NCBI RefSeq assembly: GCF_035975855.1
Contig: NZ_CP109055.1
Location: forward strand, 9,548,001-9,612,000
Length of the DNA stretch: 64,000 nucleotides
Origin: Streptomyces sp. NBC_01304
Lineage (GTDB): Bacteria; Actinomycetota; Actinomycetes; Streptomycetales; Streptomycetaceae
Reading direction: 5' to 3'
The notes below the pieces were generated by a model that worked only from the letters and a program-made list of their open reading frames with translations, was not told the DNA's origin and ran no database searches. Shown one piece after another: positions 1 through 64,000 of the stretch; the first letter of the stretch is position 1, and each line of letters begins with the position of its first letter. Both the position numbers and the translations under genes were made by a program.

Positions 1-56
1 ACGCAACGCACGAGGCTCCCGTGCCGTTGAGGGAGACACCTCACGTTGCTATGCCG

Positions 57-1283
57 TCAAGCGGCGGCGGCAAGTTCGGCGGGGAACGCGGCGCTCTCGT
101 CGAACAGCTTGCTGTGCTGGAGGCAGTGGTAGAGCTGGCCGATCATGCGGTTGAACAGGTTGCGCTGAGCGGCCGCGTGCCAATCGCCAATCTCGCGTCG
201 TCGGCGGTAGTGGGCGTTGGCTCCGGCGGAGGCCCTGAGTGAGGCAAAGGACCAGAGGTAGCCGGCGTGGTTGAGCCGGTCGTTCTTCACCCAACGCCGG
301 GTGATGGACGACTTCTTGCCGGAGGCCCTGGTGATGGGCGAGGAGCCCGCATACGCCTTCAGGCCGCGGGCGTCGGCGAAGCGGGTGTGGTCATCCCCGA
401 TCTCTGCCAGGATCCGGGCGGCGAGCTGGATGCCGAGCCCGGGGAAACTCAGCAGGATCTTGGCGTCCGGGTGCTGAGGGAACTGCTCTTCCACCGCCTT
501 GGCCAGATCATCGGCGGCGGTGCAGGCCGCTTCCAGCTGGACGAGGAGCGCGAGCATCTGTTTGCCGAGGGCATCTTCGACGAGCGGCGGCTGGTGGGCC
601 CACTCAGCGCGGAAGACGTCGCGGACCCGTTCGGCTTCCGCCTCAATGCCGCGCTTGCGGCCGGCTCGCTTGAGGGCGGCCTGGAGCTGAGTGCGGGTCA
701 GTCGCGCGGCCCGAGCGGGAGTAGGAGCTGCCCTCAGGAGTTCACGGGCCTCGGGGCGGCACAGGCCATTGGCCCAGGTGGCGAACGCTTCCAGGGCGGC
801 CGGGTAGTACTCGCGCAGTAGGGAGCGGAGCTGGTTGGCGAGCTGCTGGCGATTCCACAGCGAGTCCTGTTGAGCACGGGCGAGGACGGCGATCGCACGG
901 CCGAGATCGGAGTCTTCGGGCAGGGGCCGGTGGGCGTGCATGTCGGTGCGCAGGATGTTCGCCAGGACGAGGGCGTCGCCGGGGTCGGACTTCTTGCGTG
1001 AGACCGAGTGCCGGTCGCGGTAGCGCGCCGCGGCCATCGGGTTGATCGCGAACACCTGGCGATTGCCGGTCCGCAGGACGGCGACCAGCAGGCCGCGGGA
1101 GGTCTCGATCGCGACCGGGATCGGGTTCTCCCTGCTGTCGCCGTGCTCGGTGAGCAGGTCCAGCAGGATCTTGTAGCCGGCCGCGTCGTCGGTGATGTGC
1201 CGTTTGGCCAGTAACTGGCCGGTGTCGTCGACCAGGGCGACGTCGTGCGTGTGTTCCGCCCAGTCGATGCCGCAGTAGATCAA
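57..1283 (-). CDS. IS110-family transposase (DEDD recombinase)
   Basis: This 408-residue protein is a full-length IS110-family transposase. These enzymes have an N-terminal RuvC-like DEDD domain (here starting CGIDWAEHTHDVALVDD, with KSDPGDALVLANI further in) and a C-terminal IS116/IS110/IS902 domain (LLSFPGLGIQLAARILAEIGD, then YAGSSPITRASGKK). They move the element using a structured non-coding bridge RNA. The start is a TTG at 1283 preceded by a GGGAGGGG ribosome-binding site. The left element end is probably near 33-35, because GACACCTCAC at 35-44 recurs upstream of the gene at 1384-1393. No frameshift is visible, so the gene looks functional. The family assignment is confident; the exact ends are not. 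Confidence 0.93.
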   Translation of the reverse strand: MIYCGIDWAEHTHDVALVDDTGQLLAKRHITDDAAGYKILLDLLTEHGDSRENPIPVAIETSRGLLVAVLRTGNRQVFAINPMAAARYRDRHSVSRKKSDPGDALVLANILRTDMHAHRPLPEDSDLGRAIAVLARAQQDSLWNRQQLANQLRSLLREYYPAALEAFATWANGLCRPEARELLRAAPTPARAARLTRTQLQAALKRAGRKRGIEAEAERVRDVFRAEWAHQPPLVEDALGKQMLALLVQLEAACTAADDLAKAVEEQFPQHPDAKILLSFPGLGIQLAARILAEIGDDHTRFADARGLKAYAGSSPITRASGKKSSITRRWVKNDRLNHAGYLWSFASLRASAGANAHYRRRREIGDWHAAAQRNLFNRMIGQLYHCLQHSKLFDESAAFPAELAAAA

Positions 1284-1901
1284 GGCTTTCCCCTCCCGAT
1301 GTGCTGGTGTTCGCGCTGGTTACGAGCGCATGCGGGCCACGCGAGCGACCTAATCCCAGGCCTCAACCACGAAGGGCCGGGCCGACACCTCACAAGCCGT
1401 TCGTGGCACCAGCGCACCCCACGGGCCCCGGTCTGCGCAGGAACTCAGGCGGCTCGGGCGTAACGAGAGGTCACCGTGCGGTGGGCTCGCACCACCAACA
1501 CCAACGAGTGATCAAGGGTGTGGGTGTTGACGCTCGACGGCGCTGGGCAGCCTCGTTCTAGCTCGAGGCATTGGAACCGGGGCGGCTCTAGAGGTCTGCC
1601 CAGCGCCGACGACCGCCAGCGCCTCCTGCCAATTGGGTAGGGGCCACGGAGACGCCAGACGCCGCTTGTCTCCCTCGAGGCATGAGCTGCCCAGTGTTCA
1701 AAAAGCGTCCGTCTGGCGCCGCAACCGCCACCACCACGCGCCAAGACCGTGCACCCGGTCTACGTTGAGGCGTGACCGCCCGGCTGCGCGTAGATGTCAC
1801 GATCCGGCACTCGAACATCCCGAGCCTCACCTGCTCCCTGGGGATGTCCTTATCAAGGGATTAGGTGTTCGAAGTCTCAACTCGCTGGCACAGGAGCCTC
1901 G
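1284..1901. other. Non-coding stretch between two insertion sequences
   Basis: No convincing gene is visible over about 600 bases. The first part is the upstream end of the IS110 element and may hold its bridge RNA. The remainder lies upstream of the IS5-type transposase. I did not recognise a promoter or a terminal repeat. Confidence 0.5.
1330..1470 (-). ncRNA. Possible bridge RNA region of the IS110 element
   Basis: IS110 elements encode a bridge RNA between their left end and the transposase start. In this non-coding stretch GACACCTCAC (1384-1393) repeats the sequence at the opposite end of the element (35-44), as expected for a donor guide. I could not define the stems or the target guide here, and the right boundary of the element is unknown. 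Confidence 0.35.
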
Positions 1902-2651
1902 TTGGTTTCCTATCCTGCCGCACTCGACCTGCCGCATGCGCTCGTCGAGTGGGTCACCATGCTCATCGTCACCCGCGAGGGTGACCGTCGCTGCAAGCTC
2001 CCGCCCCACCAACGCGCTCTCGTCGGGCTGGTGTACCTGCGCCGGCACGACACCCTCGCCCAGCTCGCCGCCGGGTTCGGGATTTCGGTGGGCACGGCAC
2101 ACGCCTACATCGCCTCGGTGGTCAGTCTCCTCGCCGACCGTGCACCTGGACTGCTGCGTGTCCTATGTGAAGCCGAGCCCGGCCACGTCCTGGTCGACGG
2201 AACCCTGGCCGAGTGCGACCGGGTCGGTGACGGCCGGGCCGACTACTCCCACAAACACCGCCGCCACGGGGTGAACGTCCAGGTCGTGACCGACCCGGCC
2301 GGACAGCTGCTGTGGATCTCACCGGCCCTACCTGGCCGTGCTCACGATCTCACCGCGGCCCGCTCCCACCGGATCATCCGGATCTGCGAGCGCCAGGGCG
2401 TTCCCATCCTGGCCGACCGCGCCTACACAGGCGGCGGTTCGTGGGTGACCACGGCGCTCCGGCGCCCGCCCAACGGCGAACTCTCACCGACCCAGCTCGC
2501 CGTCAACCGCGCACTCGCTCAGGCCAGAGCGCCGGTCGAGCGGGGTGTGGCCCGCCTCAAGTCCTGGCGCATTTTCCGCAGAGCCCGATGCAGCCCGAAT
2601 CGAATGACATCAATCGCCAAGCCCGTCCTCACACTCGAGCGGCAACGCTGA
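1902..2651 (+). CDS. IS5-family (DDE) transposase
   Basis: This protein of about 249 residues belongs to the DDE_Tnp_4/IS5-type transposases common in Streptomyces. An N-terminal helix-turn-helix ([19 protein letters not shown]) is followed by the DDE catalytic residues in [19 protein letters not shown] and [10 protein letters not shown], and the typical end [10 protein letters not shown] is present. I chose the TTG at 1902 because AGGAG lies just upstream; the next in-frame ATG is 1959. It appears complete. I could not find its inverted repeats, so the extent of the element is open. It lies just downstream of the convergent GH16 gene. Confidence 0.85.
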
Positions 2652-2714
2652 AAGAGCTCAGTACGTGCCGTTCGCCTGCGCTGCCCCCGATTGCGGTAAT
2701 TGGAGGCGAGCCGT

Positions 2715-3599
2715 CTACTTCCGCGTGTACACGGCTACATGGTCGACGAGCATGGGTTTTCCGTCGACCGTGGTGCCATCGGGTCCGCCGCCCAGTTGGC
2801 TGGGCCAGCTGCCGCCCACAGCGACGTTCAGAATCAGGAAGAAGCTGTGCTGAGTGGCGTCTTTCCAGACAGTTTTTCCCACTTGTTCTTCGGTGACGCG
2901 ATGATGCACCTTGCCGTCGACGTAGTACCGCGCCTCGTGCGCGTCGAGTTCGACGGCATAGAGGTGGAATTTGTCATCACAGTCCGAGCACTCGAACGGG
3001 GTTGAGGCGAGGTTCTGGTTCGTCTCTGGGTGTCCTGCGTGCAGCGCGGAGTGGATTTCCGGTCTGCCGTTGATGTGTTCCATGACGTCGACTTCGCCCC
3101 ACTGCGGCCAGCCCGTGTACCCGCTCTGGCGAATTGGCTCTCCCATGGCCCAGAAGGCGGGCCAATACCCTTTGCCGGTCGTGATGTCGACAGCAGGAAG
3201 TTTGAGGGACGCCTCCATGCGGAGCGTGCCGCCCTCCGGAATGGCGAAATCGGATCGCCGGGTCTCGATGCGGGCCGATGTCCAGGACCCGTCCGGCTCC
3301 CGCCAGGGCGTGATGGCCAGGTGGCCCGAGCCGTCCAAGGACGCGTTCTTCGTGGAGTCCGTGTGACGAGCGATCTCTCCCGTCCCCCAGTTCGCGGCAG
3401 GGCAGCCCGGATAGCAATACCCCAGGTCGTGGCGCCAGTTCGAGGAAGATACGGCGCTCCCCATCGGGCCGTCGAAATCGTCCCGGAAAATACTGTGCCA
3501 CGAACCCTGTCCCACGCTCCCTGCGGTGCTCGAGCAGGAGACCGCACCCACAAGAAGCAGGACCGGCGTGACAGTTGCCAGGAATCGGAACCTTGTCAT
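2715..3599 (-). CDS. Secreted glycoside hydrolase family 16 (beta-glucanase type)
   Basis: The 294-residue protein carries the GH16 retaining-hydrolase motif ExDxxE as GEVDVMEHI (Glu169, Asp171, Glu174), with the usual aromatic context around GYWPAFWAMG. Family members cut beta-1,3 or mixed-linkage beta-glucans, or laminarin-like polymers. The N-terminus is a signal peptide ending in AVSC, so Cys22 could be a lipidated cysteine, although the lipobox is weak. I preferred the ATG at 3599 (MTRFRF) over the one four codons upstream. It follows the acyltransferase on the same strand but behind a strong hairpin, so it probably has its own promoter. Its position suggests trimming or release of the polymer made by the upstream glycosyltransferase; this is inference. 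Confidence 0.88.
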   Translation of the reverse strand: MTRFRFLATVTPVLLLVGAVSCSSTAGSVGQGSWHSIFRDDFDGPMGSAVSSSNWRHDLGYCYPGCPAANWGTGEIARHTDSTKNASLDGSGHLAITPWREPDGSWTSARIETRRSDFAIPEGGTLRMEASLKLPAVDITTGKGYWPAFWAMGEPIRQSGYTGWPQWGEVDVMEHINGRPEIHSALHAGHPETNQNLASTPFECSDCDDKFHLYAVELDAHEARYYVDGKVHHRVTEEQVGKTVWKDATQHSFFLILNVAVGGSWPSQLGGGPDGTTVDGKPMLVDHVAVYTRK

Positions 3600-3710
3600 T
3601 TTCGCATCCAATGTTGCCGTGGGAACCGCTGAGTTGGGCAGGAACTGTCCGGGTGGTCACAACTCGGGGAGGTGCTGTGCATACAGCCCCTGCAAGCCCC
3701 CTGAGTGGTG

Positions 3711-3747
3711 TTCTCGGGGAAGTGAGCAGCCTTCACTTCCCCGAGAA
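3711..3747 (-). terminator. Strong hairpin after the acyltransferase gene
   Basis: TTCTCGGGGAAGTG and its exact reverse complement form a 14-bp perfect stem around a 9-base loop, ending four bases after the acyltransferase stop codon. It has no clear U-run, as is usual for Streptomyces terminators. It separates the GT2 operon from the GH16 gene. Confidence 0.8.
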
Positions 3748-3750
3748 CGG

Positions 3751-5718
3751 TCAGTCGAGGACCCTGAGGCGTCGTATCTGCTCCTCCACTCGAGGGGCAA
3801 GCAGCGTGGCCGCAGTGTTGGTCAGGTGTGAGTTGTCGCGGTACAGCAGGATGCCGTCCTTGACCGCCGGGCACATCTGTCCAGGCGGGCAGAGGGCATC
3901 GACGACGTCCACCACGGTCACGCCCTTGGGCGGATGGTCGGCGACCGGGTCCGGTCGCAAGGCGCTCGCGGCCGGGAACGCGCACTGCGAGAGATCGTCG
4001 GCGGCACCCGAGACGCACGCCGGAATGTCCTTGCCCGGGATGGGGTGGTCCCGGAGGTACACGACGGGCGCGCCGGTGGCGGTAAGGGTCTTGAGTGTCT
4101 GCTTCCAACCGGCGGCCATGGCCTCGGGAGGGTCGTACTGGTTAAGCGAACCGACCATGATCATCTTAGGTTTGGGTTCCGCGCTGATGCGTTGCAGCGT
4201 GTTGGCACGCCAGGTGTCGCACTCCGTGTACGTACGCCCGAGCTGCGGGTTGTACACGTCCATCTTCGGTACTGGGCAGCCCGATTTGGTGAGGACCTCC
4301 ACGGACCAGTTGTGCCGCTTGGCGATGGCCTCGGCTACGGGGAACCACTCGGTCGCGTGGGAATCGCCGAACAGCACGATGCGGTCCGGTGAGGTTGTGT
4401 TGCCGAATAGGCACTTAGGGCTTGTCGTTCCCTCGGGGCCGACCTGGCAGCCGGGCGTCAGAGGAAAGTCCTTCGCCGCGTGGAAGGGGGCGGGCACGGG
4501 GCCGCCTTCGCGCACGGGCTCGGTGACCAAGCTGGGGCCGCGTTTCGCCCCCACCAGCTGCAGGTTCGTCACATCGGTGGCCATCGCGTTGAGCGAGCTG
4601 CTGCCCACTGTCAGGGCGACGACAACCGGCAGGATCGTGGCGGTAAGCCCCAAATTGAGACCGGGACGAGCACCGACGGAGAGGCCGCGCGCGTACCGCA
4701 ACGGTCGCTCGACGAATCGGGTCGTCAGCCAGGCCGGCAGAAGGCTGGACACGGCGAGGGCGGTCTTGACGGGCCAGGACAGCTCTCCGGCGGCGGCCTC
4801 GGCCAGTGTGAGGACCGGCCAGTGCCACAGGTACCAGGCGAAGGACACCTGACCGATCACCCGCATCGGCTTGACGGAAAGGAGCCGGCCGACGACCCCG
4901 GAGGCGCCGCCCCAGATCACGGCCACCGCACCCAGGGTGGGAAGCACAGCCGCCCAGCCGGGGAACGGCGTCTTGGAGGTGAACTGCACGATGGAAGCGC
5001 CGATCGCTCCCACGCCCAGAATTCCCAGCGCGTGGGCGGGAAACTTCCGGGGCCTCTTACGCGTCTGACGCGGCGCCCACGCGAGCAGGGCGAGCAGGCC
5101 GCCAAGTCCGAACTGCCACGCCCGCGCGGGGGAGGCCATATAGGCGAGAGGCTGGTTGAGCTGGGTCCAGTACAAGCTGAGCACGAACGATCCCGCGGTC
5201 ACGAGGATCAGCACGGGGGCGATCAGGCGACGGAAGTAGCGGGCCAGGAGCCACAGCAGCGGGGCGAGCAGCAGATAGAACTGCTCCTCCACCGCCAGCG
5301 ACCAGAAGTGCAGCAGTGGACTCTGCGCTTGCCCGGCCGCCATATAGTCGGTGTTGTGCCCGATGAACTGCCAGTTGGCGACGTTGAGAGCGGACGTGAT
5401 GGCGTCCCACGCCAGATCGGGGTGCCGCAGCGGCGGCAGAATCAACCAGCCTGCGACCAGCGTCGCGGCAAGGACCACCGCCGCCGAGGGCAGGATGCGG
5501 CGCGCTCGACGTGCGTAGAACTCAGAGATGCGTACGCGCCCGGTCTGTCGTATCTCCTTGAGCAGCAGGCCTGTGATCAGGAATCCGGAGATGACGAAGA
5601 AGACGTCCACTCCGACGTATCCGCCGCTGAAGTACGGGACGCCGGCGTGGAATCCGACGACTGCCAGGACCGCGACGGCCCGCAGGCCCTCGACTTCGGT
5701 TCGGAAAGGCAGCTTCAT
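3751..5718 (-). CDS. Membrane acyltransferase 3 with C-terminal SGNH domain
   Basis: This 655-residue protein has the OafA/YrhL architecture: an acyltransferase-3 membrane domain (about residues 1-345, ten or so hydrophobic helices, with VGFHAG and VDVFFVISGFLITG near the start) followed by a periplasmic SGNH hydrolase-like domain. The SGNH nucleophile block is FGDSHA (Ser453) and the late Asp/His pair is in DNSHL (about 628-631). Such proteins O-acylate extracellular polysaccharides. The ATG overlaps the stop of the 37-residue membrane gene (ATGA at 5715-5718), so the three genes from 7408 down are translationally coupled. The natural inference is acetylation or other acylation of the glucan made by the GT2 enzyme. 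Confidence 0.9.
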   Translation of the reverse strand: MKLPFRTEVEGLRAVAVLAVVGFHAGVPYFSGGYVGVDVFFVISGFLITGLLLKEIRQTGRVRISEFYARRARRILPSAAVVLAATLVAGWLILPPLRHPDLAWDAITSALNVANWQFIGHNTDYMAAGQAQSPLLHFWSLAVEEQFYLLLAPLLWLLARYFRRLIAPVLILVTAGSFVLSLYWTQLNQPLAYMASPARAWQFGLGGLLALLAWAPRQTRKRPRKFPAHALGILGVGAIGASIVQFTSKTPFPGWAAVLPTLGAVAVIWGGASGVVGRLLSVKPMRVIGQVSFAWYLWHWPVLTLAEAAAGELSWPVKTALAVSSLLPAWLTTRFVERPLRYARGLSVGARPGLNLGLTATILPVVVALTVGSSSLNAMATDVTNLQLVGAKRGPSLVTEPVREGGPVPAPFHAAKDFPLTPGCQVGPEGTTSPKCLFGNTTSPDRIVLFGDSHATEWFPVAEAIAKRHNWSVEVLTKSGCPVPKMDVYNPQLGRTYTECDTWRANTLQRISAEPKPKMIMVGSLNQYDPPEAMAAGWKQTLKTLTATGAPVVYLRDHPIPGKDIPACVSGAADDLSQCAFPAASALRPDPVADHPPKGVTVVDVVDALCPPGQMCPAVKDGILLYRDNSHLTNTAATLLAPRVEEQIRRLRVLD

Positions 5719-5828
5719 GAGGTGAGCCAGTCGATCATGGGGTCGGCCCAGCCGGTGGCCAGGAACCCGACGAGGATGAGTACTGAGGTGATGGCGAGGC
5801 CGCTATGCCAGCTACGCGAGTGGTTCAC
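5715..5828 (-). CDS. 37-residue single-span membrane protein
   Basis: This small gene sits exactly between two larger ones. Its GTG start overlaps the TGA of the GT2 gene (GTGA, 5825-5828) and its TGA overlaps the ATG of the acyltransferase (ATGA, 5715-5718). The peptide begins VNHSRSWHSG, has one hydrophobic helix (about residues 10-27, LAITSVLILVGFLATGW) and ends DPMIDWLTS. Such double coupling makes chance unlikely. By position it could be a small subunit that links the glycosyltransferase with the acyltransferase or stabilises either one, but I know no family for it and the role is inferred. Confidence 0.75.
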   Translation of the reverse strand: MNHSRSWHSGLAITSVLILVGFLATGWADPMIDWLTS

Positions 5829-7408
5829 GCTGATTTCCTTGCACGGACGGGAGACGGACGGAGGGCGAGCTGGGCCTCGCGGATCAGAGGCACCGTGATG
5901 CAGGCATAGGCGCCCACGAAGATCAACGAACTCCACATGTGCACCAGGCCTGTGTGGAGCACCGCGTAGACGGCGCCCCCGCCGAGCAACAGATTGCTCA
6001 CCGAGAACCAGCAGACCGCGATCTTGCTGACCGTGTGGGCGAGCGGGGAACGCCGTCCCGCCGCGCCGGTCGGAACCCACTCGCTGTGCCGCCCCTTCAG
6101 CAGGTGTACGAGCGCCACCCCATGAGCGAGGCAGAACAGCGTGGTTCCCCTGAAGACCTCGAAGCGCCAGCGGGTCGTGGCCACTGAGGGCAGCAGTACG
6201 AGGAACACCCAGGCATGCACCAACAGAGGCAGAATGTGCCACGCCCGTATGTCCTCAGGCGCGGAGAAGTACATGATGGCCATCGGTAGCGGCAGAACGA
6301 ACACGTTGATGGCCTGGGCGATGTAGTTGGCGAAGCCGCTGAAGTAGCCGACCCGCGCACGCCACGGCATTTTCAACTGGTAGAAGCGCCGGCTCGCCAT
6401 GAGCTGCAGATTTCCCAAGCACCACCGGTACTGCTGATTGACCGCGGCGGACAGCGTGTCCGGGGACAAGCCCTTGGCGATCTGTACGGGGACGTACTTG
6501 GTACTGAAGCCGTTCTCCTGCATGGCGAAGCTCGTGTACATGTCCTCGCTGTGCTCGATCTTGGCGAAGCCATCGATGATGTCGAGCGCGGAGCGACGGT
6601 AAACAGCGCATGAGCCGCAGCAGATGGTGGCTCCGTTGGCATCTCGCGACGGCATCAGCCAGCGGAAGAAGATTTCCTGGCTCGCACCCGATGCCCGCTC
6701 GATCCAGGTCTGTTCGGGCCCCGTGTCGAAGCAGTGCGGGCTCTGCACGATGCCGATTCCCGGGTCATCGAAGTACGGCATGAGGTGCCACAAGAAGTCC
6801 GGCCGAGGACAGAAGTCCGCGTCGAAGATCGTGATGAATTCCCCATCGCACTGCCCAAGCGCGTAGTTGAGGTTCCCGGCCTTCTTCAGGTATCCGCGAT
6901 TGGGGCGGCTGCGGTATTCGAACCCGAACTCTGCGGCGAGCAGCCGGACATCGTGCGAGCCCGCGTCGTCCAGGACCCACACTCGCAGCCTCCCGTACCA
7001 CTCGAGCCGTGAGACGTGGTGAAAGGTATTACGCAGCACATCGAGGGGTTCGCCGCAGGAGGGCAGGAAGACGTCCATGCTCGGCATGACAGCCGGCTCC
7101 CACCGGCGCACGAGTGCAACGTGGCGTGACTTGCGCACGCGACGCCTGCTCTGCCCGTCCATGAGAGCCAGAAACCAGGCAATGCTGTTCATTGCCAGAA
7201 CCGCCAGAAACCCGAACAGCAGTGGTGTGCGCATCGCAAACAGGAAGAGCGTCGTGCCTGCGAAGACGTACGCGGCGGACATGCACGTAAGCACCCAGCG
7301 CCGTTGTGGTCCGAGATAGGCGTACAGCTCCACGTCGGACGGCGGCGAGACGATGCCGGCGGGCGGAGCGCTCAGCGCAGGCGGCGCAAGAGTTCCACTC
7401 GTCCCCAT
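5825..7408 (-). CDS. Cellulose-synthase-like processive glycosyltransferase (GT2)
   Basis: The 527-residue membrane protein has the hallmarks of a processive beta-glycan synthase: first Asp pair in VLDDAG (147-148), DxD in FDADF (196-198), the acceptor-base motif SED (287-289) and QQYRW (325-329). Two helices precede the catalytic domain and several follow, as in BcsA/CslA-type enzymes that polymerise and export beta-glucan. There is no PilZ domain, so c-di-GMP control is not evident. The ATG at 7408 has AGAAGGAC upstream. It starts a coupled three-gene operon with the small membrane protein and the acyltransferase. The polymer (cellulose-like, mixed-linkage or other) cannot be told from sequence. 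Confidence 0.9.
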   Translation of the reverse strand: MGTSGTLAPPALSAPPAGIVSPPSDVELYAYLGPQRRWVLTCMSAAYVFAGTTLFLFAMRTPLLFGFLAVLAMNSIAWFLALMDGQSRRRVRKSRHVALVRRWEPAVMPSMDVFLPSCGEPLDVLRNTFHHVSRLEWYGRLRVWVLDDAGSHDVRLLAAEFGFEYRSRPNRGYLKKAGNLNYALGQCDGEFITIFDADFCPRPDFLWHLMPYFDDPGIGIVQSPHCFDTGPEQTWIERASGASQEIFFRWLMPSRDANGATICCGSCAVYRRSALDIIDGFAKIEHSEDMYTSFAMQENGFSTKYVPVQIAKGLSPDTLSAAVNQQYRWCLGNLQLMASRRFYQLKMPWRARVGYFSGFANYIAQAINVFVLPLPMAIMYFSAPEDIRAWHILPLLVHAWVFLVLLPSVATTRWRFEVFRGTTLFCLAHGVALVHLLKGRHSEWVPTGAAGRRSPLAHTVSKIAVCWFSVSNLLLGGGAVYAVLHTGLVHMWSSLIFVGAYACITVPLIREAQLALRPSPVRARKSA

Positions 7409-7488
7409 GATTGTCCTTCTCTTTCTCCGTGAGTGGGCAGGGCACGGCCCATCGAGGCCGGGCTGGTGCAGTGTGTTCCGGTCCACGA

Positions 7489-7517
7489 CCCCGTGGCTGG
7501 TGTTACCGGCCACGGGG
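7489..7517 (-). promoter_or_regulatory. Hairpin in the leader of the GT2 operon
   Basis: CCCCGTGGC and GCCACGGGG form a perfect 9-bp stem around an 11-base loop about 80 bases upstream of the GT2 start codon. It could act as an attenuator or mRNA stabiliser, or simply be a terminator of upstream transcription. No U-tract or competing stem was seen. Confidence 0.45.
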
Positions 7518-7572
7518 CAGGGGTTTCGCGGCAGTCCAGGGTCTGCTGTCTGCATGAAAGGAGGGCCGCCTT

Positions 7573-7845
7573 ATGGCCCGAGGTGAATCCGATCGGAGCT
7601 GGAACACATCCTCGATCAAGGAGGAATACGTCCTAGCTCGTCGCCACAAGTCCGGGACCAATGATGGCGAAGGAGTTGAAGATCTTCCAAGCGGAAGAGC
7701 TTTCGATTGCCTGCCGCTGTCGTGTACTAGCAGTGTAGGCACTCAGCTGACCAGTGCCTTTACTTTCCTTTGGGAACTTCTTGGCAGGTATTTTCGGGCC
7801 ATTCGGCCCGTTAGGTGGAGGCCAATTCCCCGCCATGGTTCATGA
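7573..7845 (+). CDS. Possible small hypothetical protein
   Basis: The 90-codon frame starts with ATG after an excellent AAAGGAGG site at 7557-7564, divergent from the GT2 operon. Its predicted protein (start MARGESDRSWNTSSIKEEYV) matches no family I know and its GC content is low for this region. The opposite strand also holds a plausible 67-codon frame (7633-7836, start MAGNWPPPNGPNGPKIPAKK, end FAIIGPGLVATS) with coding-like composition but no good ribosome site. At most one of the two is likely to be real. Confidence 0.3.
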   Translation: MARGESDRSWNTSSIKEEYVLARRHKSGTNDGEGVEDLPSGRAFDCLPLSCTSSVGTQLTSAFTFLWELLGRYFRAIRPVRWRPIPRHGS

Positions 7846-8447
7846 CTTATACCGGACTTTCGGCCGATACGCCGGGCTGTTGGTCCGGAAACACACGCGA
7901 GCTCGAAGAACGAGTGGGCGGCGATTCGCGGGGCTTCCCGAGGTAGGTGGGTCGTCTTGGAGAGAGCCAGGATGCGGCGGCGAGCAGCGCGGCGTGTGTC
8001 GGTGGCCTCCAGGTTGATTCGGGGCCGCCGCCTCGACGGCCTCTTTGTCCTCGTCGGACAGTGCGGCCAGCGGTGCGTCGTAGAACCCGCAGTCGAGCCT
8101 GCCTCGGGACAGCCGCCAACGGATCGACATCCGGCAAGCCTGCCCCGGCAACGAGTCAGCCCAGGAGGCACCTCGATATCCGTATTCGGCGCGCCATCGT
8201 CAGCGCGAAGTGGTCACCCGCGAGGGGAACTTGGGCACCAGCGATTGCATCCGTTAGGTCTTCGCGAGCGCTGAGTCCGCCAGTCGCAGCAGAATGATCC
8301 GTGTCAGCTCGCCCAAATCTTCGCTGGCGCGGCGGCGCGGGAAGCAGGTGCTTCCAGCCGGCAGTCGCTGCAGGTGCGGCTGGGACGTGACTGTAGTCGA
8401 CTGTGGCGTGGCCTTGTGGGGCCATTGTGCTTGTTCGTGCGGGTAGG
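7846..8447. other. No recognisable gene; possible relics
   Basis: About 600 bases without a confident gene. On the minus strand, stretches such as LDCGFYDAPLAALSDEDKE (about 8050-8110) look coding-like but break up into other frames, which is what a decayed gene would leave. I could not assign a family. Confidence 0.35.
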
Positions 8448-9644
8448 TCACACGCGTTTGCCGCACTGTAGGCGGACTAGTCGCGATGCCCCGTATCTGC
8501 GCAGGGTCAGGCGGCGCAGCGGGCACTCCACCACGGGCGGGGCGTCTACCCGGCGCACCGCGAGCACTGCCATGTCGTCGTGCGTGCTGCCGGTCGACCA
8601 GCGCCGCACGTCGTCCATCAGGACGTCGATGGCGGTCTCCGGGGCGTCCCACCGGCCGCGACCGGCGAGGCGCTCGACGGGGTCGTAGAAGGCGCCCCCG
8701 CTGTCGCGTGCCTCCGTAACGCCGTCCGTGATCAGTAGCAGGACGGCCCCGTACGGCAGCGGATACGTGTCCGGTACCGAACGTCGGTCGTTCAACCGGC
8801 CCATGCCGAGCGGCAGATCGGGCTCGGCCGGCAGCAGTGGGCGTACATCGTCACCGTCCAGGAGGTAGGGCGCGGGGTGGCCCCGGTTGAGTAGGCGCAC
8901 TGTCGTGCCGTCGGGCGTGACCTCGCCGAGGAGTGCTGTGGTGAAGCCCTCCACGCCTGCCTCACCGTGGTCGTGTGCGGCCTCCCGCAGCAGTGCGTGC
9001 TCGAGGCGGTCTGCGAGACGGGGGAGTGAGACGGCCTCGTCGGCGGCCTCGCGGAACGCGCCGAGCACGACGGACGCGGCGCCGACCGCGTCCATGCCCT
9101 TGCCTCGTACGTCGCCGATGAGCAGCCGGGTGCCGAACCGGGTGTGCTGCACCGCGTAGAGGTCGCCGCCGATCCGCGCCTCGCGCTGGGCCGCCTGGTA
9201 GCGGGCCGCGACGGCGAGCGGGCCGAGCCGCTTCCGGGGCGCAGGCAGGATGGCCCGCTGTGCCTCCTCGGCCACCGCGCTGACCGCGTGCATCCGGCGG
9301 CCGTACTGGCCCACGAGGCGGTTGAGGTAGAGCCCGACCGCGGTGCCGAGCGGTACGGCGGCCTCGATGTCGAACCCGCGGAACTCGTCGAGGGAGCCGT
9401 GCCGCGCGGCGAGCAGTACATCGGCGACAAGCGCGAGGGCGAGGAGTGCTGAAGCGCTGCGGAAGGACAGGGTCACTCCGGCCGTCACACAGGCCATCGC
9501 CACTAGTGGGCCCGCTGAAGTCGCCTCGGCGCACAGCAGGTTGGGCAGCACTCCGGCCGTCAGCAGGCCGATGGCGAGCCATCCCGCGGACCCGGACTTG
9601 AGCGCATGCGACCGCACCGGGTGCCGGGCCGGCTGCCCGCTCAC
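8448..9644 (-). CDS. Membrane-anchored SpoIIE/PP2C-type phosphatase
   Basis: The 398-residue protein begins with a hydrophobic region (about residues 20-85, several helices), followed by a PP2C-like SpoIIE domain (about 140-365). The metal-binding signatures IGGDLYA, IGDVRGKGMDA, LLLITDGVTEARD and STHDDMAVLAVR are present. Such proteins dephosphorylate anti-anti-sigma factors or act in partner-switching control. The GTG start at 9644 overlaps the stop of the upstream gene (GTGA), so the two are translationally coupled. No kinase or STAS partner is encoded here, so the target is unknown. The last 30 residues are unlike the family. Confidence 0.9.
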   Translation of the reverse strand: MSGQPARHPVRSHALKSGSAGWLAIGLLTAGVLPNLLCAEATSAGPLVAMACVTAGVTLSFRSASALLALALVADVLLAARHGSLDEFRGFDIEAAVPLGTAVGLYLNRLVGQYGRRMHAVSAVAEEAQRAILPAPRKRLGPLAVAARYQAAQREARIGGDLYAVQHTRFGTRLLIGDVRGKGMDAVGAASVVLGAFREAADEAVSLPRLADRLEHALLREAAHDHGEAGVEGFTTALLGEVTPDGTTVRLLNRGHPAPYLLDGDDVRPLLPAEPDLPLGMGRLNDRRSVPDTYPLPYGAVLLLITDGVTEARDSGGAFYDPVERLAGRGRWDAPETAIDVLMDDVRRWSTGSTHDDMAVLAVRRVDAPPVVECPLRRLTLRRYGASRLVRLQCGKRV

Positions 9645-10903
9645 GCGCTGATGTGGGCGTCGACCACGGCATCCGGCACCAGGCCATGCCGCCGGGCAGC
9701 CAGGGCCTCGGGGGAGGGCAGCGCCCGCCGGGGCCGCAAATCCTCGCCCCCGCGCGAGGCGGCCGCCAGCGCGACCTCGGCGATGCGCTCACAGGCCAGG
9801 CCGTCACCGAACGGCGAGGCGACCTCGGCGAGGCGGTCCAGCGCCTCGGGCAGCCGGGCAAGGTGGCGGCGTATCGCCGAAGCAAGCTCGTCGGGAGCCG
9901 TGAGTTCCGCGAACTCCCCAAAGGATTCAGGTAGTTCGGTGGAGGTACGCACCACGAGATGCGGTCGGCCGAGCACCGTCGCCACCTCCTGGACCGCACC
10001 CGAGTCGGTCACCAGGAGCGCCGCGTGGCGTGCCAGGGCGAGGAAGGACTGCTCGTCGGGTGCGTCGAGGACCCGCAGCCGGGCCAGCAGCGGCCCGAGC
10101 CCGTGCCGCACCACCGCGGCGCGGGTGCCCGGCCGTAGGGCGAGCACCACCGGGTGGCCGCCGTCCTGTGCGTCACCGAGCGAGCAGAGAGACATGCTCA
10201 GCCGCTCGGCGTCGTCGGTGGTGCGAGGGTCATCAAGAGTAGCCAGGACATAGCGGTCGCGGTCCAGGCCGAGGACGTCGATGAGCTCGGCGATCCGCGA
10301 GGGCGACGGCATCCGGCGCGTCACGGACTCCACCACAGTGGAACCGGTCAGCACGATGCGGTCCGGATCGTAGTCCTCGTCGATCAGCTGGGTCACGTTC
10401 TCGGGAGTCACCGCGCACAGTACGTCGGCCAGCCGGTCGGCGATGACGCGGCGGTGCTCCGCGGCCTCGCCGCGGTCGTGGCTGCGCGCCCCTGCGCCCA
10501 CGTGGACGAGGGGTATTCCGGCGCCGTGCGCGGCGAGCGCCCCCGCGGCGGCGGAGACACTGCCACCCAGGACGACGACCGCGGCGGGTCGGTGCTCGGC
10601 GAAGGCGCCACCGAGCGAGGTCACCATCCGGCCGAGCCGCTCACCCCCGTTGCGGCCGGCCGCCGCGAGCGCGACGTCCGGCGTGGTGCGGCCCCACTCG
10701 GCGAGCAGGTCGGCGGCGAGCAGCGGGTCGGGGTGCTCGCCGGTGTGGACGACCGCGGCGGCGTCGCCGAGCTGATGCAGGACGGGTGCGAGCCGGGCGG
10801 CCTCGGTGCGGGTGCCGAGGACGAAGGCGATGCGGCCGGCCAGCCGGGGCAGGTTCGCGGGACGGGGGGCGGGGCGGGGGGTGCAGGGGGTGGTGCGGGA
10901 CAT
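9641..10903 (-). CDS. UDP-GlcNAc 2-epimerase-fold protein, probably inactive
   Basis: The 420-residue protein aligns along its length with WecB/MnaA-type UDP-N-acetylglucosamine 2-epimerases (VLGTRTEAARLAPVL; TDSGAVQEVATVLGRP). However, the family's catalytic blocks are changed. The acidic GD block reads VVLGGSVSA, HVEAGLR reads HVGAGAR (Gly136), the HR block reads ATLDDPRTTDD (Asp224-Asp225), and QEE reads QEV. I infer a pseudoenzyme or a protein with changed chemistry, perhaps a nucleotide-sugar-binding regulator. The ATG at 10903 has GGAGGAGAG upstream. It is coupled to the SpoIIE phosphatase by a GTGA overlap, which suggests that the two proteins act together, and lies 210 bases downstream of a two-component system. 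Confidence 0.85.
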   Translation of the reverse strand: MSRTTPCTPRPAPRPANLPRLAGRIAFVLGTRTEAARLAPVLHQLGDAAAVVHTGEHPDPLLAADLLAEWGRTTPDVALAAAGRNGGERLGRMVTSLGGAFAEHRPAAVVVLGGSVSAAAGALAAHGAGIPLVHVGAGARSHDRGEAAEHRRVIADRLADVLCAVTPENVTQLIDEDYDPDRIVLTGSTVVESVTRRMPSPSRIAELIDVLGLDRDRYVLATLDDPRTTDDAERLSMSLCSLGDAQDGGHPVVLALRPGTRAAVVRHGLGPLLARLRVLDAPDEQSFLALARHAALLVTDSGAVQEVATVLGRPHLVVRTSTELPESFGEFAELTAPDELASAIRRHLARLPEALDRLAEVASPFGDGLACERIAEVALAAASRGGEDLRPRRALPSPEALAARRHGLVPDAVVDAHISA

Positions 10904-11019
10904 GGTCTCTCCTCCACGAGCGGTGCGGAATGAGTGCACTGCGAATGCGCTCCGTGAAAGAGAATGCCCGTCCGAAATATCCGAAAATGGTCACTTGTGT
11001 CTTGCGTGGCTCAACGAAA

Positions 11020-11040
11020 GTCTTGAACGCCGCTCAAGAC
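11020..11040. promoter_or_regulatory. Inverted repeat upstream of the epimerase-like gene
   Basis: GTCTTGA and TCAAGAC flank a 7-base spacer, about 120 bases upstream of the epimerase-like start and just after the response regulator stop. It could be an operator for the adjacent regulator or a weak terminator. Confidence 0.35.
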
Positions 11041-11113
11041 AGTCATCCCCGCCGTTCGGGCCGTTCTTCCAGGCCGCGCGGACCCGCCGTCCGAGCCGTG
11101 CGGGGCCCGCACT

Positions 11114-11794
11114 TCAAGCCGTAGGCTGCTCCTCCGCTTCCTCTGGCGTCAGCCCGATCTGGTGGGCCAGCAGCGCGGCCTGCGTCCGGTTCTCCACGTG
11201 CAGCTCGGCGAGCACCCGTGACACGTAGGCCTTGACGGTGCCCTCGGCCATGAACAGCGCCTCGGCGATCCGTGCATTGTTCGCCCCGCTGCCGAGCAGC
11301 GCGAGTACCTGCCGCTCCCGCCCGCCCAGGCCGGCGACGCGCTTGCGGGCCTCGGCCACCTCGGGGGTGTCCTGCTCGACGGTTCGCCGGATCATCAGGC
11401 GCATGATCTCCGGCGGCACCACGGGATCGCCTTCCGCGACGGCGAGCACCGACCGGATCAGTTCGCCGGTACGCGTGCTCTTCAGGGCGAAGCCGTCCGC
11501 TCCGGCCCGGAACGCCGCCGCGACCTTTTCGTCGTCGCCGAGCGCGGTCAGCATCAGGATGCGGGGTCTGGGGGACAGGTCCTGCAGCCGGCGGGCGGCG
11601 GTGATGCCGGAGACCTTGGGCATGTTGACGTCCATGACGACCACATCGGGCCGCAGCCGTGCGACCAGGTCGACGACCTCGGCCCCGTCGCTTGCCTCGC
11701 CGATCACCTGGATCTCGTCCGTGGTGTCGAGCAGCGCCTTGATCCCGGCCCTGACCAGCGGCTCGTCATCCACCAGCAGCACATTGACCGGCAT
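11114..11794 (-). CDS. NarL/LuxR-family response regulator
   Basis: This 226-residue protein has a receiver domain (acidic pair Asp9-Asp10, phospho-acceptor Asp55 in VVMDVNMP) and a C-terminal LuxR-type helix-turn-helix (GLGGRERQVLALLGSGANN through GTVKAYVSRVLAELHVENR). It should be phosphorylated by the histidine kinase encoded 98 bases upstream on the same strand and bind DNA as a dimer. The genes downstream (epimerase-like protein and phosphatase) are on the same strand and are candidate targets. Confidence 0.95.
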   Translation of the reverse strand: MPVNVLLVDDEPLVRAGIKALLDTTDEIQVIGEASDGAEVVDLVARLRPDVVVMDVNMPKVSGITAARRLQDLSPRPRILMLTALGDDEKVAAAFRAGADGFALKSTRTGELIRSVLAVAEGDPVVPPEIMRLMIRRTVEQDTPEVAEARKRVAGLGGRERQVLALLGSGANNARIAEALFMAEGTVKAYVSRVLAELHVENRTQAALLAHQIGLTPEEAEEQPTA

Positions 11795-11892
11795 CGCACA
11801 CTCCCTGTCACCTCGGCGTCACTCTCATGCTCGCCGGGTGCAGGAAGGCGCGCATCCTGTAGCCCGCCGTGTCGTACGTCGCCCGGGATCGC

Positions 11893-13131
11893 TCAGCCGG
11901 GTGTCTTACGCGGCACCCTGGCCCGCACCTCGAACCCGCCGTCCGGTGTCGTGCGCCAGGTGAGCTCGCCGCCGAGCCGGTCCGCCAGCTCGGCGAGGCC
12001 TTCCAGACCGTTGCCACCCCCCTGCGCGTGGGCGCCGGGGGCGAGGACGGGCGCGCCATTGCGGACGGCGACGGCGGCGGAGGTGTCGTCGGCGGCCACG
12101 GTCACGAGGACGTCGGCGCAGGGCGCGTGCTTGACGGCATTGGTCAGTCCCTCCTGAGCCACCCGGAAGCAGAACTCGGCCACTGCGGGCGGCAGCAGAC
12201 GGTCCTCGAAGTCCTGCTGGTCGAGGCGGACCGGCGCACCACTGCGGCGTACCTCCTCCACAAGCCGCTCGATGCGCCGCACGTCGGACGGCGAGGAGGG
12301 TCTTACCTCGGGCTCCTTCAGGGTCGCCACGATGCTGTGCAGTTCTTGGATGGCGCGCTGCCCGCGCTCGACCAGGTCCTCCGCTGCCGTCCGGGTCCTT
12401 TCGTCGGGTGCGTGCGCGGACAGGAGATTGGCCTGCAGAACCATCAAGGTCACCTCGTGCCCGACGTGATCGTGCGCGTCCCGGGCGATCCGTCGGCGCC
12501 CCTGCTCGGCCCGCTGCTCGGCCGCCGCCTCGGCCTTGGCCAGGGCGTCCTCGCGGTCGAGGCGGGCACGGAACGCGGAGAGCAGCTCGCCCACGCGGAA
12601 CGCACGGACCACGGCACCGGCCGAGGCTGGGCCCAGGACGCTCATCAAGGAGTACCTGAAGGTGAGCAGCATCAGCTCCCAGATAGCCGCATTTGAGTGC
12701 TTGTCGACGATGAAGACGACGATGAACAGGCGGACGAAAACAACCGCGACCGCGAACCAGGCCGCGTAGCGCAGCCGCCGGTAGCGGCCCACCGCATAGA
12801 CGCCGAAGCGAAGGAGCGCGTCGTCCGAGGTCAGCGCGAGGACGATCAGCCCGGCGACCGCCGGGACCTCCGGCCACCGGCGCCGCACGAGCAGCGAGAG
12901 TGTCCCGAGCGCCGCCACCGCGAGAGGCCAGTTCAACCACGGATTCCAACCGGGATCCTCAGGGCGGAGCAGCACCCTGGGCAGGCTGAGCAAGAAGACC
13001 AGCGCGACCGCGATCCAATCCCCGGTACGCGACCCCAGCAGACGCCCGACGCGCGACCAGCGGGCGTACTGCCGGGCATCTGTAGGCAGAGGCAGGCCGC
13101 TCGACGGCGTGCCATGCCGGTGCTCATTCAT
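11893..13131 (-). CDS. Sensor histidine kinase (HisKA_3, NarL-type partner)
   Basis: The protein of about 412 residues has an N-terminal membrane domain (about residues 38-165, five or so helices and little extracytoplasmic sequence). A HisKA_3 dimerisation region with phospho-acceptor His220 in ARDAHDHVGHEV follows, then an HATPase_c domain (N box QEGLTNAVKHA, G box GNGLEGLAELADRLGG). The start was placed at the ATG coding MNEHRHG; an upstream in-frame start at 13152 is possible. It pairs with the response regulator immediately downstream. The signal is unknown; the compact membrane domain suggests sensing within or at the membrane. Confidence 0.93.
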   Translation of the reverse strand: MNEHRHGTPSSGLPLPTDARQYARWSRVGRLLGSRTGDWIAVALVFLLSLPRVLLRPEDPGWNPWLNWPLAVAALGTLSLLVRRRWPEVPAVAGLIVLALTSDDALLRFGVYAVGRYRRLRYAAWFAVAVVFVRLFIVVFIVDKHSNAAIWELMLLTFRYSLMSVLGPASAGAVVRAFRVGELLSAFRARLDREDALAKAEAAAEQRAEQGRRRIARDAHDHVGHEVTLMVLQANLLSAHAPDERTRTAAEDLVERGQRAIQELHSIVATLKEPEVRPSSPSDVRRIERLVEEVRRSGAPVRLDQQDFEDRLLPPAVAEFCFRVAQEGLTNAVKHAPCADVLVTVAADDTSAAVAVRNGAPVLAPGAHAQGGGNGLEGLAELADRLGGELTWRTTPDGGFEVRARVPRKTPG

Positions 13132-13169
13132 ACCCCGGATCATGCTCCGCACCAGGCGCGGTGGCAGGT

Positions 13170-13568
13170 CTATGGGAGGACGCTTGGCAAGAGTCGGCCG
13201 ATGTTGCGGCAGTCGCCGCCGTCGCGGAACCGGATGTGTCGGGCTCGCTCCCTAACGTCCAGCACGACAGGCACGAGCCGCCCCGGCGGACCTGACGGTG
13301 GGGCCAGTGGGCGCGTCCGACGCCGGAACGGTGCGGCCACCAGTCTTGTGCGGGCCGGCTCCGCCATCGGAGCGAGGCCAGGACCGTGGTCTGGGGAAGG
13401 AGTGAGGCGAGGGTTCTGCGCGTGCTCGCCCCGTACGACCTTCACGGCGACGACTCGTCCGCCGGCGTCACGGCCCAGATAGACCAGGCCCATGCGGCCC
13501 TCGCCCGGGCGAGCGATCAGACGATAGGAGCCTATGTGGGCCGGGCCTGGTGCGTTCAGCTGCTGCAC
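13170..13568 (-). pseudogene. Fragment of a Ser/Thr protein kinase
   Basis: The first 55 or so residues are the start of a bacterial Hanks-type kinase: IGSYRLIARPGEGRMGLVYL is a glycine loop with the second Gly changed to Arg, and VVAVKVVRGEHA holds the ATP-binding lysine. After that the sequence stops resembling a kinase and no catalytic HRD or DFG motif follows. It is a truncated relic. Confidence 0.75.
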
Positions 13569-13725
13569 AGCGGACCCTTCCGCTGCAGACAGAGGCTGAG
13601 AATCAGTGCGTCAGGTAGGCCGGGGCCAGGCGGCGTGGGCGCCTTTCGCGAAGCTGTCCGCGGCGTTGAGTGTTGAGGTCCTGTCAGGAACAGTATCTGT
13701 GCCCGCCTGACAGTGACGGACGGTT

Positions 13726-14104
13726 GTGGTGACGCTGATGCGCATGGACTGGAACTGGGCGTTGTCGACCTCCATCGGCGCCGCGATCGGCATCGCGGCC
13801 ATGCTCATCGCGGATCGGAACCGGTGGCGGAGGGACTTTTCCAGTCGGGCACTCGAAGTGCGCCGGAGGCGTATGCAGTTCACGACAGCCATGAACGAGG
13901 CCGGAGAAGCCATCCGCTGTCAGCGACGGCGAACATTCGGGGGACGCATCACTGGAATCCATGGTTCGAGAGGCGTGCCGGTCCTCAGGAGTGCACACCG
14001 CTCTTGAGCGCCTCCGGCACGTCACTCCGCCAGCCGTGGAGACCGCCGGGTATCCAGCTTGCGACGCCATCTGCCACCTGCGCGATCACCTCGCCGCAGA
14101 CTGA
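13726..14104 (+). pseudogene. Frameshifted small membrane-anchored protein
   Basis: The reading frame begins near ATG 13744 (MDWNWALSTSIGAAIGIAAM, one N-terminal helix, then a basic segment) and is coding-like to about 13915. It then continues in the next frame (from VSDGEHSGDAS to ICHLRDHLAAD, stop at 14102-14104). One extra base near 13915-13919 explains the break. The layout (helix plus basic, helical soluble region) recalls a group of uncharacterised actinomycete proteins. Either a decayed gene or an assembly indel. Confidence 0.55.
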
Positions 14105-14442
14105 GGCCCAGGCCGGTGCCGTCTCTTTTGGGGAGCGATTCAGTCGTTGCAGGCTGCAGAAGGTGCGGCGACGGAGGCGAGGGTGACGTGGTCGCGCCAA
14201 CCTGGCTCTGCCCGAAGGCCCGCGAAGCTCGTGGCTCAGTGAGAGGGCTCTGAGTCGGGGCGTAAGCAGACGGAGGGCTGGCGCGGTCCGCGGACCACCT
14301 GCCTGACGGTCGGTATCGGGCGGCAGCCCTGATGGCCATCGCCATGTGGATGCTCGTTGGCCCGAACCGCCCCGAGCCGGAGATTTCAGCGCACTGTTCA
14401 CCAGCCAGGGCGGCGGGCCGACGGCCTGCCGCGTTGGCGGGG
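14105..14442. other. No gene seen
   Basis: Frames in this stretch lack coding character on either strand and no ribosome site supports them. It separates the frameshifted membrane-protein gene from the 3' end of the split protease gene. Confidence 0.5.
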
Positions 14443-14723
14443 TCAGGGATTGGTGGTGACTTCGAAGCCCGCGCCGTAGACGTCAGCGGTGTCGGCGGCG
14501 TCGCGGGCTCGCAAGTCGGCGAGGATATTGGCCGAGCTGGTGTAGACGTAGGGCGGCAGGCCGAGGATGCGCGCCTTGGTGATGCCGGCCCAGGGCCCTT
14601 CTGCCTGGAAGCCGTTGGCCTCGGCCGGGTAGGGGGTTCCGGGCACGTGCCAGATGGTCGGGCCGCCGGAGTCGCCGGCCTCGTGAGGGGCGTGGGACTG
14701 GTAAATGCTTCCCAATCTGGAAG

Positions 14724-15923
14724 TCAAGTGGCGTGAGTGACTGGGGGTGTGACGGTGTAGCACCGTCGGTCACGGATGAGGGCCCAGATCACGTTGACCC
14801 GTCGGCGCGCGAGGGCGAGGACGGCCTGGACGTGCCGTTTGCCTTCTGCCCTCTTGCGGTCGTAGAACCGGCGCGAGTTGGCGTCGCAGCGGATACTGAC
14901 GAGCGCGGAGGTGTAGAAGACACGCTGCAGGCGCCGGTGGTATCTCGTCGGCCGGTGGAGGTTGCCGCTGACGTGTCCGGAGTCCCGCGGTGCTGGTGCC
15001 ACTCCGGCGAAGGCCGCGAGCCGGTCCGGGGTGGGGAAGCCGTCCAGGCTGCCGCCGACGGCGGCGAGGAACTCGGCGCCCAGCGTCGGGCCGATCCCGG
15101 GAACAGACGTGATCACTTCGGCGAGTTCGTGTTCACGAAACCGGCCCTCGATGAGCTTGTCGGTCTCGGCGATCTTCTCGTTGAGGGCCATCACCTCCTT
15201 CGCCAGGGTGTGCACCATCTTCGAGATGGCCTTCTCCCCGGTGACAGCGGTGTGCTGGCGCTCGGCGGCTTCCACGGCCTTGGCCGCGACGGCCTCGGGG
15301 GTGCGAACCTTGCGGTTACGCAGCCACGTCGCAAGGCGCCGCTTGCCTGTGCGGCGGATCGCCGCCGGACTCTGGTAGCCGCTCAGCAGGACCAGAGCGC
15401 CGACGGTGCCCATGTCGAGGGCTCGTTCCAGGGCCGGGAACATCCGGTTGAGCAGAGACTTGAGCCGGTTGATCGTGCGGGTGCGGCCTTCCACGAGACC
15501 GGCACGGTGTTCGGTCAGCAGCGTGAGTTCGATCGCGGCTTCGTCACCGGGGCGGATCGGCTGCAGATCGCGGCGCATCCGGGCCTGGTCCGCGATCACG
15601 CGCGCGTCCCGCGCGTCGGTCTTGCCCTCTCCTCGGTAGGCGTCGGTGGCCCGGTTCACCGCGACGCCGGGGATGTAGACCATCTCCTGGCCATGGTTCA
15701 GCAGCAGCTCGATCAACAAGGCGGGCTCGCCGCCGTTCATGTCCATGGCCCAAGTGACGTGGCCTCCGTCGGCGATCGCCAGCACGTCGGCGATCAGGTC
15801 GAGGAGTTCGGGCTCGTCGTTGGCCACCCGCCGCGACAACAGCGCCTCGCCCTCGGCGTCCAGGACCAGCGTGTGGTGGTGGCTCTTGCCGCAGTCGGTC
15901 CCCGCCCATATCCGGCTCATCAT
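14724..15923 (-). CDS. IS116/IS117-like transposase (IS110 family)
   Basis: The protein of about 399 residues starts MSRIWAGTDCGKSHHHTLVL, very like the Streptomyces IS116/IS117 transposases. The RuvC-like DEDD domain includes GKTDARDARVIADQARM, and the C-terminal transposase_20 domain contains ITSVPGIGPTLGAEFLAAVGG and AFAGVAPAPRDSG. Two adjacent ATGs (15923, 15920) can serve as start. The frame is intact, and with intact bridge RNA guides the element may still be active. Nothing suggests a passenger gene. Confidence 0.95.
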   Translation of the reverse strand: MMSRIWAGTDCGKSHHHTLVLDAEGEALLSRRVANDEPELLDLIADVLAIADGGHVTWAMDMNGGEPALLIELLLNHGQEMVYIPGVAVNRATDAYRGEGKTDARDARVIADQARMRRDLQPIRPGDEAAIELTLLTEHRAGLVEGRTRTINRLKSLLNRMFPALERALDMGTVGALVLLSGYQSPAAIRRTGKRRLATWLRNRKVRTPEAVAAKAVEAAERQHTAVTGEKAISKMVHTLAKEVMALNEKIAETDKLIEGRFREHELAEVITSVPGIGPTLGAEFLAAVGGSLDGFPTPDRLAAFAGVAPAPRDSGHVSGNLHRPTRYHRRLQRVFYTSALVSIRCDANSRRFYDRKRAEGKRHVQAVLALARRRVNVIWALIRDRRCYTVTPPVTHAT

Positions 15924-15965
15924 GCTCCATCAGGTCGTGCTTGCAGTGCGTACCACGGACGACCT

Positions 15966-16094
15966 CGCCGGCATTGCTCTACACAGCGACACATTCGCAC
16001 TTCCCAATCGGCGGCCGAGTCGTCGTGGGGAGACGGGAGGCAAAGCATTGGAAGCCACGAACGGCAGCCGCCTGAAAGCCACACCCGTCTCCCC
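15966..16094 (-). ncRNA. Bridge RNA of the IS116-like element
   Basis: Read on the transposase strand, the region gives two loops in the order known for IS110 bridge RNAs. The target-binding loop is closed by an 11-bp perfect stem (16084-16094 with 16027-16037). It holds a left guide TCAGGC (16075-16070), which pairs with the left target with one G-T wobble, and a right guide AATGCTT (16049-16043) complementary to the target AAGCATT. The donor-binding loop (stem 15966-15970 with 16009-16013) holds GATTGGGAAG (16009-16000), identical to the element's right end (14717-14708), and GTAGAGC (15982-15976), complementary to its left end (16141-16147). Exact RNA ends are not known. Confidence 0.8.
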
Positions 16095-16749
16095 TGGGTG
16101 CCCTCACCCTACGAACGGGAGGACCTTCCCGGACAAAAAGGTAGAGCCGCTTGAGTTGTTCGTGATGCGGCCGTACCAGACGCCCAACTGGCCAGAAACT
16201 ACAAGCTCGTTGTTGTCGAAGAGACCGGCGCCCAGCAGGCGCTCGTCGGCGCGTGCGGGGCTCAGGGCGATCGGGCTGGGCTGTTCGCCGGGGACTTCCA
16301 GCTGTCCGGTCTGTTTGAGGGTCGGCCCCTGCGACGAGGGCGTGATGTCCGAGACCAGTTCAATAACCATGTAGTCCTTGGTCGGGTGTCCAGTCATCGA
16401 GCCCTCGGGGCTCTTGAAGTACCGCACGTACCCGATCGGGCCGAATGCGAAGTCCCGTCGGTCATAGACGGGGTAGCTGTTGTCGTGGATCTTGCGATCG
16501 GCGATCGGACCGCCCCCACAGTGGCCCGCCGAGATGGCGATGTTCCGCCCGTAGTCGTCCGTGCCCACCGCGCCAATCGTGCAGAAGGCGTCTGGGTTGG
16601 ACGGATCGGCTATCTGCATGGCGTTGTGGACGCGCTTGACCGCCTCGGCCCCGTCCTGGGCCTGGGCGATTCCGGCGCCGGTGCCCAGTGACGCGCTGGC
16701 GGCGAGGCTGGCCACGTACGATGACTGGCACTGACTGGGTCCCGCCCGT

Positions 16750-17124
16750 CTACGGCACCGTTGCCGTCGTGGAAGCCGTCCTCGACGCTTGAGCGGCCCG
16801 GGTGGGGTGGGCATGGCTGTCGTCGGCGCTGGACGGCTCGTGCTTGGCGAGTACCACCAGGGCGCGGACGGTCAGGCCGGCTTCGGCGGGGTGTCGCAGT
16901 GGTCGGTCAAGGTGGAGCGTGTACTGGTTGCGGCGTCCGGTGCGTTGCCGGTGTAGATAGCCAGCCTGCTCGAGGTCGACGACGATGGCCTGCACGGTGC
17001 GCTCGGAGATCTCGCAGCGGGCGGCGATGGTGCGCAGTCGTATGTTTGGGTCGCGGGCGATGGCCAGCAGTACCCGGGCGTGGCTGGTCAGGAACGTCCA
17101 CCGCTGGCCCTGGCGGTCATTCAT
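16750..17124 (-). CDS. Winged-helix/MarR-like transcriptional regulator
   Basis: The protein of about 124 residues begins MNDRQGQRWTFLTSHARVLL and contains a helix-turn-helix/wing (LRTIAARCEISERTVQAIVV, then LEQAGYLHRQRTGRRNQYTL). It belongs to a set of small Streptomyces DNA-binding proteins of unknown ligand. A truncated relative lies at 35706-35939. I placed the start at ATG 17124; an upstream ATG at 17151 is possible. The tail after residue 95 is low complexity and may have been altered by rearrangement next to the protease relic. Confidence 0.75.
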   Translation of the reverse strand: MNDRQGQRWTFLTSHARVLLAIARDPNIRLRTIAARCEISERTVQAIVVDLEQAGYLHRQRTGRRNQYTLHLDRPLRHPAEAGLTVRALVVLAKHEPSSADDSHAHPTRAAQASRTASTTATVP

Positions 17125-17788
17125 CGTGCTCAGCAGCCCCCTCTGCTCCATTCTCTGAGGCTGCCTGTACCCAGTGCGGAGTACCGAGAGTCCTCGACCG
17201 AACTGTGACGAGACCTGCTGCCCGGTGAGGCTGCGAGATCGGCTCGGGGCTCACGAGCTGTGGGCCGCACAGCTGCGCGGGCGCCGGGGAGGCTCCGTCC
17301 CGACGCTGCAGTCGGGGCTCCCGGCTATCCGGGGATCGTCGCCGGAAATCCGGTCGGCGGCGATCCCCGGGCGCCGGAGCGCGTCCTCCTGCACGGATTC
17401 CGGCGCGGCGTCCTCCCGGCCCCTGGGCACCGCGGGAGTTGGGCCCTGGCCGACCCCCTCCGGGAGGACAGGCAGCTTCCCGTCCGTTCGCAGCGTAGGG
17501 GTGACTCACCCGCGCCGGACAGTGGCTACTCGGTCACCTGCTGCCCGGCACCGGTAGATGCCGTAGCAGCCGGAGCGTCGCCTGCCCGCACGGGGAGGCC
17601 CAAGGCCTGGATCTTGCCCAACGGCATTGTGTCCAAGCGGATTGACCGAGTGCCAGGCTGAGCAGCTCCGCGGTGCGGGCGAAGGTGGCCGAGGGCGGCA
17701 TCGCCCAGCGTGCCTGGGTGCTGTCGGCACAGGCGCGTACGGTCGACCCGGCTGTGTGCCCTTGCTGGGCCGGCCGTACCCTGCGGCC
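17125..17788. other. Long intergenic stretch with one strong hairpin
   Basis: No credible gene is seen between the two divergent genes. CCGGGGATCG(T)CGCCG at 17329-17344 pairs with its complement at 17355-17370, giving a 16-bp stem with one mismatch and a 10-base loop. Because both neighbours are transcribed away from it, it is not an obvious terminator for either; it may be left from a lost gene or be a structured regulatory site. Confidence 0.5.
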
Positions 17789-18427
17789 ATGACTGAGATG
17801 CTGACGCCGACTCCCGATGACGCTTTCGAGATGCTGCTGGACGGCAACCAGCGGTTCGTCACCGGCTCGTTGGAGCACCCCAACCAGGACGCAGCACGCC
17901 GCACCGAGACCGCACCGGCTCAGAGTCCCTTCGCGGTAATGTTCGGGTGCTCCGATTCCCGGCTGGCCGCCGAGATCATCTTCGACCGGGGGCTGGGGGA
18001 TTTGTTCGTGGTCCGTACGGCCGGGCATGTGGCCGGTTCGGAGGTGCTGGGCAGCATCGAGTACGGGGTGAGCGTGCTGGACTGCCCGCTGGTCGTGGTT
18101 CTGGGCCATGACTCGTGCGGGGCCATAGCGGCAGCCAAGGACGCCGCCGACGGCGGCCAGGTGCCCACCGGCTTCGTCCGTGACGTGGTCGAGCGGGTGA
18201 CCCCGAGTGTGCTGGCGGCCCGCGCCGCCGGACGCGGCCGGGACGAGGAGATCCTGGCCGAGCACATTCGGCAAACCGTGGATCTGCTATTGGAGCGCTC
18301 CCGGGGCCTGGCCGAGAAGGTGGCCGCCGGCCGCCTCGCCGTGGTGGGCCTGTCTTATCGGCTCGCCGACGGCAGCGCCCAGGTGGTGGCCTCCCACGGC
18401 CTGAGCAGGGCTGCTGCCTCGGCATAG
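17789..18427 (+). CDS. Beta-class carbonic anhydrase
   Basis: The 212-residue protein is a beta-carbonic anhydrase, which interconverts CO2 and bicarbonate using zinc. The zinc ligands are visible as Cys54 with the Asp56-Arg58 dyad (GCSDSR), His107 and Cys110 (LGHDSCGA). The family sequence DLFVVRTAGHVAGSEVLGSIEYG is conserved. The start is the ATG at 17789; frames extending upstream have no ribosome site. It appears cytoplasmic and complete, and is followed 111 bases later by the Sua5-type gene on the same strand. Confidence 0.95.
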   Translation: MTEMLTPTPDDAFEMLLDGNQRFVTGSLEHPNQDAARRTETAPAQSPFAVMFGCSDSRLAAEIIFDRGLGDLFVVRTAGHVAGSEVLGSIEYGVSVLDCPLVVVLGHDSCGAIAAAKDAADGGQVPTGFVRDVVERVTPSVLAARAAGRGRDEEILAEHIRQTVDLLLERSRGLAEKVAAGRLAVVGLSYRLADGSAQVVASHGLSRAAASA

Positions 18428-18538
18428 TCGTACCCGCTGTGGGCCTGTCCGCCGGTGGTACGGGCGGGCCCGCGCGATGCCTCGGCCTTGGCTCGTCGTT
18501 ATGCACCGACGAGACCAACGGAAGATGGAGAGCAGACA

Positions 18539-19534
18539 GTGAAAGGGATCACGAGGGTGACGGCACAAACCACGGACATCAATACGGCGGCCGGTGTGCT
18601 GCGCGCCGGGGGCCTGGTGGCCGTTCCGACCGAAACTGTCTACGGGCTGGGTGCCAATGTCGAGGATGCTGCCGCCGTCGCGCGCGTCTTCCAGGTCAAG
18701 GGGCGCCCTCCTTCCCACCCGCTGATCGTCCATATTGGTGGCGCGGAGCAGTTGGTCGACTGGGCCGAGGATGTGTCCGAGGCGGCGCGCCTGCTGGCCG
18801 AACACTTCTGGCCGGGGCCCCTCACGCTGGTCCTGCGGCGCAGTCGCCGGGTACCCCTCGAAGTGACGGGTGGCCTTCAGACGGTGGCCGTGCGCGTGCC
18901 TGACCACCCCATCGCGCTCGCGCTGCTGGCGGGCTTTGGCGGCGGGATCGCGGCCCCATCTGCCAACCGCTTCGGCTCGGTCAGCCCCACCACCGCGCAC
19001 CATGTCCGTACGGAACTCGGTCCCGGGGTCGACTTCGTGCTGGACGGCGGGCCCTGCGAGGTCGGTGTCGAGTCGACCATCGTCGATGCCACAGGCGAGA
19101 TCCCGACCATTCTTCGGCCCGGCGGGGTGACGTGCGAGGACCTCGAGGCGGTGCTGGGGCGCCCGTTGGGAGTCGACTCGACCAGCCGCGTCCGAGTGCC
19201 GGGCCAGCATCCCTCTCACTACGCACCGCGTGCACGGGTTATCCTCGTCGAGCCCGAGAACGTCATCGCTGAGGCAGAGCTCGCGCTGGAACGCGGGCAC
19301 CAGACGGGCGTCTTCCTTCCCCCCTCCCTCGCCGACGTCCCGGTGAAGGCGCACGCCGTGGTGACGGTCCCCTCTTCGATGGCCGCCTACGCGCGCGAGC
19401 TGTACGGGTTCCTGCGCGACCTCGACCAGCAAGGGTGCGACCTCATCGTCGCCTCCCTGCCGCCAGAGCAAGGGCTGGGCCTCGCCATCGCCAACCGGCT
19501 CCGCCGCGCCGCCGGGCCCCGGCCCTCCCACTGA
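18539..19534 (+). CDS. Sua5/YrdC-type L-threonylcarbamoyladenylate synthase
   Basis: The 331-residue protein has an N-terminal YrdC domain (VPTETVYGLGANVED, FWPGPLTLVLRRS, PSANRFGSVSPTTA, GVESTIVD) and a C-terminal Sua5 domain joined by GQHPSHYAPRARV. It makes threonylcarbamoyl-AMP for the t6A modification of tRNA; Streptomyces usually has a shorter YrdC copy elsewhere, so this may be a second, accessory copy. The GTG at 18539 has GGAGAG upstream; a GTG at 18557 is an alternative. It is codirectional with the carbonic anhydrase and ends just before the IS3 relic. Confidence 0.9.
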   Translation: MKGITRVTAQTTDINTAAGVLRAGGLVAVPTETVYGLGANVEDAAAVARVFQVKGRPPSHPLIVHIGGAEQLVDWAEDVSEAARLLAEHFWPGPLTLVLRRSRRVPLEVTGGLQTVAVRVPDHPIALALLAGFGGGIAAPSANRFGSVSPTTAHHVRTELGPGVDFVLDGGPCEVGVESTIVDATGEIPTILRPGGVTCEDLEAVLGRPLGVDSTSRVRVPGQHPSHYAPRARVILVEPENVIAEAELALERGHQTGVFLPPSLADVPVKAHAVVTVPSSMAAYARELYGFLRDLDQQGCDLIVASLPPEQGLGLAIANRLRRAAGPRPSH

Positions 19535-19599
19535 CCCCACTACTGAACCAGCCATGGCGTGAGCTTGTTCCGCTTTGACGGACACGATTGGTGTGGTGG

Positions 19600-20473
19600 T
19601 CAGGCCGCGAGTGTGGTCTCGTAGTCGGCGGGGCTGCGGTAGTCGAGGCTGCTGTGCAGTCGGTGCAGGTTGTACCAGCCCTCGATGAATTCGAAGATCG
19701 CGGTGCGGGCGGCTGCCCGGCTTTGCCAGGCAGTGCTGTCGAGCAACTGCAACTCCCGTTTGATGGTGGCGAAGAACGACTCGGCGAGTGCGTGGTCCCA
19801 GCACTGACCGGCGCGACCGACCGAGAGCCGGATGCCGAACTCGGCGGCCAGAGCAGCGAATTGCTGACTGGTGTACTGACAACCACGATCCGAATGGAAG
19901 ACACTCCATGGGCGGGGCGACGCTGCTGGCAGGCCGTCTTGAGGGTGTCGACGACCAGACTCGCGCGGTGGTGGTCGGCCATCGCGTAGCCGACGACCTC
20001 GCGGGTGGCCAGGTCCAGCCAGCAGGCGAGGGAGAGCCAGCCCTCGACCGTCGGGAGGTGATGTCACCGACCAGTTTGGTGCCGGGAGTGTCAGCGTGGA
20101 AGTCGCGGCCGATCAGGTCCGGGGCCGGGCGGGCCCTTTTGTCCGGCCGGGTCAGCGAGCGCCGGTGGCGGCGATGGGCACCCTGAATACCGTGCTCACG
20201 CATGATCCGCTCGACACGTTTGCGGTTGATCCGCCGTCCCAGGCGCCGCAGTTCGGCATGGATGCGCGGGACCCCGTAGGTCCTGCGTGAAGCTATGTGC
20301 AGGACGGCGATCTCGTGCGCGAGGGCGCTGTCGGCCGCATTCTTCGCGGCGCGGGCCTTCGCCGCCGAGCGCCAGGCGTAGAACGAAGAGCGGGCCTCGT
20401 TCAGCAGCCGGCACAGGAAAGCAACATCATGGGTGGTCTTCTCCGCCTCGGTGAACGCGTATATCGCGCTCAC
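19600..20473 (-). pseudogene. IS3 orfB (integrase-like transposase) with two frameshifts
   Basis: The frame is normal from MSAIYAFTEAEKTTHDVAFL to TPGTKLVGDIT, where about four bases are missing near 20065 (TACCTC reduced to TC). It runs in a second frame through MADHHRASLVVDTLKTACQQ, loses another base near 19910, and continues in a third frame (PWSVFHSDRGCQYTSQQF to DYETTLAA). All three parts of the DDE core are recognisable (GDIT; HSDRG; LAESFFATIKREL). The element needs help in trans to move. Confidence 0.85.
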
Positions 20474-20766
20474 CGATCGCTCTCCTTCGCGAAGAAGACC
20501 GCGGCTTTTCGCAGCACCTCGATGGTCTTGGCCTGCTCAGCGTTCTGCTTGCGCAGCCGCTTGAGCTCCTCGCTCGCCAGCTCGCCGGGCCGGCCCTCAC
20601 CGCGGTCGGCGCAGGCCTGCTTGTACCAGCCCCGCAGCGACTCGGGGCTCACCCCGAGGTCCCGCGCGACCTCGGTGACGGTGCGGCCCGTGGAGTCCAC
20701 CAGCGCGACCGCATCCCGCGTGAACTCCTCGGGATACCGCTTGCTGCGGTTGTTCTTACTTCCCAC
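20470..20766 (-). CDS. IS3 orfA (helix-turn-helix protein)
   Basis: The 98-residue protein starts MGSKNNRSKRYPEEFTRDAV and has the usual IS3 orfA helix-turn-helix (TVTEVARDLGVSPESLRGWY) followed by a leucine-zipper-like segment ending LRKAAVFFAKESDR. It is intact and overlaps the start of orfB (ATGA-type overlap near 20470-20473). Confidence 0.88.
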   Translation of the reverse strand: MGSKNNRSKRYPEEFTRDAVALVDSTGRTVTEVARDLGVSPESLRGWYKQACADRGEGRPGELASEELKRLRKQNAEQAKTIEVLRKAAVFFAKESDR

Positions 20767-20899
20767 CTGGCACTACTTCCTCTGGAACCTCATGTCCCAG
20801 TCTCCAGGTGTCCACGATCAAGGGGAAGCTTCGGGAGTGCCCGAACCCTGTGGGCGCATGGGTGGTCGAGCAATCTGCCTATCGAACCGATGATCCGGT

Positions 20900-22282
20900 T
20901 CAGCGCCCTGCCGTCAGTGGTCTGACGGCGTGCAGGGTGGCGTGGAGGGGACCGGTCGGCGTGAGCGTTAGGCCCGCCACGGGCGCAGCCCCGCCCGGGG
21001 CGATATCAAGGTCGATGTGGAAGCGTTGCGCCAGAGTCGCGACTGTCATTACTGCCGCGACCATGGCGAACCGGGCGCCGAGGCAGATGCGTTGACCACC
21101 TCCGAATGGAATCCACGCGTGGGTGGGTACCATGTGCGGGGCATCGACGTCCCAACGTTCGGGACGGAAGGCCGTGGGGTCGGGAAACCAGCGGGGGTCT
21201 CTGTGTAGGGACCACGGGCTGCACCAGACGGTCGTGCCGGCACGGACCGGGAGACCGCCCAAGGATGCGCCTTCCTGGGCTCTTGCGGCGAGCGCCCAGC
21301 CGGGTGGGTAGAGCCGCAGTGCCTCTTTGACGATCTGCTCGGTCCAGGTCAGGCGTTCGTAGTCGTCGAAGGCCGGAGGGCGTCCGGCCAGTACCCGATC
21401 CAGTTCCTCGGTGAGGACAGCCCGTGCTGTGGGGTGTGTCGACAGGAGATGCCAGATCCAGGTCAGCGTGGTGGCAGTGGTCTCCTGCCCAGCGAACCAG
21501 AGCGTCACTGCCTCGTCCCGTACCTCTGTGGAGGACAACGGCAGGCCGTCTTCGTCCCGAGCCGCGAGGAGTCTGCTCAGGAGGTCGTCTCGAGGTTCGG
21601 TCCGGTCTGCTGCGTTCTTCCGGTCTTGGATGAGGCGGTGGATCTCGGTGTTGATCGTGGCGGTCGCGGTGCGCATCCGGCGTCGCGCCGGAGTGCTCAC
21701 CCAGGGAGGGAAGAGGAGGCTGATGCTCCGCACCTCTCTCCCGATCTCTGCCAGAGCGGCGGACAACGCAGTGCTGAGGGTGTCAGCCTGCTTGCCGATG
21801 TCGTTGCCGAAAAGGGTCTGCGCAACGATCCGCTGCATGAGCAGGTACATCTCCCGCACTACGTCGACCCGTTGACCGTCCTTCCAGCTGTCGGCGAGTG
21901 CCTCAGCGCAGTCGACCATCGTGGTGGCGTATCCGCGTACCTGACGAGGGCGGACAGCAGGCTGGACGAGGGACCGCTTGCGACGCCATTCGTCGTCCTG
22001 GCTGGTGAGTACGCTCTTGCCGATCACCCGTTTGAGGGTCTCGGGAGGGGCGAGGGTCCGGTAACTCCGTCCGATGCCTTCGAAATGTTCCCCGATGTGT
22101 GTGGGGTGTGAGATGAGAAGACTCCGCCACGGTCCAAACGACCAGGTCACAGCGTCCCCGAAGTCGTCCCGCAGTCGCGTGAGGAAAGCCAGGGGGTCGC
22201 TGCCGTAGGCGAGGAGGTTCCCGATCAGCGGCAGCCCACGCGGGCCAGGAACGGGATGGAGCGGGAGGGTAGGGGCAACCAT
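20900..22282 (-). CDS. Cytochrome P450 next to a squalene-hopene-type cyclase
   Basis: The 460-residue P450 has the I-helix motif AGQETT (264-269), ExxR as EALR (320-323), and the heme loop FGGGQRICLG (393-402, Cys400). The proline-rich start (VPGPRGLPLIGNLLAYG) and overall pattern resemble the CYP102/CYP4-like, class II-type fold rather than typical soluble Streptomyces P450s. I chose ATG 22282 because GAGGAG lies five bases upstream. It follows the terpene cyclase gene after 35 bases on the same strand, so it probably oxidises the cyclase product. No dedicated ferredoxin or reductase is encoded nearby. Confidence 0.92.
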   Translation of the reverse strand: MVAPTLPLHPVPGPRGLPLIGNLLAYGSDPLAFLTRLRDDFGDAVTWSFGPWRSLLISHPTHIGEHFEGIGRSYRTLAPPETLKRVIGKSVLTSQDDEWRRKRSLVQPAVRPRQVRGYATTMVDCAEALADSWKDGQRVDVVREMYLLMQRIVAQTLFGNDIGKQADTLSTALSAALAEIGREVRSISLLFPPWVSTPARRRMRTATATINTEIHRLIQDRKNAADRTEPRDDLLSRLLAARDEDGLPLSSTEVRDEAVTLWFAGQETTATTLTWIWHLLSTHPTARAVLTEELDRVLAGRPPAFDDYERLTWTEQIVKEALRLYPPGWALAARAQEGASLGGLPVRAGTTVWCSPWSLHRDPRWFPDPTAFRPERWDVDAPHMVPTHAWIPFGGGQRICLGARFAMVAAVMTVATLAQRFHIDLDIAPGGAAPVAGLTLTPTGPLHATLHAVRPLTAGR

Positions 22283-22317
22283 GAGGCTCCTCAAGGACAT
22301 TACTGACGAGCGTCGTG

Positions 22318-24267
22318 CTATCGAGGCAGATCCGAGGTGCCGCAGACGGACTGTCCCTGCTGTACAGCACGCAAGTAGCGGCCGAGTGCCATGAGTGGGA
22401 AGACTTGGCGGTAGAGGTGGTAGCTGAGCGACATGTCCCCAGGGAAACTGGTCCCTGTGAAGTGAGGCTCGTCCCATGTGCCGTCCTCGCGCTGGGCCAG
22501 GGTGATCCACCCAATACCCCGCTCAACAGCCTCGCTCTCCCGCTCGTCGGCCGCCAGGAGGGCGAGCAGCGCCCAGGCGGTCTGGGAGGCAGTGGAGGTG
22601 CCCCGTCCGACCCAATCTTCGTCGAGGTAGGAGCGCGGGTCCTCGCCCCAGCCCCCGTCGTCGTTCTGCACGGACCTCAGCCAGGTGACGGCGCGGCGGA
22701 TCGCGGGATGTGCTGCGGGCAACCCCGCAGCGATCAGCGCGGGTACCACCGCCCCGGTTCCGTATACGTGATTGACGCCCCAGCGGCCGAACCAGGCGCC
22801 GGAAGGCTCCTGTTCGGTGAGAAGCCATTCGATGCCGCGCTGGGTGCGCGGGTCAGCTGATCTTCCCTCGTTGGCGAGCATTTCCACTACGTGCGCGGTG
22901 ACATCGGCGGACGGCGGGTCGGTGACCTCGGCGAAATCACAGAACGGTAGCTTGCCGGGCAATGAGCTGTTGTTGTCGACGTCGAAGGCGCCCCACGCGC
23001 CATTCCCAGACTGCATGCCGAGGCTCCAGCGCACGCCGCGCCTGATGGCCGCGCTAACACGCACCGGGTCTGGGTGCTGGACGCGGCGCAATGCGAGGAT
23101 GACCTCCGCGGTGTCATCCAGGTCGGGATTGTTGTTGTTGTGGAACTCGAATGCCCAGCCGCCCGGATCGAGACCGGGCCTGCGTACGGCCCAGTCGCCG
23201 CGCCGCAGGATTTGTTTCCCCAGCATCCAGTCGGTGGCCTTGACGAGTGCCGGATGATCGGGATTGACTCCCGCGTCGGCGAGCGCGCAGACCGCGAGGC
23301 TGGTGTCCCATACCGGTGATTGAGCGATTTCGATCATGCGGGCGCCGTCCTCGCGCCAGACCGCGAAAGTGTCCAGCGATGCCAAACCCGCGCGCATGAC
23401 CGGGTGTTCCAGTTGGTAACCGAGCACACGGAGGGCGATCAATGAATACGTGGCCTGCGGCTGGATACCACCCCAGCAGCCATCGCTCTCTAGCCGTTCG
23501 ATGATCCAGAGTGCCGCCCTGCTCATGGCGGCCTTGCGCAGTCGGCGTGGTGCCACCTTGTGATACGCGTGTAGAGCCTTGTCGAGGCGTTGGAAGAAGC
23601 CGTCCCAACTGTTCACGGGAGCAAGCCGTCTGGAAGGATTGGGTAGACGCGGGTCAGTATGTAGCTCGTTAAGGGAGAAGGGCGCGGGTCGTACGGGGCG
23701 CTTGGCGGAAACAATCGTGAGAGGCACGATAATCTGCCTGGCCCAGCAGGCGAAGTGGTAGATGTCGAGCGGGAACCACTTGGGCAGGAAAATCACCTCA
23801 GGCGGCAGCTCCGGCAGGTCGTCCCACTTCCACCAGCCGAACAATGCGAGCCAGATCCGGGTAAACACCCGGCTCGCGGCGATGCCGCCGTGCGCGCGGA
23901 TCCACGCGGCTGCTCCAGCCATGTGCGGATCGTCGGGCGCGTCTCCGGCGAGCCGTAGTGCGACGTACGCCTCGATGGTAGTGGAGAGCTCACCCGGTCC
24001 GCCGTGGAAGGTGGCCCAGGTCGCGTCCTCGCGTTGCTGGCCACGGATGTAGCGAGCGGCGGCGTGGGTGGTCTTCTTGTCCTGGATGTCAAGGAACTGA
24101 CGCAGCAGCAGGTCTTCTGCGTCGCTCGTCACATTGCACTCGAGGTCACCCTTCCACCAGCCCTGAGCATCCTGGCGGGACAGAAGGTGCTGGATGGCCA
24201 GTGCGGCTGCTCGCTCGGCGGATGGGCGCCGGGTCGACGGGGGAGCGGATGCGTTTTCCACGGTCAC
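22318..24267 (-). CDS. Squalene-hopene cyclase family terpene cyclase
   Basis: The protein of about 649 residues is of normal size for squalene-hopene cyclases and has the class II protonation motif DLDDTA (Asp382-Asp385) and several QW repeats (for example QDAQGWWKGDLE and QREDGTWDE). It should cyclise squalene or a related polyprenyl chain on the inner membrane face. The GTG at 24267 has GGGGAGG eight bases upstream. The hopanoid genes that usually accompany it (squalene synthase-like hpnCDE, hpnH) are absent; the only partner is the downstream P450. It could therefore make hopene for oxidation or a different triterpenoid. Confidence 0.93.
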   Translation of the reverse strand: MTVENASAPPSTRRPSAERAAALAIQHLLSRQDAQGWWKGDLECNVTSDAEDLLLRQFLDIQDKKTTHAAARYIRGQQREDATWATFHGGPGELSTTIEAYVALRLAGDAPDDPHMAGAAAWIRAHGGIAASRVFTRIWLALFGWWKWDDLPELPPEVIFLPKWFPLDIYHFACWARQIIVPLTIVSAKRPVRPAPFSLNELHTDPRLPNPSRRLAPVNSWDGFFQRLDKALHAYHKVAPRRLRKAAMSRAALWIIERLESDGCWGGIQPQATYSLIALRVLGYQLEHPVMRAGLASLDTFAVWREDGARMIEIAQSPVWDTSLAVCALADAGVNPDHPALVKATDWMLGKQILRRGDWAVRRPGLDPGGWAFEFHNNNNPDLDDTAEVILALRRVQHPDPVRVSAAIRRGVRWSLGMQSGNGAWGAFDVDNNSSLPGKLPFCDFAEVTDPPSADVTAHVVEMLANEGRSADPRTQRGIEWLLTEQEPSGAWFGRWGVNHVYGTGAVVPALIAAGLPAAHPAIRRAVTWLRSVQNDDGGWGEDPRSYLDEDWVGRGTSTASQTAWALLALLAADERESEAVERGIGWITLAQREDGTWDEPHFTGTSFPGDMSLSYHLYRQVFPLMALGRYLRAVQQGQSVCGTSDLPR

Positions 24268-25020
24268 GAGGAGAACCTCCCCGAGAGCGAGATTCAGTAA
24301 CTGATAGTGGTTGCGGACCACTGCAATGGCGTACTGAGCCGTTCCAGGCCCGGCGGCAATGCGCCTGGACCTCCGCCCACGACCTGCGCAAGATGGACGC
24401 CCGTCACGCCAAGGAATCTCGACGGCTCCAGGAGAGCATCGACCGGCGGATAGGAGCCCCGGCTGGACCGGATGCCCAGCAGCGGGTGCGCTCCACCAGG
24501 GCCACTGGCGGCGTGAGACCCAGGACAAGTAAAGAGACGCATGGGCCGACGCAAACCAGGTGAAAACGACCTCTAAACCAACGGTTGATTGCCTGGGAAG
24601 CGAATCGGCTGGGAGATCTCAAAGCCAGCGCCTCGATCGACGCTACGAGAGGGAGAGTGGCCGCCGGTTGGTGAATGTCCGACGGCCACCACATCCGCCA
24701 GGGAAGGCGGCACGCGAGGCGGGTGAGGACCTTAGTGCAGCTTGAGCATGACTCACTAGACCCTGCGTGAGCCGTACGCCACCCCGAGGGGGCCCATGAC
24801 GTCGCCCTACTGGAGTGGTGAGGCGGGGCACGCTCTGCTCGCGATCACGACCAAGTATCACCACGGGGTGCGCCAGGGAGTGCCGTTTTCCGGCCGGATC
24901 CTCGTTCTATGCCACTCCCGTAGGCCACTTAACGTGCGCACATCGTAACTCTGTGCGAACACTGAATGCGTGGTCGGTACGTACCACGCCCTCAGCTGCA
25001 CAGACGCAGGAGAAATCACC
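24268..25020. other. Intergenic stretch with no clear gene
   Basis: The 750 bases hold the divergent upstream regions of the cyclase operon and the secreted-protein gene. A plus-strand frame around 24390-24563 (KMDARHAKESRRLQESIDRR) looks helical but has no start signal; I do not call it a gene. The likely promoter of the secreted-protein gene is in the last 100 bases, with AGGAGA before its ATG. Confidence 0.45.
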
Positions 25021-25611
25021 ATGCACGCAATGCTCAAGAAGGTCGCCGGAGCCGTACCGGCCGCTGCCCTGCTCGTCGCCCTGGCCCCGGCCTCCGCCCA
25101 GGCCGTCACGACCGCCGCCCCGGACCCGACGGTCGGCGCCGGCGTGACCTGCCACGGCGGCGCGGCGCGGATCAGCATCAAGCCGGGCCTCACCTTCGGC
25201 GACAAGGCGCAGACCTGGACCGGCGCGGGCACGACCTCGGGCTGCAACTCGAGCGACTCCAAGCTGTCGGTGTCCTCGGCCAACGCGTCCTTCACGGGCA
25301 CCGGCAAGGGATCCTGCCTCCCCGCGCTCGGCATCCCGAACGCCGAGATGACCGGCGCGATCCGCTGGACGATGGCCGGCGTCGACCTGGACAACCAGGT
25401 CAGCAAGGTCCGCGGCACGGCCAAGCTGGCGCTGTCCGGTGCCACCTTCGAAGGCGTCGTCACGGACGGCCCGTTCAAGGGCAACAAGGTCAACGCCACG
25501 GCCAACTGGGACTTCGAGACCAACATCGTCCAGGCCGTCGCGGGCTGCTTCACCGGCGGCTACACCGACGCGACCGGCACCTGGGACACCCTGACGGTCG
25601 ACGTGGCCTGA
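25021..25611 (+). CDS. Secreted four-cysteine protein of unknown function
   Basis: The 196-residue protein has a Sec signal peptide (LKKVAGAVPAAALLVALAPA, cleavage near AQA-V) and a single domain of about 155 residues with four cysteines (in TCHGGAAR, SGCNSS, GSCLP and GCFTGG). That domain is clearly homologous to the last 155 residues of the large protein encoded just downstream, including the shared GKGSC.PALGIPN and GGYTDATGTW blocks. It is followed by a strong terminator. I do not recognise a characterised family; two disulphides and a beta-rich fold seem likely. The role may be related to that of its large neighbour (surface or binding protein). Confidence 0.85.
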   Translation: MHAMLKKVAGAVPAAALLVALAPASAQAVTTAAPDPTVGAGVTCHGGAARISIKPGLTFGDKAQTWTGAGTTSGCNSSDSKLSVSSANASFTGTGKGSCLPALGIPNAEMTGAIRWTMAGVDLDNQVSKVRGTAKLALSGATFEGVVTDGPFKGNKVNATANWDFETNIVQAVAGCFTGGYTDATGTWDTLTVDVA

Positions 25612-25628
25612 TCCACCCCCAGCACCCC

Positions 25629-25671
25629 CAAAGGCTTGGCGCCGACCGTCACGGTCGGTGCCAAGCCTTTG
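25629..25671 (+). terminator. Terminator of the small secreted-protein gene
   Basis: CAAAGGCTTGGC and CCGACCG pair with CGGTCGG and GCCAAGCCTTTG, giving about 19 bp of stem with one mismatched pair, around TCA. It lies 18 bases after the stop codon. Confidence 0.88.
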
Positions 25672-25877
25672 CGCTTCCCCAACTCGCGCATTCCATACGG
25701 GACTTGACCGGACCGAGCGGGTAACTGGCGTTCACCCCTTTGGGCTTCGAGGGGTCGCGGGGAGTCCGTCGCGGTGTTCCGATGATCGCGCATCACTACG
25801 TTCTGCAACTCAGTACGTACGTAGCGTGACTAATCGGATACGTGTGGCAGACCCTGTCGCGTTTCTGGAGGAGGTAC

Positions 25878-28800
25878 ATGGTGGATATCGGACACTGTCG
25901 CGAGCGCCGGGGGAGGTCGCGACCTCCCCGGCTCACTGCGGCACTCGGACTGGTCACGGCCATGACCATGGGTCTGTCCCTCGTCACGGCGCAGTCCGCC
26001 ACGGCGGAAGTGATCGCCAACGAGCCCTTCACCGGTCCCACGGTCGACCAGACCAAGTGGTACGGCGGGCCCTACAAGGAGGGCGACCCCACCGGTTGGG
26101 CCTGTCTGACGGCGTCGACCGCCACTCCCAAGCCGCTCGAGGGCTGCCAGGAGAAGGTCGGCGACAAGCCGGGGCAGGGCGCACTGCGGCTGACGTCGAA
26201 CAAGAAGCTGCAAAACGGCTACGCCATCTCGAAGAACCCGATCACGACCCGGAGCGGCACGAAGTTCAGCATCGACTTCGGCATCTACGACCCGATGGAG
26301 CCCGGGGACCCGGCCGACGGCATCGCGCTGATGCTGCTCGACGGCGCTGCCGAAATGCCGACGAAGTCCGGCAAGAACGGCTCGGGTCTCGGCTACGTCG
26401 GCATCGAGGGCGGCTATCTCGGTATCGGCCTCGACGTCTACGGCAACTTCACGGACTCCCACAACGACGCGGGTGCCGTGGGTGGCCTGTCGGAACGTAC
26501 GGGCAACTCGATCACGATCCGTGGCGCGTCCAGCGTGAAGAACCCGATGGTCGCGACGTACAAGTCGGGCCGAAAGCTGGCCGCTCCGGGCGCCACCAAC
26601 CGCGCCGAGGCGCGGCGTACCGCCATCGTGGAGCTGTCCAGCGAGGGCGTCGTCACGGTCCACATCGACTTCCACGACGGCACTGAGCCGCGCGAGGTCA
26701 TCGAGCCCGTCGACCTCGACGAGATCAAGGGCCAGCCGAAGGTCCCCGACACCCTCCGGATCGGTGTCGCGGCCTCGACCGGCGACTCCACCGCGGTCCA
26801 CGAGCTGTGGAACGGCAAGGTCGAGACGATCGAGCCGAACCTCGTCACGAAGGTCGTGCCCACGGGCCCGGTCAAGGCGGGCGAGCCGGCCGAGTTCGAG
26901 ATGACCACCAGCAACGCCAAGGCCGCCGGTCCCACGCACGGCGACATCGTCACCACCCAGACCTTCCCCGAGGGCATCAAGCCGGTCTCCGCCTCCGGCG
27001 ACGGCTGGGACTGCTCCGTGGCGGGCCAGACGGTCACCTGCAAGCGACCCGGCTCCGGCCCCGACGCCCTCAAGCCGGGCGACGCCAAGCCGCCGGTCCT
27101 GGTGAAGACCGAGGTCGCCAAGGACGCCAAGGGCGACAAGGAGATCACCTCCGGGGCGACCACCCCGGGCGAGTCCGACCCGAAGCCGGAGACCAGCCCG
27201 GTCAGCGTCACCCCGGTCAAGGGCCCGGACCTGACGGTCACCACCAAGCCCAAGGGCGACGTGACCGCCGGTGAGCCCGCCGAGTACCAGATCGACGTGG
27301 CCAACAAGCCGGAGGCCGGACCGACCGACGGCGAGGTGAAGGTCGTCCGCACCTTCCCCGAGGGCATCAAGCCCACCGAGGCGGCCGGCGAAGGCTGGGA
27401 CTGCAAGATCGACGGCCAGACCGTCACCTGCACCCGCCCCGGCACCGGCGACGACGTACTGGACCCGGGCAAGAACTACCCGCCGATCAACGTCAAGACC
27501 GACGTCGACGACGACGCGTCCGGCGACCTGGACGGCACCACCCAGGTGACCACGCCCAGCGCGCCCAACACCACCCCGGTCAAGGACACCACCAAGGTCA
27601 ACCCGGCCGCCAAGGACCCGAACCTGTCCGTGGTCACCGAGCCGGTCGGTGACGTGGTCGCCGGCAAGCCCGCCAAGTGGGCCATCGGCGTGGGCAACGC
27701 GCCCGACGCGGGCCCGACCACCGGCGAGGTGAAGGTCGTCCGCACCTTCCCCGAGGGCGTCAAGCCCGTGGCCGCCAACGGTGACGGCTGGGACTGCAAG
27801 ATCGACGGCCAGACCGTCACCTGCACCCGCCCCGGCACCGGCGACGACGCGCTGCAGCCCGGCAAGAACTACCCGCCGATCAACGTCGACACCGAGGTCG
27901 ACAAGGGCGCCAAGGGCGACCTGACCGGCACCACCGAGGCCGGCACGCCGGGCCAGGACACCAAGCCGCCGGTCAAGGACACCGTCTCGGTGATCCCGGC
28001 CTCGGCCAAGGAGCCCGACCTGTCCGTGGTGACCAAGCCGGTCGGCGATGTGGTCGCGGGCAAGCCCGCCGAGTTCAACATCGACGTCAGCAACGCGCCC
28101 GACGCGGGCCCGACGCACGACTCGGTCAAGGTCGTCCGTACCTTCCCCGAGGGTGTCGTGCCGAAGGTCGCCCAGGGCGCCGGCTGGGACTGCAAGATCG
28201 ACGGCCAGACCGTCACCTGCACCCGCCCCGGCACCGGTGACGACGCGCTGCAGCCCGGCAAGCAGTACCCGCCCATCAAGGTGACCACCGCGGTCGGCAA
28301 CGACGTGTCGGGCACGGTCGAAGGCACCACGGGCGTGGGCACCAAGGGCGACCCGGACGGCGACAAGACCGTCAAGGACTCCGTCGACGTCAAGGCCGGC
28401 GGCGACGGCACCGCGGGCGCCGGGGTGAGCTGCTACGGCGGCATGGCCCGGATCAGCATGAAGCCGGGTCTCGGCATCGGTGACAAGACGCAGTCCTTCA
28501 CCGGCGCGGGCACCAGCTCCGGCTGTACGTCCAGCGACTCCAAGCTGGCGCCGGCCTCGGTCCAGGTCTCGTTCAACGGCATCGGCAAGGGGTCCTGTGT
28601 CCCCGCGCTCGGTATCCCGAACGCGACGATGACCGGCGTCATGCGCTGGTACGTCAACGGCAAGATCCTCACCTCCAAGGTCGAGGGCACCTCGAAGCTC
28701 ACGCTGTCCGGCGCGAACTTCGAGGGTGTCGTGACCGACGGCGCGTACAAGGGCAACAAGGTGCACGCCACGGCCGACTGGGACATCGCCGCGAACATCA

Positions 28801-28883
28801 TCCCGGGCGCCGCGCACTGCCTCCTCGGCGGTTACACGGACGCCACCGGCACCTGGAACAGCGTGACGGTGGACGTGGGCTGA
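25878..28883 (+). CDS. Large secreted multidomain protein with four DUF11-like repeats
   Basis: The 1,001-residue protein has a signal peptide (TAALGLVTAMTMGLSLVTAQ, cleavage near ATA-E). An N-terminal lectin/laminin-G-like beta-sandwich (about residues 35-315, with GIALMLLDGAAEM and GYVGIEGGYLGIGLDVYGNF) is followed by four repeats of about 130 residues (317-840) and a C-terminal four-cysteine domain homologous to the adjacent small secreted protein. Each repeat has the DUF11-like pattern AGEPAE, TFPEG, GWDC, TVTC, with two cysteines. No sortase signal or membrane anchor is seen, so it is released or held by binding. The start ATG has GGAGGAGG upstream. It resembles surface or matrix adhesins, but the function is not known. 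Confidence 0.88.
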   Translation: MVDIGHCRERRGRSRPPRLTAALGLVTAMTMGLSLVTAQSATAEVIANEPFTGPTVDQTKWYGGPYKEGDPTGWACLTASTATPKPLEGCQEKVGDKPGQGALRLTSNKKLQNGYAISKNPITTRSGTKFSIDFGIYDPMEPGDPADGIALMLLDGAAEMPTKSGKNGSGLGYVGIEGGYLGIGLDVYGNFTDSHNDAGAVGGLSERTGNSITIRGASSVKNPMVATYKSGRKLAAPGATNRAEARRTAIVELSSEGVVTVHIDFHDGTEPREVIEPVDLDEIKGQPKVPDTLRIGVAASTGDSTAVHELWNGKVETIEPNLVTKVVPTGPVKAGEPAEFEMTTSNAKAAGPTHGDIVTTQTFPEGIKPVSASGDGWDCSVAGQTVTCKRPGSGPDALKPGDAKPPVLVKTEVAKDAKGDKEITSGATTPGESDPKPETSPVSVTPVKGPDLTVTTKPKGDVTAGEPAEYQIDVANKPEAGPTDGEVKVVRTFPEGIKPTEAAGEGWDCKIDGQTVTCTRPGTGDDVLDPGKNYPPINVKTDVDDDASGDLDGTTQVTTPSAPNTTPVKDTTKVNPAAKDPNLSVVTEPVGDVVAGKPAKWAIGVGNAPDAGPTTGEVKVVRTFPEGVKPVAANGDGWDCKIDGQTVTCTRPGTGDDALQPGKNYPPINVDTEVDKGAKGDLTGTTEAGTPGQDTKPPVKDTVSVIPASAKEPDLSVVTKPVGDVVAGKPAEFNIDVSNAPDAGPTHDSVKVVRTFPEGVVPKVAQGAGWDCKIDGQTVTCTRPGTGDDALQPGKQYPPIKVTTAVGNDVSGTVEGTTGVGTKGDPDGDKTVKDSVDVKAGGDGTAGAGVSCYGGMARISMKPGLGIGDKTQSFTGAGTSSGCTSSDSKLAPASVQVSFNGIGKGSCVPALGIPNATMTGVMRWYVNGKILTSKVEGTSKLTLSGANFEGVVTDGAYKGNKVHATADWDIAANIIPGAAHCLLGGYTDATGTWNSVTVDVG
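26838..28390 (+). repeat. Four tandem repeats inside the secreted protein gene
   Basis: The coding sequence repeats with a period of about 390-396 bases. The landmark GGCTGGGACTGC occurs at 27003 (variant), 27393, 27786 and 28182. The last three copies are almost identical over some 60 bases after this landmark, which suggests recent copying or gene conversion at DNA level. Confidence 0.85.
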
Positions 28884-28917
28884 CCCTGAGTCCGCACACC
28901 GCGGACACCTCGTGAAA

Positions 28918-28953
28918 GCACCGCCGGGACCTCTTCCTGAGGCCCGGCGGTGC
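28918..28953 (+). terminator. Terminator of the large secreted-protein gene
   Basis: GCACCGCCGGG and CCTC pair with GAGG and CCCGGCGGTGC in a nearly perfect stem around TTCCT. It begins 35 bases after the stop codon. Confidence 0.85.
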
Positions 28954-29387
28954 CACGTCACGGGCGGCCCCGCGGCGGCCGGAGCAGCATGTGGCTCCAC
29001 GCGGGACCTCCTGCATATGGGTGTGGTGCTACATGTGCGCCTTCAGCACTACACCCACGCCACCGACGTGTGATGAGGCGTGAAACTGCGCTGGGCCCAA
29101 GCAGTACCAGCACCGCGCCCCCGCTTCGCCGATCCTGCCTCTTTGCCAGTACCACATTCGTGCCGCAACCTCCGGCAGTGCAGTTCTGTTCACCGGATTC
29201 TCCAGAATTGGAGTGCTGCGCTGCCTGAGCAGGGCGACTGTGTCACGGCAGACCCTGTCTTGACGGCGGTCGCGCATTGACGGCTCTTGCCGTTGATAAG
29301 GGTGGTGGACGAGCAATGCTCAGGACTTGTGGATCGGCTCCTCTGGAGGACGCACGAAGGGCGTACCTTCCCGAGTGAGTGATCGTC
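28954..29387. other. Intergenic stretch before the IS256 element
   Basis: No gene is recognised in this 430-base stretch. The end of it (29362-29377) pairs with 29422-29437 inside the element to form a long hairpin directly before the transposase start codon. Confidence 0.45.
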
Positions 29388-29437
29388 AAGTCACCGAGTA
29401 GGCCCGCGCTGCGAACCCGGGTCGGGAAGGCACGCCC
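29362..29437. repeat. Inverted repeat abutting the IS256 transposase start
   Basis: GGGCGTACCTTCCCGA (29362-29377) pairs with TCGGGAAGGCACGCCC (29422-29437) with one mismatch; the second arm ends directly before the GTG start. It may hide the start in read-through RNA. Confidence 0.7.
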
Positions 29438-30717
29438 GTGCTCAGCGTAGTCAACGAAGACGGCACCACCGAGGCCGGTTCCCTGATTGACGAGATCGTC
29501 CGGGAGGGCGCGAGGCGGATGCTAGCCGCCGCACTGGAGGCGGAAGTTGACCAGTGCATAGCCGAGCTCGCCGGGCAGCGGGACGAGGCCGGTCGCCGAC
29601 TGATGGTCCGTAACGGCCGGCACCGTCCCCGAACGGTGACCACAGCCGCTGGGCCCGTCGAGGTCGCCGCCCCGCGTGTGAACGACAAGCGCGTCGACGA
29701 GGCCACCGGTGAGCGCAAGCGGTTCTCCTCGAAGATCCTCCCGCCGTGGTGCCGGAAGTCCCCGAAGATCAGCGAGGTCCTGCCGCTGCTCTACCTCCAC
29801 GGCCTGTCCTCCGGCGACTTCGTGCCCGCAATGGAACAGTTCCTGGGTTCTTCGGCCGGCCTGTCGCCAGCCACCGTGACGCGGCTGACGAAGCAGTGGA
29901 CCGCTGACCACGCCGAGTTCCAGCGCCGTGACCTGGCCGAATCCGACTACGTCTACGTCTGGGCCGACGGCGTCCACCCCAAGATTCGCCTGTCCGAGAC
30001 GCACTCCTGCCTCCTGGTCCTGATGGGCGTCCGCGTCGACGGCACCAAGGAACTGATCGCGATCGCCGAGGGGTTGCGCGAGTCCACCGAGTCCTGGGCC
30101 GACCTGCTGCGGGACTCCCGCCGACGCGGCATGCGCGACCCGATGCTCATGGTCGGTGACGGCGCGATGGGCCTGTGGCGGGCACTGGCGGAGGTGTTTC
30201 CGCAGGCCAGGCACCAGAGGTGTTGGGTTCACAGGACCCGCAATGTCATGAACGCGTTGCCGAGGTCCGCGCAGCCCGGCGCGAAGAAGGCTCTCCAGGA
30301 GATCTACAACGCTGAGGACCGCACGCACGCGGACAAGGCGGTCAAGGCGTTCGACAAGGCGTACGGGGCGAAGTTGCCCAAAGCCGTCAAGAAGATCACC
30401 GGCGAGGTCGACGAACTGCTGGCGTTCTACGACTTCCCCGCGGAGCATTGGGTCCATCTACGCACGACAAATCCGATTGAATCGACTTTCAGCACGGTCA
30501 AGCTTCGAACCAAGGTCACCCGCGGGGCCGGCAGCCCGGCCGCTGCCCTCGCGATGGTCTTCAAGCTCGTCGAGTCCGGCCAGGCCCGATGGCGCGCGGT
30601 CAACGCGCCTCACCTGGTCTACCTGGTCCGTGTCGGAGCCCGCTTCGAGAAGGGAGTCCTCGTCGAGCGCGAGGAAGTCTCAGCAGCCTGAGCTACGTCA
30701 TGATCAGAGGACTTGAC
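29388..30717 (+). mobile_element. IS256-family element
   Basis: GTCAAGTC at 29388-29395 and its complement GACTTGAC at 30710-30717 are the best candidate terminal repeats and give 1,330 bp, normal for IS256 elements. No matching target duplication is visible outside, so the boundaries remain tentative. The single gene is intact. Confidence 0.6.
29438..30691 (+). CDS. IS256-family (Mutator-type) transposase
   Basis: The 417-residue transposase has the family's DDE residues in YVWADGVHPKIR, MVGDGAMGLW and NPIESTFSTVKLRT, and the motif HQRCWVHRTRNVMNALP. It starts at GTG 29438 immediately after a 16-base inverted repeat arm, so its ribosome site is likely to be occluded when transcription reads in from outside. 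No frameshift is seen, and the gene should be active. Confidence 0.95.
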   Translation: MLSVVNEDGTTEAGSLIDEIVREGARRMLAAALEAEVDQCIAELAGQRDEAGRRLMVRNGRHRPRTVTTAAGPVEVAAPRVNDKRVDEATGERKRFSSKILPPWCRKSPKISEVLPLLYLHGLSSGDFVPAMEQFLGSSAGLSPATVTRLTKQWTADHAEFQRRDLAESDYVYVWADGVHPKIRLSETHSCLLVLMGVRVDGTKELIAIAEGLRESTESWADLLRDSRRRGMRDPMLMVGDGAMGLWRALAEVFPQARHQRCWVHRTRNVMNALPRSAQPGAKKALQEIYNAEDRTHADKAVKAFDKAYGAKLPKAVKKITGEVDELLAFYDFPAEHWVHLRTTNPIESTFSTVKLRTKVTRGAGSPAAALAMVFKLVESGQARWRAVNAPHLVYLVRVGARFEKGVLVEREEVSAA

Positions 30718-30739
30718 ACCTGCACGTGCATGGCTGGCC

Positions 30740-31690
30740 TCATACGGATGGTCGACCGCGCCCGAGCAGTCCGCTCACCTCGCCGGCGAGGGCGACCGAG
30801 GCATCGATCTCGACTTTGCGGATCGAGACGCTCTCTACGAGGAAGCCGAACGGCATGCCGAGCCTGCGGCAGAAGGCGACCAGGTCACGGGCGTTGGCCA
30901 AGCAGTGCTCGTACGACTCGGCCAGGGTGTCGTCGGCATGGAGCAGCGAGTTCTCAATCCAGCGTGGCACGTCGACTCCGAGCCATTTGAGGAACGTCAG
31001 CGTCTTCACCGAGCCGCATACCGAGAGCGTGAACACGACGGGCCTGGGTGCGAGCCGCCGCTCGCGGCAGGCGTAGTAGTAGTCGGAGACCATGCTCTTC
31101 ACCGCGTCAGCGTTGTAGACGACCTGCGAGATGAAGTACGCGCATCCCGCCTCCTGCTTGGCGAGCAGCCGCAGATGCTCGTCGGGCCGCTCGGTGATGG
31201 CGACGCCGCCGAGCAGCAGCTCCGGGCGGACGTCGCGGCGCAGGGCCTGCGCCTCGGACAGGCGGGTCCGCACCGTCTTGTCTTTCGAGGCCGCACCGAC
31301 GAAGACGCTGAGCACTCGGTCCGTGTCGGCCATCTGCAGCCAAGTCCGCAGCTCCGCCTCGGGGTACTTGCCGACGCACCGGTAGATAACCGCAGGGCGG
31401 TTCCACTCGCCGAGGTATTCCGCGTGGTAGGTGGCGGGGTCCATGGTCGGCAGGTACGGAAACGGCCGCTCCGCGGGATTGCGGTCGCTCTCGTCGTCGA
31501 TGTCGTAGAGCGCCAGACCGTCCAGGTCGAGGAAGTCCAACCGTGCCAACGTGGCCGCGGTGATCTCCCGTATCCGCTCGGGAGCGGTGCTCAGACGCGG
31601 CGGCGTGATGCCGAACAGCAGGATGCCGCTCTCGGCGTCGGCGTTGGTCACCAGCGTCCGGAGAGCCGTGCTGTCTCTGTGGTCGATCAT
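30740..31690 (-). CDS. Methylenetetrahydrofolate reductase-like protein
   Basis: The 316-residue protein resembles the MTHFR/MetF family TIM barrel (start ESGILLFGITPPRLSTAP, then LDFLDLDGLALYDIDDESDR, GGVAITERPDEHLRLLAKQEAGCAYFISQVVYNAD). True MetF reduces 5,10-methylene-THF with FAD. This divergent branch (noted in actinomycetes with GILLFG-type starts) is not certain to use the same substrate. It is convergent with the IS256 transposase gene, whose element ends 22 bases beyond its stop, so the last few residues may have been altered by insertion. No methionine or folate gene is nearby. Confidence 0.75.
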   Translation of the reverse strand: MIDHRDSTALRTLVTNADAESGILLFGITPPRLSTAPERIREITAATLARLDFLDLDGLALYDIDDESDRNPAERPFPYLPTMDPATYHAEYLGEWNRPAVIYRCVGKYPEAELRTWLQMADTDRVLSVFVGAASKDKTVRTRLSEAQALRRDVRPELLLGGVAITERPDEHLRLLAKQEAGCAYFISQVVYNADAVKSMVSDYYYACRERRLAPRPVVFTLSVCGSVKTLTFLKWLGVDVPRWIENSLLHADDTLAESYEHCLANARDLVAFCRRLGMPFGFLVESVSIRKVEIDASVALAGEVSGLLGRGRPSV

Positions 31691-31708
31691 GTCGCGGAAG
31701 CTACCAGC

Positions 31709-33915
31709 TCATTCACCAGGCAGCAGGCGAACGCCGCTCTGTGAGACCGGATTCGACCGCTCTTGCCCGAGGGAACCAAAACAAGGCTCCGATGGAACGA
31801 CCGCGTTGATCAGATCCACAGGATTTGACAATAACTCGTGGTGGGACTGACCGTCGCTGGTGGTGCCCAGGCGCCACTGGCGGTCAGCCCCACGGCCGCA
31901 GGGCATCTGCAGGAGTCCGGTACCAGGCCTGGCGGAGGCGTTCGGGACGGCCAGGCACTGCCGAGAGGCGCTGTTGACCAACTGCTGAGTGCCGCCTGAT
32001 GCTGCGGTCAAACTCCACTGCTGGGTAGCGGTGGTCCTGCACGGGGCAAGAGTGACGGCGCCACGCGGAGCGCCGGCCGTTAGGCACTGCCCAGTGGCTG
32101 CGTTGGCCAACTGCTGGCCCTGGCTGTACACGGCGATGCGGGACCAGTCTGTAGGGGCCTTGGGCAGTTTGAGTGCGGCAATGCCCTGCCGAGTTCCCGA
32201 ATCGGGACGAAGCCCCCAGGCTGTGAAGTACCCGGTGAGGTCACGACCCGCCGCCTTGCTCGCCTGAACCATGAAAAGGCGCTTACGGGCGGCGTTACTA
32301 CCTGCCGCCTGCGGGGTAGTCGGCCGAGACACGGCGTGCAGACGGTGGTAGAACGCATCACCGAACAGCAGGCGCAGCTGTTCCAGCATGGTGAACCGGC
32401 CGAAGTGGTATTCGCTGCCTTGCATCTCGTCGCCGCCCGCGTCGTCCCAGTCGCGCTGAGTGTAGGGGAGAGACAGATAGGCGAGCGCGTTCTGCCACTC
32501 CTCTGGGGTCGCGTGCTCGTTTTGAGTTCCGGGCAGCCGGCGGTCCGCTGCGAGGGCATAGATATTGACGGTGAGCTCTTGCATCGCGTCCCAGCTCCAC
32601 TTGGCCATCTGCCGCTGGTGGCCCATCTCGTGCCACATACCCCAGGATGTATTGAGGCCCTTCGCGGTCAGCAAGGCCTCGCTGCTCCAGTTGGTCGGCC
32701 AGGCAACCCGGTGGTCACCGGCGTTGGCGCTGCCGTTCGCCCGGTACTCCACGATCTGCTGTCGCAACGGACTGGAGGGGACGGCGCCCGCCGCGTTGTT
32801 GCCCACGCCGCCGATCGCATCCTCTGCCTCACTGAGTGCGTCGTAGGTCTTGAGCAGTTCGTCCTGGCTGGCCCCGACATGTTTGAGGGCGGTCTTCCGG
32901 GTCACGGTCAGGAAGACCCGGCCGCTCTCCAACTGGGCGTACGGGCTCGCGCTGGCCGCCAGCATGGCGCGCCACTGCTCGTTGGTGGTCTCACCGAGCA
33001 CGTAGTACGGAATGGGATGGGCGGCCTCGCCCAAGGTCACCGTCACCGGGTGTCGGTGAGCCGAGGGCCTGTCGTCGGCGTACCCGAGGTTGATGGGGCC
33101 GCCAGCGTAGTCACTGATGATGTTCGTACCGGACTCGAGGTCGTATGTCCTTGGGGCTGGAAGGTCCTTCCCTGTGCGGGTGTCGATGAGACCAGGGTTA
33201 CCAACGACCACTTGAGGAGCAGGGGTGCCGTCAGCGTAAGGCGCCACGTCGATCCTCAAGTCCTGGTTGGGATTGAGATAAAAGCCGGTCGGTCGGTAGT
33301 CGGGCCACTCCTGATCGCGGCCAAGCCGATTGCGCTCGGCCTCGGACGAGGGCAGCGGCTGCCAGGTCCGGGCCGGCTCTGTGGGAAGGACGTCTCATCC
33401 GGGGCCGCGTAGGCGGCCGCTTGTTCGATCTTCCACCGCTTGGCCAGATGAGCACTGTCAGAGACCTCGCCGTTGACGTACGAAGTCATGTTCATACCGA
33501 ACGTGATCTGCGGTTCCGTGTAGTCCTTGCTGACCTGGAAAGTGGGCAACGCATAGTCGTACGGTCCCTTGCCGGGCTTCACCCCTGCATGCTCGCAGCG
33601 CAGCAGGCCTGGCTCCGGCTCGGAGCAGGGACCGGCGCTGGTGGCGAGCAGGGACAGGCCCTCGGGCATCCATCCCTCAGCGACGATCCGATCTGCGGTC
33701 GCAGGACCATCGTTGAAGAAGTTGTACGCCACGGTGAGCTTCTGGCCCGGCAGCGCGAAGCCCGAACCCACGTAGTCCTTGTTCTCTTCGAGACGGACCT
33801 TCGCCGGGTCCGTGTCAAGCCGGGCTGGAGCTGCGGCCGTGGCCAGCAGAGCGGTCAGCCCGCACAGCAGCGTGACCGCCTGTCGCTGCCTTCGATTACG
33901 GATGAGGGTGTGCAT
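31709..33915 (-). pseudogene. Secreted M60-type metallopeptidase with ricin-lectin domain, frameshifted
   Basis: From ATG 33915 (MHTLIRNRRQRQ, signal peptide) runs a DUF11-like region, then a peptidase M60 (enhancin-like) domain with the zinc motif MWHEMGHQRQ and a C-terminal ricin-type beta-trefoil (QQWSL, RQCLAV, DRQWRL). M60 proteins bind and cleave mucin-like glycoproteins. Near 33380 one C is missing from a CCC run, so the frame shifts between AAPDETSFP and the following TEPARTWQPLPS-type sequence. After this point the frame is open to the end. The last 40 residues after the lectin look foreign. Decayed gene or assembly error. Confidence 0.8.
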
Positions 33916-34162
33916 TGCCGCATCGTGAACGCCCGCCGAGCATGGCGGCCACTCGCCACGCAGAAGCGAGAGCAGTGCAGGCATGTGGATCAGCTGTCCA
34001 GCGCACACCAACCATTGGGTGTAGCTTGAGTGCATAGGGCACACCCCGGATAGAGCGCATGGTGGCTTCCACCTTGTGCCAGGGCGCGCATCAGAGCAGA
34101 AAACTATGACCAGGCGCATAATGTGACCCATTCCCGATGCCGGGCGCCCGGGCCCCGCTCTT
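33916..34162. other. Short non-coding gap
   Basis: Probable promoter region of the M60 peptidase gene plus the broken end of the IS1182 relic. No other feature seen. Confidence 0.4.
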
Positions 34163-34273
34163 TCATTCCTCGGAATTCGCCACGTCCGTAACCAGGTCGA
34201 CCCGGTTCAACTTCCGCACCGCTGCGAGGACGTGAGTCGAGTCGGCCCGAATCCGTCGGTGCCGATTGACTAG

Positions 34274-35277
34274 GTCGTTTCTGATGGCTCTTGCTGGGTG
34301 GGTGGATCAGCGTTGGGGCTGGGCATGCGTGTCGTATGGTGCGACGCCATGAATTGACTGATGCGCAGTGGCGAGTGGTTGAGCCGTTGCTGCCGGTGAA
34401 CGGCAGCCCTGGTGGGCAGTGGGCGAATCACCGCAGGGTGGTCAACGGAGTGCTGTACCGGGCCCGCACTGGGGTGCCGTGGCCCGATCTGCCCGAGCGA
34501 TACGGGCCCTGGCAGACCGTGTATGAGCGGCATCGCCGCTGGTCGGCGGACGGAACCTGGCAGCGGATCCTGGCCGAGCTGCAGATCGAGGCCGATGCGT
34601 CCGGCCCGGATGGGGCGCTGGCCCGCTCCGCGCAGAAGGGCGCTGAGTGGGCGGTGAACATCGACTCCACCTCGTGCCGGGCGCATCAGCATGCGGCGGG
34701 GGCCCGGCATCAGCCGCCGCGTGACTTCCCGCAAAAGGGGCGGAGCGCGTGTGGAGGCAGATGGGCGTGAGGCGTTGGGGCGCTCGCGGGGCGGACTGAC
34801 CTGCAAGGTCCATCTGCTGGCCGACGACCGGGCCCGCCCGCTGGTCTGGCAGACCTCGCCCGGCCAGCGGGGCGACAACCCCATGCTCGTCCCCGTGCTG
34901 GAGAGCCTGCGCATCAGGCGGAGCGGGCCGGGCCGCCCCCGCATCCGCCCAGACCGCCTGCGCGGTGACAAGGCGTACTCCAGCCGCGACACCCGCGCCT
35001 ACCTGCGGCGTCGGCACATCAAGGCGACCATCGCCCAGCCCCGTGACCAGCGCGAGCGTCGCCGCCGGCAAGGCCGGGCGGGCGGCCGTCCCCCAGCCTT
35101 CGACAAGGACCAGTACCGCCACCGCAGCGCCGTCGAGCGATGCGTGAGCAAGTGGAAGCAGTTCCGTGCGGTCGCCAGCAGGTACGACAAACGCGACTAC
35201 ATCTTCAACGGCACCCTGACCGTCGCCGCCATCGCCATCTGGCTACACGACACCGTCCAAGAGCCATCAGAAACGGC
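34274..35277 (+). mobile_element. IS5-family element with near-perfect terminal repeats
   Basis: GGTCGTTTCTGATGGCTCTTG at the left end is mirrored at the right end (35258-35277) with one mismatch. CTAG flanks both ends (34270-34273 and 35278-35281), and removing the element plus one CTAG restores the IS1182 frame (AGL-VNR). The element is about 1.0 kb with a two-frame transposase gene. Confidence 0.92.
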
Positions 35278-35281
35278 CTAG
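34336..35281 (+). CDS. IS5-family transposase made by programmed frameshifting
   Basis: The first frame (ATG 34336, MVRRHELTDAQWRVVEPLLP) runs to 34770 and carries the first catalytic Asp in NIDSTSCRAH. The second frame (from about 34730 to 35281) carries the others in RLRGDKAYSSR and SAVERCVSKWKQF. A slippery CAAAAGGGG stretch near 34731-34740 lies in the overlap, as in other IS5-family elements that fuse the two parts by ribosomal frameshifting. The second frame ends inside the right terminal repeat. The element looks active. Confidence 0.88.
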
Positions 35282-35672
35282 GCCGGCCGCCACCAGGTGG
35301 TCCACCATCACGGCCAACAGCCGATCCGCCCGGTCACCTTGGGCCATCCGAGCACGGAACTCACTGAGCACCAAGAAGTCGAAGCCGGGGTCGTCGAGAT
35401 CCATCCCGAGGCAATAGTTCCAGTCAGGACGGCAGCGAACGGCCTCGGCTGCTTGCCGATCGGTCAAGTTCTCCGCGTACTGCAGACCGAGACCATCGCC
35501 AATCGGACTGGTGAGAGCCCTTTGCGTCCGTCGGCCGGGAACCAGTCGGCGAAGTCCTCGTCTGTGAACAGCTCGTCCAGTCGGTCGCGCACCCACATAG
35601 AGCACCATGCGGAGATCAACGGTGCAGAACCGGCAGGCTTCACCTCCCCGAGTGAGCATCGCCAACATCATC

Positions 35673-35710
35673 CGGAATCGCGACCAGAACCAATTTCGTG
35701 ATCGCTCACA
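35673..35710 (-). repeat. Solitary terminal repeat of the ISL3-type element
   Basis: These 38 bases match, with only a few differences, the right end of the ISL3-family element at 61469-61506 (core GAACCAATTTCGTGATCGCT). No transposase or second end lies nearby. It marks an old insertion or deletion, and it supplies the stop codon of the truncated regulator gene beside it. Confidence 0.85.
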
Positions 35711-35939
35711 CGAACGATCGGCCCCAGCTTGCGGTATGGGCTGCGTCTATCTGCATGAACGCCTTCCGGCTCAGACAACCGGCCTGTTCGAGGTCGGCCA
35801 CGATGCGCTGGGCAGTGCGTTCGGTGATCCGGCAGGCGGCTGCGACCTCCCGCAGCCGCGCGGTCGGCACCTGGGCGATGGTCAGCAGCACCTGGGCGTG
35901 GTTGGTCAGGAAGAACCATCGCGAATCCTGGTGATCCAT
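35706..35939 (-). pseudogene. Truncated winged-helix regulator
   Basis: The first 50 residues (MDHQDSRWFFLTNHAQVLLT, RITERTAQRIVADLEQAGCL) match the regulator at 16750-17124. The wing and C-terminus are missing: after LSRK the sequence is unrelated and ends in a TGA belonging to the solitary ISL3-type repeat. Confidence 0.75.
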
Positions 35940-36123
35940 GCTGGTCGATGCTTTCCCCCTGGTGCTGATGACTCACTGTGGTGCCGGGCCGCATGAGCAT
36001 CATGCCGAAAACATCTGCTGTTGAGTACCACACAGCGACCAGACGACACACACCCGGCGACGGCCTGTCCGTCTGTCAACGCCAAGTTCTGGAACGGAGG
36101 GACTGCCTGCCCCGGTGGGGCGG

Positions 36124-36340
36124 TCAGACTCTGGTCAGGGCGGCGATGGCGGTGTCCTGCCGGTCTGCCCAGGATTCCAAGGCGGTGCGGCAGGTGTAGT
36201 CGAGGTGGCGCAGTTGTGAGAGGTCGAATTCGATGGGCCGGCGCCTTCATCTCGTTGTCGGCCTGCCAGGTGCCGAGGATCTGACGGGCTCGCTCGGCGA
36301 CGTCGTGTTCGGGCTCCGGCCGGGTCAGGGTGGGGGTCAC
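36124..36340 (-). pseudogene. Small hypothetical gene with one frameshift
   Basis: The frame MTPTLTRPEPEHDVAERARQ to NEMKAPAH continues one base out of register as EFDLSQLRHLDYTCRTALES to IAALTRV, stop at 36124-36126. A one-base insertion near 36225 explains it. The protein would have about 73 residues; family unknown. Confidence 0.5.
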
Positions 36341-36369
36341 AACTTCCTCCAGGTGAGCGGTCGTTCACC

Positions 36370-36477
36370 ATGACCACCACGCTCGGCGATGCCGCCTCCG
36401 AGCTCGGCGGCGGGCATGCCCGTCACCTCGCCGTCCGCTACCTCACCGGCGACGTGAAGGGGTGGGGGTCCCAGTAG
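36370..36477 (+). CDS. Possible 35-residue fragment
   Basis: A short frame reading MTTTLGDAASELGGGHARHL and ending GDVKGWGSQ has a coding-like composition but no strong ribosome site. It may be the start of a deleted gene. Confidence 0.25.
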   Translation: MTTTLGDAASELGGGHARHLAVRYLTGDVKGWGSQ

Positions 36478-36516
36478 TCCTCGCCGAAAAAACTACGCTA
36501 AGAACTGAGCCCCAGG

Positions 36517-36800
36517 TCAGGCCGTGGGCTCCAGAGTGGCTGTGGCTGTCTGCTCGTCGTGTTCGCGCAGCATCCGCATGACGGTGGCCGGGGCGGGGTG
36601 CCGGCCACGTTTCTTTCCGGTGCGGATGACAAGGCGGGAGGCGATCTCGCGTAGCGAGAGATGTTCCTCGTCGCGCAGCCGGAGCGCGGTGGCGAGCATG
36701 TCCTCGTCGGTGACCTTCGTACCGCCGATGGCCTTGCCGTTGGTGCGGGCGGTCTCCTGGCCTTCGAGGGTCTTGTCGCGGATGTAGGCCCAGTTCTCGT
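36517..36800 (-). pseudogene. C-terminal relic of a second serine recombinase
   Basis: The sequence from AYIRDKTLEGQETARTNGKA to the stop after TATATLEPTA matches the C-terminal helix-turn-helix region of Streptomyces serine recombinases (LSLREIASRLVI, HPAPATVMRMLREHDEQ). The catalytic N-terminal domain is absent. It lies just after the end of the other recombinase gene. Confidence 0.7.
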
Positions 36801-37832
36801 ATAGCTGCCGCCAAGTGGCGAGTAACACTGAGTAGCTACACGGGGCTTCGGCCCCGCTGCTGAAGGGCGGCGAAGTCGTCGCGGGCCGACTCGATGGCTT
36901 CGGGGTATGCGCGGGCCTTCTCGTGTTCGGCGAGGGCCCCGGTAGATGCTGGCGACGGATGGGCTCTGCCCCTTGCGTTTGCCGGTGGGGATGATCAGGT
37001 CGGGCTGGATCTGCTCGACGGACTCGCCGAGCGCTTTGCGCCGCAGCACGGTGTGCAGCATGTCGTCGGTGATGACCGGGGGCCGGCCGCCGTACTTGCC
37101 CTTGCGGGCCGCGGTGTCGAGCCCTTCCAGCGTCGACTCGCGGATGGTCTCCCGCTCGGTCTCCGCCATCGCCGCGAAGAAGCCGAACAGGAGCTTGCCC
37201 GGCCCGGTGGGGTCGTAGATGCCGGGCAGCGGTCCGGCGAGCATCTCCAGCACCAGGCCGTGCTCGGTCAGATGGTCGGCCAGCGCGGTGAGCTCGGCCG
37301 CGTCCCGCCCCAGCCTCTTCATCTCGTACACCGTGAACAGGACCCGGCAGTGCGGCGCGTGGGCCTTGATCTCTCGGGCGGTCTTGAGGGCCTCCTCGAA
37401 GGCGGGGCGGACCTTGATACGGGTGCTGATCTTCTCGCTGAAGATCTTGTCTCGCTCGATGCCGTGCTTGGCGAGCGCGTCCAGCTGTGAGTCGAGTTCC
37501 TGCCCGAGCGTGGAGCAACGCGCGTAGCCGATGCGGATGTCCGCGCTCGGCAGGTCCGGGTCGACGGCCGCGGGCACCGGAGCCCCGGGCCGCCAGGGCT
37601 GGCCGGGCCCGCGGTCGGCCGGTGTCTGCACCCGCAGTTCCTTCGCGAGCTTCGGCACCTTGGTGAAGCGGCCGGTGTGGTAGGCGCTGGCGACCGCGTC
37701 GGAGCGCGAGCGGCACGGCGAGCCGGGAGCCGCCTTGCACTTGGGGCACGGATGGCGTTCGACTAAGGCTTGTCCCGTAACTGATCTTGGAGTCGCGAGG
37801 GGGCAAGGTCGGCTACTGTGCCGCCTGTTCGT

Positions 37833-38600
37833 CTATCCGCCGAGGGTGAGGTTGTGTAGACGGGCGATGCCGAGCATCGCGTGATGAACGCCGTTGCCCT
37901 TGAGTCGGCAGTCACGCAGGATCTTCCAGCCCTTCATGCGGGCGAAGGTGTGCTCGACGCGGGCCCGGACCTGCTTGTGAGAGCGATTGTGTTCGTTCTT
38001 CCAGGCCGGGAGTTCTTCGCCCTTGCGGCGGCGGTGCGGGATGACCAGCCCGGTTCCTTGGTAGCCGCCGTCGGCGATGGTCGTAGTGTTGCCGACGGCG
38101 GCCTGGGCGCCGGACTCGGCCCATCCGCGGGCGTCGTGACGGTTGCCCGGCAGCGGCCGGCCGACCACCACGACCAGGCGGGTGTCGGCGTCGATGACCA
38201 CCTGATGAGCCGTGGAGTAGCGATAGTTTTTCGATTGCTCGGCCACCGTGTGGTCGCGGGTGGGCACCAGGGTGCCGTCCACGATCAGCACGGTGTCCTT
38301 GCGGAACCGCTGGCGCGGCCGTATCGCCAGGAGCGGGCCGAGGTGGGCGATGATGCGGTCTGCCGACGATTTCGAAACGCCGAACAGCGGTGCAAGTTGC
38401 CTCAGCGTCAGGTTCGTTCGCCAGTACGCGGTAAGCAGGAGTACCCGGTCGGCCAGGGGAAGTCCCCAGGGCCGGCCCGTGCGAGCGTCGTCGACGCCTT
38501 CACGCCGGAGCGCGCTCACCAGCTTGCCGAAGGAGCGCGGACTCAACCCACTGAAGGGGCCTATCCAGGACGGTTCCGCTGCGGTGATCACGTGAGACAC
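37833..38600 (-). CDS. IS5-family transposase
   Basis: The 255-residue transposase has an N-terminal helix-turn-helix domain (LRQLAPLFGVSKSSADRIIA) and the catalytic residues in VLIVDGTLVPT, TIADGGYQGTG and RARVEHTFARMKGWK. It is a single unbroken frame ending HNLTLGG. It should be functional. Confidence 0.93.
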   Translation of the reverse strand: MSHVITAAEPSWIGPFSGLSPRSFGKLVSALRREGVDDARTGRPWGLPLADRVLLLTAYWRTNLTLRQLAPLFGVSKSSADRIIAHLGPLLAIRPRQRFRKDTVLIVDGTLVPTRDHTVAEQSKNYRYSTAHQVVIDADTRLVVVVGRPLPGNRHDARGWAESGAQAAVGNTTTIADGGYQGTGLVIPHRRRKGEELPAWKNEHNRSHKQVRARVEHTFARMKGWKILRDCRLKGNGVHHAMLGIARLHNLTLGG

Positions 38601-38635
38601 GCGGCGAGGATCTCACCACGTGCCAGTGGCGCATG

Positions 38636-38980
38636 TCAGTCCTGCGAGTCGGTCTCCCCGAGCAGGGCCCGCAAGCGCCTCACCTCGGCGATCAGGCGGG
38701 GTACGTCGTGGCGTGCCCCCGCGATGAAGTCGAGATCCGCATCCAACTGACGATCAGGGCCGAGCACTTGCCGAGCGCCCACGATCCGGCGGACATAGAT
38801 CTCATCATCTTGCTCTGCAAGGTCAGGATCGACCTGGATGAAGCTCTCGCCACCTGTCGCTCCGCGCGTCTCCAGCCAGGGAACCCAAGGTCCCGGCGAC
38901 GCGGCATCAGCCCGCTCGGTCATCGCATCAAGGTCAGCTTCGGAGAGTGGTTCGTCCATGGACATGTCCAGATCATTCAT
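38636..38980 (-). CDS. Passenger protein inside the IS5 element, unknown function
   Basis: The acidic protein of about 110 residues (containing LSEADLDAMTERADAASPGP, then GESFIQVDPDLAEQDDEIYV and HDVPRLIAEVRRLRALLGE) is encoded upstream of the transposase on the same strand and within the inverted repeats. Similar short proteins occur widely in Streptomyces, so the element may have picked it up. The start is uncertain (38965, 38980 or 39001). Confidence 0.7.
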   Translation of the reverse strand: MNDLDMSMDEPLSEADLDAMTERADAASPGPWVPWLETRGATGGESFIQVDPDLAEQDDEIYVRRIVGARQVLGPDRQLDADLDFIAGARHDVPRLIAEVRRLRALLGETDSQD

Positions 38981-39125
38981 CCCGAGCAACCCGCAGTCCA
39001 TAGAACAGAACTGACACCTCAGCAGTCGCTTGCGTTACGGGACAAGCCTTAGATCGGCTTCCGACCCGGGGGGCGAGGAAGGTTCTTGAGGGTCCGTCAT
39101 GAGTCCGGATTTTCGCACAACTCAA

Positions 39126-39175
39126 GTCGCAGAACTGCCCTCCCGGCACTTTTGAGCGACAACGGATTCTGCGAC
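39126..39175. promoter_or_regulatory. Palindromic site upstream of the serine recombinase
   Basis: GTCGCAGAA (39126-39134) and TTCTGCGAC (39167-39175) are exact complements 32 bases apart, 26 bases upstream of the recombinase start. Resolvases bind such paired half-sites (res), so this is a candidate recombination site and autoregulatory operator. Confidence 0.5.
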
Positions 39176-39246
39176 CCGATCCGGTTCTGAGTGACCTCCG
39201 GACTCTCCTTTTTGATCTTGCTCGGGCAAAGGAACGTTTTCGAGAA

Positions 39247-39441
39247 TCACTCGGTGTCGGGGGCGATGTCGCTCGGGTGTTTCCCCGTGAGCTCCCACTC
39301 CAGCATCCGCATCCGCTCGACCTGCCGACGCGCAACGGAGGCCATTCCGGGGTTGAACTCGCGGTCGGGGTCGATGTCCACGGCGTCGAAGTACGCGTCG
39401 ATCCGGCTCACATCGCCCGTCGTGACGAACGATTCTGACAC
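39247..39441 (-). CDS. Small hypothetical protein
   Basis: The 64-residue acidic protein (VSESFVTTGDVSRIDAYFDA to ELTGKHPSDIAPDTE) starts at GTG and has strong coding character (third-position G/C). It lies between the recombinase region and the frameshifted SDR gene. No family recognised. Confidence 0.55.
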   Translation of the reverse strand: MSESFVTTGDVSRIDAYFDAVDIDPDREFNPGMASVARRQVERMRMLEWELTGKHPSDIAPDTE

Positions 39442-39451
39442 TCGGCTCGGA

Positions 39452-40235
39452 TTACGACGGGGTCGGAATTCCAGCTGTCAGGGCTCCGTCCACTGCCATG
39501 GCGTGACCGGTGATGAAGGAGGCCGCGTCGGAGCAGAGCCATATCACTGACTCGGCGATTTCGGCCGGGGTGCCGAGTCGTTGCACAGGGTTCATCCTGC
39601 CCGCTGCGTCCTCGGTCAGCGCGCCTTCTCTGATGGCATGGTCGAGCATGGCGGTCCGAATCACACCGGGACACACGGCATTGATACGAATTCCACTGGT
39701 CGCGTACTCGAGCGCCGCGGATTTGGTGAGTCCTACGACCCCGTGCTTGGCCGCGACGTAGGCAGCCAAACCCACGGAGAATCCGGTAAGGCCGGCAGCT
39801 GACGAGATATTGACGATGGCTCCTGAGTCTTGTTGGAGCATCTGCCGCACTTCATGCTTCAGGCAGAGCCAGACGCCTTTGAGGTCCACGTTGATGACCT
39901 GCTCCCAGTTCGCTTCGGAGCACTCATGCAATGGGCCTGCCATCCCATCAATGCCAGCGTTGTTGACCGCGCAGTCGAGTCGGCCGAACCGCTGAACTGT
40001 GGCCGACACTGCCGCCTCGACATCGTGCGCGGAAGGTGACGTCCGCACAGGCGAAGAACGCCTCTCCACCCTTTCCCGTGAGGGAGGACACCAAGTCCTT
40101 CCCGGCCTTTTCGTCAATGTCGACGACAGTGACCTTTGCACACGCAGCGACAAATGCATCAGCCGTCGCAGCACCGATTCCCGACGCCGCGCCGGTGATT
40201 AAGGCAACCTTGCCTCGAAGATTTCCTGGATTCAT
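39452..40235 (-). pseudogene. Short-chain dehydrogenase/reductase with one frameshift
   Basis: The N-terminal part (ATG 40235, MNPGNLRGKVALITGAASGI, cofactor motif TGAASGIG) reads to ACADVT. An extra T near 40039 then shifts the frame, which resumes as SAHDVEAAVSATVQRFGRLD and contains NNAG, SSAAG and the catalytic YVAAK. It ends with the usual SDR tail (VDGALTAGIPTPS). It would oxidise or reduce an alcohol/ketone with NAD(P). Located downstream of the terpenoid cluster in the same direction, it could have been a tailoring enzyme. Confidence 0.8.
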
Positions 40236-40361
40236 CACAACCCTCTCCAATCGGGAGCATATAGTGCTGGGTCGAGCACACCATTTTCTTATAGTGCAAC
40301 GACGACGATGGCGCCGCCCTGGCGCTGATCGCGCATTTCCCGGACATCAGCCAAGCCCGGA

Positions 40362-41309
40362 TCAAGCATGGGCTCGCGTGCCGTCGGTGACAGCGCGGAC
40401 GAACGCACCGATCTCCTCAATTGCTCGGCGCCCTTCGGCCACGACGTCGGCGAAGAGCTGGAAAACGTGCACCTGGTCCTGCCAGATCTGCAGCCGAACG
40501 CCGACACTCGCCCGGGCCAAACGCTCACTCATCAGCTCCGCGTCACTGCGCAGCACTTCGAGGGAGCCAACCTGGATGAGTGTCGGCGGTAGCGCCGCCA
40601 GGTCTGCCTCCAGGAGCCGCAGGAAGGGACTGTGGTCGGCGGACAGCAACCGGGCCACTTTCCACAGCAGTTGCACGGGCAGGTACGGGTCGCTGCTCGC
40701 ATTGGGATGGTCCGCGCTGTACAGGCACTCCAGGTCGACCCACGGTGACATCACCGCGATACCGGCCGGGACGGGTAGGTCCTCGTGGGCTGCGGCAAGT
40801 GCCGTCGCGAAGGCCAGACAGCCGCCGGCCGAATCTCCAGCGAACACCACTTGGTCGGCGCCGAACCCGCGGTCCAGAAGCATCCGGTAGGCCTCCAGGC
40901 AGTCCTCCACCGACGTGCCGAGGCCGACCGCGGGCAGCTTGCGGTAGGCGACGGAGAGGACCGGCCCGTCGACGGCCACGGAGACACGGGCGACCAACTG
41001 ACGGTATGTACGCAGCCCTCCGCAGAAGAAGCAGCCACCGTGAAAGTAGAGGATCACTCGGCCGGAGGCGTAAACGCGCGGACCCCGCACCAGCTCTGCT
41101 GCGAAGCGAGCGAAGGGGACCGATTGCGTCCGGGTACCCCGCGGGGGCCGCAGAGCGAGTCCGGCATAGTCGGACAGATGCGCGAAGCGCAGCATGCGTG
41201 GAGTGAGCCGGGTGCGGTTGAGCACCGGCCGTGCCGTGCGCCGCAACATTGGGCCGAGCATCCGGGCACCCCGGCCGGCACCTGGAATCATCTCCATATG
41301 AGGGTTCAT
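40362..41309 (-). CDS. Alpha/beta-hydrolase of the hormone-sensitive-lipase type
   Basis: The 315-residue protein has the oxyanion-hole motif HGG (YFHGGCFFCGG, residues 90-92), the nucleophile in GDSAGG (Ser160), and late residues in the positions of the Asp (LRSDAEL) and His (DQVHVFQLF) of the triad. It should hydrolyse esters or lactones. The ATG at 41309 has GGAGG upstream. It begins 43 bases after the HMG-CoA synthase stop on the same strand, so it may be the last gene of the mevalonate operon and act on the pathway product. Confidence 0.88.
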   Translation of the reverse strand: MNPHMEMIPGAGRGARMLGPMLRRTARPVLNRTRLTPRMLRFAHLSDYAGLALRPPRGTRTQSVPFARFAAELVRGPRVYASGRVILYFHGGCFFCGGLRTYRQLVARVSVAVDGPVLSVAYRKLPAVGLGTSVEDCLEAYRMLLDRGFGADQVVFAGDSAGGCLAFATALAAAHEDLPVPAGIAVMSPWVDLECLYSADHPNASSDPYLPVQLLWKVARLLSADHSPFLRLLEADLAALPPTLIQVGSLEVLRSDAELMSERLARASVGVRLQIWQDQVHVFQLFADVVAEGRRAIEEIGAFVRAVTDGTRAHA

Positions 41310-41352
41310 GTGTCCTCCAATCAGGCGGGTGCCATCTCCGTGACCAGCAAGT

Positions 41353-42600
41353 TCAAGATGGCGGATCTTCAGTAGGCCGTAGCGCTTGGAGCGCAGGGAC
41401 CACAGCAGGGATCCGAGGCGCCCTCTGGTACTGCCGTTGGTGGTGCCGGATTCCGGCGAGGCGGTAGCGGCCGAGTGTCTGGCGGATCACCTCGTGGGGC
41501 GTGCCGTCGGTGGGCAGGGCGCGGGCGCGCAGGTTGCGGTAGGTGTCGTAGCTGATCGGCTCGCGTCGGGCGATGCGCGTGCGGTGGCTGTCGGTGCGCA
41601 GGTGGGTGCGGTAGTTGGGGCTGACGGTGCCGGTGAAGAATTCGGCGACGCTGCCCGAGCCGTAGCTGAAGAACCCGATGGCGTCGCCGCCGAGCTCGGT
41701 ATCGCTGTCGAGGAGGGCGAGGAGAGCGAGGTACATGGACGCGGTGTAGCTGTTGCCGATCACCTGGTTGTAGGTGGTGGTGGGTGCGACTGCCTCGTCG
41801 GTGGTGTGGAGAGGGGCCACGATGCCTGCGGTTCGCTCGAGTCGCCGGTGGGCTTTGTGTGCCATGCGCGTGAAGGGCTGGTGATAGCAGACCGTGCGGA
41901 GCTTCTCGAAGGGCAGTCCGCCGTGCGCCTGGTAGTCGTGCCAGGCGCCGTCGACGGCGTCCAGGTAGGTGTCGAGGGACAACTTGGCGTCGACGAGTGC
42001 GGTGGCGCGGTAGTTGGGACGCCAGAAGTCCATGACGTCGCGGGTGAACAACCCGGAGGGGGCGTGAAGTTCGACGAGTTCGGGAGCGGCAGTGATGAGC
42101 ATGGCTGCCGCAGCGGCTCCCTGGGTGGCTTCGCCGGGGCTGTCGAGGTCGTAGCGGGCGATGTCGCTGGCCAGGACGAGCACCTGCTGGGTGGGGTCGC
42201 TGCGCACCAGGGCACATGCGAGTTGGAGGGCGGCGGTGGCGCCGTAGCAGGCTTGCTTGAGTTCGACGACGCGGATGTGTGGGGGCAGGCCGAGCAGGGA
42301 GTGGACGTATACGCCGGCGGCCTTGGACTGGTCGATGCCGGTCTCGGTGGCGAAGAGGATGGTACGGATCCTGTCGCTGCCGTGGCGTTCGATGAGCAGT
42401 GCGGCCGCGTCGGCCGCCATGGTGACGATGTCTTCGTCCTGGGCGGGGATGCTCATGGCCGTCTGTCCGATGCCGTGGTGGTACTTGGCCACGGGCGCGC
42501 CGGTGTGGCGGGCGAGTTCCTCGTGGGTGAGACAGAGGCTCGTGGTGGCGAAGGTGAGGTCGTGGATGCCGACAATCACCTCGGTGGGGTCAGTGGGCAT
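41353..42600 (-). CDS. mvaS: Hydroxymethylglutaryl-CoA synthase
   Basis: The 415-residue enzyme condenses acetoacetyl-CoA and acetyl-CoA to HMG-CoA. The catalytic residues are Glu86 (FATETGID), Cys118 (KQACYGAT) and His240 (VCYHQPF). Its ATG overlaps the end of the HMG-CoA reductase gene by 11 bases. The last 25 residues are arginine- and proline-rich and less conserved. It is the sixth gene of a contiguous mevalonate operon. The order kinase, decarboxylase, phosphomevalonate kinase, isomerase, reductase, synthase is the one known from terpenoid-producing Streptomyces. Confidence 0.96.
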   Translation of the reverse strand: MPTDPTEVIVGIHDLTFATTSLCLTHEELARHTGAPVAKYHHGIGQTAMSIPAQDEDIVTMAADAAALLIERHGSDRIRTILFATETGIDQSKAAGVYVHSLLGLPPHIRVVELKQACYGATAALQLACALVRSDPTQQVLVLASDIARYDLDSPGEATQGAAAAAMLITAAPELVELHAPSGLFTRDVMDFWRPNYRATALVDAKLSLDTYLDAVDGAWHDYQAHGGLPFEKLRTVCYHQPFTRMAHKAHRRLERTAGIVAPLHTTDEAVAPTTTYNQVIGNSYTASMYLALLALLDSDTELGGDAIGFFSYGSGSVAEFFTGTVSPNYRTHLRTDSHRTRIARREPISYDTYRNLRARALPTDGTPHEVIRQTLGRYRLAGIRHHQRQYQRAPRIPAVVPALQALRPTEDPPS

Positions 42601-43687
42601 GGGGTGCTCCGTTGAAGCGCTCGAGACGGGTGTGGGCGTGCATGAGTTCGCCGGGGTTGGTCTGGGCGGCCATCAAGGAGAGCTCGCCGCACAGGACGGT
42701 GGCCGCGGCCAGTGCTGCGAGGCGGCGGGCGTTGTCGCCGACCGGACGCTCCGCGCGGCAGCCGAGCCGGGCGAGGGCGTCTTCGACGGTGGGGAGGCCT
42801 TTCCCGCTGCCGACCGTGCCGACGATCAGGTTCGGCAGGGTGCAGGAGAAGTACAGGTCCCCGTCACGGTCTGCCGCGTAGGTGATGCCTTGAGAGCCTT
42901 CGACGATGTTGGCGGCGTCCTGCCCGGTGGCCAGGTAGAAGGCGAGCAGCATGTTGGCGTAGTGGGCGTTGGCCGAGCGGATGCCGCCGGCCAACAGGGT
43001 GCCCACCAGGTTCTTGGTGACGTTGAGGTGGGCGATCTTCGCAGCGGTGGTGCGCAGCCGGTCGGCGACGATCTGCCCGGGGATGAGGATCTCGGCGGTG
43101 ACGTTCTTGCCGCGGCCGAGGATGCCATTGACGGCGGTGGCCTTCTTGTCAGTGCAGTAGTTGGCGGAGATCGACCCGTAGCCGACGTTCGGTAGGTGGG
43201 CCAGCAGGTGGGTGAGGAGGGCGTCGGCGGCGAGGGTGGCCATGTTGTGGCCGGAGGCATCGCCGGTGGCGAACTCGAAGCGTACGTACAGCAGGGGTCC
43301 GGTGATCTCGTGGCGTACCGAGAGGAGTTCGGCGAAGCGGCTGGTGGTGCGGGTGAGGGCACGCAGCTCTTCGAGGCGGCCGTCCAGGGCACATGCCGCG
43401 GCGTGTGCGGCTTGGGCGTCGGTCGCTTCGAGGAGGACGGAGCGGGTCATACGTTCGTCGACGAGGGTCGCGCGGATTCCGCCGTCGACCATACGGGAGA
43501 TGCGGGCTCCGCGGGCGACCGACGGCCACAGCGGGGATTCGTAGGTGGCCAGCGGTACGCGGGTTTCGCCGGTGGCGGCATTGCCGCTGATGCGCAGCGG
43601 GCCCACCCAGCGGGTGGGAACGGGGGTGGCGCCATCCGGGGCGGTGACCGCCGCGGTGACGTGGGTGGGGCCGGTCCGGGTGGTCAC
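42590..43687 (-). CDS. Hydroxymethylglutaryl-CoA reductase (class I type)
   Basis: The 365-residue protein reduces HMG-CoA to mevalonate with NADPH. Visible family blocks include FATGDASGHNMA, the catalytic lysine in CTDKKATAVN, HYANMLLAFYLATGQDAANI and GTVGSGKGLPT. There is no membrane domain, so it is soluble as in other bacterial cluster enzymes. The GTG start overlaps the stop of the isomerase gene (GTGA). Long frames extending upstream in this reading frame are antisense-like shadows. Confidence 0.95.
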   Translation of the reverse strand: MTTRTGPTHVTAAVTAPDGATPVPTRWVGPLRISGNAATGETRVPLATYESPLWPSVARGARISRMVDGGIRATLVDERMTRSVLLEATDAQAAHAAACALDGRLEELRALTRTTSRFAELLSVRHEITGPLLYVRFEFATGDASGHNMATLAADALLTHLLAHLPNVGYGSISANYCTDKKATAVNGILGRGKNVTAEILIPGQIVADRLRTTAAKIAHLNVTKNLVGTLLAGGIRSANAHYANMLLAFYLATGQDAANIVEGSQGITYAADRDGDLYFSCTLPNLIVGTVGSGKGLPTVEDALARLGCRAERPVGDNARRLAALAAATVLCGELSLMAAQTNPGELMHAHTRLERFNGAPHAH

Positions 43688-44763
43688 TGGCTGTCCTCCT
43701 TGGGCTGCGGCAGCGGGATCTCGCGGTGGTCGCAGAACTCGCGCAGGGCGCCGCTGACCTGTATGTCGGCGAGGTCGGCGAGGTCGGCGGGGGAGTGGGC
43801 GCCGAGGATGGTCATCAGTGCGGTCAATTGCTCGAGCCAGGTGGTCAGTTCGTCGACGAGTGCGGCGAGCCCGTCGTTGACGAGAGTGGCGAGGAAGGGG
43901 CCCGAGGCGCCGACCGCACGAGCGCCGAGGGCGAGGGCGCGGGCCACGTCCAGGGGGTGGCGTACACCGCCGGAGGCCAGCAGCGGGAGCCCTTTGCCGT
44001 GGGCGTCCAGGAGGGCGGCGGGGGTGCTCAGGCCCCAGCCTTCGAGGTAGGCGTAGTCGGCGTGCGGGCGCCGGCCGTTCTCGATGCGGGCGAAGTCGGT
44101 GCCGCCGCGGCCGGCCACATCGGCGACAGCCACACCGAGACCGGCGAGCCGGGCGACGGTGCGGCCGCTCAGACCGAAACCAACTTCCTTGACGATGACC
44201 GGCACATCCAGGGCCTGCGCGATGGCCTCGATGGCGGCGGGCCAGTGCCCGAAAGACCGGTCGCCTTCCGGCATCACGATCTCCTGGACGGCATTGAGGT
44301 GGATCTGCAGGGCGTCGGCGTCCAGGAGTCCGACGGCGCGGCGGGCCTGCTCGGGCGTGGCATTGGCGTTGACGTTGGCCATCACGAAGCCGTCCGGGTG
44401 CTGCTTGCGTACCGGGGTGAAGGTGTCGGCGCACGCGGGGTCTTTGAGGAAGGGGCTCATCGAACCGGTGGCGATGGCCAGGCCTGTCTCGCGGGCGGCG
44501 ATGGCCAGGTCGCGGTTGATCTCGCCGGTCTTGCGGCTGCCGCCGGTCATGGCGTTGATGTACAGCGGCACGGGCCACGTCCAGCCGGCGAACGAGGTGC
44601 GCAGGCTTACCCGGTCGCGGTCGGTGCCGGCCAGAGCGTGGTGCGTGAAGTGGACGTCATCGAAACCGCCGACCTGTTGGGCGGGGGCGTGTTGGCCGGC
44701 TGGTGATGTCTGGTGCTGGGCCACGGCCAGGCGGACGTGGTCGTCCTTGCGTGTCGCGGTCAT
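43684..44763 (-). CDS. fni: Type 2 isopentenyl-diphosphate isomerase (FMN-dependent)
   Basis: The 359-residue flavoprotein interconverts IPP and DMAPP. It starts MTATRKDDHVRLAVAQH (RKDDH motif) and contains NAMTGGSRKTGEINRDLA, ATGSMSPFL, HLNAVQEIVMPEGDRSF, VIVKEVGFG and LLASGGVRHPLDVARALALG, all features of the FMN-binding TIM barrel. Its ATG overlaps the phosphomevalonate kinase stop (ATGA). Type 2 enzymes are typical of mevalonate clusters in Streptomyces. Confidence 0.96.
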   Translation of the reverse strand: MTATRKDDHVRLAVAQHQTSPAGQHAPAQQVGGFDDVHFTHHALAGTDRDRVSLRTSFAGWTWPVPLYINAMTGGSRKTGEINRDLAIAARETGLAIATGSMSPFLKDPACADTFTPVRKQHPDGFVMANVNANATPEQARRAVGLLDADALQIHLNAVQEIVMPEGDRSFGHWPAAIEAIAQALDVPVIVKEVGFGLSGRTVARLAGLGVAVADVAGRGGTDFARIENGRRPHADYAYLEGWGLSTPAALLDAHGKGLPLLASGGVRHPLDVARALALGARAVGASGPFLATLVNDGLAALVDELTTWLEQLTALMTILGAHSPADLADLADIQVSGALREFCDHREIPLPQPKEDSQ

Positions 44764-45938
44764 GGGGCGGTCCTTGTGATCCGTGTGCCAGGGGTGGGCA
44801 GCGCGCTGTCGGGGTGCGGTCCGATGCGCGAGGGCGGGCTCGCGAACTGTGGCGTCGCGGTACGCAGGTTCAGCGGTGTGATGCCGGCAACGGCCCAGCG
44901 GCGGTGGAGCTCCTCGGAGCCGGCGGCGTGCGGCAGGAAGGCGATGCCGCAGTCCCCGCCGCCAGCGCCGGACGGTTTGCCTGCTCCGCCGGCGGCCTGG
45001 GCCGCGTCGCACAGTGCGGTGAGTGCGGGGGTGAATACGCCAAGCGCGGTCTGCTGGTCGAAGCTGCGCAGCAGGCAGCGAGCCGCATCGACGGCGGCTC
45101 GAACAGCAGCGGGGTCGTCGCGGTCGAGAGCGTGGGCCAATACGTCGGTCAACTGGGCGCTGCGGGCGCAGAAGCGGCGGTGGGCATCGCTGTGCCACCA
45201 CGCGGTGTGCTGGAGGTGGCCGATCTTCGCCGTGGTGGAGGAGGGCCGGCCCGTCCACCCGTAATGCAGCGACACGGTGGACGGGGGCGTCAAGGTTCTC
45301 AGCGACAGGCCGGGCCAGCAGGCGCGCAGGGCCGCGATGATGCCGCCGGTGTGCATGAGTTGGTGCAGCACCTGGCGGTCGGGCGGGCTGTAGCGGATCC
45401 AGCCGCCCCAGGTGCCGGCGGCCACATCCATGCCCGAGGCGCGGACGTCGAGAGTGATCGAGGTAAGCAGCGCGAGACGGAAACGCATCTCGGCACCCAG
45501 GGACATGCCGGTAAAATCGGTGACCGCGTGGACGGCGGCGACGGTGACCGCACCGCTGGAGCCCAGGCCGATCTTGGTGCCGTTCTCGTGCAGCGTCGAG
45601 CGTACGGTCAGCCGCAGCGGTACGGGTGTAAGGCCCGACTCGGCACGGAGCCGGTCGGTTGTCTCGATGACGGAGATCAGATGCGCGAGCGTGCCCTCGG
45701 TATGGACCGCGTCGTGCGGCTGGTGCGGGCGCAGTCCGTCACGGCTGCGGTACAGCGCCACGGGATGGTCCACGAGGTCGGTGACCAGCTCGACATCAGC
45801 ATGCAGAGGAGGGCACGCGGTGACGGTCACGTAGCGGTCGATGGCTGTGATGAGGGCCGGCCGGCCGGGGGTAAGGACGGCGTACTCGCCGACGATCAGC
45901 AGTTTGCCCGGTGCCCGGCGGGTGACCGGCGGGTTCAT
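44760..45938 (-). CDS. Phosphomevalonate kinase
   Basis: The 392-residue GHMP kinase phosphorylates mevalonate-5-phosphate. The N-terminus RRAPGKLLIVGEYAVL, the ATP loop TKIGLGSSGAVTVAA and the C-terminal KPSGAGGGDCGIAF are characteristic of this enzyme. The ATG overlaps the decarboxylase stop and its own TGA overlaps the isomerase start, both ATGA. The last 35 residues are proline-rich and variable. Confidence 0.95.
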   Translation of the reverse strand: MNPPVTRRAPGKLLIVGEYAVLTPGRPALITAIDRYVTVTACPPLHADVELVTDLVDHPVALYRSRDGLRPHQPHDAVHTEGTLAHLISVIETTDRLRAESGLTPVPLRLTVRSTLHENGTKIGLGSSGAVTVAAVHAVTDFTGMSLGAEMRFRLALLTSITLDVRASGMDVAAGTWGGWIRYSPPDRQVLHQLMHTGGIIAALRACWPGLSLRTLTPPSTVSLHYGWTGRPSSTTAKIGHLQHTAWWHSDAHRRFCARSAQLTDVLAHALDRDDPAAVRAAVDAARCLLRSFDQQTALGVFTPALTALCDAAQAAGGAGKPSGAGGGDCGIAFLPHAAGSEELHRRWAVAGITPLNLRTATPQFASPPSRIGPHPDSALPTPGTRITRTAP

Positions 45939-46939
45939 GTGCCTACCCCCGTCGTCACCGTGGCGCCGGGCCCTGAGCGGGCGACGACCGTGAGGCAGCC
46001 GGTGATCTCGCCGAGTTCGGCGGCGATGCGCTGTGCGTCGACGGCCGTGCACAGGACTTTCACGTTGGGGCCGGCGTCCATCGTCGACCACGTCTGCTCG
46101 CCCCGGTCCCGCATCCGGCGTACGTGGTCGAGGACTTGGTGGGAGGCGTGGGTGCGGTAGGCGACGGGCGGGCTCGCGGTTTCCATGGTGGCGTGCATAC
46201 CGAGTGCGTTGCGTTCGGCGATCTCCCCCACGGTGGCCAGGTCACCTTCAGCCAGTGCTGCGCGCATCGCGGTGATGTCCGTGCGGCTTGCGGCGAGCCA
46301 ACCGGAAAACAGCGGGGAGGTGGCCACGGTGCGGCGCATGGCTTCCCGGCTGGAGACGGGCTTGGGACCGGTCTGCAGGAGCACCGCGACCATCGCCAGG
46401 TCCACGCGGGCATCGTGGAGGGGCTCGGCGTACGAGGCGAGGTCGGCGTCTTCGGCGTCGGCAGGGCCCGCGTGCCACAGCACGAACCCGCCGAAGACGG
46501 AGCGGGCGGCCGAGCCGGAGCCGCGACGGGCGAGGCGGGAAAGCCCGGTGGCGTCCAGGCCGATCTCGTAGGCGCCGGCGCCAGCCAGGGCGAGCGCGGC
46601 AAACCCGGCGGCGGAGGAGGCGAGGCCGGCTCCTACCGGGACTGTGTTACGGGTGTCGACGCGGGCCGGCTCGCGCCTGCGCGCATGGGCGCGCAGCACG
46701 TCCAGGAAGCCGGTGATGCGGCGCAGCACCTCGCCGGTGGCCGGCTGTCCGTCGACGACGACCACGTCCCGCGAACCGTCTGGGCGCAACTGGACGCTTG
46801 TCGTGGTGGGGAACGCGTCGAGGGTCAGGGACAGACTGTCGGCCAGCGGCACGACGAGGCGCTCATCGCGTTTCCCCCAGTACTTGACCAAGGCGATGTT
46901 CGGATGGGCGACAGCCGTCACCGCAGCCGCGGCCCTCAT
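45935..46939 (-). CDS. Diphosphomevalonate decarboxylase
   Basis: The 334-residue GHMP-family enzyme makes IPP. It has the decarboxylase signature HPNIALVKYWGKRDERLVVP, the ATP loop PVGAGLASSAAGFAA and AARSVFGGFVLW. ATG 46939 overlaps the mevalonate kinase stop. The protein is complete. Confidence 0.96.
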   Translation of the reverse strand: MRAAAAVTAVAHPNIALVKYWGKRDERLVVPLADSLSLTLDAFPTTTSVQLRPDGSRDVVVVDGQPATGEVLRRITGFLDVLRAHARRREPARVDTRNTVPVGAGLASSAAGFAALALAGAGAYEIGLDATGLSRLARRGSGSAARSVFGGFVLWHAGPADAEDADLASYAEPLHDARVDLAMVAVLLQTGPKPVSSREAMRRTVATSPLFSGWLAASRTDITAMRAALAEGDLATVGEIAERNALGMHATMETASPPVAYRTHASHQVLDHVRRMRDRGEQTWSTMDAGPNVKVLCTAVDAQRIAAELGEITGCLTVVARSGPGATVTTGVGT

Positions 46940-47976
46940 CCGGGCCTCCCCGACTCGATCCGGGCCGTCCAGGTCCGCACCGCGTCGCGCTCGTCGAGCC
47001 TGGCGGCCAGGGCGTCGGCCGCGGCTGCGGTGTCGGCGAGCGCGATGATGCAACCGCCCAGACCTCCACCGGTCATCTTGGCGCCAAGGGCACCGTGGGC
47101 CAGGGCCGCGTCGACCAGGTCATCCACGCCGTCGGTGCTCAGCTGGAGCTTCGCCAGCAAGGCGTGGCAGTCGGTGAGCTGCCGGCCGAGCATCTCCAAC
47201 TGGCCTTGCTCAAGGGCACGCAGCGCCTGGTTGGTCAGAGATGTCGACCGCGCCAGGAACTCCTCGCGGCACCGGGGGTGTTCGTTGAAGATCGCACGCA
47301 GCATGCCGACAGCCTGTTTCGTGTCGCCGGGGCTGCCGCTGTCGGCCACGACGATCCAGGCCTGAGTGCCGACGGGTGGCGTGCTGGGGCACCCGTCCGA
47401 CAGCAGCACAGGCCGGGTGCTCCCGGTGGCAAGGGAGTCGATGCCGGAGGCGCGACCGTGCGCCGCGGTCTCGGCGATCTGGACGTAGTCGAAGACCTCC
47501 GCGGCGGTCAGGCGCAGTTGCAGCAGATGGTCGAGGGCGTGTATCAGCGCGCGGGCGCAGGCGGCGCTCGAACCGAGGCCCCTGCCGAAAGGGATGTTGC
47601 TCTCCACCAGCACGTCCACTCCGGGCACGTCGAGCCGGCGGGCCTGGCGCAGAGCGGTGTCGATCAGCAGGCACAGGCCGGGCGGCAGCACGCCGGTTGC
47701 CGGGAACGCGGCGCCGTCCGCCGGTATGGAGAAGGGCGTGTAGTGGCGGCGGGCCTCACCTGCGATGGGTTCGCCGGTGAGGGTGACATTGGCGGTGCAG
47801 GTCAAGGCGGGCAAGGGCACGGCCACGGCGGGCGCTCCGTAGACGACAGCGTGCTCGCCCAGCAGGATCGCCTTGCCGTGAGCTCCCCCGGCTCCGGAGC
47901 GTAGCCCCGGATCGTACGGCCCAGGGAAGCCAGGCAGTTGTACAGCGCTGAAGGCTCCCGACTGCTGCTGGATCAT
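46936..47976 (-). CDS. Mevalonate kinase
   Basis: The 346-residue GHMP kinase phosphorylates mevalonate. It contains GKAILLGEHAVVYGAPAVAV, the ATP loop PFGRGLGSSAACARA, the catalytic region TAAHGRASGIDSLAT and the C-terminal KMTGGGLGGCIIAL. It is the first mevalonate enzyme of the operon. Its ATG lies two bases after the stop of a small upstream frame and has only a weak ribosome site, suggesting translational coupling. Confidence 0.95.
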   Translation of the reverse strand: MIQQQSGAFSAVQLPGFPGPYDPGLRSGAGGAHGKAILLGEHAVVYGAPAVAVPLPALTCTANVTLTGEPIAGEARRHYTPFSIPADGAAFPATGVLPPGLCLLIDTALRQARRLDVPGVDVLVESNIPFGRGLGSSAACARALIHALDHLLQLRLTAAEVFDYVQIAETAAHGRASGIDSLATGSTRPVLLSDGCPSTPPVGTQAWIVVADSGSPGDTKQAVGMLRAIFNEHPRCREEFLARSTSLTNQALRALEQGQLEMLGRQLTDCHALLAKLQLSTDGVDDLVDAALAHGALGAKMTGGGLGGCIIALADTAAAADALAARLDERDAVRTWTARIESGRPG

Positions 47977-47978
47977 GT

Positions 47979-48170
47979 CTACGCCGCTTTGCAAGGAACA
48001 TGGGGGTGCGACGGCACGTTGCATGAGACCGCGACATCGGCAGCGTCGCGAGCGTTGGCAGCGTTGGCGGCACAGCGAACACCGAGGAAGATGTCCCGGA
48101 TGATTTCGGCACACGTGTGCAGACCGGCAAAGTCTCTGGCAGCGGGCGGGGAGTAGGGGGCGCAGGTCAT
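47979..48170 (-). CDS. Possible 63-residue protein coupled to mevalonate kinase
   Basis: The frame starts at ATG 48170 after AAGGGA, reads MTCAPYSPPAARDFAGLHTC to PSHPHVPCKAA, and stops two bases before the mevalonate kinase ATG. About 70% of third positions are G/C. It has five cysteines and no known family. It could be a leader peptide, a small protein or merely an open frame. Confidence 0.4.
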   Translation of the reverse strand: MTCAPYSPPAARDFAGLHTCAEIIRDIFLGVRCAANAANARDAADVAVSCNVPSHPHVPCKAA

Positions 48171-48282
48171 GGCGCGTTCCCTTTCCGAGGTCGGGTGTTT
48201 CCCGAGGTCCAACTCGATTGCTTGCTTGCTCGTGGAGGGGCGCCGCGAGGCCAACCGTGCGGCGCGTGCTCTGCGGGCTGGA

Positions 48283-48525
48283 TCAAGCCGCAGCAGCGAT
48301 CTCGGCGCACCGTGCCACGGTGGCCCCGTCCGCGTTGAGGAGATCGTCGTCGATGGGGCGACCCACTTCGTTCTCGATCTTCTGGGCGATTTCGGTGATC
48401 TGCAGCGAGTCCAGGCCCAGATCCTCCAACAGCCGCTGCTCGGGCTGAACGGCCTCGACGGGCCGATCGGCAACGACGGCAACGATGCGCAGTACACAGG
48501 CGAGCGTGCTCGTGTCCGTACTCAT
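48283..48525 (-). CDS. Acyl carrier protein
   Basis: The 80-residue acidic protein has the carrier motif EDLGLDSLQITEI with Ser40 as the phosphopantetheine site, in a four-helix layout of normal length. The ATG has GGAGG upstream. It follows the KASIII-like gene after 65 bases. It is unusual in a terpenoid cluster and suggests that an acyl group is built or carried for attachment, or that the KASIII enzyme uses a malonyl- or acyl-ACP. Confidence 0.92.
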   Translation of the reverse strand: MSTDTSTLACVLRIVAVVADRPVEAVQPEQRLLEDLGLDSLQITEIAQKIENEVGRPIDDDLLNADGATVARCAEIAAAA

Positions 48526-48590
48526 GACTCCTCCAGGAATCTGCGAAGTGACCTGCTGATAAACGGTGTTGAACGGGGGATCCGCGCCGG

Positions 48591-49580
48591 TCAGGGACAC
48601 AGCACGACCTGGGCGGCGTAGGTCAGACCGGCGCCGAAGCCGAACAGGAGCACCGGATCACCGCTGTGTACGCGTCCTGACTGGCGTAGCGCGTGGAAGG
48701 CCAGCGGGACGGAGGCGCCGCAGGTGTTCCCGGCGTCCGTCAGATCAGTTGCGGTGACAAGGCCGGGGGAGCCGATGTGCTGGGCGAGGGCGTCGATGAT
48801 GCGCAGGTTGGCCTGGTGCGGCACGAAGGCCTTCAGATCGGCGGGCGCCATGGCGGCGCGCCGGCAGGCCTCATCGATCACGGAGTTGAGGGATGTGGTG
48901 GTCCAGCGGAAGACTTTGCGGCCCGCCATTTCCATGTGGCCGGTTACGGCGGAGATCGCGATCAGGTGGGCCTGGTCACCGTCGCTGCCCCAGGCCACGG
49001 GAAAGATCGCGGGCTGGTCGCTGGGCAGAACGAGCGCGGCGGCAGCACCGTCGGCGAAGATCGGCCCCGTGTTGCGATCCCCCGCGTCCACCCAGTCGCT
49101 CATCCGCTCCGAGCCCACCACCAGCACCCCGCCTGCCACACCTGCCCGGACCAGGGCGTCGGCCACCGCCAGGCCGTGACTGAACCCGGAACACGCGGCG
49201 TTCACGTCGAAGCCCGCCGCTGACCGGCAGCCGATGCCCGCCGCGACGGAGGCCGCCCCGTTGGGCATCGAGGACGGCATCGAACAGGTCGCCAGAATCA
49301 CCACGTCGACGTCCTCGGCGGTCGCTCCCGCGTCCGCGAGGGCTTTACTGCCGGCCTCCACGGCCATGGACAGCACGCTCTCGCCCGCAGTGGCGTAGCG
49401 GCGCTCCTGCACGCCCACCCGCTGCGCGATCCAGTCGGCATCCACCTGCGCGGCGACGGCCGCCTCTTCATTGGAGATCACGGTGCTGGGCCGGTAGACG
49501 CCCAGGCCCGCGATACGAGCACCTGCTGCAGGCCGTCCGGCGGAAGCCACCGGGGCAATCAGGGAACTTGGTGTGGCCAT
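48591..49580 (-). CDS. KASIII (FabH-like) condensing enzyme
   Basis: The 329-residue thiolase-fold enzyme has a complete Cys-His-Asn triad: Cys130 (FDVNAACSGFSH), His255 (VPHQANLR) and Asn285 (DAGNTCGAS). FabH-like enzymes condense an acyl-CoA with malonyl-ACP or -CoA. In some Streptomyces mevalonate clusters the relative NphT7 makes acetoacetyl-CoA from acetyl- and malonyl-CoA; the location next to HMG-CoA synthase fits such a role here. The neighbouring ACP gene argues for an acyl-ACP alternative. AAGGAGA precedes the ATG, and a conserved 40-bp upstream sequence lies 127 bases before it. Confidence 0.92.
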   Translation of the reverse strand: MATPSSLIAPVASAGRPAAGARIAGLGVYRPSTVISNEEAAVAAQVDADWIAQRVGVQERRYATAGESVLSMAVEAGSKALADAGATAEDVDVVILATCSMPSSMPNGAASVAAGIGCRSAAGFDVNAACSGFSHGLAVADALVRAGVAGGVLVVGSERMSDWVDAGDRNTGPIFADGAAAALVLPSDQPAIFPVAWGSDGDQAHLIAISAVTGHMEMAGRKVFRWTTTSLNSVIDEACRRAAMAPADLKAFVPHQANLRIIDALAQHIGSPGLVTATDLTDAGNTCGASVPLAFHALRQSGRVHSGDPVLLFGFGAGLTYAAQVVLCP

Positions 49581-49657
49581 CGGGGTATCTCCTTAGCCGG
49601 GGTCCGGGGCTGGCGATCCCCAGTGCCTGGCTCGGTAGCCCGGGCGGTGGGGTATCA

Positions 49658-49746
49658 CCAGTGCACTGCTGCGCAGCTCTTCCTTCCAGGGGCCGAGGTG
49701 AGTAGTGCCATGCACGCCATGCAACCTTGCGCTCTTGTGAACGCCC
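49658..49746 (-). promoter_or_regulatory. Upstream regulatory region of the KASIII-mevalonate operon
   Basis: The 40 bases at 49707-49746 match those at 55233-55272 at 37 positions (shared parts include GCAACCTTGCGC and CTTGTGAACGCCC). A second shared block, ACCAGTGCAC, lies about 50 bases nearer the gene in both. Read towards the gene, CAAG(G/A) and GCATGG units recur every eight bases, as in an activator site. The site is 127 bases upstream of the KASIII start. Confidence 0.75.
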
Positions 49747-49765
49747 GATTTCGGCTCTTCCAAAA

Positions 49766-51304
49766 TCAGGACAGAGATCCCAATCGACCGTAGGTGTAGT
49801 CGTCAAGGGGAAAGTGGCGGGCGTGCCAGCGCGCTTCGATGAGGCTGGAAGGCCTGAAGAAGGGGGTGTCACCGTGTGCGTTGACGTAGTAGGTGCGCAC
49901 GTCCTTGTTCAGCACGGTGTAGTAGTAGTTGATCACCTCGCCGCGCCTCCGCAGCTCTGCGTCATAGGCGTCGTGGGCGTTCTGGCGTACTTCCATGGCG
50001 GTCGCTCTGCGGCGGCGGGCCGCTGTGATGGCTCGGACTGCGTGCCTGGCATTGGTCTCGATGAAGACGTGATAGCCAGCAATGGTCCATGAGTAGGGGC
50101 CGATCAGCATCCAGCGATTGGGCAGACCGGGAAGGGCAGTGCTTTCGTATGCCTGTAGTCGGTGTTCGTTGTAGAACGTACTCAGGTCGAAGCCGTTGCG
50201 ACCGGTGATTGTCCCCGGCCGATAGCTTTCAGGGTCGGAGAACATTTCGTAGCCGGTCGCCAGCACGATCATGTCGAGTTGATGGTCGGTGCCATCGGCG
50301 GTGAGCAGGCCCTTCTCAGTGAAGCGTTCGATCCGCTCGGTGATCAGTTGGACGTTGTCCCGGTTGAAGGCCTGCAGGTAGGTGCTGGAAAAGGTCGGAC
50401 GCTTGGCCATGGGGCCGTACCAGGGGGCGAGTTGCCGGGCTGTCTCAGGGTCATTGACCACCTGGCGCACATACGCGGCGTACCGCCTTTTAGCGGCGTC
50501 GTCGGCACGCTGGAGAATGGGGCCGGCCCGTTCAAGCGGCACACTGCTGAGAAGCCTGGTGAGTATTTCACCGGCCATGAGAGCGGTTCCGCCGTGCAGA
50601 GCCGCAGCCACCCCTGGTATGGCGAGAGCTCTCCGGAACCACGGGGGCAGCTCGGGGTTGTACTTGGGCAGGCACCAGACCGGGGTGCGCTGGTAGACCT
50701 GCAGCCACTGGACGGCGGGGGCGATGGAGGGAGTGATCTGCACCGAGCTGGCGCCGGTTCCGATCACCGCGACACGCAGGCCGGTGTGGTCGAAGGAGTG
50801 GTCCCAACTCGCCGGTCGTTGGATTTTCCCTCGGTACTTGTCCATGTCAGGTATGCCGACGTGCTCCCTCGGTTTGAGGAATGCCCCTACCGCGCTGATC
50901 AGAAAGCGGGCAGTGATCACCCGGCCGTCTGCAGTGTGCAGCTTCCACAGATGCCGTTCCTCGTCCCATACCTCACGTGCGATATCGGTACTCAATCGCA
51001 CATGGCGGCGGAGACCGAACCGCTCGGCCACGGCCAAGTGGTAGGACCTGACCTCGGCGCCTCCGGGATAGAGCCGGGTCCACCTGGCGTTCCGGGCGAA
51101 GGAGTACTGATAGGCCAGTGCCGGGAGGTCCACGCAGATCCCGGGGTAGGTGTTGTCCCGCCAGCTGCCGCCCATCTCATCGGCGCGCTCCAGGATGACG
51201 AAGTCCCGGATTCCTGCCTGCTGCAGCATCGCCCCGGCTGCAATGCCACCCGGGCCCGCACCAATAACGGCCACTTCGTGGTCGTAGGAATCTGCTGTGG
51301 TCAT
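49766..51304 (-). CDS. Flavin monooxygenase, Baeyer-Villiger-like
   Basis: The 512-residue FAD/NADPH enzyme has two Rossmann motifs (GAGPGG at 15-20, GTGASS at 182-187) and the overall pattern of Baeyer-Villiger monooxygenases. Their fingerprint FxGxxxHxxxW is present only in altered form: residues 157-167 read YRGKIQRPASW, with Arg163 in place of the His. It could insert oxygen into a ketone, hydroxylate, or do a different oxidation. It lies 104 bases downstream of the terpene synthase on the same strand, so it probably tailors that product. Confidence 0.88.
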   Translation of the reverse strand: MTTADSYDHEVAVIGAGPGGIAAGAMLQQAGIRDFVILERADEMGGSWRDNTYPGICVDLPALAYQYSFARNARWTRLYPGGAEVRSYHLAVAERFGLRRHVRLSTDIAREVWDEERHLWKLHTADGRVITARFLISAVGAFLKPREHVGIPDMDKYRGKIQRPASWDHSFDHTGLRVAVIGTGASSVQITPSIAPAVQWLQVYQRTPVWCLPKYNPELPPWFRRALAIPGVAAALHGGTALMAGEILTRLLSSVPLERAGPILQRADDAAKRRYAAYVRQVVNDPETARQLAPWYGPMAKRPTFSSTYLQAFNRDNVQLITERIERFTEKGLLTADGTDHQLDMIVLATGYEMFSDPESYRPGTITGRNGFDLSTFYNEHRLQAYESTALPGLPNRWMLIGPYSWTIAGYHVFIETNARHAVRAITAARRRRATAMEVRQNAHDAYDAELRRRGEVINYYYTVLNKDVRTYYVNAHGDTPFFRPSSLIEARWHARHFPLDDYTYGRLGSLS

Positions 51305-51407
51305 GGTTGCACCTCGGAGGTATCAGCGTAATTCGTGGTCGCACTGGCGGGCTCGGCCCGGTCTGTCCGAACGAGCCCGAGGTCCTACTTGTCCGGGCGC
51401 GAAGGCG

Positions 51408-52451
51408 TCACATGGTCCACCACCAGGAGATGCTCGGGTACGGCAGTGGCCCCGAGGGCGTCTCGGTGGTTTCGGTGATGCGGAGGGTTTCAGGACCGTC
51501 AGCGAAGTACTGGTGGTAGCGCGGGTTTTGGCCGAGATGAAGATTGGCACGCACATAGTTCCGCAGCGCGGTGACGTACAGCTGCAGCGGCTGTCCTTCG
51601 CGAGCCGAAACTGTTTCGCTGAGCTGCAGGAAGCGGAGCATGATGCGATCGCGCAGTGCGACCGCATCGGCGATCGCCGCGGATTTGGTCAGGCCCTGGT
51701 GGAAGGCGAGCACGTTGATGATGTTCTGCTGGTTTCCCTCAGGCTGCTGTTCCATCGGGTGGGAGTAGATGTCGTTGTCCAGGCCGACGAGCATCGCCGA
51801 CATCTCGGTCAGGGCCCGAACCTTTGGGGATTCCATTACGGTGGGCGGGATTTCCTCGACGCTTACGATCTCCAGCATGGGGACCGTCGCAAGGGTCGCA
51901 CCGGTGATCTGCCGTTGAAGCAGGTACTCGTCGACGTCCGGCATGCACCCTTGTTCGGAGTTGGCGACCTGGTGGATCAGGCCGAAAAGGAATCCTCGCT
52001 GAGCGTCTCGCCAGCGACGGAACTGTGCGGTGGTACCGAGCCGTTGGAATGCCGCAGATCCCTCGGCAGCGGCAGCCTGGGTCGGGGTCATATTGCGCAG
52101 GGAACCAGGTGAACTGATCGCGCGGTCGATCCCGAAGCACAGGCGGGTGAAGTCCGCCGTCCGCCGGCTGCTGTCTCCGACATCGGAGGATCGGTCCGGA
52201 ACCCAGTACCAGTAGAGCCAGTTGGTCAGCCACTGTTGCCGCTCGGTGGGCGCCCATGGGGTGATGGCGGCGGCGAACACGGAGGCCTTGATGTCGATCA
52301 GCTCTTGTCGGCGCTCGGCGGTCGGCGCCAGACACAGTCGGTCCATCCAGTCGATGAAACCCTTCTCCATCAGGTCGACCTGAGGGTGTTGTACCAGTTC
52401 GATGGGGCAGAACAGGGCAGGCATCTCGAAGTCCGTCATGCTGTCATTCAT
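51408..52451 (-). CDS. Class I terpene synthase with atypical Asp-rich motif
   Basis: The 347-residue protein has the size and pattern of bacterial class I terpene synthases. The NSE triad is intact (NDIYSHPME, Asn226-Ser230-Glu234). The pyrophosphate-sensor Arg180 lies exactly 46 residues upstream and RY (311-312) follows. In contrast, the Asp-rich motif reads PDRSSD (85-90) instead of DDxxD. It should ionise a prenyl diphosphate, probably GGPP from the nearby synthase, but the changed motif may alter metal binding or chemistry. ATG 52451, after GGGAG, overlaps the P450 stop by eight bases. Confidence 0.88.
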   Translation of the reverse strand: MNDSMTDFEMPALFCPIELVQHPQVDLMEKGFIDWMDRLCLAPTAERRQELIDIKASVFAAAITPWAPTERQQWLTNWLYWYWVPDRSSDVGDSSRRTADFTRLCFGIDRAISSPGSLRNMTPTQAAAAEGSAAFQRLGTTAQFRRWRDAQRGFLFGLIHQVANSEQGCMPDVDEYLLQRQITGATLATVPMLEIVSVEEIPPTVMESPKVRALTEMSAMLVGLDNDIYSHPMEQQPEGNQQNIINVLAFHQGLTKSAAIADAVALRDRIMLRFLQLSETVSAREGQPLQLYVTALRNYVRANLHLGQNPRYHQYFADGPETLRITETTETPSGPLPYPSISWWWTM

Positions 52452-53838
52452 GGACTTGACTCCCGATGTTGAGTGCCGTGGTGCGGCGTCGTGGAGCGAT
52501 CGTTGAAGGCTGTGACCTGTAGATCGCGATGTCCTTCGGCAGACGCTGGGTCGGGCCCATGGAGATGGGCATGATCTCGCCGCGCGGCAGTACGACATGA
52601 AGGTCGGCCCGGCGGGTGATTTCGGCGACTGCGATACGGAGTTCCTGCAGGGCCAGGGTGGCACCCAAGCAGTGTCGGGGGCCGATACCGAACGGAAGGA
52701 ATTCGCTGTGTCCGTAGCGCACCCCTTGGAACCTCTTGGGGGCGAAGGCGCATGCGTTCGCGAAGGTCTGCTCCCTCTGATGTGTCAGATGAATGGCAGG
52801 CACAATTTCAGTCCCTGGCGGGAACAAGTAGCCCTGAGCATGAAATTCCCTCACCACCTCGCGCGCGCCGCCATTAGGTACGGGAGCGCTGTGCCGGAGG
52901 ACTTCCAGACACACAGCATTCAAGTAGGGAAGCCGCAGGAGATCCTCGGGAGCGAGCTCAGCGGTGATCTCTTGTCGCAGAGCGTCCAGCACCACCGGGT
53001 TGAGGGAAAGGTGAAGCAGGGCCCAGGCCAGGGCGGCCGAAGTGGTCTCATGCCCGGATACCAGCAGCGTTTTCACGTGCAGGGCGATGTCCTGGTCCGT
53101 GAGCTTGCCGGTGGCGGTGGACGAGGAGAGCAGGCGGCTGACGACACAGTCTTGTCGTGTCTCGTCAGTCCTGCGCCGCACTATTTCCAGGAGCAGGATC
53201 CGGTCGAGATCCGCGAGTGCCGCAGAGAACGAGGCGGGCAAGCGTTCGCCAGATTCGGGGCAGGAGGCCGAGGGCGTGTTCTGCTGTTCGTGCAGACTGG
53301 TCATGGCTCGGTCGAGCGAGTCGAGCACCCTCAAATGAATGTCACTGGACAGCCGGCCAAAAGTGATTTCCAGGATCACACCACGCGTGACTCGGTTGGT
53401 GAAGTGCTCCAGCGGGTTCTCGACACCCGGTTCCAGACGATCTGATTCGTCGGCCACAATGCGCGCGATGGTACGAGCCCGAAGACTCGGGTCGTGGGCT
53501 TCGAGCGCATGGCCGAGCAGGTGCCGGGTCTTTCGATGGACATGCCCATTCAGGTACGCGACCGATCGATCGGTCACCAGGGCCTTGAACATGCTGGGGC
53601 CAAGGCCCTCCAGGTCTTCCTGATGGCGGACGAATATGTCTTGTATGGCCTGAGGGTCGGCAACGTAGACGCGTGGCCGCCTGCCTTCGGCATGGACGGT
53701 GAACACCGGGCCGTAGGTGCGGCAGAATTCCCGAAGGTGCTCCATCAGGTCACGTTCGCTTGCCTTCCAAGTGTCGGCATTGAGGGATGGGCCGGGCGGT
53801 AATCCCCTATGTGCTCCGCAGGCCGATGTACTGGTCAT
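52444..53838 (-). CDS. Cytochrome P450 of the terpenoid cluster
   Basis: The 464-residue P450 has SGHETT (261-266), ExxR as EVLR (312-315) and the heme loop FGIGPRHCLG (Cys390). The pattern is closer to CYP102/CYP4-like than to CYP107-type enzymes. It is upstream of and overlaps the terpene synthase gene, so it very likely oxidises the cyclised product. There is no ferredoxin gene nearby. A start at 53850 is possible. Confidence 0.93.
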   Translation of the reverse strand: MTSTSACGAHRGLPPGPSLNADTWKASERDLMEHLREFCRTYGPVFTVHAEGRRPRVYVADPQAIQDIFVRHQEDLEGLGPSMFKALVTDRSVAYLNGHVHRKTRHLLGHALEAHDPSLRARTIARIVADESDRLEPGVENPLEHFTNRVTRGVILEITFGRLSSDIHLRVLDSLDRAMTSLHEQQNTPSASCPESGERLPASFSAALADLDRILLLEIVRRRTDETRQDCVVSRLLSSSTATGKLTDQDIALHVKTLLVSGHETTSAALAWALLHLSLNPVVLDALRQEITAELAPEDLLRLPYLNAVCLEVLRHSAPVPNGGAREVVREFHAQGYLFPPGTEIVPAIHLTHQREQTFANACAFAPKRFQGVRYGHSEFLPFGIGPRHCLGATLALQELRIAVAEITRRADLHVVLPRGEIMPISMGPTQRLPKDIAIYRSQPSTIAPRRRTTALNIGSQVHE

Positions 53839-54031
53839 CGTCGCCTCCACAAGTGATGCTCTTCGCCGGTGTATTCAGTGGAACTAATGTCGCGCCGTTT
53901 TACGTCTTCTTTCTGCACAGAAGGATTGACAGATGGTCACGGTGCTTTCTCGGCCCATGCAGTTGAGGGGCCCTCTCGACGGTGGTGATGGCGCGATCGA
54001 TCCCTGCATGGCGTCCGCGCGGGGCGGCGGG

Positions 54032-55096
54032 TCATGAGGTGCGCTCCACGAGTCGGTCGGCGATGTGCTGCAGTGCGGCAGTGGCCGGTGGCGGGCAGGG
54101 GACGGCGTCGAGGGCGGCCAAGGCACTGGCGTACCGGGTGGCGATCATGTCTTCGACCGTGGCGCGGGCGCCGGTGGCGTCCAGGACCGTGCGTATGCGG
54201 GCGGCGCCGTCGTGGTCCAGGTCTTCGGTGCCGACCAAGGTGTCGAGGAGCTTTCTCTGGGTGGTGTCCGCTCGTTGGGCGGCCAGGGCGAGCAGGACGG
54301 TGTGCTTGCCCTCGCGCAGGTCGTCCAGGACGGGCTTGCCGGTGTCGTCGGGTCGGCCGTAGACGCCGAGGAGGTCGTCGCGCAGCTGAAAGGCCTCCCC
54401 GAGCGGGAGTGCGTAGCGCGACAGGGCGGTGTGCAGGTCCGGGCCGGCGTCGGCGAGGGTTGCTCCGCAGTGCAGGGGACGCTCAACGGTGTATTTCGCG
54501 GTTTTGAAGCGGATCACTTGCAGGGCCGCTTCATGGTCGGTGATCGGCCCGAGCGGGGTCATGAGGTCCAAGTACTGGCCGTAGATGACCTCTTGGCGCA
54601 TGACGTCGATGACCCGGCGCAGGGCGGCCAGACGGTGGGATGGGTGGCCTGTGCTGTGCAGGAGTTCGTCCGACCAGGCCAGTGCCATGTCGCCGATCAA
54701 GATGGCCGCGCTGGTGCCGAGATGGTCGTGGCCGTGCCGGAGGGCGACCTGGCGGTGCACGGTGGGCCGGCCGCGGCGGGTGTCGCTGTTGTCCATGATG
54801 TCGTCGTGGATGAGGCAGAAGGCGTGGAACATCTCCAGCGCCGCCGCCGTCTGCACCACGGCCGTGTCGTCGCCCTGCCCGCCGGCGGCATGCCAGCCCA
54901 GCACACAGAGCAGCGGACGCAGCCTCTTTCCGCCTGCGGCCAGGAAGTCCCGCAACACCACGGGTACGTCCACGGGCAGGGACCGGTCTTCGGCGCCGTG
55001 CGTCTTGGTCGCGAGGAAGTCGTGCAGCACCCTGTCGACCCGGGATTGCAGGGTCGCGAGGTCGACGGTCTGAGCGTGCAGGGACGGAGTCGTCAT
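54032..55096 (-). CDS. Polyprenyl diphosphate synthase, probably GGPP synthase
   Basis: The 354-residue enzyme has the first Asp-rich motif DDIMD (98-102) without the two-residue insertion of bacterial FPP synthases, and the second as RDDLLG. Phe93 at position -5 and a small Cys at -4 before the first motif are typical of type I GGPP synthases, so a C20 product is more likely than C15 (inference). ATG 55096 follows GAGGGAG. It is the first gene of a leftward run with the P450, terpene synthase and flavin monooxygenase; gaps of 190 and 104 bases leave room for extra promoters. Confidence 0.92.
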   Translation of the reverse strand: MTTPSLHAQTVDLATLQSRVDRVLHDFLATKTHGAEDRSLPVDVPVVLRDFLAAGGKRLRPLLCVLGWHAAGGQGDDTAVVQTAAALEMFHAFCLIHDDIMDNSDTRRGRPTVHRQVALRHGHDHLGTSAAILIGDMALAWSDELLHSTGHPSHRLAALRRVIDVMRQEVIYGQYLDLMTPLGPITDHEAALQVIRFKTAKYTVERPLHCGATLADAGPDLHTALSRYALPLGEAFQLRDDLLGVYGRPDDTGKPVLDDLREGKHTVLLALAAQRADTTQRKLLDTLVGTEDLDHDGAARIRTVLDATGARATVEDMIATRYASALAALDAVPCPPPATAALQHIADRLVERTS

Positions 55097-55180
55097 GAGG
55101 TCTCCCTCGCCGGGGTCCGGGGCAGCCCTAGGCACACGCACCCCGGCCGGGCCTGACAGGTCCCGGCGGGGGGGTGCCAA

Positions 55181-55272
55181 ACCAGTGCACCGCCGTAGGA
55201 GGGCCATCGCCCAGAGGACTGGGGCGGTCGACGCCATGCACACCTTGCAACCTTGCGCCCTTGTGAACGCCC
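55181..55272. promoter_or_regulatory. Second copy of the cluster's upstream regulatory sequence
   Basis: Bases 55233-55272 match 49707-49746 at 37 of 40 positions, and ACCAGTGCAC at 55181-55190 has its counterpart at 49658. Towards the GGPP synthase gene, CAAGG recurs three times at eight-base spacing (CAAGGGCG, CAAGGTTG, CAAGG). The block lies 137 bases before the synthase start and 59 bases before the divergent regulator gene. Confidence 0.75.
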
Positions 55273-55330
55273 CACGGCGGCGAGGAGCCTTACTGGTCCG
55301 GGTAGAGTCGGCCGGAAGGCTGGGTGCGAG

Positions 55331-56671
55331 ATGGTCACACAGCGTTCGAACAAGGCATTGCGCGAGCTGGTGAACGAGGCCGGGATGGGCGAGGCCCAAC
55401 TGGCCGCGGCGGTCAGGGTGGTGGCGGCCGAGCACGGGCAACCGTTGGCGTGCGGACAGTCCACTGTCTCCCGGTGGCTGTCCGGCACCCGCCCCCGCCC
55501 GCCCGCACCGGTATTTCTGCTCGAGGCACTCTCCCGGCGCCTGGGCCGGCCCGTCACCGGAGCCGAAGCAGGCCTGTCGGAGTCAGATATTCCGGTTTCC
55601 TCTCCAGGGCTTGACCTGTCCTGGGACGCTGATGCGGTGCGTACTCTTGCCACCCTGGCCCAGGCCGATCTCGATCCGGCCCGGCGCCGCCTGCTGACCG
55701 CCAGCGTCTACAGCCTCGCCGCCCTCGCCCTGCCCGATGCCGCCGGACTGCCCGGCCGAGAGCGTCCGGACGGCGATGAGGCGACGGTGTTACCCGCCCG
55801 GGTCGAGCAGATGGAGGCGATGTCCCACCGCTTCGCGCAGGCCGCCCAAGCCCATGGCGGCGGACATGTACGCGCTACCGTGGCCGCCTACCTCACTCAT
55901 CCCGTCACCGGCTGGCTGAACACCCCCGCCCCGGAGCCGGTGCACCGCCAACTTCTCGCCCAGACCGCCCGCCTCACCCTGCTGCTGGGCACCATAACCG
56001 CCGACGACGGAGCCGACGCCCTCGCCCAGCACTACCACCGCTGTGCCGCGCGTCTGGCCGCCGACGCCGGCGACACGGCCGCCTACACGATCGCCCTACG
56101 GTCCATGGCCGCCCACGCCAGCGACCTGGGCCACCACACCCCCGCGGTCTGGCACCTCTCCCAACGTGCCGCCGAGGTGGCCCGCTGCGCCCCGGCCATC
56201 ACCCGCGCCTACACTCTGGCCCACCTCGCCACGGCCGCCGCCCACCACGACTCCCGCACCGCCCTCAGTGTCCTCGCCCAGGCAGAACGCCTCCACGAAC
56301 AGGCCGACACAACCCCCGGACCGTTCACCGCATACCCCCCGGCGGCCCTGCACTACCAGCGCGCCCAGACACTCACCGCCCTCGGCGACCTCACCGGCGC
56401 AATCAGCGCCTACACCCTCTCACTGCGTCTGCGTACCGGAGCCGAACGCCAGACCCGTACCCTCACCCACGCGGCCCTCGCCGAAACCCTCCTGCGTCTC
56501 GGCCACCTCGACCAAGCCCTCGCCCACTGGTCGGCCTTCCTCGACGATTACCCCCACCTCGGCTCCGCCCGCACCGCCCGCCGTCTCGCCGCCATGCGCC
56601 GCAACCTCGCCCCCCACACCCGCCACCGGCCCACCCAAGACGTCCTAGCCCGGGCCATGCAGTTGCGCTGA
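55331..56671 (+). CDS. XRE-type regulator with TPR-like C-terminus
   Basis: The 446-residue protein has an N-terminal helix-turn-helix (LRELVNEAGMGEAQLAAAVR through CGQSTVSRWLSGTRPRPP) and a long alpha-helical, TPR-like C-terminal part (for example PAALHYQRAQTLTALGDLTG). This layout is common among Streptomyces pathway regulators. ATG 55331 follows GGAAGG. It is the only plus-strand gene of the cluster, divergent from the GGPP synthase, and shares its intergenic region with one copy of the conserved 40-bp sequence. It is the natural candidate to bind that sequence. Confidence 0.88.
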   Translation: MVTQRSNKALRELVNEAGMGEAQLAAAVRVVAAEHGQPLACGQSTVSRWLSGTRPRPPAPVFLLEALSRRLGRPVTGAEAGLSESDIPVSSPGLDLSWDADAVRTLATLAQADLDPARRRLLTASVYSLAALALPDAAGLPGRERPDGDEATVLPARVEQMEAMSHRFAQAAQAHGGGHVRATVAAYLTHPVTGWLNTPAPEPVHRQLLAQTARLTLLLGTITADDGADALAQHYHRCAARLAADAGDTAAYTIALRSMAAHASDLGHHTPAVWHLSQRAAEVARCAPAITRAYTLAHLATAAAHHDSRTALSVLAQAERLHEQADTTPGPFTAYPPAALHYQRAQTLTALGDLTGAISAYTLSLRLRTGAERQTRTLTHAALAETLLRLGHLDQALAHWSAFLDDYPHLGSARTARRLAAMRRNLAPHTRHRPTQDVLARAMQLR

Positions 56672-56792
56672 AACGGCCACGACCACCGCACGGCCCCCCG
56701 GCGCTGCCCTCCCCCGTGGGACAGCGCCGGGGCCGATCTGGCTTCCGGGGCTGTCACTCGCCATCGTCGAGGTCGACGGTGTCCTCGTCAGC

Positions 56793-56930
56793 TCAGCTCG
56801 GGGCGTCGGCTGACTCGCCTTGTGGACTGCGCGGGCCGGGCACGGTGGCCGCAAGGTCCAGGTCGAGACGGCTGTTCATATCCAGCTCGAACCGGCCCAG
56901 GTTCTCTACCCAGTTCGGGTGTTGTCGCAT
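56793..56930 (-). CDS. Possible 45-residue protein
   Basis: The frame MRQHPNWVENLGRFELDMNS to QGESADAPS starts at ATG 56930 and has good coding composition. It lies between the regulator and the integrase genes. It may be a real small protein or the end of a lost gene. Confidence 0.4.
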   Translation of the reverse strand: MRQHPNWVENLGRFELDMNSRLDLDLAATVPGPRSPQGESADAPS

Positions 56931-56974
56931 GTGATGTTGCACATCGCGTAGGGGCCTGACGCTACGTTGCTGCG

Positions 56975-58492
56975 GTGATCACCGAGGGTGTTTCTGCGGG
57001 GTGGCGGGTGTGCTTCTCCGATCCCGAACGGCGCTGGCCGGAGTTCTCTGACCCACTCGCGAGGAAGTTCGCGGCGCGACTGCCCGAGCTGTTGCGTGCG
57101 CACGGCCGGCGGCCGGGCCAGCCGTTCCTCCTGGGTCCGGACGGCAAGCCGGATGTGCGGGTGAACGCGTTCTTCTCGTCGTATCCAATGACAGCACGGG
57201 ACCGTGACACCTGGCGCAAGTACGCGTACGTGCTGGGGTTGTGGCTGAACTTCCTGGCCGTACGCGGGCGTTCTTGGCGGCAGGCGGTAGCCGCCGACGT
57301 GGAGGCGTTCAAGTTCTGGCGGATGGCAGATCCGGTGAACCCACGACGGGTCGCGGCCGGAACATTCAAGAGCGACCTGGTGGTGCTGAACGTCTTCTAC
57401 GACTGGGCCGCACGCCACCACGGGGCGGTCAGCCCGGTGGAGATGCGCGAGGTGCGGGCGCCCGCACCTCGCGGTTCGGTGGAGGAGATCGCGGCCGGTC
57501 CGGTGGGGATCCGCAGCCGGGACGTGAAGTGGTTCACCCCGGCCGGCTACCGGCGCTGGCGCGACATCGGGCTGCGCGGGTTCGGCTTGGACGGGCTGGA
57601 AGACCCGCGTTGGCGGGGGCGGGGCGAACAACGGGACGCCGCGTTCGCCGACGGACTGTTCGAGACCGGGCTGCGGCTGAGCGAGTGGGCCAGTGTGCTG
57701 GACATCGAGCTGCCGGGCGACGACCCGGACCGGGCCTTCACCACGCGGTGGTTGGCGGACGCCTGCGCCAAGGGCGGCCTGGGACGGCGCTATTGGCTGC
57801 CGAAGCCCGCCCTGATCGGTGTGCTGTCCTACCTCGAGGGGGCCCGGGCCAGGGCGGTTCGCCGGGCTCAACTACACGGCCGGTATGTCCAGGTACCCGG
57901 CACGCTCGTCGTCGTGCGAGTCCACGCCGGCCGGCGACTGAGCATGCGCGACAGAGCAGGGGCGGTCAGCTCGGTGTCGCTGGACACCCTGGATCCGCAG
58001 ATGCGGCAGCGGCTGTTCCGCGAGGGTGAGTACGGGCTGGAACCGCTGGCGGTGTGGTTGAACGAGGACGGCCTGCCGCGCGCCCCGCACGGCTGGCAGC
58101 ACACGTTCACCGAGGCCAACGCCCGGATCGCGGCCATGGGGCTGGATGGCTTCGGATGTTCGGCTCACCGGCTGCGCCACTCCTTCGTCTTGCGCTGGTA
58201 TTCCGTGGGCAAACTGCTCTACGACGCCCGGTTCGCCCACCTGGACGGCGAGGAACTGCGGGACTTCCGGGTGCAGTTCGGCGATACCTGGCAGCTCGTG
58301 CAGACGATGCTCGGTCATCGCAGCGTCACAACGACGATGGACGTGTACTTGGAGCCATTCCGGTATCTGGACGTCGAGCTGCTGCTGGAACAGACGGTCG
58401 GGGTCCCGGTCGCCGCCCTGCTGGATCAGGTCTGGAGGCAGCATCCCAAGGTCGCGGCGGATCCGCTGGCCGAGGGCGAAGGACACCGGTGA
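56975..58492 (+). CDS. Tyrosine recombinase, first of three overlapping integrase genes
   Basis: The 505-residue protein contains the tyrosine-recombinase catalytic pattern: Arg in ETGLRLSEWASV, HRLRHSF, and LGHRSVTTTMDVYLEP with the late His and the nucleophile Tyr. An N-terminal SAM-like core-binding domain lies around residues 60-150. The start is a GTG at 56975. Its TGA overlaps the GTG of the second gene (58489-58492). Three consecutive, overlapping integrase-like genes recall the Tn554-type tnpABC and recombinase-in-trio arrangements. Confidence 0.92.
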   Translation: MITEGVSAGWRVCFSDPERRWPEFSDPLARKFAARLPELLRAHGRRPGQPFLLGPDGKPDVRVNAFFSSYPMTARDRDTWRKYAYVLGLWLNFLAVRGRSWRQAVAADVEAFKFWRMADPVNPRRVAAGTFKSDLVVLNVFYDWAARHHGAVSPVEMREVRAPAPRGSVEEIAAGPVGIRSRDVKWFTPAGYRRWRDIGLRGFGLDGLEDPRWRGRGEQRDAAFADGLFETGLRLSEWASVLDIELPGDDPDRAFTTRWLADACAKGGLGRRYWLPKPALIGVLSYLEGARARAVRRAQLHGRYVQVPGTLVVVRVHAGRRLSMRDRAGAVSSVSLDTLDPQMRQRLFREGEYGLEPLAVWLNEDGLPRAPHGWQHTFTEANARIAAMGLDGFGCSAHRLRHSFVLRWYSVGKLLYDARFAHLDGEELRDFRVQFGDTWQLVQTMLGHRSVTTTMDVYLEPFRYLDVELLLEQTVGVPVAALLDQVWRQHPKVAADPLAEGEGHR

Positions 58493-59050
58493 GGGGACGT
58501 CCGGCCGCGCTGCCGACGGCTGGTTACCGCGCGCCAGTCCGGCTGCTATTGGACGAGGGCCGTTGCACGGTCCAGGTCACCAGCGAGGACGGCCGCCGCA
58601 GCAAGGACTTCGACTTCACGGTCCTGCCTGTGGCCCGGGACATACAGGTCGCGTTCGCCACAGCCTTCGACCGTCGCACCGGTCCGTCGGGGACCTGCAA
58701 GAGCCTTGGCACTGCGGCCGGCTGCTACTACGGGCTGAAGACTTTCGCCGAGTATCTGTCCACGCTGCCCGTCCCGCCGTCGGCCCCGGGCCAGTTACTC
58801 CCTGCTCATCTGGAGGGATACCGGGATACGTATGCGGGGCAACGCACGCTCGCCCAGCGCGTCAACGGGGTCAAACGGGCACTGCGGGCTATGGACGGGG
58901 TCGATGATGCCTTCTGCGCGGCCCTTCGCAGTGGTGGCATCAACCGAGACCGCACTGTGAACGATCACGTAATTGGTTCTGGCTGCGATTGCGTGAATCC
59001 CCTGGTCGTCGTGCGACTGCGGGAACGTTTCTCGTGGGGATTGCCCAGGT

Positions 59051-60637
59051 ATGGGGGCCGTGGCGATCGAGGATGTGCTGTTTCCCGGGATCGATGTGCG
59101 TGTCACCGCGGTGCACGTCAGCGCGGAGAGAGTCGCTGTCGAGGCGTCGTCGTGCGGGTCCCCGCCAGTCTGTCCGGACTGCGGCTGGCGGGGGCGTCGT
59201 GTTCACTCTCGGTACGTGCGCCGGGTAGCTGAACGCCCTGTGGTGGGGCGGACGTTGGCGATCTGGCTCAGCGTGCGCCGGTTCTTCTGTGAGCGGGCCT
59301 CGTGCCAGCGGCGGACGTTCGTCGAGCAGGTGCCGGATCTGAGCGAGCGGTACCGTCGCAACAGCGTCGGCCTGCGGCGATGGATGGAGACCATCGCAAC
59401 GTTCCTGGGCGGCCGTCCCGGTGAACGCCTGTGCCGGGTCCTCCAGTTACCCGCCGGCCGTACCCACCTGCTGGGGCTGCTCACGGCCCCGGTGGTGCCC
59501 GAACAGGCGCCCCGGGTGCTGGGAGTCGACGAGTTCGCCTTCCGCAAGGGCTGGCGTTACGGCACTGTCCTGGTCGACATTGAGGCGGCCCGGGTGGTGG
59601 ACGTCCTGCCCGACCGGGACGCGGCGACTTTCACCACCTGGCTGCGCGAACACCCCGGCGCGGAGATCATCTGCAGGGACCGGGCCAGCGCCTACTCCAG
59701 CGCCGTGCGCCAAGCAGCGCCAAATGCCCAGGAGATCGCCGACCGCTGGCACTTGCTCAACAACCTCTCCTCCGCGGTCGAGAAGACATGTCACCAGCAC
59801 CGCTCCTGCCTGCGCAAACAAGCCGAAGCCGACCGCGATGCAGAGCCCCGGCGGATCATCAACCCCCTGCCTCCGCCGACTCTGCCACCCACGAAGATCG
59901 CTGTCCGCACCGTCGACCGTTACTCCGACATCCACCGTCTGCTCGGGCAAGGATGCTCCGTCTCCGAGATCTCCCGCCGCCTGCACCTGGACCGCAAGAC
60001 CGTCCGCCGCTTCCGCGACACCGACCTCGACGAGCTGCTGGCGTCCGCCCGGCACGGGCGCCCCAAAGGCGTGCTGGAGCCGTACACCGCCTACCTGACC
60101 GAACGGTTCACCGACGGCGTGACCAGCCCGACCGACCTCTTCCGGGAGATCCGCCAACGCGGCTACCAGGGCAGCGATCTGCCAGTACGCCGCTACGTGG
60201 CCGGCCTCAGGACCGGGACCGTCGAACCCGCCCGCGGAGCCGTCCCCAGCCCACGCAAGATCACCACATGGATCATGCTGCCTCGCGGCGCTCTGAAGCC
60301 CCGTGAGGAGGAGCAACTCCTGAAAGTACGGCTGGCATGCCCCGACATCACCCGGGCCTGCGACCTCGCCCGCGCCTTCCACGACCTGCTCCAACACCGG
60401 CGCGGCCACCAGCTACTGGAGTGGGTACGCCAGGCTGAACACGACGCCCCGAGCCCCATCCTGTCCTTCGCGCAGGGCCTGTGCCTCGACCTCGATGCCG
60501 TCACCGCTGGCCTCACTCTCCCGTGGAGCTCGGGCATCGTCGAAGGCCACGTCAATCGCATCAAGACGATCAAGCGGGCCATGTACGGCCGCGCCTCGTT
60601 CCGCCTCCTGCGCACCCGCATTCTGCTTCGATCATGA
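59051..60637 (+). CDS. ISL3-family transposase
   Basis: The 528-residue protein has the N-terminal zinc-binding region (PVCPDCGWRG, CERASCQRRTFVEQ), the DDE residues in VLGVDEFAFRKG, ICRDRASAYSS and SSGIVEGHVNRIKTIKRAMY, and an internal helix-turn-helix (CSVSEISRRLHLDRKTVRRF). The frame is intact to RTRILLRS. It should be functional and act on the adjacent long inverted repeats. Confidence 0.94.
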   Translation: MGAVAIEDVLFPGIDVRVTAVHVSAERVAVEASSCGSPPVCPDCGWRGRRVHSRYVRRVAERPVVGRTLAIWLSVRRFFCERASCQRRTFVEQVPDLSERYRRNSVGLRRWMETIATFLGGRPGERLCRVLQLPAGRTHLLGLLTAPVVPEQAPRVLGVDEFAFRKGWRYGTVLVDIEAARVVDVLPDRDAATFTTWLREHPGAEIICRDRASAYSSAVRQAAPNAQEIADRWHLLNNLSSAVEKTCHQHRSCLRKQAEADRDAEPRRIINPLPPPTLPPTKIAVRTVDRYSDIHRLLGQGCSVSEISRRLHLDRKTVRRFRDTDLDELLASARHGRPKGVLEPYTAYLTERFTDGVTSPTDLFREIRQRGYQGSDLPVRRYVAGLRTGTVEPARGAVPSPRKITTWIMLPRGALKPREEEQLLKVRLACPDITRACDLARAFHDLLQHRRGHQLLEWVRQAEHDAPSPILSFAQGLCLDLDAVTAGLTLPWSSGIVEGHVNRIKTIKRAMYGRASFRLLRTRILLRS

Positions 60638-60648
60638 CCCCGAATTAA

Positions 60649-60670
60649 CGCAATCACGGTCAGAATCAAT
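60649..60670 (+). repeat. Decayed internal copy of the ISL3-type end
   Basis: CGCAATCACGGTCAGAATCAAT matches the inner half of the terminal repeat at 17-18 of 22 positions and lies 12 bases after the transposase stop, where the right end of a simple element would be. The outer half is no longer recognisable. Confidence 0.6.
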
Positions 60671-60895
60671 CTTCAAAATACGCCATCACCAGGCCGAGCG
60701 GCGTGACCTGCCCTTGATTCGCTCCTTCGCCAGATTCCTCCGGCAAGACTTCGACACCGCTGAGACGCCGGCACAAATGCGCCGGCGGCGGGCCGGTCGC
60801 TGCTGGAGGCCAGCGGATTCGGGCCTCATCCTCCCGGGGCGGAACCCCTGATCTCGGATGTCCGTCAAAGCGGATCAAGCCCAATCGCGCTCCGG

Positions 60896-61420
60896 TTAGG
60901 CAGTGCCAAGGACGTCTTGGGCACTCTGAATGAAGCGATCTGTAGCGTGACTGAGCCGATCCATGGATGGCGCGAGCAGCGTTTCCATGTCGGATGGCTG
61001 AGGGCCGTTCAGTGTTCTTTCCATGTCCAGCATGAGCTGTACCGCTGCGTGAGTCAGAGCAGATGCCACGGCATTGAGGCTTCGAGGGCCCTCCAGGAGG
61101 ACGGCTGTCTCGTGACGATGCAGCTCAGCAACCATCTTGTTCCTGGTGCGCATGATCGCGTCTGCGGCGGCTGCATCGCCGGCCCCAACGAAGTTCATCG
61201 CAGCAATGAGCTGCCATCGCATGTCGATGACGTAATTGAGGAGGACCGCGTAACTAGCTCGCCGTGAATCTCCGAGTCGGTCATGACGCGCTTCGAGGGC
61301 TTCGGATTGGGCTTTGACACGTGCGGTCCGTATCGCTCCCCGGCTGGTCACCCAGCTTGCCGATAGTGCTGTCACTGCGGTGAGGACCCCAGTCGCAAGT
61401 ACAAGGGTGTTGTCGAGCAT
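60896..61420 (-). CDS. Passenger membrane-anchored protein of the ISL3 element
   Basis: The 174-residue protein starts MLDNTLVLATGVLTAVTALS with one N-terminal helix, followed by a helical soluble region (KAQSEALEARHDRLGDSRRA, LLNYVIDMRWQLIAAMNFVG). Its pattern (N-terminal anchor, then basic and helical) resembles uncharacterised actinomycete proteins such as the frameshifted one at 13726-14104. It is antisense to the transposase and lies within the outer repeats, so it should move with the element. No transposition function is apparent. Confidence 0.75.
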   Translation of the reverse strand: MLDNTLVLATGVLTAVTALSASWVTSRGAIRTARVKAQSEALEARHDRLGDSRRASYAVLLNYVIDMRWQLIAAMNFVGAGDAAAADAIMRTRNKMVAELHRHETAVLLEGPRSLNAVASALTHAAVQLMLDMERTLNGPQPSDMETLLAPSMDRLSHATDRFIQSAQDVLGTA

Positions 61421-62924
61421 GCCATGAGTGTGCCGTAAGCATCGGACCACCAGGTGCCGTAGTCATCACGGAATCGCGGCCTGAACCAATTTCGTGATCG
61501 CTCACACGCACCCCGACGGTGCTTAGCTACACACCCGAGGAGTTCCGGCAGATCATGGCCGTGGCTCGCCGCGAGGCCCGTGCCACGGCGGCCCGCATCC
61601 GCGAGCACCGCCAGCTTCTTGACCAGTGGCGGTCCGGGGCCGTCGACGGCGAGCGTGAAGCGGAACGCTGGAAGCTCGGAGAGGTCCTGGACGGCGTTGA
61701 GACCAGTGGGGATGTTCCCCGGCTTCTCTGCCGCAACGGCCACCGCTACCTGCCCCACGATCTGGCCAAGTACTGGAAGATCAACGATCTGATCGCCATG
61801 GTCCATCTCACCTGGCGCGAGGCCATGCCGTTCGTCGTTCTGCTGGTCGGTTTGACCGGACAGAACGGCGGCACCATCATCGACGCCCCGGCAGCGGTGC
61901 ACCGCCCCGACGGCGACGCGGGAGGCACCCCGAACGCCATCGTCGAGTTGGTCAAACCCCGCCGGGGACACCGCAGCCACATGCCGGTCGTCCTGGCCGA
62001 CCTGCCCGACTGGCTCAGCACCGGCGAGAAGGACGGGGCGCCCGAGGAAGCCGTCAGCACCCGCGATGAACTGCACACACCGCTCGGCGTCTTTCTGTTG
62101 GTACGCGAACTGACAGAACCAGCACGGCGGATCACCGGGAGCGACAGACTGCTGGCCGTCCGCGGCCGCAAGGGGTTCCAGGCCGGGCGGCTTCCCGGCG
62201 CGGGGACGCTCGGCACCGCGATCGCCCAGTGGAGCAACCGCGCCAGCCTCTCCTCCTCGCCGTCCTCATCCGCGCTGCCGCGCGACGGAGAGGTCAGCCT
62301 GCCGCGGATGCGGCTGACCGTCCTCGAACAGCGACAGCAGGCCGTCGCGCACACCGACCAGGTCCTGGCGAACGAGTACTTGGGGCGGGACCGCGGCAAC
62401 ATCACCGCCTATCAGCAGCTCGTCGCGCGGGTTCTCGACGATCAGGTCGTACGGGCCAAGGCCAGCGCGCTGATGCCCGTGCTGGACGCGGCCGATCTGG
62501 AGCTCGCCCGCGAGCATCCGGAGAAGGTCGCCGCCCGCTACGGCGTGGATATCCCCGTCCTGAAGCAGATGCTCGCCGGGGACCTGGACACAGTGCTCGG
62601 AGCCTGCGTCGACCATCGCGGCGGCCCGCACGCGCCGCAGGGACAACCGTGCCGGGCTTCGTTCATGCGCTGCCTGGACTGCCCATGCGCCCGCGCGACG
62701 CCACAGCATCTGACGGTGCAGATCGTCGTCCTCGACGGTCTGGACGCTCATCGCGCTGAGATGCCGCCGGCGCGGTGGGCACAACGGTTCGCGCTCCCGC
62801 ATACGCAACTGACCGAGCTGATCTCCCGGCATCCGGACGCCGCCGTCACCCGCGCCCGAGCTGCGGCGACCGACACCAACCGCCGCCTGGCCGAGCGGTT
62901 CCTGGCCCGAGAGCTGGATCACAC

Positions 62925-64000
62925 ATGACCGCCGAGTACGCACGCGCGCTGCCGGCCCTCGCCGAGGATCTTCGCCCCGAGACTCCGGTCCTGCTGAATC
63001 GGCCAGTCAGGCCCGGCACGGACACGGCGATCCTGTCGGTGCTCGCCGAGGACCGCTGGGAGCTGACACCTGCTCTGTTCGAGGAACACATCTCGGCGAC
63101 CAGCCTGAACTTCTCCGCGATCCGCGAGCCTCTGCGGCGGACGGCCAAGACCTACGTGTGGCAGCTCCTGAACTGCCTGGACTCGCCGGCTCTGCGGCGG
63201 TTCTCCAACACCCGTTTGTCCGTCCGCACCGTCGTGAGCGGGTTTCCGTCGCTGACCTCCTTCCTGGTCTGGCTGGATGTCCACGGCATCTCCGCGCTGG
63301 CCGGCGTCAGCCATGCCGACCTGGACGCCTACCTCACCGATCTGCGGGAGAGCGGTCTGTCCCGCGACACCTTGGGTGAACGGATCATCGCCGTCCGGCG
63401 GCTGTGGGCGTGGCGTGAAGTGCTGCCGCCCGGCGACCGGCTCCCGGAGTCTCCGCCCTGGCAAGGAGCGGACGCCAATGAACTGATCGGCCGGAAACGA
63501 CGCGGCGGAGAGAACCGCACCCCGCGCATTCCGTCGGCGAACATCGACCGACTACTGCTGTGGTCCCTGCGGTTCGTCCACGACTTCGCCGACGACATCC
63601 TCGTCGCCCGCGATGAGTACGTCGCCTTGGTGCCCCGCAGTTTCACTGCCCGGCACCGCCACGGCGGTCACCAGGACCCGCGCACTCCCGACGCCTTCCA
63701 CACCGATCTGGACTCACTCCTGCGACGCATGACCCGTGAGGGCACGGCCCTGCCGGGCAAGCCCGGCCCCGACGGACAGCCGGTCCTCGACCGTCAGCAC
63801 CTCGCCCGGATCCTGAACTGCCCCACCCACTGGCTGAACCGCAACGCGAACAAGACAGCCCTGGCCGTCAGCGGCCTGCCCCTCGCGGACGCCGCCTACC
63901 TGCGTGCCCCGATCCAGGGCCAGTTCGACGGCCGACCCTGGCGACCTCGGCCAATCACCTTCACCGAGGCCCCACATCTGATTCGTCACTTGGCCACAGC
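62925..64000 (+). CDS. Third integrase-like gene (partial, runs off the window)
   Basis: The frame is open from ATG 62925 to the end of the window (358 codons). It reads MTAEYARALPALAEDLRPET, then LRRTAKTYVWQLLNCLDSPA and HADLDAYLTDLRESGLSRDT, a core-binding-like region, and IPSANIDRLLLWSLRFVHDF. The catalytic domain would lie beyond the window. Its ATG overlaps the second gene's stop (ATGA). It completes the three-gene integrase set. Confidence 0.82.
   Translation, partial: MTAEYARALPALAEDLRPETPVLLNRPVRPGTDTAILSVLAEDRWELTPALFEEHISATSLNFSAIREPLRRTAKTYVWQLLNCLDSPALRRFSNTRLSVRTVVSGFPSLTSFLVWLDVHGISALAGVSHADLDAYLTDLRESGLSRDTLGERIIAVRRLWAWREVLPPGDRLPESPPWQGADANELIGRKRRGGENRTPRIPSANIDRLLLWSLRFVHDFADDILVARDEYVALVPRSFTARHRHGGHQDPRTPDAFHTDLDSLLRRMTREGTALPGKPGPDGQPVLDRQHLARILNCPTHWLNRNANKTALAVSGLPLADAAYLRAPIQGQFDGRPWRPRPITFTEAPHLIRHLAT

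Follow-up and report, generated by a model that had tools for sequence, protein, structure and literature searches.

An insertion sequence of the IS110 family lies within a protease-like gene of Streptomyces sp. NBC_01304, and the question raised by this locus is how the element came to that site. A sequence-only reading of the window (the whole 64,000-nucleotide stretch that was analysed, positions 9,548,001 to 9,612,000 of contig NZ_CP109055.1) had answered that the element carries a bridge RNA (bRNA) with guides for its own donor ends and for the disrupted target, and that these guides explain the insertion into the protease gene. Judged from the sequences of the element and its relatives, we consider it very probable that this is an IS110-family insertion sequence whose 5' leader encodes a bridge RNA reading both the target and the joined ends of the element.

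The element and the interrupted gene

The features of the locus are collected in Table 1. The transposase has the DEDD/RuvC domain and the serine-bearing C-terminal domain that mark the IS110 family, as matched by PF01548, PF02371 and NF033542, and it scores 221.6 bits against the last of these ('IS110 family RNA-guided transposase'), for which the cut-off is 140. In the layout of the element, 222 nt separate the core from the coding sequence, and about 15 nt lie beyond the end of the coding sequence. There is one copy in the genome; eight other transposase matches are 27–52% identical, and five of these span less than half of the protein.

Table 1. Positions of the features of the element and its insertion site, numbered within the window.
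Feature	Position	Strand	Evidence
Transposase, IS110-family DEDD/serine recombinase, 399 aa	14724..15923	-	PF01548 (1e-49), PF02371 (2.6e-21), NF033542
Core dinucleotide GC, left junction	16146..16147	-	left junctions of relatives; protease homologues
Core dinucleotide GC, right junction	14707..14708	-	right junctions of relatives
Left target TCAAGCG	16148..16154	-	pairing with left target guide, including one G.U
Right target, ATT paired with right target guide, then TA unpaired	14702..14706	-	
Interrupted protease-like gene, 5' part	16148..16814	-	12 uninterrupted homologues; weak NF051463 match, below cut-off
Interrupted protease-like gene, 3' part, with GDSGGP motif	14443..14708	-	uninterrupted homologues
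Conserved bRNA: 5' stem-loop, target-binding loop, donor-binding loop	15949..16139	-	88-sequence alignment, structure counts, covariance model
Closing stem of target-binding loop, 5' arm	16084..16094	-	structure counts
Closing stem of target-binding loop, 3' arm	16027..16037	-	helix 4: 97.6% of cells paired; both-side changes in 6 of 11 pairs
Left target guide (LTG) TCAGGCGGC, 7 nt plus core	16067..16075	-	all 9 nt pair in 61/82 insertions, at least 8 in 71/82, wobble allowed
Right target guide (RTG) AATGC	16045..16049	-	core plus 3 nt paired here; about core plus 5 in relatives
Handshake guide TT of target-binding loop, pairs with donor AA (14710-14709)	16043..16044	-	pairing counts in relatives
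Left donor guide (LDG) GATTGGGAAG(U)	15999..16009	-	LD/LDG identity per position 0.86-1.00 outside core; some letters fixed by search expressions
Right donor guide (RDG) GTAGAGC, pairs with left-end GC-TCTAC	15976..15982	-	7/7 in 100/104 elements; anchor fixed 3/7 letters
Donor-binding loop stem, 5' side	16012..16024	-	structure counts
Donor-binding loop stem, 3' side	15958..15972	-	helix 7: 98.9% paired; columns 141-197 CG 63 / UA 25
-35-like box TTGACT, right end, overlapping transposase stop codon	14722..14727	-	TTGACN in 80/82, TTGATT in 1, none found in 1
-10-like TACCTT, left end, 17 nt from -35 across circle junction	16138..16143	-	spacing in the window counted by hand

A search of 295 genomes of the genus with the N-terminal part of the protease gave 13 positives, the window's own genome included, and the gene was uninterrupted in all 12 homologues outside that genome. 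In each of the 12, a single glycine codon separates the two stretches that border the element here (junction INDEPENDENTLY). The empty site is therefore TCAAGCGGCATT, read TCA AGC GGC ATT and divided as TCAAGCG-GC-ATT, which agrees with the requirement for a GC core. The earlier insertion point, between TCAAGC and ATT, is excluded by this codon, and the AAGCATT that had been taken as the target is the right-hand product junction, AA-GC-ATT, and not the original target. A Pfam search found no match for the 5' part of the interrupted gene; the GDSGGP motif of its 3' part is presumably that of a trypsin-like protease.

Guides in the leader

The leader holds two stem-loops with internal guide loops, which is the arrangement of a bridge RNA. 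The 11-bp stem that the sequence-only reading had described is present, as is the loop holding TCAGGC that it closes, and in the next loop GATTGGGAAG at 16009–16000 is identical to the right end at 14717–14708, and GTAGAGC at 15982–15976 is the complement of the left end at 16147–16141. Other details had to be redrawn. The conserved RNA runs from about 16139 to 15949 rather than from 16148 to 15966. TCAGGC does pair with the left target through one G.U, but the true LTG is the 9-nt TCAGGCGGC, which pairs with TCAAGCGGC across 9 nt, one of them a G.U; in the wider alignment of TTCAGGCGGC opposite CTCAAGCGGC, the last nine positions are paired with that one G.U. On the right, GCATTGG stands opposite GCATTTA, giving five pairs and then a mismatch. 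The AATGCTT that had been read as a guide to the target divides in two, AATGC pairing with the target GCATT, but TT with the AA of the donor end; because TT is the handshake guide, the heptamer as a whole is complementary to AA-GC-ATT, the product junction.

The leader was shuffled 4000 times with its dinucleotides preserved; a 9-nt LTG arose in 258 of these shuffles, a 5-nt RTG in 396, a 9-nt LDG in 3 and a 7-nt RDG in 18, and all four guides jointly, with wobble allowed for the LTG, arose in none. The single-sequence fold of the 225 nt was not significant (z = -0.21; 80 of 200 shuffles were equally or more stable), so that support for the structure comes from the relatives, and no Rfam family was found in the window at gathering scores.

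The guides, the core, the structure, the promoter boxes at the junction and the target site can be read from the sequences, and RNA production, binding and strand exchange would follow the published work on IS621. On that analogy, the first loop (LTG TCAGGCGGC, RTG AATGC) would read both target strands around the GC core, and the second (LDG GATTGGGAAG, RDG GTAGAGC) would read the joined ends of the element. Circular excision would join the -35 box of the right end to the -10 box of the left end and switch the RNA on; the recombinase and the RNA would then insert the circle at the core, the donor strand being received by the 2-nt handshake guide.

Insertion sites of relatives

We searched 150 genomes of the family and found a match at E <= 1e-100 in 52. 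Named genomes contributed 219 loci, of which the best 80 were kept, and 60 further places from the search were added; the 179 sequences gave 171 transposase hits past the filter, 141 with an RDG recognisable by an anchor and 30 without. From the 141, we retained 82 unique insertions with both ends, after removing the window duplicate (1), loci without a right end (25), repeat insertions (16), loci without a left flank (11), loci without an LTG or RTG by the anchor (2), and loci in which the LTG was not 10 nt (4). As a second set, 29 of the 30 loci without an anchored RDG were examined, and 27 were readable through end motifs set by hand.

Across the 82 insertions, the LTG matched its own left target with an identity of 0.87–0.91 over 7 nt and of 0.94 and 0.93 at the core, and the RTG matched its own right target at 0.96 and 0.99 at the core and at 0.90, 0.77, 0.79, 0.78 and 0.61 over the next five positions. 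At the seven non-core positions of the left target, 6.15 were identical versus 3.85 after permutation, and at the five of the right target 3.85 versus 1.66 (0/5000 for each); when each distinct guide pair was counted once (n = 64), the values were 6.05 versus 3.60 on the left and 3.83 versus 1.58 on the right (0/5000), all of these permutations ignoring kinship among the elements. When the flank was slid by 1–3 nt, identity fell from 0.88 and 0.77 to 0.18–0.33. From the identity and the sliding results, the target consists of 7 nt, the 2-nt core and about 5 nt. The relatives carry 64 distinct LTG/RTG pairs, made up of 41 LTGs and 61 RTGs. The match of guides to their own flanks, together with the stem covariation described below, upholds the claim that donor and target guides occur in the order and polarity of IS110 elements. 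In four loci (L048, L082, L023 and L144) the left target is longer than the guide by one base, which could mean that a single bulge is tolerated.

A quite different account would take the leader as an ordinary structured 5' untranslated region, or a promoter or attenuator, the likeness between loops and flanks then arising from insertion at sites that resemble the element's ends, whether driven by homology or read by protein. Resemblance of IS110 targets to the circle junction has been noted for IS117 and IS900 (PMC1525189, in the part of that paper available), as such an account would have it, but the loops here vary with the flanks element by element, over the 64 pairs, and the donor ends comprise only a few types. 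Because the loops change with the flanks while the donor ends do not, a protein reader or end homology is inadequate, and we regard this account as extremely improbable.

Covariation of the RNA

Over 88 sequences, the 43 proposed pairs were formed in 89.5% of cells, versus 86.7 in shuffled alignments (0/500), with both-side changes in 155 cells versus 62.7 (0/500) and in 15 pairs versus 11.4 (2/500), and a covariation score of 0.139 versus 0.083 (0/500). The count of further pair types, 48 versus 45.0, was reached by 51 of the 500 shuffles. The most variable stem is that of the target loop, where columns 57–122 are CG in 25, UA in 24 and AU in 18. The 5' stem-loop is weak as drawn, helices 2 and 3 being paired in 43.8% and 55.7%, and RNAalifold proposes another drawing of it, in which both-side changes are more numerous. 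Taken together, the stem-loops covary across the alignment.

A covariance model scored the window RNA at 205.6 bits, the window itself being one of its rows, and found the RNA in all 28 further elements (E <= 7.4e-18): ten plasmid copies, L142, L150–L155 and 11 of the 22 outgroup loci. Two of the plasmid copies, L195 and L196, have an RNA that also occurs unchanged as a row of the model, and those of the other eight are 0.89–0.96 alike to a row; the remaining 18 elements are more distant from the model rows. In a search of the whole genome, the window RNA was the only match below E 0.3, and the eight other IS110-type loci of the genome gave the model no hit. Eight weak matches (E 0.00018–0.65) were mostly antisense to the same RNAs, and one lay in a protease control locus (E 0.65).

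Core, donor ends and putative junction promoter

The same dinucleotide stood at both junctions in 81 of the 82 insertions (GC 49, TC 21, GT 11), and in these 81 it was carried by the LTG in 75 and by the RTG in 79. L025 has a mixed core, with GT at the left junction and TC at the right; perhaps one of its ends was replaced, or two elements recombined.

In the donor loop, RD equalled the complement of the RDG at all seven letters in 100 of 104 anchored elements, which comprise five RD sequences. The match was 6.93 of 7 versus a permuted mean of 5.63 (largest 5.91), the anchor having fixed three of the seven letters and left four tested, the core among them. LD matched LDG at 8.70 of 10 versus 7.94 when permuted (largest 8.17), with some letters fixed by both search expressions. 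At the core, LDG identity was 0.76 for the first base and 0.15 for the second, mostly U opposite C and thus a U.G wobble; the LDG tracks the core in part only.

The two nucleotides that follow the RTG correspond to what Hiraizumi 2024 names handshake guides (PMC11208158, in the sections available). They pair with the donor bases left of the core in 79 of 82 insertions at P7 and in all 82 at P6, versus 11 of 82 at P7, and none at both bases, when set against their own target. Covariation is small (1.96 of 2 versus 1.85 permuted, largest 1.91), because 74 of the 82 share an identical TT/AA; all 27 insertions of the second set also pair, in the combinations TT/AA, AT/AT, GT/AC and GC/GC. For a handshake between the donor-binding loop and the target we found no support, with P7 pairing in only 22 of 82.

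The right end carries TTGACA in 74 of 82 insertions and near forms in all but one of the others. With the ends joined, a TAC, mostly followed by CT or GT, stands 17 nt (68) or 18 nt (12) from this -35 box in a total of 80 of 82; in the window, the box holds the stop codon of the transposase.

Recombinase residues and the core

The predicted fold of the transposase (mean pLDDT 84.1) best matched IS621 (8wt9, E 1.5e-12) and ISCro4 (9t56). Among 20 aligned transposases, D10, D61 and D106 were invariant and D103 nearly so. D61, an aspartate in all 20, takes the place of the catalytic E60 of IS621, and the core-contacting stretch E60-A61-T62-G63 of IS621 corresponds in the alignment to D61-M62-N63-G64. 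M62 and G64 thus align with A61 and G63, which contact the core or its guide in IS621 according to the available text of PMC11208158.

Mutual information with the core across 91 transposases whose core had been read was highest at M62 and C11. Position 62 was M in 44 of 44 transposases with a GC core and L in 34 of 34 with TC, and with GT it was V in 7, I in 5 and L in 1; position 11 was A in 34 of 34 TC transposases. On the transposase tree all TC rows have this A, and the one exception is a GT row, L118. At least three core changes occur on that tree, and core and clade are confounded. Predictions from these residues were made ahead for 29 further elements. Six of them (L150–L155) had TC as predicted, L142 had GC contrary to prediction, and the outgroup L157–L178, predicted to have GT, had TC wherever two ends could be read, in 20 of its 22 loci. 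Because the predictions failed for L142 and the outgroup, position 62 marks clades and is not a code, and with few core changes the association of position 11 with TC is a lead only.

Proposed targeting of gene boundaries

Target classes were assigned for 109 unique insertions (82 + 27). The left target begins with TCA, the opposite-strand TGA, in 46 (stop-type), and CAT, the opposite-strand ATG, is found no more than 10 nt from the core in 44 (start-type); TCA is one base off in 4, and neither signal occurs in 15. Elsewhere in the flanks, TCA at a fixed place has a background of 0.9% and CAT within 10 nt one of 6.2%. To call coding frames, each flank was taken separately and 240 nt of it were scored for freedom from stop codons and raised GC3. 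Among the 46 stop-type sites, the right flank was callable in 29, and in 21 of these the opposite strand is coding with a register that terminates at the TGA, where 1 in 6 is expected (p = 4.9e-11), confirming 16 guide pairs; among the 44 start-type sites, the left flank was callable in 35, and its coding register is that of the ATG in 28 (p = 3.2e-16), confirming 25 guides or targets. These p values take the insertions as independent, which is true of them as events but not as guides. At the off-by-one sites, the coding frame of the right flank misfits the TCA in 3 of 4. A Shine-Dalgarno match of at least 5 nt stands ahead of the ATG in 57% of the 44 start-type targets versus 6% of shuffles, and the target type changes at least seven times on the transposase tree.

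Annotation was compared for 10 of the 40 plasmid hits listed. It places a gene end at L196 and L201 and a gene start at L199 and L200; at L194 a hypothetical coding sequence spans the left junction. At L195, L197, L198, L202 and L203 no coding sequence abuts the core in the annotation, whose gene table is incomplete, so that this absence says little. L199 and L200 are much alike and probably represent one insertion. The outgroup loci (L157–L178, 50–54% identity) have a Shine-Dalgarno sequence and ATG on the opposite strand as their targets, and two to seven of them occur within single genomes.

These results suggest that most guides in the lineage are written for the start or stop signals of genes. 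We lean, with some confidence, towards a lineage of boundary specialists. Their guides would complement either TGA and the last codons or a Shine-Dalgarno sequence and ATG of an opposite-strand gene, such that one guide fits many genes. The right ends of stop-aimed elements would supply a new in-frame stop, leaving the host gene with nearly its whole product. The core would have switched among GC, TC and GT several times, followed by the core positions of the target guides and by the RDG (the LDG partly), and residues next to the catalytic site would have changed along with it. Boundary-aimed guides could make insertions mild.

It is also conceivable, if rather unlikely, that the bridge RNA is correctly described and the boundary pattern reflects survivorship, gene-internal insertions having been lost and the enrichment of TCA and CAT marking persistence. 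Only persisting insertions are sampled, and an insertion at a gene end should be mild; the guides, however, contain the stop or start triplet, and the register was confirmed for 16 stop guide pairs and for 25 start guides or targets. The RNA thus encodes the targeting, whichever process favoured it, and survivorship may well be the reason that such guides prevail.

A further proposal, that the left end rebuilds the Shine-Dalgarno sequence in start-aimed elements, was not established by swapped-end controls: a match of at least 4 nt was kept by start-aimed left ends in 84% of the 44 and by stop-aimed ends in the same places in 67%, and a match of at least 5 nt after insertion was seen with 18% versus 4%.

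The window copy belongs to the stop-type class by sequence, and its guide TCAGGCGGC is like the stop-type guides of relatives. Its site lies inside a gene on the transposase strand and not at a gene boundary, and so looks like an atypical, gene-internal insertion, likely accepted through the one G.U pair. The earlier claim that the guides explain the position in the protease gene holds for the pairing (a 9-nt LTG with one wobble and a 5-nt RTG), but the guide itself resembles those for stop codons. The genome has two sites with the guide sequence, neither of them in a stop-codon frame by the GC3 test.

An in-frame stop codon in the right end

Right ends with ATTAGGAA give TAA, in the register of the interrupted gene, where the TGA of the target had stood. 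This donor stop occurs in 40 of 46 stop-type and 2 of 44 start-type insertions (Fisher 1e-16), in 7 of the 15 others and in 3 of the 4 off-by-one sites; among register-confirmed insertions it occurs in 20 of 21 stop-type and 1 of 28 start-type. At L196 (NZ_CP109385.1), the annotated neighbouring coding sequence terminates on the TAA inside the end of the element, and at L201, whose right end is ATTGGGAA, the annotated coding sequence continues into the element. The right end of the window copy, also ATTGGGAA, has no in-frame stop, which places this copy among the six stop-type rows that lack one.

That stop-aimed guides go together with a right-end TTA could be an accident of shared descent, a lesser but serious possibility. 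The donor trait changes only three times on the transposase tree, and the independent-pairs test (six pairs, of which on average 1.1 agree, 0 disagree and 4.9 are silent) cannot reach significance; the tree classes count the four off-by-one TCA sites as stop-type, and 7 of 73 rows break the rule (five stop-aimed without and two start-aimed with a stop). Accident fits less well with the replacement of the gene's own TGA by TAA in those 20 of 21 register-confirmed insertions, and with the use of the donated TAA by an annotated gene at L196. The donor-stop rule is consistent, and its repeated evolution is not established.

Comparison with known systems

In the portions available of the IS621 reports (PMC11208160, PMC11208158), that element resembles ours in carrying the RNA in its left end with the target loop before the donor loop, in guides that include the core, LTG and LDG pairing with the bottom strand and RTG and RDG with the top strand, and in its recombinase fold; a handshake guide in the target-binding loop and a promoter formed at the circle junction are predicted for our element as well. 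The 399-aa recombinase of the window is 18–19% identical to its structure match. IS621 and its relatives have a CT core with an almost invariant second T that is read by G63, and GT, AT and TT also worked (PMC11208158, as far as its text is available); the 82 insertions here have GC in 49, TC in 21, GT in 11 and a mixed core in 1, and the GC and TC cores break with the IS621 pattern. The RDG of the window element, unlike that of IS621, is contiguous over 7 nt, and IS621 targets REP elements, whereas the targets of the window element's relatives look like gene boundaries.

ISCro4 (PDB 9t56) is alike in fold and in the sequence of the serine domain, and was compared by its recombinase alone. The seekRNA of ISEc21, of the IS110 type (Siddiquee 2024, PMC11187229, in the text available), needs its upstream non-coding region and has a circle and a junction promoter, features predicted for the window element as well; ISEc21 is shown by experiment, the window element is known from sequence, and lineage and target differ. 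Elements of the IS1111 group were considered and set aside, since their RNA lies in the downstream end and that of the window lies upstream.

We take IS110 and IS116 of Streptomyces to be elements of the same family that share the Pfam name. With IS117, listed among Streptomyces elements in the available part of PMC2194683, they are likened to the window element by host group, family and Pfam name, and not by sequence. IS116-like elements had been put forward as not yet described in this way. Among the full-text matches listed, a scope that lies outside subscription papers and supplements, no title concerned a bridge RNA of Streptomyces or of IS116/IS117, but the class itself is known: Durrant 2024 predicts bRNAs for 85.7% of catalogued IS110 elements (PMC11208160, in the available text).

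Programmable recombinases based on bridge RNAs are under development, and the one studied most performs best when its core ends in T. Natural recombinases with GC or TC cores, and with guides that can be read from sequence, would widen the range of usable sites, and the GC, TC and GT relatives would offer a ready-made natural set in which to map core specificity. If boundary targeting is true, it would be RNA-guided targeting of a general sequence signal, a start or a stop, and not of one locus; the choice of target would limit harm to the host, and the end of the element would repair the gene that it enters.

Other elements in the window

A second, distant IS110-family element (L005, with PF01548 and PF02371) lies at 111–1280 on the minus strand of the window, and the covariance model found no match there. 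Its kin L002 and L003 do not differ from each other over 1846 bp, and the identity between L005 and L002 is 81.5% across 1554 columns. The list of open reading frames also includes one of 728 aa at 18287–20473 on the minus strand, whose N-terminal start presumably resembles that of an IS3-type transposase.
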